Source of the DNA: Verrucomicrobiota bacterium
Lineage (GTDB): Bacteria; Verrucomicrobiota; Verrucomicrobiia; Opitutales; UBA953
Direction of reading: 5' to 3'
Assembly: GCA_030834165.1 (NCBI GenBank)
Contig: JAURFU010000012.1
Coordinates: 1-42,584, forward strand
DNA length: 42,584 bases
A program made the position numbers and the translations under genes. This document shows, in pieces, positions 1 to 42,584 of this stretch. Position 1 is the stretch's first letter, and every line of letters starts with the position of its first letter. The notes below the pieces were generated by a model that saw only the letters and a list, made by a program, of their open reading frames with translations, made no database searches and was not told where the DNA came from.

Positions 1-10
1 TCGTTGCAGT

Positions 11-3000
11 TCATTCGCGGGTGACGGTTTCGTCGAGGTTGAGGAGGATGTTGGCCGTCGTGGTCCAGGCGGCGAGCTGGTTGCGGTCGAGGTCGGTCGC
101 GGCCGGGCTCACGCCCTGCGCGAGGAGCTTCGGCGCGAGGCTCGGGTCGGCCGCATAGGTGGCGAGACGCTTAGCGAGTCCCTTCCGGAGGACGGCGAGT
201 TCGGCGGCCGTGGCGTCGCGACGGACCACCTTACGGAAGGTCCAGGCGAGCTTCGCTTCGAGGTCGCCGGGCTGGCGCAGGGCCTGTTCGGCGAGCTTGC
301 GGGCGGCCTCGACGAAGGTCACCTCGTTGAGGAGCGAGAGCGCCTGCATCGGCGTGTTGGAGCGGGAGCGCTTCACCGTGCAGACCTCGCGGCCGGCGGA
401 ATCGAAGAGCAGCATCGTGGGCGGAGCCGCGGTGCGTTTCCAGATCGTGTAGAGCGAGCGGCGCCAGAGGCCCTCTCCCGTGTCGGCCTTGTAGTTGCGC
501 ATGTCGCCGTAGACGCTGGTCTCGTCCCAGACCGCCTCGGGCATGTAAGGCTTCACGCTCGGGCCGCCTTGCTTGTCGACGAGCAGGCCGGCGGTCCAGA
601 GGGCTTGGTCGCGGATGACTTCGGCCGGCAGGCGGAAGCGAGGGCCGCGGGCGAGGAGTCGGTTGTCGGGGTCTTTCTCGAGCATCTCCGGGGTGACGGC
701 GGCGCTGCGACGGTAGGCCGAGCTCATCATCAGCAGCTTATACATGGCCTTCATGTCCCACTTGCGGTCGACGAACTCGACGGCGAGCCAGTCGAGCAGT
801 TCCGGGTTGCTCGGCCATTCGGCCTGCGAACCGAAGTTCTCGGAAGTCTTCACGATACCGATGCCGAAGAGACGTTCCCAGGCGCGGTTGACCCAGATGC
901 GACCCGTGAGCGGGTGCGTGCCGCTCGTGAGCCAGCGGGCGAAGCCGAGACGGTTGTTGGGTTCGCCGGCGGGCATGGGCGGCAGGGCCCGGAACAGGGC
1001 GCGTTCGACCTTCGGGCCGATCTTATCGTATTCGCCGCGCAGGAGCACGAAGGCATCGCGGGGCTTCGGCTGTTCCTTCATCACCATCACCGTCACCGGG
1101 GCGTTATTGGCCGTCTCGAAGGCCGCCTTCGCGGCGGCGACCTTGGCGGTCGCGGCATAGCGAGGATGTTCCGGGCTGTCGGCGAAGAGTTTCTCGAGGG
1201 CCTTCTTATCGGCGTCCGTCAGCTTATCGGCAGGCTTCGCCAAGAGGCGGCGGGCGGCTTCGGCGGCGGGGTCGGCCTTGAGCGAGAGCAGTTTCGGGTC
1301 CTGGCCGGAGACGTTCAGACGGAAGCGGCCGATGCTGTGCTGCGCGACGGCCTCATGACGCATGACCACGACGAGTTTGGCGCCGGCGGGCACCGTGGTC
1401 TGAGCGAAGGAGAAGATCGCCTTACGCGGGACGCGATTTTCGGGGAGGTTGCCGCCGATGGCCCAGCCGGCCTTGTTGTTGTCGGCCTTCTTCGTCCTGC
1501 CTTTGACCATCGGCGCAGGGGCGAGCTTGGCGATGCTCCAGCCCGGTTGGTCGTAGTCGGCTTCCGCCTTCACCAAGGGCAGGGCGGTCGTCTTGCCGTC
1601 GGCCGTGCGCAGGCGCGCTTCGAAGGCGCTGAGCACGAAGTTGCCGTTGAAGGCGCGTCCGAGGCTCTTGTTCGGCTGGGAGTCGTCCGGCAGGGCCTCG
1701 AGTCGGACGGCCGTGAGCAGGCCGGCGGTCAGCGGCGCTTCGACCACGTAAGTCTCCTTGGCGGCCGTGCCGCCCGAGACCAGCCACGAGCCGTCATCGA
1801 GACGCTTGAACTCGGCGTTCTCCTTGGCGGACACCTTCTCGTCGTCAAGGGGCTGCCAGGCCACGCCTTCCTTGGAGAAGGCAGCTCGTTGGCGTTCCAG
1901 CCACTTGGCCAGAAGTTCGGGCTGGGAGGTCGGGATGGCCTTGAGGGCGGCTTCGGCGGAAGCGAGGGACTTGGCGGTCGCGTCGATCTGTTTCTGCTGT
2001 TCTTCGGTCGGAAGCGGGAGGACGGGCGGCGTGTTGCCGCCGGCGCGGGTCCGGCCGGATCCGCCGAATTCGCCGAGCACGCCGGATTCGTCGATGGAGT
2101 TGAAGTAGGCGAAGAACTGGTAGAACTCCTTCTGGGAGATCGGGTCGTATTTGTGGTCGTGGCAGCGGCAGCAGTTCATCGTGAGCCCCATCCAGGTGGA
2201 CCCCGTGGTCTCGATGCGGTCGATGACGTTCTCGGCGAACCATTCCTCGACGATGCGGCCTCCTTCGCCGTTGAGGCGGTGGTTGCGGTGGAAGGCCGTG
2301 GCGACGATCTGGTCGCGGCTCGGATTGGGCAGGAGGTCGCCGGCGAGCTGCTCGACCGTGAAGGCGTCGAAAGGCTTGTTGTCGTTGAAGGCCTTGATCA
2401 CCCAGTCGCGATAGGGCCACATCGTGCGCTGGGTGTCGCTTTGGAAGCCGTTCGAATCGGCATAGCGGGCGAAATCCAGCCACTGCATCGCCATGTTCTC
2501 GCCGTAGTGAGGCGAAGCGAAGAGACGGTCGAGGGCCTTGGACCAGGCGTCGGACGAGTCATCGGCTAGGAAAGCCTGCAGGTCGGCGTCGGAGGGCGGC
2601 AGGCCGGTGAGATCGAGGGCGGCACGGCGCAGCAGGGTGGCCTTGGGGGCGTCGCCGTTCGGCTTGAGGCCCTTGGCGGCGAGACCTTGGGCGAGGAAGG
2701 CGTCGATCGCGTTGCCGCCCGCGGGGATGGGCGGAACGGCGGGTTTGGCCGGAATCTGGAAGGCCCAGTGGCCCTGATACTCGGCGCCTTCCTTGATCCA
2801 GCGTTCGACGAGGGCGATCTGATCCTTCGAAAGCACCTTATGGAATTCCGCCGGCGGCATGTGATCGTCGGCATCGTCGGTCAGCAGGCGCTTCATCACT
2901 TCGCTCTTCTCGGGATGGCCTGGCGTGATGGCAGGATCTCCGGATTTGCCGCCCTTGCGGGCTGCTTCGAGGGAATCAAGGCGCAGTCCGCCCTTGATCT

Positions 3001-3145
3001 TGTTCACGTCGGGGCCGTGGCAGGCGAAGCAGGTGTCGGAGAAGATCGGACGGATGTCGCGGTTGAACTGGACGCGTTCGGCCGCCGTGAGGGCGGTCAA
3101 GGAAAGCGTGCCGGCGACGGCGAGGCAAAGACGAGGAAAACGCAT
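11..3145 (-). CDS. PSCyt1-DUF1549-DUF1553 secreted di-heme protein (copy 1)
   Basis: 1044-residue exported protein of the planctomycete/verrucomicrobial cytochrome family; the reaction is unknown. A Sec-type signal peptide covers about residues 1-22. The PSCyt1 domain follows with heme motif C39-F-A-C42-H43, then DUF1549 (about 145-355) with a second CxxCH at 325-329 followed by DHKYDP, a long variable insert (about 370-690), and DUF1553 (about 760-1040) ending LLNLDETVTRE, a typical family ending. The start was chosen at the ATG giving MRFPRL because the signal peptide begins there; the open frame runs upstream without coding character. An intrinsic terminator separates it from the upstream DUF1080 unit, so it probably has its own promoter in the 107-base gap. 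A DUF1501 partner, usual for this family, would lie left of the window edge. Its first 60 residues closely resemble those of the protein at 6756-9899, so the two are paralogues. Confidence 0.92.
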   Translation of the reverse strand: MRFPRLCLAVAGTLSLTALTAAERVQFNRDIRPIFSDTCFACHGPDVNKIKGGLRLDSLEAARKGGKSGDPAITPGHPEKSEVMKRLLTDDADDHMPPAEFHKVLSKDQIALVERWIKEGAEYQGHWAFQIPAKPAVPPIPAGGNAIDAFLAQGLAAKGLKPNGDAPKATLLRRAALDLTGLPPSDADLQAFLADDSSDAWSKALDRLFASPHYGENMAMQWLDFARYADSNGFQSDTQRTMWPYRDWVIKAFNDNKPFDAFTVEQLAGDLLPNPSRDQIVATAFHRNHRLNGEGGRIVEEWFAENVIDRIETTGSTWMGLTMNCCRCHDHKYDPISQKEFYQFFAYFNSIDESGVLGEFGGSGRTRAGGNTPPVLPLPTEEQQKQIDATAKSLASAEAALKAIPTSQPELLAKWLERQRAAFSKEGVAWQPLDDEKVSAKENAEFKRLDDGSWLVSGGTAAKETYVVEAPLTAGLLTAVRLEALPDDSQPNKSLGRAFNGNFVLSAFEARLRTADGKTTALPLVKAEADYDQPGWSIAKLAPAPMVKGRTKKADNNKAGWAIGGNLPENRVPRKAIFSFAQTTVPAGAKLVVVMRHEAVAQHSIGRFRLNVSGQDPKLLSLKADPAAEAARRLLAKPADKLTDADKKALEKLFADSPEHPRYAATAKVAAAKAAFETANNAPVTVMVMKEQPKPRDAFVLLRGEYDKIGPKVERALFRALPPMPAGEPNNRLGFARWLTSGTHPLTGRIWVNRAWERLFGIGIVKTSENFGSQAEWPSNPELLDWLAVEFVDRKWDMKAMYKLLMMSSAYRRSAAVTPEMLEKDPDNRLLARGPRFRLPAEVIRDQALWTAGLLVDKQGGPSVKPYMPEAVWDETSVYGDMRNYKADTGEGLWRRSLYTIWKRTAAPPTMLLFDSAGREVCTVKRSRSNTPMQALSLLNEVTFVEAARKLAEQALRQPGDLEAKLAWTFRKVVRRDATAAELAVLRKGLAKRLATYAADPSLAPKLLAQGVSPAATDLDRNQLAAWTTTANILLNLDETVTRE

Positions 3146-3204
3146 GGGGGCTTGCGGTCGGACCCAGTAAAGACCGCCGCTGAGGCATGGCAATCGACAG
3201 TTAA

Positions 3205-3249
3205 TAAAAAACCCCTCAAACGAGGGGTTTTGAAGTAGGCTGGTAGCCT
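3205..3249 (-). terminator. intrinsic terminator after the DUF1080 unit
   Basis: On the minus strand a stem CCCCTC/GAGGGG (3212-3217 and 3222-3227) with loop GTTT, flanked by A and T runs, ends in a T-rich tract. A second small hairpin, AGGCT-GGT-AGCCT (3237-3249), precedes it. It sits directly after the stop codon of the double DUF1080 gene and before the next minus-strand gene. The A tract on the other side would also let it work weakly on the plus strand. Confidence 0.85.
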
Positions 3250-3252
3250 GCT

Positions 3253-4545
3253 TTACTTGGCGGCCAGGTCCTTGATCTCGATGTTCCGGAACTGCGCCGG
3301 GTCGTTGTGTCCGGCGAAGCCGAAGAAGCCGTTCTTGCGGTCCTTGCCCGGGTGCGGGCTCTTGGCCATGACCGTGGCCATGTCGACCTTGGACAGGTCG
3401 GCGTCGAGGATGATGAACCCGTTGAGTTCGACCTTGATGGTCGAGCCGACGACGGTGACCTCCTGGAAATTCCACTCCCCGATAGGGCGCTGGAAGCCGC
3501 GCTGGGCGCCGACCATGCCGTAGGCCGAGCCGTGGACCTGGCGGGGGTCGATCTTGCCTTTCACCTTGTCGTAGTTGTCGTCGAGGACCTGGAGTTCGCA
3601 CATGCCGACGTAGGCCGTGTTGCCCGTGCCGGGGTAGCGGAGGGCCAGGCCGTTGTTGCCGCCGGACGGCAGCTTGAAATCCAGGCGGACGGCGAAGTCG
3701 GTCAGGTCCTGGTCGTAATAGGGCGTGCCGCCCTTGCCTTTCTTGCAGGCGATGGCGCCGTCGACGATCTCGTAGTTCTCGACCGGGCCGGCCCAGCCCG
3801 TGAAGTCCTTGCCGTTGAAGACGGACTTGAAGCCGGCCTTGCCGTGCGAAGCCAGGATACGGTTGGCCTCGTCGCCGGCGATCTCGCGGATCGCGATGTT
3901 GCGCCAGCGGATCGGGGCGCCGTGGGTCTGCAGGCAGATCGGGCCCTTGGCGGGGACGGAAGCCTTGCGGTCGTAATAGTTCTCGAGGATCGCATGGTCG
4001 ACGGTCTGCTTGCCGTTGAGCCAGATGCTCACGCGGGCGCCGACCATCACGACGCGGAGGGTGTTCCATTCGCCGGCGGGCTTGTCGGCCAGCACGAGGG
4101 GGTCCTTGCCGGGCTTGCCGGGGGAGTTGTTCCAGAGGGCGCCGGAGCCGAGCTGGGCGCCGTGCTTGAAGGCTTTCTCATCGGTGGGGTCCCAGATCTG
4201 CACCTGCGGGACGCCGCGGAGGTAGACGCCGGAGTCGCCCTTCGGGGCCATGTTGTATTCGAGGGTCAGCTCGAAGTCGCCGTAGTCCTTGTCGGTGGTG
4301 GCGTAGGCGCCGGTGCCGGGGTTGAAGATCTCGCCGTCCTTCACGGACCAGTGCTGCGGAAACTCTTCCCGCATCTTCTTCAGCATGGCGTCCTTCTTCT
4401 CGCCGGTCAGCTTGGCGACGGAGTGCGGATTATAGCCGTGCCAGCCGGCAAGGTCCTTGCCGTTGAAGAGCGAGGTGAAGCCGGACGGGGCTTCCGCGAA
4501 GAGCGCGGACGCCGTGACGGCGAGGAGGGTAGTGAGGAGGCGCAT
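3253..4545 (-). CDS. double DUF1080 (3-keto-disaccharide hydrolase family) secreted protein
   Basis: 430-residue exported protein with two tandem DUF1080 (PF06439) jelly-roll domains, about residues 22-215 and 235-430. Each opens with the family motif (SLFNGKDLAGW and SVFNGKDFTGW) and each contains GEWN. Some DUF1080 members act on 3-keto-glycosides; the substrate here is not evident. The signal peptide is MRLLTTLLAVTASALFAEA. The ATG at 4545 was chosen over an upstream in-frame ATG, which would add eight residues encoded by an intergenic repeat and spoil the signal peptide. It lies 40 bases downstream of the single-domain DUF1080 gene and probably shares its transcript, ending at the terminator at 3205-3249. 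Two domains in one chain suggests duplication, either for two binding sites or with one catalytic and one binding copy. Confidence 0.92.
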   Translation of the reverse strand: MRLLTTLLAVTASALFAEAPSGFTSLFNGKDLAGWHGYNPHSVAKLTGEKKDAMLKKMREEFPQHWSVKDGEIFNPGTGAYATTDKDYGDFELTLEYNMAPKGDSGVYLRGVPQVQIWDPTDEKAFKHGAQLGSGALWNNSPGKPGKDPLVLADKPAGEWNTLRVVMVGARVSIWLNGKQTVDHAILENYYDRKASVPAKGPICLQTHGAPIRWRNIAIREIAGDEANRILASHGKAGFKSVFNGKDFTGWAGPVENYEIVDGAIACKKGKGGTPYYDQDLTDFAVRLDFKLPSGGNNGLALRYPGTGNTAYVGMCELQVLDDNYDKVKGKIDPRQVHGSAYGMVGAQRGFQRPIGEWNFQEVTVVGSTIKVELNGFIILDADLSKVDMATVMAKSPHPGKDRKNGFFGFAGHNDPAQFRNIEIKDLAAK

Positions 4546-4561
4546 GGTAATTTGAGGGCAG

Positions 4562-4581
4562 GAGGACAAGAGGGCCGGAGG
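4562..4581. repeat. intergenic 20-mer repeat, copy 1
   Basis: GAGGACAAGAGGGCCGGAGG lies in the 40-base gap between the two DUF1080 genes. The identical 20-mer occurs at 12064-12083, also between two minus-strand genes. A related purine-rich stretch is seen at about 37605-37645. Confidence 0.7.
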
Positions 4582-4585
4582 GGTT

Positions 4586-5236
4586 TTAGAGGGGTTCGAG
4601 GGTGCAGCGCTTGACCTCGAAGGCGCCGCCTTCGACCTGCAGGCCGATGAAGCCCTCGCTGAGGTTGGTGCCGGTGGCCTTGTTCACTTCCTTGCCGTTG
4701 ACGAGGATCGTGACCGTGTTGCCGTCGCAGACCGTGGTGAACGTGTTCCACTCGCCGGCCGGTTTCTCGGCATCGGCCTGCTTGCCGAGACGGTACCCGC
4801 GGACCTTGCCGGTCTTCTTGTCCTTCAGTTCCGTGCCGCCGGAAAGTGTGGCGCCGTTCCAGAAGTAGAAGTCGCCCTGGTTCTTGTGCATGCCTTGGCA
4901 CTCGATGCTCTTCGGCCAGACCGCGTCGGGGGGCGTCATGTGCACGACCACGCCCGTGTTGCCCGTCTTGGTGAAGCGCCATTCGACCGTGAAGCGATAC
5001 TGCTTGTAGCTCTGCTCGGTGCGGAGGAAGCCGTTGGGCTTGCCGACGCAGGAGAGGAGGCCGTCCTTGACGGACCATGAATCCTTCCCGGCCTCGGGGA
5101 AGACGACCCAGCCGGCCGTGTCCTTGCCGTTGAAGAGTTCGGTCTTCGCCTTGGGTGTGATCGCGTCGGCGCCGAAAGCGGGGAGGACGGCGGAGGCGAG
5201 CAGGGCGACCGCGAGGATGAGACGGGGGAGGGGCAT
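4586..5236 (-). CDS. single-domain DUF1080 secreted protein
   Basis: 216-residue exported protein with one DUF1080 domain spanning nearly all of the mature chain. Visible family features are ELFNGKDTAGW near the N-terminus, the strand motif SIECQ, the segment GDFYFWNGA, and GEWN before the last strands. The signal peptide is about residues 1-22 (LILAVALLASAVLPAFGADA). Expected activity is on 3-keto-glycosides or a related sugar derivative in the periplasm, inferred from the family only. It is the first gene of a two-gene unit with the double DUF1080 protein. The upstream terminator of the DUF1501 gene lies only 37 bases before its start, so its promoter must be in that short stretch or it depends on read-through. 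Confidence 0.92.
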   Translation of the reverse strand: MPLPRLILAVALLASAVLPAFGADAITPKAKTELFNGKDTAGWVVFPEAGKDSWSVKDGLLSCVGKPNGFLRTEQSYKQYRFTVEWRFTKTGNTGVVVHMTPPDAVWPKSIECQGMHKNQGDFYFWNGATLSGGTELKDKKTGKVRGYRLGKQADAEKPAGEWNTFTTVCDGNTVTILVNGKEVNKATGTNLSEGFIGLQVEGGAFEVKRCTLEPL

Positions 5237-5272
5237 GGGAAGACCTTACGATTCCCCTCGGACCGTTGAAGG

Positions 5273-5295
5273 AAAAACGCCGAATTTAAACGGCG
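5273..5295 (-). terminator. intrinsic terminator after the DUF1501 gene at 5315
   Basis: On the minus strand a hairpin CGCCG-TTTAAATT-CGGCG (5278-5295) is followed directly by five T. It lies 20 bases past the DUF1501 stop codon. Confidence 0.75.
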
Positions 5296-5314
5296 ATTAA
5301 GTGTCGTTTACCGC

Positions 5315-6751
5315 TCAGGCCATGATGCCCTTCACCACCTTGCCGGCGACGCCCGTCAGGCGGACGTCGAGGCCCTGGAACTTCACGTTGAGGCGGTGGT
5401 GGTCGATGCCCATCAGCGCGAGCATCGTGGCGTGCAGGTCGTGGACATCGACGACGTTCTCGACGGCGTTGTAGCCAAGTTCGTCGGTGGCTCCGTAGGT
5501 CGTGCCGGCCTTGACGCCGCCGCCGGCGAGGAAGACCGAGTAACCGGCGATGTGGTGGTCGCGGCCGGTGCCCTGGCCCATCGGGGTGCGGCCGAATTCG
5601 CCGCCCCAGAGGATGAGCGTGTCGTCGAGCATGCCGCGCTCCTTGAGGTCGCGGATGAGGGCGCCGGTCGCCTTGTCGACGTCTTCCGCGCCCATCTTCA
5701 TGCCGTTATCCAGGCCGCCGTGAAGGTCCCAGGCGCGGTGGTAGAGCTGGATCATGCGTACGCCGCGTTCGGCGAGGCGGCGGGCCATGAGGCAGTTGGA
5801 GGCGAAGGAGCCGTCGCCGATTTCCTTGATGCCGTAGGCTTCGATGGTCTTCGCGGACTCGCTCTTGAAGTCGAGCAGCTCGGGGACGCTCGACTGCATC
5901 TTGAAGGCCATCTCGTACTGGGCCACGCGGGTCGCGATCTCCGGGTCGACGGTCTCCTGGGCCAGCTGGCCGTTGAGTCGACGGATCTCGTCGATGACCT
6001 GGCGCTGCGTGCTCTGGCACACGCCTTCGGGGTTGCCGATGTAATGGACGGCCTCGCCCTTGGATTGGAATTGGATGCCTTGGTATTTGCTGGGCAGGAC
6101 GCCGCTGGACCACTGACGCGAGGAGATCGGCTGCAGGCCGGTACGACCAGCGGAGGTCAGTACGATGTAGCCCGGCAGGTTCTCCGTCTCAGAGCCGAGG
6201 CCGTAGAGCAACCAGGAGCCCATGCTCGGGCGTCCTTTGATGATGGAGCCCGTGTTGAAGAAGGCATGGGCCGTGTCGTGGTTGATCTGCTCGGTCTTGA
6301 GCGAGCGGACGACGCACAGGTCGTCAGCGACCGAACCGATGTGCGGGAAGATATCGGTGAGCTCCATGCCCGACTTGCCCCACTTCTTGAATTCGAACGA
6401 ACCGCCGCGGGCCTTGAGCACGGCGCCTTGGAGTTGGGCGATCTGCTGGCCCTTGGTGAACGATTCCGGGAAGGCCTGTCCGTCGAGTTTCTTCAGGACC
6501 GGCTTATTGTCGAAGAGCTCGAGGTGGGGAGGGCCGCCCGCCATGCAGAGGAAGATGACGCGCTTGGCCTTCACCGGGAGGTGCGGGGCTTTGAGCGCCC
6601 CCTTGGAGAACTGAGCGGCGTGCAGGTCGGCGAAACCGGACTTCGCGGCGAGCATGGCGAAGGCCGCGCTGCCGAGGCCGTAGGCGCTCTTCGTGAGGAA
6701 GCTCCGTCGGTTGATCGACAGGGCGTGGGCGACGGGGTCGTAAGGGCGCAT
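5315..6751 (-). CDS. DUF1501 Tat-exported protein, partner of the 6756 gene
   Basis: 478-residue DUF1501 protein (related to the alkaline phosphatase/sulfatase fold). A twin-arginine signal is clear: NRRSFLTKSAYGLGSAAF after a 13-residue n-region. Family landmarks are FLCMAGGPPHLELFDNKP near residue 70, GRPSMGSWLLYGLGSE, WGGEFGRTP, GRDHH, and a C-terminal HDLHATMLALMGIDHH. The conserved Asp, His and Gly clusters resemble metal-binding positions of the superfamily, but substrate and reaction are not known. The start at 6751 begins just 4 bases after the stop of the PSCyt1 gene, so the two are co-transcribed, the usual pairing for these families. Export by Tat means it folds, perhaps with a cofactor, before leaving the cytoplasm, while the PSCyt1 partner uses Sec. 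Confidence 0.92.
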   Translation of the reverse strand: MRPYDPVAHALSINRRSFLTKSAYGLGSAAFAMLAAKSGFADLHAAQFSKGALKAPHLPVKAKRVIFLCMAGGPPHLELFDNKPVLKKLDGQAFPESFTKGQQIAQLQGAVLKARGGSFEFKKWGKSGMELTDIFPHIGSVADDLCVVRSLKTEQINHDTAHAFFNTGSIIKGRPSMGSWLLYGLGSETENLPGYIVLTSAGRTGLQPISSRQWSSGVLPSKYQGIQFQSKGEAVHYIGNPEGVCQSTQRQVIDEIRRLNGQLAQETVDPEIATRVAQYEMAFKMQSSVPELLDFKSESAKTIEAYGIKEIGDGSFASNCLMARRLAERGVRMIQLYHRAWDLHGGLDNGMKMGAEDVDKATGALIRDLKERGMLDDTLILWGGEFGRTPMGQGTGRDHHIAGYSVFLAGGGVKAGTTYGATDELGYNAVENVVDVHDLHATMLALMGIDHHRLNVKFQGLDVRLTGVAGKVVKGIMA

Positions 6752-6755
6752 GGGC

Positions 6756-9700
6756 TTAGTAGCGGGTGATCGCTTCGTGGGAGTTGAGAAGGACGCGGCA
6801 GGCCTGCGTCCAGGCCGCGAGTTCGGCCGGGTCGACGCCGGCGGGGGCCGGGCTCTGCCCGACCTTAAGGAGCTTGGTCGCGTCTTCGGGGTGAGCCGCG
6901 TAGTAAGCTTTCTGGTCGGCGACGAGTTTCTCGAGCGACGGACGTTCGGAGGGCTTGATCTCGCGTCCGACCGCGAGGCGGAAGGCGAGGGCGAGGCGAT
7001 CCGCACCGGCCGGCGTCGCCAGGAGGCGAGCGGCCAACGCACGGGCTGCTTCGACGAAGACAGGGTCATTGAGCAGCGTCAGCGCCTGCTGCGGGGTGTT
7101 GCTGTAGCTGCGGAGCGCGGTGCACTCATCACGGGCGGGCGCGTCGAAGTTGACGAGCATCGGGTGCAGGAACATGCGCTGCCAGTGCATGTAGAGGCCG
7201 CGGCGCCACTGGTCCGGGCCGGTGCTGGCGACATACGTACGGTTCGGGAACTGGATCGGCTCGTAATAGCCGGCCGGCTGGTAGGGCTTGGCGCTGGGTC
7301 CGCCGATGTCCGTCGCGTGGAGGAGTCCGGCGACGGCGAGCGCGTTGTCGCGGATGAATTCGGCGTCGAGACGGCGGGGATTCTGGGAGGCAAGCAGACG
7401 GTTGGCCGGATCGATCTCCTTGAGGTCGGGGCGCAGGCTGCTGCTCTGTCGGTAGGTCTGGCTGTTCACCATCAGGCGGATCATGCGCTTCACGTCCCAA
7501 CCCTTGTCGCGGAACTCGAGGGCGAGCCATTCGAGCAGTTCAGGGTGCGAAGGAAGCTCGCCCTGCGAGCCGAGGTCATCGAGCACGGCGGTGAGGCCGG
7601 TGCCGTAGAACGCCTGCCAGAGGCGGTTCATGAACGTGCGGGCCGTGATCGGGTTATCCTTGGAAGTGATCCAGTCGGCGAGATCCAGACGGGTGAGGCG
7701 CTTCTGTTCGGTGCTCGTGCGCAGGCCGGGCAGGAAAGAAGGCGTCGAGGGAAGCACGACAGGGCCGGATTGGTCGAGGAAGTTGCCGCGTGGGAGCACG
7801 CGGACCTCGAGCGGCTTGGTGGCCTGCGTCACCATCGTCCAGGCGTAGCCATGGTTCTGTCGGCGGAGTTCGGTGTTCAGGGCGCGGGCCTTGAGCAGGG
7901 ACTCTCGGGTGGTCGCGGAGGCGACCAAGAAGTTCGGCATGACGGCCGTGGTCGGCTCGGCGGAGGCCGCCGCGGCGAGATTGGCCGGGCTCGTGACCTG
8001 CAGCGGGTCGAGGTGGCTGAGCGGAGAGAGCGAGATCTTCAGGGACAGCGCCGGAGCATTCTCGAGATGGACGACGAACTTCTCGTCGGACTTCAGCGTG
8101 ACCGGGGCGTCCAGGATCCAGACCGCATGGACGTCGGCGGCAGGCATCTTCAGAGCCCAGCCACCATTGATATCGGTCTGTTCGACGCCGCTGTTATAGC
8201 GCGGCTCGCGGTGCGAAGCGTCGGCGAGGGTCACGCCCACGCCACGTTCCTTGCCTTTGGCGTCGGCGATGGCGAAGCGAACGCCGAGATTCGCGCTAGC
8301 ATCGACGGGCAGGGAATCTTTCGGGAGGTCGATGCGTACCGAGGCGACCGAGCTTCCCGGGGCGTCAAAACGGAGGGCGAAGTCGTCACCCTTGCCGAGC
8401 GCCTTCGGGATCTTCACCAGGCTGTCGGCGGCGAAAGCCGTCGCTTCGGGCGCGGGCGCGACCGCCGCCTTGGCCTTCATCTTCGCCTTGGCGGCTTCGG
8501 TGTTCTTCGCGGCCGCCTTGGCGGCCTTGCCGGAGGCGGCGGGCGACGCGGATTTAAGGAGAGAGGTGCCGGCCGGGCTGATCAGGCCGGAGGGATGCCG
8601 GGCGAGCGTGGCCTTGATGCCTTGCTGCCAGGCCTGGTAGGCGGCGAGGGCCTTCGGGTCGGCGGCGAGGGCCTTGGCGGTTTCGGCGTAGTGCGTCTCA
8701 AGTTCGGCGCGGAGACGGGCGTCCTGCTTGGCGAGATAGGCGTTCTTGACGCGGGCTTCAGGGAAGAACGGGTGTTCGTTGCCGACGCCTTTCAGTTCCG
8801 GCTCCGGGGTGTAGTTATAGTTCGCGTAGACGCCCCATTGCTTGACGTCGGCGAAGAAGGCCTGCAGGGAATAGAAGTCCGCGGACTTGATCGGGTCGAA
8901 CTTGTGGTCGTGACACTCGGCGCAACCGAATGTGCTGCCCAGCCAGGCGTTGGAGACCGAGCGCACGCGTTCGGCGCCGTATTTGGCGAGGTACTCCTTG
9001 GGCTGGGCGCCGCCTTCACGGGTCATCATGTTCAGGCGGTTGTAGCCGCTCGCGGTCAGCTGTTCTTCGGTCGGATTGGGCAGCAGGTCGCCGGCGAGTT
9101 GCTCACGGGTGAACACATCGAACGGCTTGTTGGCGTTGAAGGCGTTGATGACGTAGTCGCGGTAGGGGAAGATGCGCTGGTTCTGGTCGCCGTGGTAGCC
9201 GACCGTGTCGGCGAAGCGGGCGATATCCAGCCACCAGACCGCCATGCGTTCACCGAAGTGCGGCGAGGCGAGCAGGCGGTCGACCTGTTTTTCGAAAGCA
9301 TCGGCAGAGTTGTCGGCGACGAAGGCCGCGGTCTCGGCGGGCGTAGGCGGCAGCCCCGTGAGGTCGAGGGAGAGACGGCGGAGCAGGCGCTCCTTGTTCG
9401 CCTCGGGCGAAAGCGTCGTCTTCTTCTCGGCGAGCTTGGCGGCGACGAACGCGTCGATCGGGTTCTTGCCGCCGGCAGGCATCGTCGGCACGACCGGGGC
9501 TTCGAGCGGCTTATAGGCCCAATGGGGTTCGTAGACGGCGCCTTGCGCGACCCAGCGGCGGAAGAGTTCCTTCTGGGCAGGAGTCAGCGTCTTGTGCGCT
9601 TCCTTCTCGGGCATGATGTCGGCGGGATCGTTCGAGAAGATGCGTTTGATGATCTCGCTGTCATCCGGCTTGCCGGGGACGATGGCGATCTCGCCGCTCT

Positions 9701-9899
9701 TGCCGGCCTTCAGCGCTTCTTCGCGGATGTCGAGGCGCAGTCCGCCTTTGCGCGACTTCGGATCGAAGCCGTGGCAATGGAAGCAGGTATCCGACATGAT
9801 CGGACGGATGTCCCGGTTGAAGCGGACGGGCTCGTTCGTCGCGTCGGCGGCCGTCAGGCCGGCGGCAAGGGAGAGGCAGGCGAGCGTCGGAAAGCGCAT
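6756..9899 (-). CDS. PSCyt1-DUF1549-DUF1553 secreted di-heme protein (copy 2)
   Basis: 1047-residue exported protein. Signal peptide about 1-20; PSCyt1 heme motif C39-F-H-C42-H43; DUF1549 with second motif C326-A-E-C329-H330 followed by DHKFDP; DUF1553 in the last 300 residues, ending LLNSHEAITRY. Compared with copy 1 the N-terminal 150 residues align almost without gaps (RFNRDIRPI, KGGLRLD, PAGG). An Ala/Lys-rich low-complexity segment of about 40 residues (near residues 465-510) lies in the insert between DUF1549 and DUF1553. It is followed 4 bases later by its DUF1501 partner. The ATG at 9899 gives the signal peptide directly; an in-frame ATG 14 codons upstream would place hydrophilic residues before it. 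Role inferred: periplasmic redox or polysaccharide-linked function, unproven. Confidence 0.92.
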   Translation of the reverse strand: MRFPTLACLSLAAGLTAADATNEPVRFNRDIRPIMSDTCFHCHGFDPKSRKGGLRLDIREEALKAGKSGEIAIVPGKPDDSEIIKRIFSNDPADIMPEKEAHKTLTPAQKELFRRWVAQGAVYEPHWAYKPLEAPVVPTMPAGGKNPIDAFVAAKLAEKKTTLSPEANKERLLRRLSLDLTGLPPTPAETAAFVADNSADAFEKQVDRLLASPHFGERMAVWWLDIARFADTVGYHGDQNQRIFPYRDYVINAFNANKPFDVFTREQLAGDLLPNPTEEQLTASGYNRLNMMTREGGAQPKEYLAKYGAERVRSVSNAWLGSTFGCAECHDHKFDPIKSADFYSLQAFFADVKQWGVYANYNYTPEPELKGVGNEHPFFPEARVKNAYLAKQDARLRAELETHYAETAKALAADPKALAAYQAWQQGIKATLARHPSGLISPAGTSLLKSASPAASGKAAKAAAKNTEAAKAKMKAKAAVAPAPEATAFAADSLVKIPKALGKGDDFALRFDAPGSSVASVRIDLPKDSLPVDASANLGVRFAIADAKGKERGVGVTLADASHREPRYNSGVEQTDINGGWALKMPAADVHAVWILDAPVTLKSDEKFVVHLENAPALSLKISLSPLSHLDPLQVTSPANLAAAASAEPTTAVMPNFLVASATTRESLLKARALNTELRRQNHGYAWTMVTQATKPLEVRVLPRGNFLDQSGPVVLPSTPSFLPGLRTSTEQKRLTRLDLADWITSKDNPITARTFMNRLWQAFYGTGLTAVLDDLGSQGELPSHPELLEWLALEFRDKGWDVKRMIRLMVNSQTYRQSSSLRPDLKEIDPANRLLASQNPRRLDAEFIRDNALAVAGLLHATDIGGPSAKPYQPAGYYEPIQFPNRTYVASTGPDQWRRGLYMHWQRMFLHPMLVNFDAPARDECTALRSYSNTPQQALTLLNDPVFVEAARALAARLLATPAGADRLALAFRLAVGREIKPSERPSLEKLVADQKAYYAAHPEDATKLLKVGQSPAPAGVDPAELAAWTQACRVLLNSHEAITRY

Positions 9900-9971
9900 A
9901 GGGGATGTCGTTATGACACTCCCTATGCCGAAGGGTTTCAATCGATTAGTAGGGGGAATCCCCGTAGCGAC

Positions 9972-12056
9972 TCAACGAGCCTGCCAGTTCACCGCGTCGA
10001 TGACCACGTAGCCTTCGGCGGCCTCGTTCGAGATGATGACCGAGGCGGCCGTCTGGTCGGAGAAATCATAGGTGCCCAGGGACACCAGATGATCAGCCGG
10101 ACCCTTCGTCAGATTGACCACGAGGTCGGTCTGGCCACCCGCATGGATGATGCGCACCTTGGCCTTGGTCGCACGATTAGCGTTGGGCACGACGGCGAGG
10201 AAGACCTCGTGCTTGCCAGCTTTCGGGAGCTTGGCCGTGAACTTGGCGCTCGCGGGGCCTTCCTTGCCCCTGTCGTCGTGGTGATAGCCGGAACCGACGA
10301 AGCCGCCGTTGGCGGAACTATGTTTCCAGGCGCCCGTGCGCTCTGCAGCGTCATCATCCACCGTCACGCCGGGCAGGGTTTCCGGCGACTTGCCGGCGCC
10401 ATGGCCTTTCGGGGTTTCCTTGGAGGAGGCGTGTTCCAGGACCTGGCCGTCGGCGAGGAGGCGTTCGCGCAGGGCGGCGTAGGGCACGTCCTGGACGGCG
10501 AGGCCACCGTCGATCGCCAGCACGGCGGCCGTGGCGGCGGACTGGCCGAGGATCATGAAGACGGGCTCCATGCGGATCGAACCATACGCGATGTGGGTGG
10601 CGCTGCAGGCGACCGGCGCGAAGAGGTTGGCGCATTCGCCGCGCTTGGGCACCAGGGCGCCGTAGGCGATGGAGTAGGGGGAGATCGGCACGCCGATGTC
10701 GCCTTCGTTCTGGACGTGGCCTTCCGGCGTCACGTAACGGCGCACGTTATGGGAGTCGATGGTGTAGGAGCCCATGCCGACGGAATCGGGGGTGGGTTTC
10801 TTCTTCGTGAGTTCGTTTTCGGTCATCACGAACGAGCCGACCATGCGCCGCGCCTCGCGGACGTAGATCTGGTGCGGCCAGTGGCCGTTGTCCTTGAATT
10901 CGTCTTTCGGCAGGCCCCAGCGGTTGGCCTCCTCGCGGACGTCGGCCGGCACGCGGGGGTCGTTGGCGAGGAACCAGAGGAGTCCTTGCTGGTAGTCGCG
11001 ATGCTCCTGGATGATCTCCCGGCGGCGCTCGTAGGAGGCTTCCGGGTAGTCGTAGTTCATGCCGATGTTATCGAAGCTGAACGGGCCGTGGTTGTTCGTG
11101 TCGGTCTTGCGGTTAGGCAGGAGGTCGAACTTATGGAACGTCTGGCGCCAGCCGGCCTCGAGCACGCGGACCAGCAGTTCATATTGCGAAGCGTCGTAGT
11201 TCGCGGGCTTCGGGAAAGGGATGCGATTGTCGGGATGGTCCGTCGCGCACCAGCGGAAGCAGTAGGCCTGGACGCGCTTGTCACCTTCGCCTCGGACTCC
11301 CGGGGGTTCGGCTGAGATGCGGGGCAGCAGGCCCGAGGACGGGTCGCCGGGGACCTTGTAAGCGCTGATCGGCTTCTTCACCGCGCCGAAGTGGTGGCCG
11401 TGGTGGAGGATGCCGACCTGATTGCCGTTCCAGGTCTCACCGTAGACGGAGTTGGCTTCGCGGCCTACGTGATAGCTGACGCCCGCGGCGGCGATCAGGT
11501 CGCCCTCGTAGGTGGCGTCGATGAACATCTTGCCGGCGAAGGATTTGCCGGAGAGCATCGTGATCTGGGTGATGCGCCCGTTCTCGACGCGTACGCCTTT
11601 GGCGCGGTCGAGCCATTCGTCGCGGAGCACGGTCAGGCCGAATTCCTTCACGTAGTCCTCGAAGACCTTCTCCGCCACGCCAGGCTCGAAGATCCACATC
11701 GTCCGCTCATCCTTGTCCATCGCCACCGTGCCCTGGCCCTTGTTGCCGAAGGCCTCGGGACGCTGCCAGGCCCAGGTGGAGTCTTTCTGGTATTCCGCCC
11801 AGACGCGGTGATAGAAGTTGCGAGCGAGACCGCCGATGACGGCTTTGTTGCCCGTATCGGTGTAGCCGAGACCCCCGCTGCTGAGGCCGCCGAGGTGCCG
11901 GTCGGGGCCGACGATGATCACGGACTTGCCCATCTTCTTCGCCTGGACGGCGGCGATGACCCCGGCGGAGGTGCCGCCGTAGACGACGAGGTCATAGGTC
12001 TCCGCGGCGGTGAGGCGGAGCGCGCAGAGGCAGAGGAGGGAGAGGCGGAGGCACAT
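9972..12056 (-). CDS. secreted FAD-dependent oxidoreductase with golvesin-like C-terminal domain
   Basis: 694-residue protein of the FAD_oxidored (PF12831) type. Signal peptide about 1-17 (LSLLCLCALRLTAA). The dinucleotide-binding motif YGGTSAGVIAAVQA follows at about residues 24-37, then HLGGLSSGGLG, a family hallmark. From about residue 570 a beta-sandwich region with KHSSANGGFVGSGYHHDD and VPNANRATKAKVRI resembles the golvesin/xanthan-lyase C-terminal domain, which may bind carbohydrate. The reaction is unknown; oxidation of a sugar-like substrate is plausible. Last gene of a four-gene operon, 54 bases after the esterase. That gap carries the 20-mer repeat, and an in-frame ATG inside it (12095) would add 13 residues before the signal peptide, so 12056 is preferred. 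Confidence 0.88.
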   Translation of the reverse strand: MCLRLSLLCLCALRLTAAETYDLVVYGGTSAGVIAAVQAKKMGKSVIIVGPDRHLGGLSSGGLGYTDTGNKAVIGGLARNFYHRVWAEYQKDSTWAWQRPEAFGNKGQGTVAMDKDERTMWIFEPGVAEKVFEDYVKEFGLTVLRDEWLDRAKGVRVENGRITQITMLSGKSFAGKMFIDATYEGDLIAAAGVSYHVGREANSVYGETWNGNQVGILHHGHHFGAVKKPISAYKVPGDPSSGLLPRISAEPPGVRGEGDKRVQAYCFRWCATDHPDNRIPFPKPANYDASQYELLVRVLEAGWRQTFHKFDLLPNRKTDTNNHGPFSFDNIGMNYDYPEASYERRREIIQEHRDYQQGLLWFLANDPRVPADVREEANRWGLPKDEFKDNGHWPHQIYVREARRMVGSFVMTENELTKKKPTPDSVGMGSYTIDSHNVRRYVTPEGHVQNEGDIGVPISPYSIAYGALVPKRGECANLFAPVACSATHIAYGSIRMEPVFMILGQSAATAAVLAIDGGLAVQDVPYAALRERLLADGQVLEHASSKETPKGHGAGKSPETLPGVTVDDDAAERTGAWKHSSANGGFVGSGYHHDDRGKEGPASAKFTAKLPKAGKHEVFLAVVPNANRATKAKVRIIHAGGQTDLVVNLTKGPADHLVSLGTYDFSDQTAASVIISNEAAEGYVVIDAVNWQAR

Positions 12057-12063
12057 CGATTTC

Positions 12064-12083
12064 GAGGACAAGAGGGCCGGAGG
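12064..12083. repeat. intergenic 20-mer repeat, copy 2
   Basis: Identical to the 20-mer at 4562-4581 (one further G matches on the right side). It sits in the gap between the esterase and the FAD oxidoreductase, just before the oxidoreductase start, and so lies in the message between two cistrons. Confidence 0.7.
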
Positions 12084-12110
12084 GCACGAGGACATGAAGG
12101 GGAGGTTTGT

Positions 12111-12956
12111 TCAACGGTGGGCTGACTGTTTCGCGATGAAGCTGAGGATCGCGAGACGGGCGGGGTCGTCGAGGTGGCGGAGGCCATGACCGACGGTGGC
12201 GTGGTCGCGTCCTTCGACGCGGAGGGAGTAGTTCTCGGTGTGACCGGCCGCCTTCAGGGTGGCCACGAAGAACTGGTTCTCCTCCGCGCGGCTGATCATG
12301 TCGTTCTGGGCGTAGATCGTGAGCACCGGCGGCAGGGACTTGCGGATATGGAACGCCGGCGCCGCGGCGTCGGAAGTGATGCCGTAGCGGGGCTGGCCGC
12401 GTTCTTCGCGCACCGTGAAGTGGGTCAGCACCTGTCCGCTGACCTGGGCGACGCCGGCTACGGAGCCCAGCGTGAGTCCGTGGGGTTTGAGCCGCTCGGG
12501 GTCGAAGGCCACGAGCAGGGACAGATAGCCCCCGGCGGAATGTCCGCCGATGAACACCTTACGGGGATCGCCGCCGTGTTCGGCGATATGCTTGACCGTC
12601 CAGGCGAAGGCGGCGGCGGCGTCGTCGACGTAGGCCGGATACTTCGCCTTCGGGCTGAGCCGGTAGTCGGGGGTCACCACGGCGACGCCCGCCTGGGCGA
12701 AGCTCTCGCGGATCTCGGCGCAGTATTCGCCGCGCAGGTCTTTGGAGCCGTTCTTCAGCCCGCCGCCGTAGAACCAGACGAAGGTCGGGAACCCCTTGGC
12801 GCCGACGGGGACGGTGAGGTCGAGCTTGCAGCGTTCCTGCTCGTAGGGCGTGAGCGAGACGACGTCGTCCTTGTAGGCGACGTCCTTCACCACCTTGGTC
12901 TCGAGCGCCCAGGCCGAGGAGACGGCGACGCTCAGCAGCAGGGCGAGGAGGCGCAT
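12111..12956 (-). CDS. secreted alpha/beta-hydrolase (esterase/lipase-like)
   Basis: 281-residue exported hydrolase. Signal peptide about 1-18. The oxyanion-hole motif is FYGGGL (about 62-67) and the nucleophile elbow is G-H-S140-A-G-G. Asp219 in YAQNDM and His252 in GRDHATVGHG complete a probable triad. This fits the BD-FAE/carboxylesterase group acting on small esters, such as acetyl groups on glycans; the exact substrate is an inference from the neighbours. Its start codon overlaps the DUF1501 stop as TGATG, so the two are translationally coupled. The upstream gene is frameshifted, which could reduce coupling if the frameshift is real. Confidence 0.88.
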   Translation of the reverse strand: MRLLALLLSVAVSSAWALETKVVKDVAYKDDVVSLTPYEQERCKLDLTVPVGAKGFPTFVWFYGGGLKNGSKDLRGEYCAEIRESFAQAGVAVVTPDYRLSPKAKYPAYVDDAAAAFAWTVKHIAEHGGDPRKVFIGGHSAGGYLSLLVAFDPERLKPHGLTLGSVAGVAQVSGQVLTHFTVREERGQPRYGITSDAAAPAFHIRKSLPPVLTIYAQNDMISRAEENQFFVATLKAAGHTENYSLRVEGRDHATVGHGLRHLDDPARLAILSFIAKQSAHR

Positions 12957-14394
12957 CAGGCGATCAGCGATTGGACGATCTTGCCGTGGACGTCGGTGAG
13001 GCGGAAGTCGCGGCCCGAACTGCGGAAGGTGAACTCTTCGTGATTGAAGCCGAGGAGGCGGAGGATGGTAGCGTGCAGGTCGTGGACGTGGACGACGTCC
13101 TTGACGGCCTTGAAGCCGAACTCGTCGCTCTCGCCGTGGACGTGGCCGGGCTTCACGCCGCCGCCGGCCATCCACATCGTGAAGCCGTGGCTGTTATGGT
13201 CGCGGCCGTTGATCTTGCCGGCGTTGGAGCCCGGGGTCGGGAGTTCGACGGTCGGGGTGCGGCCGAATTCGCCGCCCCAGATGACGAGGGTCTCCTCGAG
13301 CATGCCGAGGCGCTTCAGGTCGGTGAGCAAGGCCGCGATCGGCTGGTCGGCCTCCATCGCCAGGCGCTTGTGGTTCTTCTCCAGGTCGTCGTGGCTGTCC
13401 CACGGCTGGCCGGCCCCGTGCCAGAGCTGGATGAAGCGCACGCCGCGTTCGGCGAGGCGACGGGCGATGAGGAACTGGCGGCCGAGGGTCGTGTCGCCGT
13501 ACATCTCACGGGTCTTTTCGGACTCACGGCCGATGTCGAAGGCGTCGGTCGCCTCGAGCTGCATGCGGTAGGCCATCTCGAAGGACTGCGCGCGCGCCTC
13601 GAGGGCGGCGTCCTGCGGGCGGACGGACTGATGCGCGGCGTTCAGCTTGGCGAGCAGGTCGAGCTGCTTGCGTTGGGCCGGACGGGAGAGTCCGAAGTTG
13701 CGGATGTTCTCGACCAGTTCCTCCACGGTGCGCTTGGAGGTGTCGACGTAGTTGCCTTGGTAGACGCCGGGGAGGAAGCCGCACTGCCAGTTCTGCGTCT
13801 CCTGGATCGGGAAGCCGCCGGGGCAGAGCGTCATGAAGCCGGGCAGGTTCTCGTTCTCGGAACCGAGACCGTAGTCGACCCAGGAGCCGATGGAGGGCGC
13901 ACCTGGCGGGCTTCGCCGCAGTTCATCAGCAGCAACGACGGCTCGTGGTTGGGCACGTCGGCCTTCATCGAGCGGATGACGCAGAGGTCGTCGGCGTGCT
14001 GGGCGGTCTTTTCGAAGAGCTCGCTGACCTCGAGGCCGCTCTTGCCGTAGCGCTTCCAGGTGAACGGCGAACGGAAGGCGGCGCCGGTGCGGCGTTCGGT
14101 CGCGATGTAGTCGCCGGGGAGTTTCTGGCCGTGGTATTTGTCGAGGGCCACCTTGCGGTCGAAGGTGTCGACCTGCGAGGCGCCGCCGTTGGCGAAGATG
14201 TGGATGACGCGCTTGGCCTTGCAGGGCAGCGGAGGCTTGCGCGCGGCGAGCGGGCGCAGCGGGTCGACGCGGATGTCGGCGCCGCGCAGCTCCTGCTGGA
14301 GCAGGGAGGCCATGGCCACGCCGCCGAGGCCCATGCCGATGCGGCGGAGGAACTCGCGTCGCGAGCCGAGGGAGAGGGGGTCGAGGTGGAGCAT
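12956..14394 (-). pseudogene. DUF1501 gene interrupted by a single-base frameshift
   Basis: The locus encodes a full-length DUF1501 protein (about 479 residues) only if one base is restored. The first part (14394 to about 13900) has a Tat signal, GSRREFLRRIGMGLGG, then FANGGASQVDTFDRK and ends in frame at MNCGEARQVRP. The family motif that should follow, SIGSWVDYGLGSENENLPGF, is in the next frame and continues to 12956 with WGGEFGRTP, GRDHNSHG and HDLHATILRLLGFNHEEF. The break is at the G run 13895-13897 (C run on the coding strand), where one C seems to be missing. Unrepaired, translation gives 187 residues and stops at 13831. All catalytic-looking motifs past the break are intact, so this is either a very recent mutation or a homopolymer sequencing error. 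Start overlaps the upstream stop, and stop overlaps the esterase start, both as TGATG. Confidence 0.85.
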
Positions 14395-17300
14395 CAGTCG
14401 GCGAAGTTGAACTCGTTGCTTTGGAGGAGGACCTGGGCGAACGTGGAGAGGGCGGATTGGCGGTCGGGCTTCCGGCCGAATTCGGCCACGGCGGAGCTGA
14501 TGACCTCGCCGGTCTTGGCGTCCTTGATCACCGGGGACCAGGAGAAGCCGTCGCTGTTGGAGTTGCGGTGATTGTCGGCGATGAAGTCGACCGTCTCGCC
14601 GGCGAGGAGTTCGACTTCCGGGACGAGCACGGGCTGCTTGGCACCGCCGGCGACGACGGCCTCCTTCAGCAGGCCCCGTCGGGTGGAGACGATGCGGGCG
14701 CGGACGCCGTCGCTGGCCTTGCTGCCGACCTGCAGTTCGCCTTCGAGCCGGTAGGTGCCCGCGCTGCCGGCGGTCCAGCGGCGGATGGCCGCGAGCTCAG
14801 GCTTGTCGCCGGGGTGTCCGCCCTTCGCGGAGAGGAAGACGAAGGAGAACTTCTTGTCCGGGACCTTGTCCGTGGGCGAGACGCGGTCCTTGGTGCGCAC
14901 GGTCATCTCGGTGAACCGCAGCTGCTTGGCCGCAGGGTCCCAGGCGCCGTAGCCGTAGCTCCAGGCGGCGGGCGCCGGGGCCGCGGCGGCTTCGCGCAGG
15001 TAATCAAGCGCGAGGGCGGTCTCGGCCGCCTTCGGTTCGCGGGCCAGGATCGTGCGATACAGGAAGGCCACGCGGGCGGCGTCATCCGGCTGGGCGGCGG
15101 ATTTCGCGGCGAGCTCGTCGCTCAGCGTGCGTCCGAAGGGATGGTTGAGCATCCACAGCGACTGCTGCGGGGTGGTCGTCTGGTTGCGCCGCGGCACGTG
15201 GTAGTCCGGGTTGGCGAAGTCGAAGGTCCGGAAGAAGGCCGGGAGGTTCTGGCGGTCGATGTGGCCGTAGATCGTGCGGCGCGGTTCGTCGAAGCGGGCG
15301 ACAAGGTCGAACGGCTGCCCGCCGAACTTGGGGGCTTCGAGTCGTCCGGCCACGCGGAGCATGCTGTCGCGCATCGCTTCGAAATCCAGACGACGCCGCT
15401 GGGCGCGCCAGAAGAGCGAGTTGTCCGGATCCTTGGCCTGGGCTTCGGGACGCAGGTCGGCGCTCTGCAGGAAGGTGCGCGAGAGGACGATGCCGCGGAT
15501 CAGCTTCTTCGTCGACCAACCGTCGCGGACGAAGGAGCTCGCCAGGTGATCGAGCAGGGCGGGGTTCTTCGGCGCGGGCGTGCGGACGCCGAGGTCGCTC
15601 GGGGTCTCGATGAGCGGCTGGCCGAGGAGGTGCATCCAGACGCGGTTGACCATGACGCGCGCGGTCAGCGGGTTGGTCGGGCTCGCGATGGCGTTGGCCA
15701 GGTCGAGGCGTCCGCTGCCTTGGGTGAACTCCTTGGGCGGGCCGTCGGAAAGGATCGAAAGATACTGACGCGGCACCTTCTTGCCGGGCCGGGACGGACT
15801 GCCGCGGAGGAAGACCACGCCTTGGACGGCCTTGGGCTTGTCCACCAGGGCCATGGCGTGCGGCGGGCTCTTTGTGCTGGTCGCCTTGTAGCCCGAGACG
15901 TCGATCTGCAGCTTGTTGCGCGTGTTGCGGTCGGCGACGTTGTAGGTGCCGATGAGCGAGGCAGGCGTCATGGCGGTCGGGCCGGTCGGGTGCAGGATCA
16001 GCTCCCGCCAAGGCTTCCACTCGGCGCGGGCGGCGTGGTCGGACTTGCGGGCTTCGGAGAGCAGCGCGGCGTAGGTGGCGGTCAGCTCGGAGAGCTTCGC
16101 GGGGGCCTTGGCCTGCAGGCGGGCGCGCAGGAGCGGGTCGGCGAACTGGGTCGGCTGAGCGAGCAGGGCGGCGAAGCGCTTCGGGAATTCCGCATCGGCG
16201 ACGCCATGCAGGCTCACCCAGGCGCCCCAGGCCGGGTCGGTCGCCGTCAGCTTGGGCTTGAGGGCGTTCTTCCAGCCCCCGAGCACGGCGGCGTAGAGGT
16301 TGGCGGCCTTGGCTTTCTGATTGGCGTCGAGTTTGGAATCCTTGAACGACTCCTGGGCGAGGTTCAGGTAGGCCGCGGTCTTTTCCGGAGAGTAGGACAG
16401 TTCGTACCGGCTCTGGATGAAGTCATTTAGTTTCTTCTGGCGGACGGCGAGTTCGGCTTCGAACTCCTCGGTCTCCTTGGTGCGGGTGAACGGCTTGAGC
16501 GGCGGGAGCTCCTTGGGTTCCTCGCTGGAATTGAAGATCGCGTAGAGGGAGTAATATTCGGTCGTCGGCAAGGGGTCGAACTTGTGGTCGTGGCAGCGCG
16601 CGCACGCCATCGTCAGGCCTTGGGTGCCGCGCATGACGACATCGATGCGGTCGTCGATGATGTCGGGCGTGCTGTTGAGGAAACGACGGCCGAGCGTCAG
16701 GAAGCCCAGCGCCGCGAGGTCCTGGTTCTGTTCGGGGTCCTTGACGATCTGGTCCGCCGCGATCTGCAGCCGCAGGAACTGGTCGTAGGGAAGGTCCTGG
16801 TTGAAGGCCTTCACGACCCAGTCGCGATAGGTGTAGGCGTAGGGATAGCGGCGCTCTTCCTGGAAGACGTAGCCCTTGGTGTCGGAGTAACGCGCGACGT
16901 CGAGCCAGTGACGGCCCCAGCGTTCGCCGAAGGCGGGCGCGGCCAGCAGGCGGTCCACGAGTTTCTCGGTCGCCTGCGGATCCTTGTCGCCGACGTAAGC
17001 GGCGATCTCGGCCGCGGTAGGATTGAATCCCCAGAGGGCCAGCGTGAGCCGACGGATGATGACTTCGCGCGGGGCCTCCGGGTTGAAGTCCAGTCCGGCG
17101 TATTTCAGCTGGGCCAGCACGAAGCGGTCAAGCGGCTGCCGGACCTTGGCGGCGTCGGCCGAGGCGAGGGCGGGCGCGGCCGGCGCCTTCACGGGCTGGA
17201 AGGCCCAGTGCTTGCGGGGATCCTGGGCGAGCGGCTTCGCTTCGTCCGGCCATGGCAGACCTTGACGCACCCATTCGGTCAGCGCCGCGATCGCCTTGGG

Positions 17301-17618
17301 CGGCAGCTTCTCGTCTTCACCGGGCATGGCGTAGACGTCCTTGGCTTTGACATGGTTGACGGAAAGGATCAGCCGGCTGAGCTCAGGTTTGCCCGGGACG
17401 ACGACCGGGCCGACTTCGCCGCCTTTGAGCACGAACTCACGCGCGTCGAGGCGGAGGCCGGACTTCTGCTTTTTCTCGCCATGGCACTTATAGCAATGTT
17501 CGGCGAGGACCGGCCGGACTTCCTTTTCGAAGAACTCCAGCTGTGCCGGGCCGGAAGGTTCGCCCGCCGACGCCACGACGGCGAAGGAAAGTGAGCCAAT
17601 GAAGAGCCGGAAAGACAT
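14394..17618 (-). CDS. PSCyt1-DUF1549-DUF1553 secreted di-heme protein (copy 3)
   Basis: 1074-residue exported protein and first gene of a four-gene operon. Signal peptide about 1-18; heme motif C42-Y-K-C45-H46 within FFEKEVRPVLAEHCYKCHG, a PSCyt1 subtype different from copies 1 and 2; DUF1549 with second motif C339-A-R-C342-H343 and DHKFDP; then DUF1553. Near the C-terminus (about residues 900-1045) an extra beta-rich segment is inserted before the final LLQSNEFNFAD, containing AGTYRLEGELQV and AGETVDFIADNHRNSNSDGF. It looks like a carbohydrate-binding-type sandwich. The stop overlaps the DUF1501 start (TGATG). The ATG at 17618 was chosen because the signal peptide starts there. It diverges from the plus-strand propeller gene at 17787, with 168 bases between. 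Confidence 0.92.
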   Translation of the reverse strand: MSFRLFIGSLSFAVVASAGEPSGPAQLEFFEKEVRPVLAEHCYKCHGEKKQKSGLRLDAREFVLKGGEVGPVVVPGKPELSRLILSVNHVKAKDVYAMPGEDEKLPPKAIAALTEWVRQGLPWPDEAKPLAQDPRKHWAFQPVKAPAAPALASADAAKVRQPLDRFVLAQLKYAGLDFNPEAPREVIIRRLTLALWGFNPTAAEIAAYVGDKDPQATEKLVDRLLAAPAFGERWGRHWLDVARYSDTKGYVFQEERRYPYAYTYRDWVVKAFNQDLPYDQFLRLQIAADQIVKDPEQNQDLAALGFLTLGRRFLNSTPDIIDDRIDVVMRGTQGLTMACARCHDHKFDPLPTTEYYSLYAIFNSSEEPKELPPLKPFTRTKETEEFEAELAVRQKKLNDFIQSRYELSYSPEKTAAYLNLAQESFKDSKLDANQKAKAANLYAAVLGGWKNALKPKLTATDPAWGAWVSLHGVADAEFPKRFAALLAQPTQFADPLLRARLQAKAPAKLSELTATYAALLSEARKSDHAARAEWKPWRELILHPTGPTAMTPASLIGTYNVADRNTRNKLQIDVSGYKATSTKSPPHAMALVDKPKAVQGVVFLRGSPSRPGKKVPRQYLSILSDGPPKEFTQGSGRLDLANAIASPTNPLTARVMVNRVWMHLLGQPLIETPSDLGVRTPAPKNPALLDHLASSFVRDGWSTKKLIRGIVLSRTFLQSADLRPEAQAKDPDNSLFWRAQRRRLDFEAMRDSMLRVAGRLEAPKFGGQPFDLVARFDEPRRTIYGHIDRQNLPAFFRTFDFANPDYHVPRRNQTTTPQQSLWMLNHPFGRTLSDELAAKSAAQPDDAARVAFLYRTILAREPKAAETALALDYLREAAAAPAPAAWSYGYGAWDPAAKQLRFTEMTVRTKDRVSPTDKVPDKKFSFVFLSAKGGHPGDKPELAAIRRWTAGSAGTYRLEGELQVGSKASDGVRARIVSTRRGLLKEAVVAGGAKQPVLVPEVELLAGETVDFIADNHRNSNSDGFSWSPVIKDAKTGEVISSAVAEFGRKPDRQSALSTFAQVLLQSNEFNFAD

Positions 17619-17786
17619 CAGGAAAGGGTAAGACAGGGCGGGATGCCCTAAGTTCCTCAAACGTGTTGGCTGTCATCGGGATGTAAAGCCGTTGGTGGGG
17701 TTTTTGCGGGAAAGCGCCCTCCGACCCTCGGTTAGGGTTTGAACCCTCCGTCAAAGGTGCTGTCTTGAGGACTCCCCTGATACCTC
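17619..17786. promoter_or_regulatory. divergent promoter region between two secreted-protein operons
   Basis: A 168-base gap separates two divergently transcribed genes, so promoters for both must lie here. It contains a 14-base palindrome AGGGTTTGAACCCT (17734-17747), 40 bases before the plus-strand start, which could be an operator. No convincing -35/-10 pair could be picked for either direction. Confidence 0.45.
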
Positions 17787-20700
17787 ATGACGCCCTTCCT
17801 CCGTAAGGCCCCCGCGCCCTTGCTGGCCCTCCTTGGGCTGGCCGCCTTGGCCTCCGCCGCCGACCCCAAGCCGGTCGCCGAATCGCCGCACATGCACGCC
17901 CGCGACAAGCAGCGACTGGTCGACATCTCGGCCGAGTTGAACGGCGCCAAGGAGCTCTACCTGCTCGTCGCCGAAATCGACGCCAACGCCTTCGACTGGG
18001 CTGACTGGATCGAGCCCGAGGTCGTCCTCGCCGACGGAACGGTGCTGGACCTGACCAAGCTGAAGTGGAAGGAGGCCGAATCCCTCGGCCAGACCCGCGT
18101 CGGCAAGAATTACGACGGCAAGCCGCTCAAGGTCGCCGGCAAGGAGTATGCGCGCGGCATCGGCACGCACGCTTCTTCCTTCATCGCCTACGAGCTGCCC
18201 GCTCCGGCCAAGTCCTTCCGCGCCAAGGTGGCCATCGACGACGGAGGCGCGCTCCGCGGCGGCAAGGTCACTTCGGCGGACGTCAAGTTCGGGGTCTTCA
18301 CCTCGCGTCCGGCCAAATACAAGCCGGTCGACTTCGAGAGCGGACCCACGTTGGTCCCGGCCGAGCTCTTCACGGTCCCGGAAGGCTTCGAGGTCACCGT
18401 CTGGGCCACCTCTCCGCAGATCTTCAATCCCACGAACATCGATTTCGACGAGCGCGGCCGCATGTTCGTCGCCGAGGGCGTCAACTACCGCAGCAAGTCC
18501 GGCCGCCGCAAGGAAGGCGACCGCATCGTCGTCCTCGAGGACGCCACCGGCGCGGGCAAGGCCGACAAGGTCACGGTCTTCACGCAGGAAGCCAACCTCG
18601 TCTCGCCCCTGGGCGTGGCCCATATCGACGGCAAGATCGTCGTCTCCCAGCCGCCGGACCTGCTTGTCTACACCGACGTCAACGGCGACGGCGTCTTCGA
18701 TCCCAAGGTCGACCAGCGCGAGGTCCTGCTGACCGGCTTCAACGGACGCAACCACGACCACTCCCTGCACAGCGCGACGTTCGGTCCGGACGGCCAGTGG
18801 AACTTCAACCAGGGCAACACCTGCGCGCAGTTCACCGACAGGTCGGGCAAGACCTTCCGCATCGGCAGCCCCTACAACCACGGCGAATGGACCAAGCAGG
18901 CCGTGGACGCCCAGAAGGTCGCCGGCCTTCGCAGCGATGACGGCAACGTCTGGGTGGGCGGCTTCTCCGTCCGCATGAACAGCGACGGCACCAACGCCCG
19001 CATCGTCGGTCATAACTACCGCAACAGCTACGAGCAGTCCGTCAATTCGCTCGGTGACATGTACCAGAGCGACAACGACGATCCGCCCGCCTGCCGCGTC
19101 AGCCTGATCATGGAGGGCGGCAACGCCGGCTTCGCCTCCGCCGACGGCCAGCGTTCCTGGGGCGCCGACAAGCGTCCGGGCCAGGAGACGCCGGTCGCCG
19201 AATGGCGCCAGGACGACCCCGGCACCATGCCCGCGGGCGACGTCTACGGCGGTGGTTCGCCGACCGGCGTGGCCTTCTATGAGAACGGCGCGCTCGATCC
19301 GAAGTGGAACGGCCTGCTCCTCGCCTGCGAGGCCGGCAAGAACGTCGTCTTCGGTTACCTGCCCAAGCCTGACGGCGCCGGCATGAAGCTGGAGCGCTTC
19401 GATTTCCTCACCTCCAACAAGGAGAAGGAGTGGGCGGGGTCGGACTTCCTCGGCGGCAAGGCCACCGGCGTCCTCAAGACGAAGTTCCGTCCTTCCGACG
19501 TCTGCGTCGGTCCGGACGGCGCGATCTACGTGGCCGACTGGTTCGACCCCGGCGTGGGCGGCCACGGCACGCGCGACAACGGTCTCTCGGGCACCATCTA
19601 CCGCATCGCTCCGAAGGGCTTCAAGTCCGTCGTCCCGAAGATCGACCTCACGACCGTCGCCGGTCAGCTCGCCGCGCTGCGCAGCCCTTCGCCCAACGTC
19701 CGCGCCGGCGGCTTCAACCGCCTCAAGGCCGCGGGTGAGAAGGTCGTCGACGACGTCGCCGCGCTCCTCGCCGACGCCAATCCATATGTCGCCTCCCGCG
19801 CCGTCTGGCTGCTCGCGCAGCTCGGTGACAAGGGTGCCGCGCTCGCCCGCAAGGAGCTCGCCGCCGACGACGACACCCGTCGCCTCGTGGCTTTCCGCTC
19901 CCTGCGCGCGGCCGGTCGCGACGTCTTCGCCCTCTGCGAAGCCATGGCCAAGGACAAGTCTCCGGCCGTCCGCCGCGAAGTCGCCATCGCCCTCCGGGAG
20001 TTCAAGACTCCGGCCGCGGTCGCATTGCTCGTGACGATCGCCGAACAGTTCGACGGCCAGGACCGTGCCTATCTCGAGGCCATCGGCCTCGCCTCGACGG
20101 ACCGCGAAGCCGTCGTGCACGCGGCCATCGCGAAGGTCATGGCCAAGCCCGCCCTGGAATGGACTCCGGCCTACGCCTGGCTCACCTGGCGTCTGCACCC
20201 GGCTTCCGCCGTGCGCGATGTCCGCGCCCGTCTGCTCTCCGGCAAACTCAGCGAGTCCGAGGTCAAGCGCGAGCTGACCACGTTGGCTTTCACGCGCAGC
20301 GCCGAGGCCGCCGGCACCATGGTGGAGCTCTCGCTGAACAAGCAGTTCGCCCAGGCGGACCTCGCCAAGTGGTGGGTCGGCAACCGCAAGGGGAGCCTCT
20401 GGAAGGGCTTCGACGTCGACGCGATCGTCAAGGCCCGCGGCGGCGACGCCTCCGGTGCCAAGCTCGTCGGCAGCGACCTGCCTCCCGAGATGCCGGGCGC
20501 CAAGCCGCTCGCCTCGGTCGAGGACATCGCCGCCCTCAAGGGCGATGTCGCCAAGGGCAAGGCCGCGTCCGCGGTCTGCTACGCCTGCCACAAGTTCGAC
20601 GGCAAGGGCGTGGAGTTCGGTCCGGACCTCACCACCTACGCCAGGCAGCAGTCCTTGGAGACCCTGATCCTCAACATCGCGCAGCCTTCCAATAACATCT

Positions 20701-20939
20701 CGCATGGCTTCGAAGGCACGCGCGTCGTGCTGGATGACGGCATGGTCATCACCGGCATGGTACTCTCCTCCGGCGACCCGCTGATGGTGAAGTCCATGGG
20801 CGGCGTGGTGCAGTCCATCCCGCGCCAGCGCATCAAGGAAGAGAAGCATCTCGACCGCTCGCTCATGTTCACCCCGTCCCAGATGGGCCTGAACGAGCAG
20901 GGTGTCGCCGACATCGCCGCCTACCTGCGGAGTCTCTGA
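17787..20939 (+). CDS. PVC-type membrane-bound-dehydrogenase-like protein: NPCBM, beta-propeller, HEAT, heme c
   Basis: 1050-residue exported protein. Signal peptide about 1-24; an NPCBM-like carbohydrate-binding module at about 40-175 (GIGTHASSFIAYELP); a glucose/sorbosone-dehydrogenase-like propeller at about 195-615 (PEGFEVTVWATSPQIFNPTNIDFDERGRMFVAEG, given here only as landmarks PEGFEV and RGRMFVAEG, then DGAIYVADWFDPG); HEAT-type helices at about 620-860; and the Planctomycetes/Verrucomicrobia heme-binding domain with C931-Y-A-C934-H935 and VLDDGMVITGMV. The architecture fits a periplasmic sugar dehydrogenase or sensor that passes electrons to its own cytochrome, inferred from the family. 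It lacks strong membrane segments apart from the signal peptide. A strong hairpin terminator follows the stop. Confidence 0.9.
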   Translation: MTPFLRKAPAPLLALLGLAALASAADPKPVAESPHMHARDKQRLVDISAELNGAKELYLLVAEIDANAFDWADWIEPEVVLADGTVLDLTKLKWKEAESLGQTRVGKNYDGKPLKVAGKEYARGIGTHASSFIAYELPAPAKSFRAKVAIDDGGALRGGKVTSADVKFGVFTSRPAKYKPVDFESGPTLVPAELFTVPEGFEVTVWATSPQIFNPTNIDFDERGRMFVAEGVNYRSKSGRRKEGDRIVVLEDATGAGKADKVTVFTQEANLVSPLGVAHIDGKIVVSQPPDLLVYTDVNGDGVFDPKVDQREVLLTGFNGRNHDHSLHSATFGPDGQWNFNQGNTCAQFTDRSGKTFRIGSPYNHGEWTKQAVDAQKVAGLRSDDGNVWVGGFSVRMNSDGTNARIVGHNYRNSYEQSVNSLGDMYQSDNDDPPACRVSLIMEGGNAGFASADGQRSWGADKRPGQETPVAEWRQDDPGTMPAGDVYGGGSPTGVAFYENGALDPKWNGLLLACEAGKNVVFGYLPKPDGAGMKLERFDFLTSNKEKEWAGSDFLGGKATGVLKTKFRPSDVCVGPDGAIYVADWFDPGVGGHGTRDNGLSGTIYRIAPKGFKSVVPKIDLTTVAGQLAALRSPSPNVRAGGFNRLKAAGEKVVDDVAALLADANPYVASRAVWLLAQLGDKGAALARKELAADDDTRRLVAFRSLRAAGRDVFALCEAMAKDKSPAVRREVAIALREFKTPAAVALLVTIAEQFDGQDRAYLEAIGLASTDREAVVHAAIAKVMAKPALEWTPAYAWLTWRLHPASAVRDVRARLLSGKLSESEVKRELTTLAFTRSAEAAGTMVELSLNKQFAQADLAKWWVGNRKGSLWKGFDVDAIVKARGGDASGAKLVGSDLPPEMPGAKPLASVEDIAALKGDVAKGKAASAVCYACHKFDGKGVEFGPDLTTYARQQSLETLILNIAQPSNNISHGFEGTRVVLDDGMVITGMVLSSGDPLMVKSMGGVVQSIPRQRIKEEKHLDRSLMFTPSQMGLNEQGVADIAAYLRSL

Positions 20940-20976
20940 AGTCAGGGCTAGGGCCAGAGCTAGGGCCAGTTCAAAC

Positions 20977-21012
20977 AGGGTCGGGGTCTTAGGACCTCGG
21001 CCCTTACTTTTG
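20977..21012 (+). terminator. strong hairpin terminator or leader hairpin between two propeller genes
   Basis: AGGGTCGGGGTC (20977-20988) pairs with GACCTCGGCCCT (20993-21004) over 12 positions including two G-U pairs, with loop TTAG, followed by TACTTTTG. It lies 37 bases after one stop and 39 bases before the next start. Two copies of GCTAGGGCCAG precede it (about 20947-20969). Confidence 0.65.
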
Positions 21013-21051
21013 CCTGTCCCTGAGCCCGCCCTTGCCGTTATGAATCTCCCC

Positions 21052-23313
21052 ATGCGCTCGCCCCTCGTCGCTCTCTTCCTCTCGGTCGGCCTGCTCTTCG
21101 GTCAGGCGAAGAAACCCGCCAAGAAGACGCCAGCACCGCTCGCGGAGGCTCCCGGTCAGTGGATCCTCGGCACGGTCGGCGTCGGCAAGCAGAAGGATGG
21201 CTCGATCGACTCGACCGGCCTCAAGGGGCTGGCCGTACGTCTGGGCGACGACGGCAAGAAGGGCATCGCTTACGACCTGGACCTCTGCCGTCCGATCGGC
21301 GCCTGGGCGGGCAAGTTCACCACCGAGATGAACCTGATGTCGCGCGGAGACTACCCGACCGCCATCGGCGAGACCCTCTTCGTCACCGGTGATTTTGCGG
21401 GCTTCATGCCGGATGCCTCCGCGTCGGCCCTGACGCCTCGAAAGGGATTCGGACCGCTGCCCGCGGAGCAGGCGCGCTTCAAAGGCTTCCGTACTTCCGG
21501 CCGGGCGGTCGTCGTCCGCTGGCAGGTCGGAGACGTTTCCGTCGATGAGACGGCCGAGGTCGTCACGGCCAACGAAGTCCAGTTCGTCGTGCGCACCCTC
21601 GAGATCGCTCCTTCGGCCAAAGGCGTCACCGTGTTGCTGGGCAAGGCCGCGGACGCCGCGCGGGTCGTGACGCTGGGCGCTTCCAAGATCGAGACGCTCG
21701 ACGGCCATGTCGTGGCACGGGTCGCGGGCGCCGGCGAGGTCACCAACGTCCGCATCGCCTATCTTCCCGCCGGCGTGCCTCTGCCGACGGCCTTCGACAC
21801 CGACCTGCCTTCCCACCTGCTCAAGGCTCCCAAGGTCCTCTGGCCGGAGGTCGTCGAGACGGCCGGCAAGCTTTCGGAAAAGGCCGGCGAAGCTTACGTC
21901 GTCGATGACGTGAAGCTGCCCGTGACCAATCCTTGGAAGGCCCCGATGTTCACCTCGGCCTTCGATTTCCTGCCCGACGGGCGGGCGGTCATCAGCACCT
22001 TCCATGGGGATGTCTTCATCGCCTCGGGCATCGACGACAAGCTGACGAAGGTCAGCTGGCGTCGTTTCGCCGCGGGGCTCTATCATCCGCTCGGCCTCAA
22101 GGTCGTGAACGGTGAGGTCCATGTCACCTGCCGCGACGGCATCTGGAAGCTGCGCGACACCAACGGTGACGGCGAGGCTGATGCCTACGAAGCCTTCAAC
22201 TTCGACGTGATGGTCACGAAGAACTTCCACGAATTCGTCTTCGATCTCCAGGCCGACGCGGCCGGCAACCTCTACTACGTCAAGGCCGGGCCCGTCCGTA
22301 ACGGCGGCCGCGGCTTCGACGAGATCTGCGACCATCACGGCGTCTTGTTCAAGGTCTCCCCGGACGGCAAACGCTCGGAAACCTTCGCCACGGGCTTCCG
22401 CGCCCCTAACGGCATCGGCCTCAGCCCGAGCGGCCAGCTGACGACCGGCGACAACGAGGGCACCTGGACGCCCATGTGCCGCCTCAACTGGATCAAGCAG
22501 GGCGGTTTTTATGGCGTCGTCGACCTCGCGCACCGCGCCACGCCTCCCAAGGATTACGACCGTCCGCTCTGCTGGTTCCCGAAGGATGTGGACAACTCCA
22601 GCGGCGGCCAGGTCTGGGTGACCTCCGATAAGTTCGGGCCGTGGAAGGACCGGCTCCTGCATCTCAGCTACGGCACCTGTTCCCTCTATGGAGTTCTCCC
22701 GCAGGAAGTGACCTTCGGCGGCCAGCCGCAGATGCAGGGCGGGGTGACCCGCTTCAACGTCGACTTCGCCAGCGGGGCCATGCGCGCGCGCTTCAATCCG
22801 AAGGACGGCCAGCTGTATGTGACCGGCCTCCGCGGCTGGCAGACCACCGCGACGCAGAACGGCTGCTTCCAACGCGTCCGTTATACCGGCGCCGACGCCC
22901 GCATGCCCATCGCCTTCGCCGCGACCAAGCAAGGTCTGCGCATCGACTTCGCCTGCGAGCTGGACGCCAAGTCAGCGACCGACGCGGGCAACTGGAACCT
23001 CGAGCTGTGGAACTACGTCTGGTCCTCCGCCTATGGTTCCCCTGACATCTCTACCCTTGAGACCAAGGTCGCCGCGACGGAGCCCGGTCGCGACGGCCAG
23101 CTCCAGTTCAGCAAGGCCCAGATGGCTGAGCGCAAGCACGACGCCATGGTCGTCCGCAAGGCGACCCTTTCGGCCGACAAGCGCTCCGTCCTCCTAGAAG
23201 TCGCCGACCTGCGTCCTGCGATGCAGGCTCAGCTCAAGTATGAGCTCAAGTCGGCCGACGGCGCCGAACTGCGCGGCCAGGTCACCGGCACGATCCACGC
23301 CTTGGCCGATTGA
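21052..23313 (+). CDS. secreted beta-propeller protein of PVC type (DUF6797-like N-terminus), no heme domain
   Basis: 753-residue exported protein. Signal peptide about 1-17, then a Lys/Pro/Ala-rich linker. The N-terminal domain (about 35-290) with GLKGLAVRLG and KFTTEMNLMSRGDYP resembles the domain called DUF6797 in verrucomicrobial proteins (recognised from memory, moderate confidence). A propeller follows at about 290-600 (DFLPDGRAVISTFHGDVF, DTNGDGEADAYEAFN, GFRAPNGIGLSPSGQLTTGDNEGTW). The last 120 residues are beta-rich. No CxxCH is present, unlike the upstream gene, so electrons from any oxidation would have to leave through a partner. An alternative in-frame ATG at 21040 adds MNLP; 21052 is preferred because the remaining chain starts a clean signal peptide and is preceded by CCCC, as at other starts in this window. 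Confidence 0.85.
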   Translation: MRSPLVALFLSVGLLFGQAKKPAKKTPAPLAEAPGQWILGTVGVGKQKDGSIDSTGLKGLAVRLGDDGKKGIAYDLDLCRPIGAWAGKFTTEMNLMSRGDYPTAIGETLFVTGDFAGFMPDASASALTPRKGFGPLPAEQARFKGFRTSGRAVVVRWQVGDVSVDETAEVVTANEVQFVVRTLEIAPSAKGVTVLLGKAADAARVVTLGASKIETLDGHVVARVAGAGEVTNVRIAYLPAGVPLPTAFDTDLPSHLLKAPKVLWPEVVETAGKLSEKAGEAYVVDDVKLPVTNPWKAPMFTSAFDFLPDGRAVISTFHGDVFIASGIDDKLTKVSWRRFAAGLYHPLGLKVVNGEVHVTCRDGIWKLRDTNGDGEADAYEAFNFDVMVTKNFHEFVFDLQADAAGNLYYVKAGPVRNGGRGFDEICDHHGVLFKVSPDGKRSETFATGFRAPNGIGLSPSGQLTTGDNEGTWTPMCRLNWIKQGGFYGVVDLAHRATPPKDYDRPLCWFPKDVDNSSGGQVWVTSDKFGPWKDRLLHLSYGTCSLYGVLPQEVTFGGQPQMQGGVTRFNVDFASGAMRARFNPKDGQLYVTGLRGWQTTATQNGCFQRVRYTGADARMPIAFAATKQGLRIDFACELDAKSATDAGNWNLELWNYVWSSAYGSPDISTLETKVAATEPGRDGQLQFSKAQMAERKHDAMVVRKATLSADKRSVLLEVADLRPAMQAQLKYELKSADGAELRGQVTGTIHALAD

Positions 23314-23322
23314 GCCGATCCC

Positions 23323-23748
23323 ATGTCCGTCCCCGGCCCGTTTCGTCCGAGCCTCTTGATCTGGTCCCTCGTCGTCTTAGGCGCGGGCCTGCTGCTGTGG
23401 CGTCTCTTCGCCGAACGTCCGACGGGCGGGCTTTTCGCCGCCGACCCCGGCTGCCGTTGCGAGAACCTGGACGCCGCGCAAGCCCGCGCATGGTTGGCGG
23501 CCCATGCCGACGCGCAGATCGTGGACGTCCGTACCACCGGTGAATTCGCCGGCGGCGCGCTTCCCGGGGCGATCAACCTGCCGGTCGGGGACGATGATTT
23601 CGACCTACGGGCCGGCCGGCTGGACCGGACCCGGCCGCTCTTCGTCTACTGCGCGAGCGGGATGCGGAGCCGGCGCGCCTTGGCCCGCCTCAAGGCGCTG
23701 GGCTTCCGGGAGCTGGGCCACCTCGACGGCGGCCTGCGGTCTTGGTGA
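23323..23748 (+). CDS. membrane-anchored rhodanese-like protein
   Basis: 141-residue protein with one N-terminal membrane segment (about 11-30, LLIWSLVVLGAGLLLW) and a rhodanese domain at about 47-141. The active-site loop is C110-A-S-G-M-R-S, and DVRTTGEFAGGALPGAINLP is the usual CH2A-type landmark (residues 68-87). A CxC pair (Cys44, Cys46) lies between the anchor and the domain. Rhodanese domains transfer sulfane sulfur or act as thiol redox carriers. By the positive-inside rule the orientation is uncertain. It starts 9 bases after the propeller gene and is probably co-transcribed. The neighbouring DapB gene converges on it with only 14 bases between stops. Confidence 0.9.
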   Translation: MSVPGPFRPSLLIWSLVVLGAGLLLWRLFAERPTGGLFAADPGCRCENLDAAQARAWLAAHADAQIVDVRTTGEFAGGALPGAINLPVGDDDFDLRAGRLDRTRPLFVYCASGMRSRRALARLKALGFRELGHLDGGLRSW

Positions 23749-23762
23749 CTTCGGCGGGGGAG

Positions 23763-24560
23763 TCAGGCGCTGGCTTCCTCGACGTCCTCGTTCAGGCCCT
23801 CTCGGATGCGTTTGAAGACAAGCTTCTCCATCGTGTAGAGACCTGGTTCGGAGTCCATGAGCCACTTGCCCGCGAGCAGGGCGCCGCGCGCGAAGGCGCG
23901 CCGATTGATCGTCTCATGGACCATCCGGATGGTCTGATTGGGCAGTCCGAAGATCAGCTCGTGCTTGCCGATGATGCCGCCGGCGCGGATCGAACTGATG
24001 ACGTCGTCCGGCTCCAGTCCGAGCATGACGGCGAGACGTTCGGCCGTGCCGGAGCGACCGCGCTTCTGGGCGAAGTGTTCTTCGGCGATATGCACGTCGG
24101 CTTGAGGGATCAGCCGGCGGAGCATGCGGGCCATCACGTAGACCAGGTTGATGCCGAGGGTGATGTTCGGGGAGTGCAGCGTGGCGGTCTGCCGGGACGC
24201 CAGCCGCAGCAATTCCTTGTCGCTGTCGTCATAGTGGGAGACCGCCGAGACGATGCGGACGCCTTGACGGGCGAGGTGACCGTAGTGGCGGATGGCCTGC
24301 GAGCTGGCCAGGTCGATGATCAGGTCGACCTTGTGGGCGCGCATGAACTTGGGCGAACTCAGTTCGTCCGAGGTCAGGGCAGGGAAGTCCTGGCCGTCCA
24401 GATGGAGGCACCGCCGGGGTTTTTCGACGAGATCGGCCTCATCCCGCCACGTGCGGCGCGCGATCCAGGCGAGCCGGAGCTCCTTGTCGCGGATGATTTC
24501 CTTGGCGCCCTCGCGGCCCGCCCGGCCGAAGCCGACGAGGCCTACTTTGATCTGAGTCAT
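23763..24560 (-). CDS. dapB: DapB-like dihydrodipicolinate reductase family protein
   Basis: 265-residue cytoplasmic protein with the fold order of 4-hydroxy-tetrahydrodipicolinate reductase, the NAD(P)H-dependent step of the lysine/diaminopimelate pathway. The N-terminal Rossmann motif is GLVGFGRAGREG (8-18). In the C-terminal domain His162 and Lys166 stand where the catalytic His and Lys of DapB lie, followed by S170-G-T, and RAGGIIGKHELIF and SRAAFA-like RRAFARGALLAGKWL match the DapB end. The loop between Lys166 and SGT reads RGR rather than the usual VDAP, one residue shorter. The length (265) is normal. It may therefore be DapB or a close relative with another substrate. The gene is transcribed alone or from the regulator upstream, across a 154-base gap holding two inverted repeats. 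Confidence 0.75.
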   Translation of the reverse strand: MTQIKVGLVGFGRAGREGAKEIIRDKELRLAWIARRTWRDEADLVEKPRRCLHLDGQDFPALTSDELSSPKFMRAHKVDLIIDLASSQAIRHYGHLARQGVRIVSAVSHYDDSDKELLRLASRQTATLHSPNITLGINLVYVMARMLRRLIPQADVHIAEEHFAQKRGRSGTAERLAVMLGLEPDDVISSIRAGGIIGKHELIFGLPNQTIRMVHETINRRAFARGALLAGKWLMDSEPGLYTMEKLVFKRIREGLNEDVEEASA

Positions 24561-24576
24561 GATTGGTCAATGTGTT

Positions 24577-24625
24577 CCAAGGCGGCCCGACCTTGGATGA
24601 TCCTCCGGAATCCGACGGGATTCCG
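24577..24625. promoter_or_regulatory. two inverted repeats upstream of the dapB-like gene
   Basis: CGGAATCC-GACG-GGATTCCG (24606-24625) is a perfect 8-base stem, and CCAAGG...CCTTGG (24577-24596) a 6-base one. They lie 17-65 bases upstream of the dapB-like start and about 90-140 bases past the regulator stop, so they may be a leader structure, an operator, or a weak terminator. Confidence 0.4.
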
Positions 24626-24714
24626 AACCCTGGCGGCATTCAGATGGGCCACGCCTCACGTTCAAGGATAAAAAACAGGCGCGCGGCGGAGAGGTTGCCG
24701 GCGTCGACGCGTCT

Positions 24715-25866
24715 TCAGACGCGGAAGCGCATGATGCGTCGGTACTCCGCGGGGGTCATGTTCTCGGAGCGGCGGAAAGCCGCGAAGAAGGAGTTCAGGT
24801 TCGGATAGCCGCAACGATGGGCGATCGACTCGATCTTCTCGGATGATCCCGCGAGCAACCGCTTGGCCGAGTCGATGCGGACCGTGCGCAGGCGGTCGCC
24901 AGGCGTACAACCGACGTGCTTCACGAAGGCTTGGCGGAGTCCGCGTTCGGACATGTGGGCGATCGCGGCGAGCTCCTTGACGCCCAAGGGGCCGGCGAAG
25001 TGGTCGGTGATGTGGTGCAGGGCGCGGACGACCCCTTCATGGCCGGTGGCGAGGATGTCGCTGCTCATGCGGGTGATCACGCCGGCCGGCTGGATGCGGA
25101 TCGGCTCGGGCGGCATCGTCTCACCGCGCATCAGACGGTCCAGGAGTTCGGCGCCGCGGTAGCCTTGTTCCTCCAGGTTGGTATCGACGCCCGAGACGTA
25201 CTTCTTGATGGCGCCGACCGAGAGCAGGTAGTCGTCGATGCCCACTATCGCCACCTGCGTCGGCACGTGCAGGCCGGCCTCTTCGCAGAGTTCACGGACC
25301 TCGACGGCGAGGGTGCCGTTGGCCGCGAAGACCGCCAAGGGCTTGGGCGCGGCCTTGAGGCGCGTCAGCAGCCACGCCCGGCGGCGCTGCCACTCGTCCC
25401 GCAGGTCGGCCTTCTTGCCGGAGTTGGTCCAGCGTAGGTGTTCGCAGGGGAGGCCGCGGCGGCGGAGGGCTTCCATGAATGCCTGACCGCGTTCCACCTG
25501 CGACCAATTCTCGGTGTCGCTGAAGAAGCAGAAATGCCCCATCCCGCGTTCGATGAAGTGCTCGGCGGCCAGCTCGCCGGTCTTGGTGTGGTCCTGGACG
25601 ACATGCGCGAAGGGGGTGCCGCGGCGGCGTAACGAAAAGTCGACCGTCGGCTTGTCGGCTTTCAGGACGAAATCGGCGAGATCGTCGCCGGCGCCGAGCC
25701 AAGCGAGGATGCCGTCGCCTTCCCAGCCCCAGGGAATCACCTTTTCATGGATGATGCTGTGGGAGGCCAGATGCCAGCGGTGTTCGGAGGCGTAGGTCGC
25801 GATGCCCTGGAGCAACCGATGGTCATACCAGCCGAGGGCGAGGAGGACGTTCCGGGGGCGTTTCAT
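24715..25866 (-). CDS. XylR-type AraC family transcriptional regulator with LacI-like sensor domain
   Basis: 383-residue cytoplasmic regulator. Residues about 5-265 form a periplasmic-binding-protein-like sensor as in LacI regulators (VLLALGWYDHRLLQGI at the start, VAIVGIDDYLLSVGAIKKYVSGVDT near 225-250), normally a sugar-binding fold. Residues about 275-380 are an AraC/XylS DNA-binding domain with two helix-turn-helix units (ELAAIAHMSERGLRQAFVK and IAHRCGYPNLNSFFAAFRR). This combination is typical of XylR-like regulators in Verrucomicrobiota and Lentisphaerota that control sugar use. Its target is not shown by the sequence; nearby candidates are the secreted-enzyme operons. The start at 25866 is the only ATG that gives the complete sensor domain. 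Confidence 0.9.
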   Translation of the reverse strand: MKRPRNVLLALGWYDHRLLQGIATYASEHRWHLASHSIIHEKVIPWGWEGDGILAWLGAGDDLADFVLKADKPTVDFSLRRRGTPFAHVVQDHTKTGELAAEHFIERGMGHFCFFSDTENWSQVERGQAFMEALRRRGLPCEHLRWTNSGKKADLRDEWQRRRAWLLTRLKAAPKPLAVFAANGTLAVEVRELCEEAGLHVPTQVAIVGIDDYLLSVGAIKKYVSGVDTNLEEQGYRGAELLDRLMRGETMPPEPIRIQPAGVITRMSSDILATGHEGVVRALHHITDHFAGPLGVKELAAIAHMSERGLRQAFVKHVGCTPGDRLRTVRIDSAKRLLAGSSEKIESIAHRCGYPNLNSFFAAFRRSENMTPAEYRRIMRFRV

Positions 25867-26033
25867 GGCGATAGGCGGCGCGTCAAAAGGGGATAGTCAT
25901 AAAACGGCACAACGTGACATCTGGTCGGGAGCTATCCAAGGAAGGGCGTGTGCGGCTAAAATCCTTTTGTTTAATAGGGTATGCGCAGAGCATGAGCCAT
26001 GCCTGACCGCGTGCAACTGCCGATAAGAGCATA

Positions 26034-26057
26034 GGCTATCCCGAAAACGGCATAGCC
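26034..26057. terminator. hairpin 20 bases past the uup stop codon
   Basis: GGCTAT-C-CCG-AAAA-CGG-C-ATAGCC forms a nine-pair stem with one C-C mismatch. No T tract follows on either strand, so termination is only possible. The surrounding 210-base gap (25867-26076) holds an A+T-richer stretch (25965-25985) but no gene I can support. Confidence 0.35.
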
Positions 26058-26076
26058 ACGGACGTAGGTCGGAGCC

Positions 26077-27891
26077 TTAAGCGTCCTTTCGGGCGTCGAG
26101 GTCCATCCAGCGGGCGAGGGCTTCGGCGTGTTCGGCTTCGGCCGCATGGAGGCGCTTCTGCATGGCCGCGGCCTTGGCGCCGCCGTCCTTGTAGATTTCG
26201 GGGTCGCCCAGCTGGACCGTGAGCTGAGCCTGTTCGGCTTCGAGCAGCTCGATCTTGCCGGGCAGCGTCTCCAGTTCCTTGCGTTCCTTGTTGTTGAGCT
26301 TCGCGCCGACCGGGGCGTTGCCGGAAGCCTTGGCCAGTGCGGCGGCCTTGGCGGCCGTGCCGATTGACGCCGTGCGCTTGGCCACGGCGATGCGGGCGAG
26401 TTCATTGCGCCAGTCGGTATAGCCGCCGGCGTGCTCGGTCACGATGCCGTCGCCTTCGAAGACCAGCGTGCTGGTCACGACATTATCGAGGAAGGCACGG
26501 TCGTGGGAGACCATGATGAGCGTGCCCGTGTATTCCACCAGGATATCCTCGAGCACGTCGAGCGTCTCGGCGTCGAGGTCGTTGGTCGGTTCGTCGAGCA
26601 CGAGCACGTTGGCCGGCTTGGTGAAGAGGCGGGCGAGCAGAAGGCGGTTGCGTTCGCCGCCCGAGAGCACCTTGGCCTTGGAGCGGGCACGGGAAGGGTC
26701 GAAAAGGAAGTCCTGCAGGTAACTGATGACGTGGCGGGAGCGGCCTTGCACCGACACCGTATCGCTGTCACCGGCGAGGTTCTCGGCGACCGTCTTATTG
26801 TCGTCGATCTGGTCGCGCATCTGGTCGAAGTAGACCACTTCCATCTTCGTGCCGAACATCAGGTCACCGGAGGTCGGGGCCAGCTGGCCGAGGAGCATCT
26901 TGACCAAGGTCGTCTTGCCGGCGCCGTTCGGGCCGATGAGACCGACCTTGTCGCCGCGGTTGAGGACGAAGCTGAAGTCCCGGATGAGGGGGGTGCCCGA
27001 GGGATAGGCAAAGGCGATGTTCTCGGCTTCGACGACGCGGACGCCGGATCGTTCGGCTTCGCTGATCTCCATCTTGGCGGAACCGGTAGCGGTGCGCATG
27101 GCACCGCGTTGGGCGCGCATCTTCACCAGCGCCTCCATGCGGGCGTTGGACTTCGTGCGGCGCGCGCCCGGGCTGCGGCGGGACCAGGCTTCCTCCTGGC
27201 CGAGTTTCTTGTCGAAGGCGGCGCGCTGACGTTCTTCGGCGACGAAGAGCTCTTCTTTGCGGACGAGGTAGGTGTCGTAATCGCAGGACCAGCTGGCCAG
27301 CTTGCCGCGGTCGAGCTCGATGATGCGATTGGCCATCCGCCGGAGGAAGGCGCGGTCGTGCGTGACGAAGAGCAGGGGAATCTTCTGCTCGAGCAGAAAC
27401 TCTTCCATCCAGAGGATGGAATCCAGGTCCATATGGTTGGTCGGCTCGTCGAGGAGCAGCAGGCCGGGCTTGGCGGCGAGGGCCTTGGCGAGGAGGCAGC
27501 GGCGCTTGAGGCCGCCCGAGAGGGCGTTGAAATCGCGGTCCTCGGGGAGGCCGAGGCGGGCGATCAGGTCGTCGACGCGCAGGTCCTTCTCCCAGTCTTC
27601 CGAGCCGTCGTCGTCCCTGAGGCCCGAAGCGACGATGTCCCGGACGGTGCCGGGGAGGGACTCGGGTATCTCCTGGGTCAGGCGGGCGATGCAGACGCCT
27701 TCGGGGATGGTGACCGTGCCGGTGTCGGGGGCGGACTCGCCGGCGGCGATGCGCATGAGGGTCGTCTTGCCGGCGCCGTTACGACCGAGCAGGCAGACAC
27801 GTTCGCCTTCCTCGATCTGGAGGTTCAGGTGGTCCAGGACGGGAGGGCCGCCGAAGCTGACATAGACGTCGAGGAGACTGAGGAGGGCCAT
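26077..27891 (-). CDS. uup: ABC-F family ATPase, Uup-like
   Basis: 604-residue cytoplasmic protein with two ABC cassettes and no membrane segment. Cassette 1: Walker A GRNGAGKTT (about 36-44), signature LSGGLKRR, Walker B LLLLDEPTNHMD. Cassette 2: Walker A GPNGAGKTT (about 318-326), signature LSGGERNR, Walker B VLVLDEPTNDLD. Between them is the charged linker of ABC-F proteins (about 210-280). The C-terminal region (about 530-600) is predicted coiled coil, a feature of Uup. Members act on the ribosome or in DNA-intermediate processing; this is housekeeping and unrelated to the secreted enzymes. The small membrane protein gene lies 48 bases upstream on the same strand. Confidence 0.92.
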   Translation of the reverse strand: MALLSLLDVYVSFGGPPVLDHLNLQIEEGERVCLLGRNGAGKTTLMRIAAGESAPDTGTVTIPEGVCIARLTQEIPESLPGTVRDIVASGLRDDDGSEDWEKDLRVDDLIARLGLPEDRDFNALSGGLKRRCLLAKALAAKPGLLLLDEPTNHMDLDSILWMEEFLLEQKIPLLFVTHDRAFLRRMANRIIELDRGKLASWSCDYDTYLVRKEELFVAEERQRAAFDKKLGQEEAWSRRSPGARRTKSNARMEALVKMRAQRGAMRTATGSAKMEISEAERSGVRVVEAENIAFAYPSGTPLIRDFSFVLNRGDKVGLIGPNGAGKTTLVKMLLGQLAPTSGDLMFGTKMEVVYFDQMRDQIDDNKTVAENLAGDSDTVSVQGRSRHVISYLQDFLFDPSRARSKAKVLSGGERNRLLLARLFTKPANVLVLDEPTNDLDAETLDVLEDILVEYTGTLIMVSHDRAFLDNVVTSTLVFEGDGIVTEHAGGYTDWRNELARIAVAKRTASIGTAAKAAALAKASGNAPVGAKLNNKERKELETLPGKIELLEAEQAQLTVQLGDPEIYKDGGAKAAAMQKRLHAAEAEHAEALARWMDLDARKDA

Positions 27892-27939
27892 TGCCCGGAG
27901 ATGTGGGGAAGGGGCAGGGCGGAGGCGAGGAAAATGGGG

Positions 27940-28413
27940 TCAGGCGCCGCCTCTGCGTGCTTGTTTCAAACCCCAGGCCGCGGCCAGGACGAAGCCATAC
28001 AGCAGCGCTCCCGGAACCCATCCGATCAGCACGGACGCCGTCAGCTGGGCGCCGTCGGCGTAGGCTTCAGGAGGCGGGTCCGGCATGCCCTGCCAGACAT
28101 CGAAGTACGTGGCCACTCCCAGGAAGACCGCAAACCACATGATCGACACGCCGGTCACGGCCAAGGTCAGTCGTCCCCACCATCCGCCGGCGGAAAGCGT
28201 CCGTAGGGCGCAATAGGCGCAACCCATGGACCCCGGGAGCACGTGCGCCCAACCCACGAATGCACGACCGATGGGTCCGGCGAGGCTCACCTCGCGTGTC
28301 GCGATGATGAGCATGGTCGTGACCAGCGCGCACATCATCGCGATGCCGGCCGACCTTCGGTTGCCATCGACTGACGACGCGCACATACGGGTATCCTCCG
28401 GGAGCGGCGTCAT
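27940..28413 (-). CDS. small integral membrane protein, unknown function
   Basis: 157-residue protein with at least three hydrophobic segments, about residues 23-40 (AGIAMMCALVTTMLIIA), 82-104 (LTLAVTGVSIMWFAVFLGVATYF) and 126-148 (SVLIGWVPGALLYGFVLAAAW), and a weaker one near 50-68. Two cysteines (GCAYCAL, about 64-70) form a CxxC in or next to the second hydrophobic stretch. I do not recognise the family. It lies between the DUF1501 gene (43 bases upstream) and uup (48 bases downstream), all on the minus strand, and could be transcribed with either. The start at 28413 is uncertain; a Met at residue 10 is an alternative. Confidence 0.65.
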   Translation of the reverse strand: MTPLPEDTRMCASSVDGNRRSAGIAMMCALVTTMLIIATREVSLAGPIGRAFVGWAHVLPGSMGCAYCALRTLSAGGWWGRLTLAVTGVSIMWFAVFLGVATYFDVWQGMPDPPPEAYADGAQLTASVLIGWVPGALLYGFVLAAAWGLKQARRGGA

Positions 28414-28444
28414 GAGTCAATCATTAAGGAGCCCAGGTCGCTGC

Positions 28445-28456
28445 GCCGACGTCGGC
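28445..28456. terminator. palindrome directly after the DUF1501 stop
   Basis: GCCGACGTCGGC, a perfect 12-base palindrome, abuts the stop codon at 28457. No T run follows, so it is only a possible terminator or 3-prime stability hairpin. Confidence 0.3.
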
Positions 28457-29887
28457 TCAAGCGATGAGCTTCTTGATCACCGTCCCGCCGAACTGGCTGA
28501 GCTGCTTGAAGCGGCCGGCGTGGTAGTAGGTCAGCTTGTTGTCGTCCAGACCGAGGAGGCGCAAAAGCGTGACATGGAAATCGCGGACGTGGGCCTTGTC
28601 TTCGACGGCGGCCATGCCGAGCTCATCGGTGGCGCCGATGGTGTGCCCGGCGTTGCAGCCGCCGCCGGCGAGCCACATCGTCATGGCGTTCGGATTGTGG
28701 TCCCGGCCGTAGGCGGTACCGCCGCGCACGCCGTTGTCAGGCGTACGCCCGAATTCGCCGCACCAGACGATCAGGGTGCTTTCCAGGAGTCCGCGCTGCT
28801 TGAGATCGGCGATCAGGGCGGCGATGGGCTGGTCGACGCCGCGAACGAGGTTGCCGTGGGCGCGTTCGATGTAGTCGTGGCTGTCCCAGGAACCGTTGTA
28901 GAGCTGGACGAAGCGGACCCCTTTTTCGACGAGCTTGCGAGCCAGCAGGCATTTGCGGCCGAACGCATCCGTCGCGTCCTTGCCGATGCCGTACATCTCC
29001 TTGGTCTTCTCGCTTTCCTTGGAGAGGTCGAGCGTCTCCGGGACCTGCATCTGCATCCGGAACGCCAGCTCATAGTTGTTCATGCGCACCGAGAGTTCGT
29101 CGTGACCGGGATGCTGCGCGGCGTGGGCGGCGTTGAGCCTGGCCATGAGGTCGAGGTTCTTGCGTTGCTGTTCCTGCGTCACTCCGGGCGGCGGCGTCAG
29201 GTCAAGGATCGGCGAACCTTTGGCGCGCAGGGGAGTCCCTTGGAAGTCGGCGGGCAGGTATCCGTTGCTCCAGTTGGCCGCGCCGCCCTGCGGATAGCTC
29301 ACTTCGGGGAGGACGATGAAGCCGGGAAGGTCGCGATTTTCAGAACCAAGCCCGTAGTTGACCCATGCGCCCAGGCCGGGATCGCCGCCGAAGCGGTTGC
29401 CGCAGTTCATCTGATACATCGCGGTCGGATGGTTGACGCTGTCGACCGTACAGCCTCGGAAGAAGCAGAGGTCGTCGGCGACGCCGGAGAGGTGCGTCCA
29501 ATTGTCCGCCATGTCGGCCCCGCACTTCCCCGCCTTGATGAACTTGAACGGGCTCCGGACGTAGTAGCGTTTGCCTGATTCCATCGCCGACTTCTGCCGG
29601 CCTTCGCGGGTGAACTCCTGCAGGTGGAGTTTTTCTAGCTTCGGTTTCGGGTCGAAAGTGTCGATGTGCGACGGCCCGCCCTCCATCATCAGGAAGATCA
29701 CGTTCTTCGCCTTGGCGCCGGGGAAATGGGGTCTTCCGCCGGACGTCAGAGCCTTGGTTTCCTCCGCCATCAGGGCGCTGAAGGCGACGCTGCCGAGGCT
29801 GGCTCCCAGGCCATAGATGAAGTCGCGTCGCGTCGGCGCGTGCAGGGCGCGCCCGCCGGCGCAGGGGAAGAAGCGCCTAGTAGACAT
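28457..29887 (-). CDS. DUF1501 Tat-exported protein, partner of the 29877 gene
   Basis: 476-residue DUF1501 protein. Tat signal TRRDFIYGLGASLGSVAF at about 19-36. Landmarks: FLMMEGGPSHIDTFDPKP (about 65-82), MNCGNRFGGDPGLGAWVNYGLGSE region, FVQLYNGSWDSHD, WCGEFGRTP, GRDHNPNA and the C-terminal HVTLLRLLGLDDNKL. The motif set matches the other two DUF1501 copies, but the central variable part differs, so these are diverged paralogues rather than recent duplicates. Reaction unknown. The start ATG lies inside the end of the PSCyt1 gene, overlapping it by 11 bases, which implies translational coupling. A later in-frame start would truncate the Tat n-region. Confidence 0.92.
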   Translation of the reverse strand: MSTRRFFPCAGGRALHAPTRRDFIYGLGASLGSVAFSALMAEETKALTSGGRPHFPGAKAKNVIFLMMEGGPSHIDTFDPKPKLEKLHLQEFTREGRQKSAMESGKRYYVRSPFKFIKAGKCGADMADNWTHLSGVADDLCFFRGCTVDSVNHPTAMYQMNCGNRFGGDPGLGAWVNYGLGSENRDLPGFIVLPEVSYPQGGAANWSNGYLPADFQGTPLRAKGSPILDLTPPPGVTQEQQRKNLDLMARLNAAHAAQHPGHDELSVRMNNYELAFRMQMQVPETLDLSKESEKTKEMYGIGKDATDAFGRKCLLARKLVEKGVRFVQLYNGSWDSHDYIERAHGNLVRGVDQPIAALIADLKQRGLLESTLIVWCGEFGRTPDNGVRGGTAYGRDHNPNAMTMWLAGGGCNAGHTIGATDELGMAAVEDKAHVRDFHVTLLRLLGLDDNKLTYYHAGRFKQLSQFGGTVIKKLIA

Positions 29888-32726
29888 AGGAGAACTCGTT
29901 GGAGTTGAGCAGGACGAGGCAGATCTCCGCGAGGGCGCGGGTGCGGGCGTCGACGTCGTCCGGTTGCAGGTCCGGGACGAAATCGGCGTTCGAATGCAGC
30001 GTTTCCACGAAGGTGAACTTCTCCCCCGTGTTCTCTTCGACCGCCTCGCGCCTGACCGTGAGCGGCGGCTTGGTCGCCGCCGGCCGGACGGCGTCCGCCA
30101 TGGCGGCCATCGCGGACCAGTGCGCGCGGCAGTCCGCGAGTTCGGAGACGCCCGGCGCCCTCGAGAAGACGAGGCCGAAGACCCGGGCCAGGGCCGCGTC
30201 GTCGCCCGAAGTCTCCTTGATCGCGCGATGCGCGAGGGCGAGCGCTCGCGAGCGTGTGCTCTGACCGTTGAACAGCGAGAAGACCTGCGGGGTCACCGTG
30301 GACGATTCGCGGCGTTCGCAGGAGAAGTCAGGGGAGGGCGCGTTGAACACCTCCATCTGGGGGTCGGCGAGCCCGCGAAGTTTCAGGGCGTAGAGCGAGC
30401 GGCGGTGCCGCTGCTGCGGTAGCGGGTTGGGCACCCAGGCGGAGGCGAAGGTGCCCATGACCTGACGTGGCTGCAGGGCGGCCTCGGGGTTGATTTCGGG
30501 TCGGTTCGGGATGCCGCCGAAGGTCCGGTTAAGCTCGCCCGTCGCCGCGAGCATCGCATCCCGCAGTTCCTCGGCGGAAAGGCGGCGCGGGCGGAAGACC
30601 GCATAGCTGAGGCCGGCGGGATCTTTTGCGGAGAGTTCTTTGCGGTCGGGATGACTGGCGCCACGACGGTAGGCCTCGGAGTTCATGATGAGGCGGTGCG
30701 TCGCCTTGAGGCTCCAACCTTCCTCCACGAACGTCGCCGTGAGCCAATCGAGCAGTTCCGGGTGGGTGGGCTTCTTGCCCGTGCTGCCGAAGTTGTTCGG
30801 ATTCCCCGCGATCGGCTGACCGAAATGCCACATCCATACGCGGTTCATGATGGCCCGGGTGGTCAGAGGATTGTCCCGGTCGGCCAGCCAGTCGGCGAAG
30901 GCTTGGCGTCGTCCTTCGATGGCTTCAGGGATGCGGTTGCTGCGCGCGGGGGCCAGCAGGCTGAGGACGCCCGGCTTCACCTTGGGGCCGGCCGCGAACG
31001 GGTCGCCGCCGGGAAGCACGCAGGTCTCTTCCAGTTCGCCGCCGTCCATGCGGTCGGCGGGCATGCGTAACGGCGCGGAGACGGTCTTGTATTGGCGAGT
31101 CCGGCCTCCGTAGACCGAGAGCGCGTAAGGCTCGTATCGGTCGAGTTCCCAGCGCAACCGTTCCAGGCCCTTGCGAGCCACCCGTTCCAATCCGAACTGC
31201 TCCGGGGTGAATCCGGCCAGTTTGGGCGGAAATTCGCTCTCCGCGACCCCGGTCTGGGAGAGCATGTTGCGGGCGGAGTTAAAGAGGTCCGAATAATTGC
31301 CCGACTTCCTTCGGCCGCCGGGACGGACGGAGGGGGTCTGCCGCGCGGCCTCGACGGCCGCGTTCCATCTGGCCGGGTCCTTGCCGTTCTCGCGGAACCA
31401 GCGGCCGGCGTTCTCCAGCAGCACGGCGTCCAGTCTCGTGAGGGTCGACTCATGCTCGGCCAGGCTCTTCTCCAGGTACGCGCGCTCCTCGAACCCTCGG
31501 GTGTTCTCCGCGGCCAGGAAGGGCGCGGCTCGTTCCGCGAGCTGGGTCGTCGCGAAGACCGCCTGGATCGCATAGTAATCGTAGGTGGGCACCGGATCGA
31601 ACTTATGGTCGTGGCAGCGCGCGCATTGCAGCGATTGCGCGAGGAACGTCTCGCCCACGCTGTTGGTCACGTCATCGAGGAAACGCTGTCGGGCGACCTT
31701 CTCGACCTCCATGCCGGTCAGTTCCCAAGGACCCATGCGCAGTAAACCGGTGGCGACGATCTTCTCGGGGTCACCGGGGTCGATCTCGTCGCCGGCGAGC
31801 TGCTCCTTGATGAACTGGTCATACGGCTTGTCGTCATTGAAGGCCCGCACCACGTAGTCGCGGTAACGCCAGGCGTTGCCGCGCACGTAGTCGTTGGCGA
31901 AACCGGAGGAATCGGCGTAGCGGGTGACGTCCAGCCAGTGCTGCGCCATCCGCTCGCCGTAATGGGGGGAACCGAGGAGACGGTCGACGAGGTCGGCGAA
32001 CGCCGCTTGCTCCGGCCGCGCGTCCTGGACGAAGGCGTCGACCTCCTCGGGCGTGGGCGGGAGGCCGAGCAGGTCCAACGTCGCCCGACGGATCAAGGTG
32101 ATGCGGTCGGCGGCGGGTGCGGGCGAAAGACCCGCCGGCAGCCTCGCATTAATGAAGGCGTCGACGGGGTTGGCATGGCCCAGGGGAGGGGCGGGCTTCC
32201 TGACGGGCTGATAAGCCCATAAGTCCTCAGGCTTATATTTGCGCCGGGTCCATTCCGGGGATTGTCCTCCGGAGGTCGCGATCGGGACTCCGTCTTCCTT
32301 CGACCAACTGGCCTCGTTCGCCTGCGCGATCGCCTTGGCCCGCGCCCCATCCGGCCAAGGTGCGCCGGCTTGGATCCATTCCTTGATCCAGGCGAGCTGT
32401 TCGGTCGCAAGCGCGTCAGCTTCCTTGGGGGGCATCGCCTCCCAGTCTCCGTGCTTCCTGGTCGCCGCCAAGTAGATCGGGCTTTCTTCGGGACGTCCGG
32501 CGACGAAACCGGACAGTTTGCTCTCACCTCCTTTCAGGGTCGAGGCCAACGTCCTCATGTCCAGTCCGCCCTTGATCTTCGCCTCGTCCTTGCCGTGGCA
32601 AGCCAGGCACTTCTCATGGAAGAGCGGCGTGATGCGTCGCACGAACAGCATCTCGCCTTTATCGTCGGCCGCCGCCGCGCTCGCGGCGATGAGGACCGTC
32701 AGCAGATGGGCCGATCGCAAGGTCAT
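29877..32726 (-). CDS. PSCyt1-DUF1549-DUF1553 secreted di-heme protein (copy 4)
   Basis: 949-residue exported protein, the shortest of the four. Signal peptide about 1-20; heme motif C40-L-A-C43-H44 (KCLACHGKDEAKIKGGLD); DUF1549 from about 185 (NPVDAFINARL, ATLDLLGLPPTPEEVDAF) with second motif C368-A-R-C371-H372 followed by DHKFDP; DUF1553 in the C-terminal third, ending LLNSNEFSYVY. The segment between DUF1549 and DUF1553 is shorter than in copies 1-3. Overlaps its DUF1501 partner by 11 bases. The gene diverges from the S9-like hydrolase operon at 33112. The ATG at 32726 starts the signal peptide; no earlier in-frame Met fits. Confidence 0.92.
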   Translation of the reverse strand: MTLRSAHLLTVLIAASAAAADDKGEMLFVRRITPLFHEKCLACHGKDEAKIKGGLDMRTLASTLKGGESKLSGFVAGRPEESPIYLAATRKHGDWEAMPPKEADALATEQLAWIKEWIQAGAPWPDGARAKAIAQANEASWSKEDGVPIATSGGQSPEWTRRKYKPEDLWAYQPVRKPAPPLGHANPVDAFINARLPAGLSPAPAADRITLIRRATLDLLGLPPTPEEVDAFVQDARPEQAAFADLVDRLLGSPHYGERMAQHWLDVTRYADSSGFANDYVRGNAWRYRDYVVRAFNDDKPYDQFIKEQLAGDEIDPGDPEKIVATGLLRMGPWELTGMEVEKVARQRFLDDVTNSVGETFLAQSLQCARCHDHKFDPVPTYDYYAIQAVFATTQLAERAAPFLAAENTRGFEERAYLEKSLAEHESTLTRLDAVLLENAGRWFRENGKDPARWNAAVEAARQTPSVRPGGRRKSGNYSDLFNSARNMLSQTGVAESEFPPKLAGFTPEQFGLERVARKGLERLRWELDRYEPYALSVYGGRTRQYKTVSAPLRMPADRMDGGELEETCVLPGGDPFAAGPKVKPGVLSLLAPARSNRIPEAIEGRRQAFADWLADRDNPLTTRAIMNRVWMWHFGQPIAGNPNNFGSTGKKPTHPELLDWLTATFVEEGWSLKATHRLIMNSEAYRRGASHPDRKELSAKDPAGLSYAVFRPRRLSAEELRDAMLAATGELNRTFGGIPNRPEINPEAALQPRQVMGTFASAWVPNPLPQQRHRRSLYALKLRGLADPQMEVFNAPSPDFSCERRESSTVTPQVFSLFNGQSTRSRALALAHRAIKETSGDDAALARVFGLVFSRAPGVSELADCRAHWSAMAAMADAVRPAATKPPLTVRREAVEENTGEKFTFVETLHSNADFVPDLQPDDVDARTRALAEICLVLLNSNEFSYVY

Positions 32727-33111
32727 CTCCCCGGGATGGCGTCGGCGATGGTTCGCGACTGATGCCGAACTCCCGCGCGGGAGGAGGCTGGCGTTCGGAC
32801 GGTGTCATGCATCCACCGTGCACCTTTCCCACGCGGGTAAGGCGCTGCGCCGGCAGGGTGACGACATTCTGACAGGAGCATGACTTGAACGATTATCTCA
32901 CTGGTCCGAGAGCTTGCAACTCAAGGATGCGGCTCCGGTCGGCCGTCCAGGCCGCATGCCAATGATGACAGGCAGGCCGTGGTGATGTTGCCGGCTCGTG
33001 ATGAATTCGCTCCGTGCTTCAAAAGGAACACTTGTCGGTCGGGTGGGTCGTAGTCTAGACCTTGGACACCCCGTCAGGCCTGTCCTGAGGTCTGCTTATC
33101 TCATCCTACGC
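32727..33111. other. 385-base divergent intergenic region, no gene supported
   Basis: This gap lies between the starts of two divergent operons and must hold both promoters. It contains a perfect 14-base palindrome CTCCCGCGCGGGAG (32771-32784), 45 bases upstream of the minus-strand start, and a short hairpin TCAGG-CCTGT-CCTGA (33074-33088) in the leader of the plus-strand gene. The plus-strand frame is open from 32998, but that stretch has no signal-peptide or domain character. I see no convincing sigma-70 pair and no RNA gene. Confidence 0.5.
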
Positions 33112-35133
33112 ATGCGTACCCTCCTGCTTCTTTCCCTCCTCGCCGTCTCGGCCTTGGCCGACGGACCCAAGGATAATATTCCGGCCGCCGTCCGACCGAT
33201 CCCGCCGACCGACAAGGCCGTGGCTCTGCCCGAGGTCGAGAAGGCCGCGCTGACCAGGGAGCTCGCCGAGCTTCGCATGGCCATCGACGCCGCGGCCAAG
33301 GCCCAGGCGAAGAACCCGCGTCTCGAGGAGCTCCTGGCGGACATCGAGATCTTCCATAAGGCCGTGGACTGGGCCGGTCGCTACAACGAGTATTTCAAGA
33401 AGGACGAGTTCAAGAGCGCCCACGATCTCATCGCCGAGGGCAAGGCCCGCGCGGCGGCGTTCCAGAAGGGCGAGGCTCCTTGGACGCGCCAGACGGGCCT
33501 GGTCGTGCGCGGGTACAAGTCGAAGATCGACGGATCGGCCCAGCCTTACGGCATGGTCATCCCTGACAATTACGCCGGCTCGCTGATGCGCCTTGATTTC
33601 TGGTGCCACGGCCGTGGCGAGACCCTGACCGAACTGGCGTTTCTTTCTGACCGTCGCAAGAACGTCGGCCAGCTGCCCGCGACCAACCGTCTCGTGCTCC
33701 ATCTCTACGGCCGCTACTGCTGCGCCAACAAGATGGCCGGCGAGGTCGACCTGTGGGAGGCCTACGCCCATGCCCGCAAGAGCTACAACATCGACGACGA
33801 CCGCCTCTTCATCCGTGGTTTCTCGATGGGCGGCGCGGCGGTCTGGCAGTTCGGCGCCCACTACACGGATCGCTGGTGCGGCATCAACCCCGGCGCCGGC
33901 TTCTCCGAGACCCCTGAGTTCCTGAACGTCTTCCAGAACGAAGACGTCTCCAAGATCCCGTCGTGGCAGAAGACCCTCTGGGCCTGGTATAACGCCACCG
34001 ACACCGCCATCAACTTCCGCAACGCCCCGACGGTCGCCTACAGCGGCGAGATCGACAAGCAGAAGCAGGCCGCCGACGTGATGGCCCGCGAGATGGGCAA
34101 GGTCGGACTCGAGCTGACGCACATCATCGGACCGCAGACCGCCCACAAGATTCACCCCGACTCCATGGTCGAGGTCGAACGTCGCCTCGCGGCCATCGCC
34201 GCCAACGGTCGAGTCCGCACACCGAAGGAAGTTTCTTTCGCCACCTACTTCCTACGCTACGATCGCATGCATTGGGTGCAGGTCGACCGCATGGTCGAGC
34301 ATTGGAAGAAGGCGCAGGTCGACGCCAAGCTGGTCGACGACCGCGACATCGAGGTCAAGACGACGAACGTCGCGGGCCTGACCCTCGACTTCGCGCCGGG
34401 CGATTCCGTCCAGTCGGCGTTCGCCCCGACCGCCGTGACCATCGACGGCCATAAGGTACTGACCACGGTCAAGGCCGCCTCCGACCGGTCCTGGAAAGCC
34501 ACCTTCGCCCGCGATGCGAAAAGCGGCGAGTGGACGCAGGTCGCCGCGCACCCCGACAAGGGCGCGCACAAGCGTCACGGTCTCTCCGGCCCGATCGACG
34601 ACGCCTTCATGGACTCTTTCCTCTTCGTCGCCCCCACGGGGCAGCCCCTCAACTCCAAGATTGGCGGTTGGGCCAAGGCCGAGATGGAGCGTGCCAGCTG
34701 GGAATGGCGCCGGCAGTTCCGCGGACTGGCTCCCGTGAAGACCGATGCCCAGCTCAAGGAAGAGGACATCGCCAAGCATAACCTCATCCTCTGGGGCGAT
34801 CCTTCGTCCAATGCCGTCATCGCCAAGGTCATCGCGAAGCTCCCGATCCAGTGGACGGCCGACAAGCTCGTCGTCGATGGCAAGACCTATGCGGCCGCCG
34901 ACCACGCGCCGATCCTGATCTATCCGAATCCGCTGAACCCGCAGAAGTATGTCGTGATCAACAGCAGCTTCACCTACCGCGAATACGACTACCTCAACAA
35001 CGCCCGTCAGGTCGCCAAGCTCCCCGACTGGGCCGTCGTCGACCTCAAGGTCGCGCCCGACGCCGTCGCGCCGGGAGCCGTGCCCGCCGCCGGCTTCTTC
35101 GACGAAGCCTGGCAGTTCCGCTCTTCCAAGTAA
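33112..35133 (+). CDS. secreted alpha/beta-hydrolase, prolyl-oligopeptidase (S9)-like
   Basis: 673-residue exported protein and first gene of a three-gene operon. Signal peptide about 1-16 (LLLLSLLAVSALA). An N-terminal helical region (about 40-120) precedes the hydrolase domain (about 125-420), with nucleophile elbow G-F-S238-M-G-G. A His in HKIHPDS may complete the triad; the Asp cannot be picked. The remaining 250 residues form a second, beta-rich region ending in FFDEAWQF, with VVINSSFTYREYDYLNNARQ, often seen in PVC S9-like hydrolases. Substrate unknown; peptide or ester bonds are both possible. The GMC oxidoreductase follows after 19 bases. Confidence 0.83.
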   Translation: MRTLLLLSLLAVSALADGPKDNIPAAVRPIPPTDKAVALPEVEKAALTRELAELRMAIDAAAKAQAKNPRLEELLADIEIFHKAVDWAGRYNEYFKKDEFKSAHDLIAEGKARAAAFQKGEAPWTRQTGLVVRGYKSKIDGSAQPYGMVIPDNYAGSLMRLDFWCHGRGETLTELAFLSDRRKNVGQLPATNRLVLHLYGRYCCANKMAGEVDLWEAYAHARKSYNIDDDRLFIRGFSMGGAAVWQFGAHYTDRWCGINPGAGFSETPEFLNVFQNEDVSKIPSWQKTLWAWYNATDTAINFRNAPTVAYSGEIDKQKQAADVMAREMGKVGLELTHIIGPQTAHKIHPDSMVEVERRLAAIAANGRVRTPKEVSFATYFLRYDRMHWVQVDRMVEHWKKAQVDAKLVDDRDIEVKTTNVAGLTLDFAPGDSVQSAFAPTAVTIDGHKVLTTVKAASDRSWKATFARDAKSGEWTQVAAHPDKGAHKRHGLSGPIDDAFMDSFLFVAPTGQPLNSKIGGWAKAEMERASWEWRRQFRGLAPVKTDAQLKEEDIAKHNLILWGDPSSNAVIAKVIAKLPIQWTADKLVVDGKTYAAADHAPILIYPNPLNPQKYVVINSSFTYREYDYLNNARQVAKLPDWAVVDLKVAPDAVAPGAVPAAGFFDEAWQFRSSK

Positions 35134-35152
35134 TCCCAGACCTTCCATCCCC

Positions 35153-36928
35153 ATGGCCATCATCACCGAAAAAGACCTGCAACCCATCTACGACGTCATC
35201 GTCGTCGGTTCCGGCGCCGGCGGCGGTCAGTCCGCCTACACGCTCACCATGAACGGCGTGAAGGTCCTGATGCTCGAAGCCGGACGTAATTACGACCCGG
35301 TCACCGAGACCCCGATGTTCCAGTCGAAGGCCGACGCTCCGCTGCGTGCCATGAGCACGCGGGAGAAGCCGTTCGGCTTCCATGATGCGACCGTCGACGG
35401 CGGCTGGGAGGTCCCCGGCGAACCCTACACCCAGGCGTCCGAAGATCCGAAACAGCGCTTCTTCTGGTGGCGCGCCCGCATGCTCGGCGGCCGCACCAAC
35501 CACTGGGGCCGCATCTCGCTCCGCAACGGCCCCTACGATTTCAAGCCCTACAGCCGCGACGGACTCGGCTTCGACTGGCCGCTCAGTTACGAGGACGTCG
35601 CGCCCTATTACGACAAGGTCGAGATGCTCGTGGGCGTCTACGGTTCCAACGAAGGCCTCGAGAACACGCCGGATTCCCCGAACGGAACGCTCCTGCCGCC
35701 ACCGAAGGCCCGCGCCGGCGAATTGTTCGTCAAGAAGCACATCGCCAAGTACGGCATGCCGGTCATCCCGATCCATCGCGCCATCCTCTCGACGCGGCAG
35801 GATCACGTGAACTTCCCGGCCCGCCTCCATCCGAACAACCCGAAGGCCCAGAAGATCATCGCCAAAGCCATGCAGGAACGTGCCGCCTGTTTCTGGGCGA
35901 CCGACTGCGGCCGCGGCTGCTCGATCAAGGCCAACTACCAGTCGACCACGGTGCACCTGCCGCCCGCGCTCGCGACCGGCAACTTGGATATCCTTTGTAA
36001 CGCCCACGCCCGCGAGGTCACCGTCGGGGCGGACGGCAAGGCCAACGGTGTCGTCTACATCGACAAGGTCACCGGCCAGGAGCGCGCCGTGAAGGGCAAG
36101 GCCGTCATCCTCGCCGCCAGTTCAGGCGAAACCGCCCGCATCTTGCTCAACTCGAAATCCAATCGCTTCCCGAACGGCCTCGCCAACGGCTCCGGCCTCG
36201 TGGGCAAGTACATCATGGACACCGTCGGCGCGGGCCTCGGGGGCAGCGTCCCGGCCTTCGAGAACATGCCGGTGCACAACGAGGAAGGTGCCGGCGCCCA
36301 TGTCTACATCCCCTGGTGGCTCTACAAGGACGCCGGCAAGCTCGGCTTCGCCCGCGGTTACCATATCGAGTTCGGCACCGGGCGGGGCATGCCCAGACTC
36401 GGGGTCGGCGCGGCGGGACCGGGCTACGGCAAGAGTTACAAGGAGGAAGTCCGTCAGAAATACGGTGCTGGCATCGGCTTTTCCGGTCGCGGCGAGATGA
36501 TCCCGAACAAGGATTCTTTCTGCGAAATCGATCCGGCCGTGAAGGACAAGTGGGGCATCCCCGTGCTCAAGTTCCATTGGAAGTGGTCAGAACATGAGAC
36601 CAAGCAGGCCGCCCATATGCACGCCACGTTCGCGATGATCATCGAGGCGATCGGGGGCAAGGCCCGGAAGCCGGAAGCGGACGGTTCCAAGGCCATCGAG
36701 CCCGGCGGCTACATCATCCACGAAGTCGGCGGCGCCATCATGGGCGCGGACGCCAAGAAGTCCGTCACCAACCAGTGGAACCAGTGCTGGGAGGTGCCGA
36801 ACCTGCTGCTCAACGACGGCTCGGCCTTCTGCAGCAACGCCGACAAGAACCCCACGCTCACCATCATGGCGCTCGCGTGGCGCGCCACCGACCATCTCAT
36901 CGAAGAGATGCGCAAGGGTAACCTCTGA
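35153..36928 (+). CDS. GMC oxidoreductase, candidate glucoside 3-dehydrogenase large subunit
   Basis: 591-residue FAD enzyme. The ADP-binding motif is VVGSGAGGGQSAY (about 17-29) with LMLEAGRNY after the second strand. RMLGGRTNHWGRISLR (about 109-123) is the GMC FAD-contact segment. The catalytic pair is probably His523 (HEVGGAIMG) and Asn566 (NPTLTIMALAWR). A Cys cluster CGRGCS sits in the middle. Length and motifs fit the gluconate/fructose/glucoside dehydrogenase branch, whose members oxidise sugars and pass electrons to a cytochrome. It has no signal peptide of its own; the next gene, 11 bases on, encodes a Tat-signal small subunit, so export as a folded complex is likely. Substrate not proven. 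Confidence 0.88.
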   Translation: MAIITEKDLQPIYDVIVVGSGAGGGQSAYTLTMNGVKVLMLEAGRNYDPVTETPMFQSKADAPLRAMSTREKPFGFHDATVDGGWEVPGEPYTQASEDPKQRFFWWRARMLGGRTNHWGRISLRNGPYDFKPYSRDGLGFDWPLSYEDVAPYYDKVEMLVGVYGSNEGLENTPDSPNGTLLPPPKARAGELFVKKHIAKYGMPVIPIHRAILSTRQDHVNFPARLHPNNPKAQKIIAKAMQERAACFWATDCGRGCSIKANYQSTTVHLPPALATGNLDILCNAHAREVTVGADGKANGVVYIDKVTGQERAVKGKAVILAASSGETARILLNSKSNRFPNGLANGSGLVGKYIMDTVGAGLGGSVPAFENMPVHNEEGAGAHVYIPWWLYKDAGKLGFARGYHIEFGTGRGMPRLGVGAAGPGYGKSYKEEVRQKYGAGIGFSGRGEMIPNKDSFCEIDPAVKDKWGIPVLKFHWKWSEHETKQAAHMHATFAMIIEAIGGKARKPEADGSKAIEPGGYIIHEVGGAIMGADAKKSVTNQWNQCWEVPNLLLNDGSAFCSNADKNPTLTIMALAWRATDHLIEEMRKGNL

Positions 36929-36939
36929 ACCTCACGAAC

Positions 36940-37599
36940 ATGGAAAACATTCCCGCAGAAAACCCCGGAGCCATGGATCGCCGTCAGGCGCTCAAGTGGA
37001 TCGGCGCCGCCGCCGCGGCCGCCGCGTTCCTCCCGCACGCCACCGCCCAGGATAAGCTCCCGCGTCCGGCCGGCGGACAACGCATCGGCTCGGATCCGGT
37101 GCTCAACAAGACCTACGCCCCGGGCGAGCTCTGGCCGCTCACGCTGACGCCCAAGCAGCGCAAGGCCGCCGCTTCGCTGACCGACCTGATCCTGCCGCCG
37201 GATAACCCCGGCGACAAACAGCCGTCGCAGCTCGGCGTCCAGGACTTCATCGATGAATGGATCAGCTCCCCCTACGATGAGACCGCCAAGGACCGCCCGG
37301 TCATCACCGGAGGTCTCGATTGGCTCGACGCCGAGTCTCGGCGCCGTTTCCAGAAGGATTTCGCCGACCTGGCCGAACCGCAGAAATGCGCGATCGCCGA
37401 CGACATCTGCGGCAAGACCCCGGTGAAGAAGGAGTTCAAGTCGGCCCAGAACTTCTTCAACCGCTTCCGTTACCTCGCCGCCAGCGGGTACTACACCACG
37501 CCGCAGGGCTGGAAGGACATCGGCTACGTGGGCAACGTCCCGATGGTCGACTTCCCGGGCCCGACGCCTGAAGCGCTGAAGCATCTGGGATTGGCCTGA
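36940..37599 (+). CDS. gluconate 2-dehydrogenase subunit 3 family protein with Tat signal
   Basis: 219-residue small subunit for the GMC enzyme upstream. The Tat signal is M-D-R-R-Q-A-L-K-W-I-G (about 12-22) followed by an Ala-rich hydrophobic core and an AQ cleavage region near residue 37. The mature part has LTDLILPPDNPGDKQPSQLGVQDF landmarks (LILPPDNPG and GVQDFIDEW), which are typical of PF13618 proteins, and ends GYVGNVPMVDFPGPTPE. In known family members the small subunit carries the folded, FAD-loaded large subunit through Tat (hitch-hiker export); here that is inferred. A second in-frame ATG at residue 12 gives a shorter Tat signal and is a possible true start. An intrinsic terminator follows 33 bases after the stop. 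Confidence 0.9.
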   Translation: MENIPAENPGAMDRRQALKWIGAAAAAAAFLPHATAQDKLPRPAGGQRIGSDPVLNKTYAPGELWPLTLTPKQRKAAASLTDLILPPDNPGDKQPSQLGVQDFIDEWISSPYDETAKDRPVITGGLDWLDAESRRRFQKDFADLAEPQKCAIADDICGKTPVKKEFKSAQNFFNRFRYLAASGYYTTPQGWKDIGYVGNVPMVDFPGPTPEALKHLGLA

Positions 37600-37631
37600 G
37601 TCTGGAGGGCCGGAGTCCCTGAGGTTACGAG

Positions 37632-37668
37632 GACCGGAGGTCGAGAGGCCTTCGGTCTTTTTGTTTAT
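37632..37668 (+). terminator. intrinsic terminator of the GMC operon
   Basis: GACCGGAGG (37632-37640) pairs with CCTTCGGTC (37649-37657) over nine positions including one G-U, loop of 8, then TTTTTGTTTATT. A REP-type palindrome starts 3 bases later. Confidence 0.85.
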
Positions 37669-37670
37669 TC

Positions 37671-37771
37671 AGGCCGCCGAATGGTGGCCTGCAGGTAGGG
37701 TCACGACTTAGTCGTGACCTAGGGCGTGACGTAGTCCCGCCCCTACCAGACGTTCACCATCCGGCGAACGT
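37671..37771. repeat. REPIN-like palindromic element A (two inverted REP units)
   Basis: Two REP units face each other. Left cap hairpin AGGCCGCC-GAAT-GGTGGCCT (37671-37690), then GGTAGGG, then core GGTCACGAC-TTA-GTCGTGACC (37699-37719); a degenerate second core (37721-37740), then CCCCTACC, then right cap ACGTTCACC-ATCC-GGCGAACGT (37750-37771). The same cap, GGTAGGGG/CCCCTACC and core elements recur around the transposase gene at 41470-42140. It lies between the terminator and the start of the 1211-residue fusion gene. Confidence 0.8.
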
Positions 37772-37824
37772 TGTCATTTGGAGTTGGAACAATCCTCCTG
37801 TCGGATTGCCTAACAACCAACCCC

Positions 37825-40800
37825 ATGAAGCGACTGACTTCCTTGCTTTGGCTGTTCCTCGGAGCCTACGGCCTAGACGCCGCGACGACTCCATTGTTCG
37901 ACGGCAAGAGCCTGGCCGGCTGGGACGGCGACCCCAAGGTCTGGCGCGTCGAGGATGGCGCGATCGTCGGCGGCTCGCTGCAGGGCAATCCGCGCAACGA
38001 GTTCCTGACCACGAAGCGCAGTTTCTTCAACTTCCGGCTGAAGCTCGAATACAAGCTCGTCGGCACCGAAGGCTTCGTGAACGGCGGCGTGCAGTTCCGC
38101 AGCCTCCGCGCGACGAACCCTCCGAACGAGATGGTCGGGTATCAGGCCGACATCGGCGCCGGCTACACAGGGTCGCTTTACGACGAATCCCGTCGCAAGA
38201 AGGTCCTCGCCAAGGTCGGCACGGGCGTCGGTTCCCAAGGGGTGAAGAGCGAGGCGGAACTGAAGGCGCTGGAGAAAGTGGGCGAGTGGAACACCTATGA
38301 GGTCGTCGCGGTCGGGCCGCGCGTCATGATCTATCTCAACGGACGCAACACCGTCGATTACACCGAGACCGATCCGTCCATCGATGACGCCTACGGGCTC
38401 ATCGGCCTCCAGATCCACGGCAACTGCAAGGCCGAGATCCGTTTCCGGAACATCACCATCGATCCGATGACCGAAGTGCCGGTCACGACCCGCGACGAGG
38501 TGCTGAATCGCTTCGGCGAACCCAAGTCCGCCTGGACGCCGCCGACCCCTTTCAAGGATGGCAAGTTCGCCCTCGGGCAGGATGAAGTCGTCGTCTTCAT
38601 CGGCCAGGAGAACCTCGTCCGCGAAGCCAAGGCCGGGGAGATCGAGCAACGTCTGGCCATGGCTTACGCGGACAAGCGCCCCGTCTTCCGCTCGATGGCC
38701 TGGGAGGCTGACACCGTGCATGAGCAGTGGCGCGACCTCAACTTCGGTCCTTGGAAGGGGCAGCTCGAGACGGTCGGCGCGACCACGCTCATCCTGCAGT
38801 TCGGACAGGCCGAGGCGCTGCAAGGTCCCGCAGGTCTGGCCAAGTTCAAGTCCGACACTCATCGCCTGCTGGACGAGTTCACGCGCCACACCCCGCGCAT
38901 CGTGCTGTTGTCTCCGGTGGGGTTCATGCCTTCGAGCCGTCCGCCGGACCTGACCACGCCCGAGCGACAACAGGATCTGGCTGCTTACGCCTCCGCGGTG
39001 GCGGACATCGCCCGGCAGCGCGGCCTGCCTTATATCGACCTGACCGAGTCGACGCGTGGCGAAGAATCCGCCGATGGCATGCATCTCTCGCCGGTTGGAT
39101 TGTCCAAGGTCGGCAAGGCGGTGGCACGTTCTTTGGGGCTGCCAGAAACCCTTCATCTCCCGGCCGAATTACGTACGGCGATCGTCGAGAAGAACCGCCT
39201 CTGGGCCGATTGCTGGCGGCCGGCGAACTGGTCTTTCGTCTATGGTGACCGCATTTCCCAGAACTACGGCAAGGGCTTCGGCCCCGTGCCTTCGTTGAAG
39301 CAGAACTTCGAAGCCTATAAGCCCTTGGTCGCGTCTTGGGATCGGCACATCCAGGCTCTGGCCCGAGGTGAGAAGTCCGCAGCCCCTGCGCCTCAGGCCG
39401 GTCCGGCCATCGCCACCGAGAAGGTCATGACCGCGGCCGAGGAACAGGCCACCTTCAAGGTCGCCGAGGGTTTCGAAGTGAACCTCTTCGCCGACGAGCA
39501 TCTCGGCGTCGCCAAGCCCACCCAGATGTCCTGGGACGCCAAGGGGCGTCTCTATGTCTGCTGCTCGCCGACCTATCCGCAGGCCGTGCCCGGCGTGAAG
39601 CCACGTGACTATATCCTTCGCCTCGAGGACACCGACGGAGATGGCAAGGCGGACAAATCGGTCCGCTTCGCCGAAGGCCTCACGATGGTTCAGGGCGTCG
39701 AGCCGTTTATGGAGGATGGGAAGTCCGCCGTCATCTTCGTCTGCGACTTCGATCGCCTGCTCTTGCTGGCCGATCACGATGGCGACGGCAAGGCCGATCC
39801 CGAGAAGACCGTCGTGCTGATGTCGGGCTTCGGCGTAGGTGATACGCATCAGCTCGTGAACTCGATCAGCCACGGGCCGGACGGTACGTTGTGGATGAGC
39901 CAGGGCCTGCATGCGATCACCAAGGTCGAGACGCCGCGCGGGATCGTCAGGCTGCCGAAGTCGGGCCTGATGCGCTACGACCTCAAGAACCAGCGTCTCC
40001 AGCCGTTCTTCCAGTATGGCAAGGCCGGGCACAACTGCTGGGGCGTTGCCTTCGACGACTATTTCCAGCCCTTCCATAAGAGCGGCGACCGCGTGGCCGG
40101 GTATTACAGCCTGCCTGGTCTCGGCGCCATCGAGACCCCCGACGAATATGCCGGGACGCATTCCCTGTTCGATTCACCGTTGAAGTCCACCTCCGTAGAG
40201 ATCGTCGGCACCAAGGCCATGCCGCCCGAATTGCAGGGCGCCGGTTTCATCGGCGGTTACTACGGCAACACCTTGGATCTGCATCGCTTCGTGGACGACG
40301 GCGCGGGCTTCAAGACCGAGCGCATCGTCAGCCCCATCATCTCGTCCAGCAAGGCCTTCCGCCCGGTGGACGTCTCGGTCGGGCCTGACGGCGCCTTGTA
40401 TGCCTGTGATTGGTTCAATGCCGTCATCGGTCATTACCAGGCCAGTTATGCGGACCCGCGTCGCGATCGCTCGCACGGTCGCATCTGGCGCATCACCGCC
40501 AAGGGCCTGCCCTCTGTGAAGCAGCCCGACCTCCGTTACCTGATGGAGAGCGACCTCTTCTCGCATCTGTCGTCTCCCGAACGTTGGACGCGCTACCATG
40601 CCCGCCGTATTCTCTTCTATAGTCCGACCGACCGGGTGGCCGCGGCGGCGGACAAGCTGATATCCCGATCCCAGGACGAGCGTATGCTGATGGAGGTCGC
40701 GGGCGTCCTGCAGGCGCATGGTCTTGTGCGTCCTGCGCTCATCGACCGGATGCAGAGGGCGGCGGACTTCAGGATTCGCGCCTACGCCGCACGGGTCGCC

Positions 40801-41460
40801 GGCGAATGGTCCGCGGATTTCGCTGACGGCTGGCAAGCACGCCTTGAACGCGCCGTCACCGACGAGCATCCGCGTGTCCGCCTCGAAGCCGTCGTGGCGC
40901 TGAGTCACGTCGGCGGACCCGATGCGTTGCGCGTCGCCCTCAAATCCCTCGATCGCCCCTCCGACAAGTTCCTTGATTACGCCCTCAAGCAGACCGTCCG
41001 TCATCTGGCCCCGTCAGCGGGTAATCTCGCGACCGAGTTGCCGGCACCGCAGGCCAGCTACATCAAGAAGATCGTCAGCAGCGGACCGGCGGTCGTCTCT
41101 CCAGGTCAGGCCATCTACGAGGCACTCTGTCTGAACTGTCACCAGGCCACCGGACAGGGACTATCGGGTGTATATCCGCCATTGGCCAAGAGCGAGTGGG
41201 TCGCCGGCGATCCTCAGGCGCTCATCAAACTGACCATCCACGGTCTGGCTGGTCCGACCAAGGTGCTGGGCAAGGATTACGGACTCGTGCCGATGCCGCC
41301 CATGGGCCTCGATGACCAGCAGCTGGCCGATGTCCTGACCTACGTCCGTTCGGCGTTCGGTAACCAGGCTCCGGCGGTCAAGGTGGAGGACGTCAAGAAG
41401 GTCCGCGAAGCGACCAAAGGTCGCACAGCACCATGGACCGCCGCGGAGTTGGGGAAGTGA
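37825..41460 (+). CDS. DUF1080 - SGNH-like - PVC beta-propeller - HEAT - cytochrome c fusion protein
   Basis: 1211-residue exported multidomain protein. Signal peptide about 1-19. DUF1080 domain about 20-215 (PLFDGKSLAGW near its start, GEWNTYEV later). SGNH-hydrolase-like domain about 240-475: the GDS block reads FIGQEN and the GxND block FGQAE, so the serine nucleophile seems missing, while DGMHLSPVG keeps the Asp/His block. Propeller about 545-890 (EDTDGDGKADKSVRF, DHDGDGKADPEKT, DGALYACDWFNAV). HEAT helices about 900-1060. Class I cytochrome c with C1102-L-N-C1105-H1106 and likely axial Met in MPPMG (about 1157-1160). The upstream in-frame ATG at 37771 would read through the REP element and is rejected. 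Proposed role: 3-keto-glycoside processing and electron transfer on one chain, an inference from domains and from the neighbouring GMC pair. Confidence 0.9.
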   Translation: MKRLTSLLWLFLGAYGLDAATTPLFDGKSLAGWDGDPKVWRVEDGAIVGGSLQGNPRNEFLTTKRSFFNFRLKLEYKLVGTEGFVNGGVQFRSLRATNPPNEMVGYQADIGAGYTGSLYDESRRKKVLAKVGTGVGSQGVKSEAELKALEKVGEWNTYEVVAVGPRVMIYLNGRNTVDYTETDPSIDDAYGLIGLQIHGNCKAEIRFRNITIDPMTEVPVTTRDEVLNRFGEPKSAWTPPTPFKDGKFALGQDEVVVFIGQENLVREAKAGEIEQRLAMAYADKRPVFRSMAWEADTVHEQWRDLNFGPWKGQLETVGATTLILQFGQAEALQGPAGLAKFKSDTHRLLDEFTRHTPRIVLLSPVGFMPSSRPPDLTTPERQQDLAAYASAVADIARQRGLPYIDLTESTRGEESADGMHLSPVGLSKVGKAVARSLGLPETLHLPAELRTAIVEKNRLWADCWRPANWSFVYGDRISQNYGKGFGPVPSLKQNFEAYKPLVASWDRHIQALARGEKSAAPAPQAGPAIATEKVMTAAEEQATFKVAEGFEVNLFADEHLGVAKPTQMSWDAKGRLYVCCSPTYPQAVPGVKPRDYILRLEDTDGDGKADKSVRFAEGLTMVQGVEPFMEDGKSAVIFVCDFDRLLLLADHDGDGKADPEKTVVLMSGFGVGDTHQLVNSISHGPDGTLWMSQGLHAITKVETPRGIVRLPKSGLMRYDLKNQRLQPFFQYGKAGHNCWGVAFDDYFQPFHKSGDRVAGYYSLPGLGAIETPDEYAGTHSLFDSPLKSTSVEIVGTKAMPPELQGAGFIGGYYGNTLDLHRFVDDGAGFKTERIVSPIISSSKAFRPVDVSVGPDGALYACDWFNAVIGHYQASYADPRRDRSHGRIWRITAKGLPSVKQPDLRYLMESDLFSHLSSPERWTRYHARRILFYSPTDRVAAAADKLISRSQDERMLMEVAGVLQAHGLVRPALIDRMQRAADFRIRAYAARVAGEWSADFADGWQARLERAVTDEHPRVRLEAVVALSHVGGPDALRVALKSLDRPSDKFLDYALKQTVRHLAPSAGNLATELPAPQASYIKKIVSSGPAVVSPGQAIYEALCLNCHQATGQGLSGVYPPLAKSEWVAGDPQALIKLTIHGLAGPTKVLGKDYGLVPMPPMGLDDQQLADVLTYVRSAFGNQAPAVKVEDVKKVREATKGRTAPWTAAELGK

Positions 41461-41469
41461 TGAGGGACA

Positions 41470-41520
41470 GGGCACGAACGTAGTCGTGCCCCTACCTTCC
41501 GGCCACCATGCGTCGGTCGG
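41470..41520. repeat. REP unit B1, left flank of the RAYT gene
   Basis: Core hairpin GGGCACGA-ACGTAG-TCGTGCCC (41470-41491), then CTACCTT, then an imperfect cap hairpin ending about 41520. The first 29 bases are identical to those at 42093-42121, on the far side of the transposase gene, in the same orientation. It starts 10 bases past the stop of the fusion gene and may also act as its 3-prime hairpin. Confidence 0.85.
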
Positions 41521-41525
41521 TATAA

Positions 41526-41573
41526 CGTTCGCCGAATGGTGAACGCAGGTAGGGGCGGGGCTACGCCACGACC
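41526..41573. repeat. REP unit B2, inverted, left flank of the RAYT gene
   Basis: Cap hairpin CGTTCGCC-GAAT-GGTGAACG (41526-41545), then GCAGGTAGGGGC and a degenerate core (to about 41573). It is inverted relative to B1, so the caps meet in the middle, the opposite of the arrangement in element A. Confidence 0.75.
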
Positions 41574-41623
41574 TTGCCTGGTATGTTATCCCAGGCCGAG
41601 TAGGGTGTTGCCTGTCTTGTCGA

Positions 41624-42106
41624 ATGCGTCTCCGGGTCTTCCTGTTACATATGTCATGGAAGGAGCGAAAAGGCCTGCCGCATGACAGGCCGACATGGGT
41701 TTCGGATACAGATCCGATATTCCTGACATTATGCGGAAGGCCTCGTGGGGTTAATCAATTCGCCAAAGCAGATCGATGGAGCGCTATTCTCGCAGCCTCA
41801 GCCGAACTGGAATCTTTAGCACGATGGCGCCCGCTTTTGATTCTAGCGATGCCGGATCACCTCCATCTGATCGTGTTGATACCTAGGGTGCATGGTATCG
41901 ACTCCGTAATGGCAGATTTCAAGCGGAGCATATCCGTGAAGCAGCCTGTCGATTGGCAGAGGGATGGGTTCGATCATAGATTGCGAAACCGCGCACAGCT
42001 GCGGGCGAAATGGAACTATGTGCTGATGAATCCGTCACGCGCCGGATTGTGCCAGGCGACCGAAGACTGGCCCTACATCTATTCACCGGGGAGGGCACGA
42101 ACGTAG
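41624..42106 (+). CDS. REP-associated tyrosine transposase (RAYT, TnpA_REP / Y1 family)
   Basis: 160-residue single-domain nuclease of the HUH/Y1 superfamily. The metal-binding motif is M-P-D-H79-L-H81-L-I-V and the presumed catalytic tyrosine is Tyr132 in KWNYVLMNPSRAGL; the early motif GLPHDRPTW (about 18-25) is also typical. RAYTs cleave and join single-stranded REP palindromes and are usually immobile, single-copy genes associated with REP spread. The gene is flanked by REP units with a 29-base perfect direct repeat. Its last five codons and stop TAG (42104-42106) lie inside the right REP. By eye its G+C is clearly lower than in neighbouring genes. Start uncertain: Met10 (41651) is an alternative; the N-terminus before GLPH is not conserved. 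Confidence 0.88.
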   Translation: MRLRVFLLHMSWKERKGLPHDRPTWVSDTDPIFLTLCGRPRGVNQFAKADRWSAILAASAELESLARWRPLLILAMPDHLHLIVLIPRVHGIDSVMADFKRSISVKQPVDWQRDGFDHRLRNRAQLRAKWNYVLMNPSRAGLCQATEDWPYIYSPGRART

Positions 42107-42140
42107 TCGTGCCCCTACCTTGCGCCACCATTCGGCGGCG
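42093..42140. repeat. REP unit C, right flank of the RAYT gene
   Basis: Core GGGCACGA-ACGTAG-TCGTGCCC (42093-42114), CTACCTT, then cap CGCCACC-ATTC-GGCGGCG (42123-42140, one mismatch). It contains the stop codon of the transposase and ends 6 bases before the stop of the convergent transporter gene, so it may serve both as a bidirectional terminator. Confidence 0.85.
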
Positions 42141-42146
42141 AAGGAA

Positions 42147-42584
42147 TCAGGTCTGCTCTTTCCGTGTCAGCGACTGCACCCAGGCGACGCCGGCGAGGGT
42201 GACCGCGCCGCCGAGCAGGGTGAGCAGTGAGGGCTGTTCCCCGAGGACGAGCCAGCCGAAGAAGACCGAGAATACCGGAATCGCATACACCGCGCTCATC
42301 ACGGTCGTGATCGGCAGGGTCACCAGCACCCATGACCAGATGGTGTAGCAAAGAGCGGCGGGGACCAAGCCGAGGAACACGAGATGCACCCAGCCTAGGC
42401 CGGAGAGGCGTGAAGCTGTGCCGACGATATCCTCGGAGAACGGGAGCAGGCCCAGAGTGCCCAGCCAGATGGCCCACGTCGTCACATCGATGGCCGCGTA
42501 GCGTTGGGTGAGGGCTTTGCTGATGAGCGTCTGCATCGCCGCACATAGGGCCGCGCCAAGGATCAGCAGTGAACCTAGGTTGAA
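42147..42584 (-). CDS. EamA/DMT family transporter, C-terminal part (cut by window edge)
   Basis: 145 residues are visible; the frame stays open through the right edge, so the N-terminal half is missing. The visible part has four to five hydrophobic segments with the EamA landmarks LVPAALCYTIWSWVL, VYAIPVFSVFFGWLVLGEQPS and LLGGAVTLAGV, typical of the second half of a 10-helix drug/metabolite transporter. Substrate unknown. The product ends QSLTRKEQT. It converges with the transposase gene, with REP unit C between the two stops. Confidence 0.88.
   Translation of the reverse strand, partial: FNLGSLLILGAALCAAMQTLISKALTQRYAAIDVTTWAIWLGTLGLLPFSEDIVGTASRLSGLGWVHLVFLGLVPAALCYTIWSWVLVTLPITTVMSAVYAIPVFSVFFGWLVLGEQPSLLTLLGGAVTLAGVAWVQSLTRKEQT

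Follow-up and report, generated by a model that had tools for sequence, protein, structure and literature searches.

A REP hairpin loop holds the stop codon of a RAYT transposase gene in an Opitutae genome

The RAYT gene and its REP sequences

The window (the whole stretch of 42,584 nucleotides that was analysed) belongs to an Opitutae MAG, an uncultured freshwater bacterium. A transposase gene accompanied by REP sequences is inserted there between a DUF7133/cytochrome c gene and an EamA gene. The features of the locus are collected in Table 1.

Judged from its sequence and modelled fold, the protein is a RAYT/TnpA-REP, i.e. a domesticated Y1/HUH transposase, with activity predicted. It matches NCBIfam NF047646 with E=3.1e-17 and 62.8 bits, below the curated cut-off of 80 bits; the same family is matched by 22/22 aligned relatives. 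PDB 4er8 ranks first in the profile search (1e-17) and is also the nearest fold to the AlphaFold model (pLDDT 90.8; rank 1, E 8.8e-8). H79, Y132 and W149, the last in the W-rich C-terminal motif, are invariant in the alignments and H81 is present in at least 90%. The original prediction of a RAYT transposase is thus backed by family, profile, fold and the conserved HUH and tyrosine residues. Pfam at a threshold of 0.001 gave no significant match, and the identity therefore relies on NCBIfam, the profile search against the PDB and the fold. The Rfam scan of 37000-42584 also gave no match. The true start is probably M10 (41651), since all orthologues align from this residue.

The reading frame of the gene is terminated by the TAG in the loop of the right REP hairpin, which consists of a perfect 8-bp stem and the 6-nt loop ACGTAG and folds as RNA with -14 kcal/mol (z -4.9). 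The last residues, ART and part of R157, are encoded by the REP, as had been claimed together with the position of the stop. They are located in the unstructured, lower-confidence end of the AlphaFold model (mean pLDDT 74 for residues 151-160). In the other two frames the first stops appear 151 and 269 nt past the conserved WPY motif, outside the element. Compared with the standard 9+3+9 REP of the genus, GGGCACGACGTAGTCGTGCCC, the REP of the window carries one extra A in the loop, which brings the TAG in frame; we infer that this A arose by insertion. The coupling of the gene end with a nuclease substrate, proposed earlier, holds as anatomy, with the REP a putative substrate.

A perfect 29-bp direct repeat on both sides of the gene had been reported as well. 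Its coordinates are exact, with the second copy at 42093-42121, and if one mismatch (at 41469/42092) is allowed it covers 33 bp. The repeat is far above chance: 0.03 copies of the 20-mer REP core with up to 3 mismatches are expected in the window, versus 2 found. A third REP, degenerate and inverted, was overlooked at about 41530-41575. Together with the right REP (42093-42139) it forms an inverted pair with GTAG heads flanking the RAYT, in which the left member is degenerate. Both members of this pair are retained in 6/6 orthologues, and the outer left copy is lost in 2/6. Hence, the direct copies around the gene do exist, but the conserved pair is the inverted one. Since conservation does not extend to the outer copy, we rejected a direct-repeat transposon spanning 41470-42121.

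Table 1. Positions of the features at the RAYT locus of the window.
Feature	Position	Strand	Remarks
Insertion between the DUF7133/cytochrome c and EamA genes	41461..42146	+	Outer limits approximate; empty in about 16 relatives
Outer left REP	41470..41498	+	Matches the right REP over all 29 bp in direct orientation; missing in G050 and G002
Inner left REP	41530..41575 (hairpin 41548-41572)	-	Head GGTAG; imperfect stem of 9 bp; forms the inverted pair with the right REP; kept in 6/6 orthologues
RAYT/TnpA-REP transposase gene	41624..42106	+	160 aa as called; HUH H79/H81, catalytic Y132
Right REP hairpin GGGCACGA-ACGTAG-TCGTGCCC	42093..42114	+	Overlaps the 3' end of the RAYT gene
TAG stop in the hairpin loop	42104..42106	+	Identical in 6/6 orthologues
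Right REP unit: CTACC (GTAG head on the - strand) and second small hairpin GCGCCACCATTCGGCGGCG	42115..42139	+	

Insertion, conservation and dispersal

In about 16 relatives without the RAYT only 0-123 bp separate the upstream DUF7133/cytochrome c gene from the downstream EamA gene. Four genomes (G054, G050, G042 and G002) carry the RAYT at the same site as the window, and in G011 the left flank of the RAYT is the same and the right flank differs. The simplest reading of these sequences is one old insertion that was inherited vertically. With dN/dS of 0.11-0.17 in divergent comparisons, the gene is under purifying selection.

The stop is always in the REP among the orthologues, as the original prediction had asked to be checked: the TAG is in the hairpin loop in 6/6 despite synonymous divergence of up to about 0.8. 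The right REP is invariant over 27 columns save one edge base in G042, versus a gene dS of about 0.75. The loop ACGTAG is also kept in the noncoding outer left copy of 4 genomes.

Some of the sites that are empty of the window RAYT hold other REPs (the loci are L109, L110, L111, L112 and L118), and therefore the intergenic gap is a recurrent REP target. Just before the DUF7133/cytochrome c gene, at 37661-37775, the window contains a second REP pair, GGTAGGGTCACGACTTAGTCGTGACCTAGGGCGTGACGTAGTCCCGCCCCTACC, which has small cap hairpins at either side. Elsewhere in the window, region 1-33000 contains blocks of 60-80% similarity in 3-4 occurrences, spaced by about 7.7 and 15 kb, which suggests repeated paralogous gene sets.

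Further copies of the REP in the genome had also been expected. In the 55 genomes of the genus the exact 22-mer REP does not occur outside RAYT loci, apart from one match with 2 mismatches in G015, and the exact REP was rejected as an abundant family. More loosely related REPs, whose loops are shorter and which include the standard 9+3+9 form, do exist and are dispersed, as are other REP families. The expectation thus stands for the relatives and fails for the exact sequence.

The same genome encodes two more RAYT paralogues, L004:200-661 (C59) and L005:1498-1932 (C43), which terminate in the heads of two different REPs, one belonging to each paralogue. At least 19 copies of the C59 REP, dispersed or flanking, were counted. 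For CTAGGGCAGCACGCGGTGCTGCC in this genome, the CTAG that ends the cognate RAYT is present in 19/19 copies listed. This CTAG is shared by the dispersed copies, and the stop is therefore part of the REP unit.

REP-supplied stops in other RAYT lineages

Other RAYT lineages of the genus, which have unrelated REPs, also end within them, and the stop is then either the TAG of a GTAG or CTAG head or a TGA in the stem. Stops inside the REP are found in the true frame at 34/45 scorable RAYT loci, versus 5/45 and 3/45 in the shifted frames. Because a hairpin was recognized only if it had a perfect stem of at least 7-8 bp, four loci (L038, L044, L045 and L050) are unscored, and L065, L041 and L042 are counted as outside though their stops touch a REP; the true-frame count is therefore, if anything, too low.

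With each cluster of 70% identity counted once, the values in the genus are 11.5/20 for the true frame versus 1.8 and 1.2 for the shifted ones, and 1/20,000 random-frame draws reaches 11.5/20. The frame runs past the REP in 1.0/20 clusters in the true frame versus 12.6 and 10.9 in the shifted frames. In 7.5/20 clusters the stop is upstream of the REP, and the overlap is therefore common, not obligatory. Outside the genus stops inside the REP occur in 5.0/21 clusters and 1425/20,000 draws are as high, a weak excess in these sequences.

In other Verrucomicrobiota the RAYT ORFs of seven loci (L220, L222, L230, L238, L239, L241 and L258) read through the downstream repeat, with tails such as GPSGPALP and GGRALP. 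At L241 and L258 the frame continues into an apparent cytochrome c gene, a possible fusion.

The overlap at the locus is not accidental, because it is fixed in 6/6 diverged orthologues and recurs with different REPs in other lineages; on this point the original prediction is borne out.

In several respects the locus is similar to the REPtrons of E. coli rayT (b0228), Stenotrophomonas and Marinomonas. Its HUH-Y1 protein is of comparable size (about 150-160 aa), the REPs on either side of the gene are inverted with their GTAG heads facing outward, and the genome also contains dispersed REP families of this type. Unlike these RAYT REPtrons, the locus combines a perfect stem with an unusual 6-nt loop, and its exact REP is not dispersed. 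The stop of E. coli rayT, as read from its sequence, is about 13 nt before its REP, whereas that of the window RAYT falls in the loop of the REP.

Di Nocera et al. (2013, PMC3733652) described that the TAG is often provided to flanking ORFs by GTAG REP termini, marked 3' overlaps (‘3'ov’) with tyrosine transposase genes, RAYT included, and counted Opitutus terrae among the bacteria with many GTAG REPs. That REPs supply TAG stops and overlap the 3' ends of RAYT genes was thus already known, and the window REP is of this kind, as it overlaps the 3' end of a gene and supplies its TAG. However, the stop in that work comes from the REP terminus and in the window from the loop, and the recurrence over many RAYT lineages is tested here against shifted frames. 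The position of the stop in the loop and its recurrence in different forms appear to be new, with priority not certain.

Proposed closure of the reading frame within the element

On the observed anatomy, insertion, conservation and recurrence in unrelated RAYT lineages we base the following proposal, which we consider probable. The element is a REPtron, composed of the RAYT, the inverted REP pair and an extra outer left REP, and the reading frame ends within it, in the terminal REP. TnpA-REPs nick single-stranded REPs, with the GTAG, the loop and the stem as determinants (PMC8266576). The RAYT protein would likewise recognize and nick single-stranded REP hairpins, by analogy with TnpA-REP of E. 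coli. The right REP lies directly 3' of WPY, the last conserved motif, where it supplies the in-frame stop, and it would act both as substrate and as translational end. With the stop supplied by the right REP, the frame would close within the element, and the protein would be independent of the flanking host DNA. In the lineage of the window this stop is the TAG of the hairpin loop.

The loop is probably also read as DNA by the transposase, and ACGTAG would stay fixed for this reason. Closure, or portability, would be the selected property, and the loop would play a dual role. We note that there is no sign of recent mobility needing portability, because the six orthologues share one insertion. 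In the stricter version, which is tentative and rather doubtful, the REP loop would be read twice: its DNA would serve the transposase as a specificity loop, and in the mRNA of the transposase it would give the stop codon. In E. coli TnpA-REP, whose C-terminal tail is known to be regulatory, the removal of 13 C-terminal residues raises the activity (PMC8266576).

Among the other readings, regulation by the overlap is unlikely. The REP hairpin at the stop codon would slow termination, block the ribosome, call in trans-translation or alter 3' decay, and RAYT expression would thereby be kept low. Liang et al. in 2015 reportedly provided an E. coli precedent connecting REPs near stop codons with translation. 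The hairpin of the window is strong as RNA, and its 5' arm occupies the last codons of the RAYT, so that the ribosome must melt it before reaching the stop. Down-regulation of RAYTs by REP hairpins was also suggested as a possibility by Di Nocera et al. (PMC3733652). However, the ribosome meets the stop ahead of the hairpin in the ‘tag’ type, whereas at the stop of the window RAYT it has already melted half of the hairpin, and no single regulatory geometry is therefore shared by the lineages. What they do share is closure before the end of the element.

The overlap may also be an unselected by-product of compactness, if the REP must adjoin the gene and stops land in its GTAG head by chance. 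GTAG heads do contain TAG, ORFs of every sort that flank a REP often receive a TAG from it (PMC3733652), and WPY and the REP are mostly separated by 12-65 nt. This reading is already weakened by the frame comparison, in which stops inside the REP are far rarer in the shifted frames, also with cluster weighting, and by the use of head, stem or loop for the stop depending on the lineage. Furthermore, genes other than RAYT rarely end in the REPs near them: of the non-RAYT ORFs of >=100 aa that end close to a REP, about 3/30 have their stop within it, and some of these ORFs may be spurious. We therefore regard the by-product as quite improbable.

Finally, the perfect direct copies, 623 bp apart in G000 and similarly spaced in G011, G042 and G054, might mark the two ends of a unit of the IS200/IS605 type (41470-42121) that leaves and enters DNA by way of direct single-strand ends. 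This is very unlikely, since G050 and G002 keep the inner inverted and the right REP without the outer left copy, RAYTs are known to have inverted REP flanks (PMC2817692), and no near-identical second copy of the element was found in its own genome. The likeness to IS200/IS605 elements (IS608, ISDra2) consists in the fold, the HUH/Tyr chemistry and subterminal hairpins recognized as single strands. Unlike them, the window RAYT is nearer to TnpA-REP by profile and fold, its REPs have GTAG heads, and instead of a mobile multicopy element we find orthologues in the same place.

REPs are among the commonest bacterial repeats and co-evolve with their transposases. The Opitutae set, with dozens of RAYTs and many REP families, allows the link between stop and REP to be addressed by comparison and simple mutants. 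If the loop is indeed read twice, a change in it that alters specificity would also alter the C-terminus of the protein, tying together the evolution of enzyme and substrate. More generally, if it is the rule that the stop comes from the terminal REP, part of the sequence is common to enzyme and substrate, and this would constrain changes in REP specificity.
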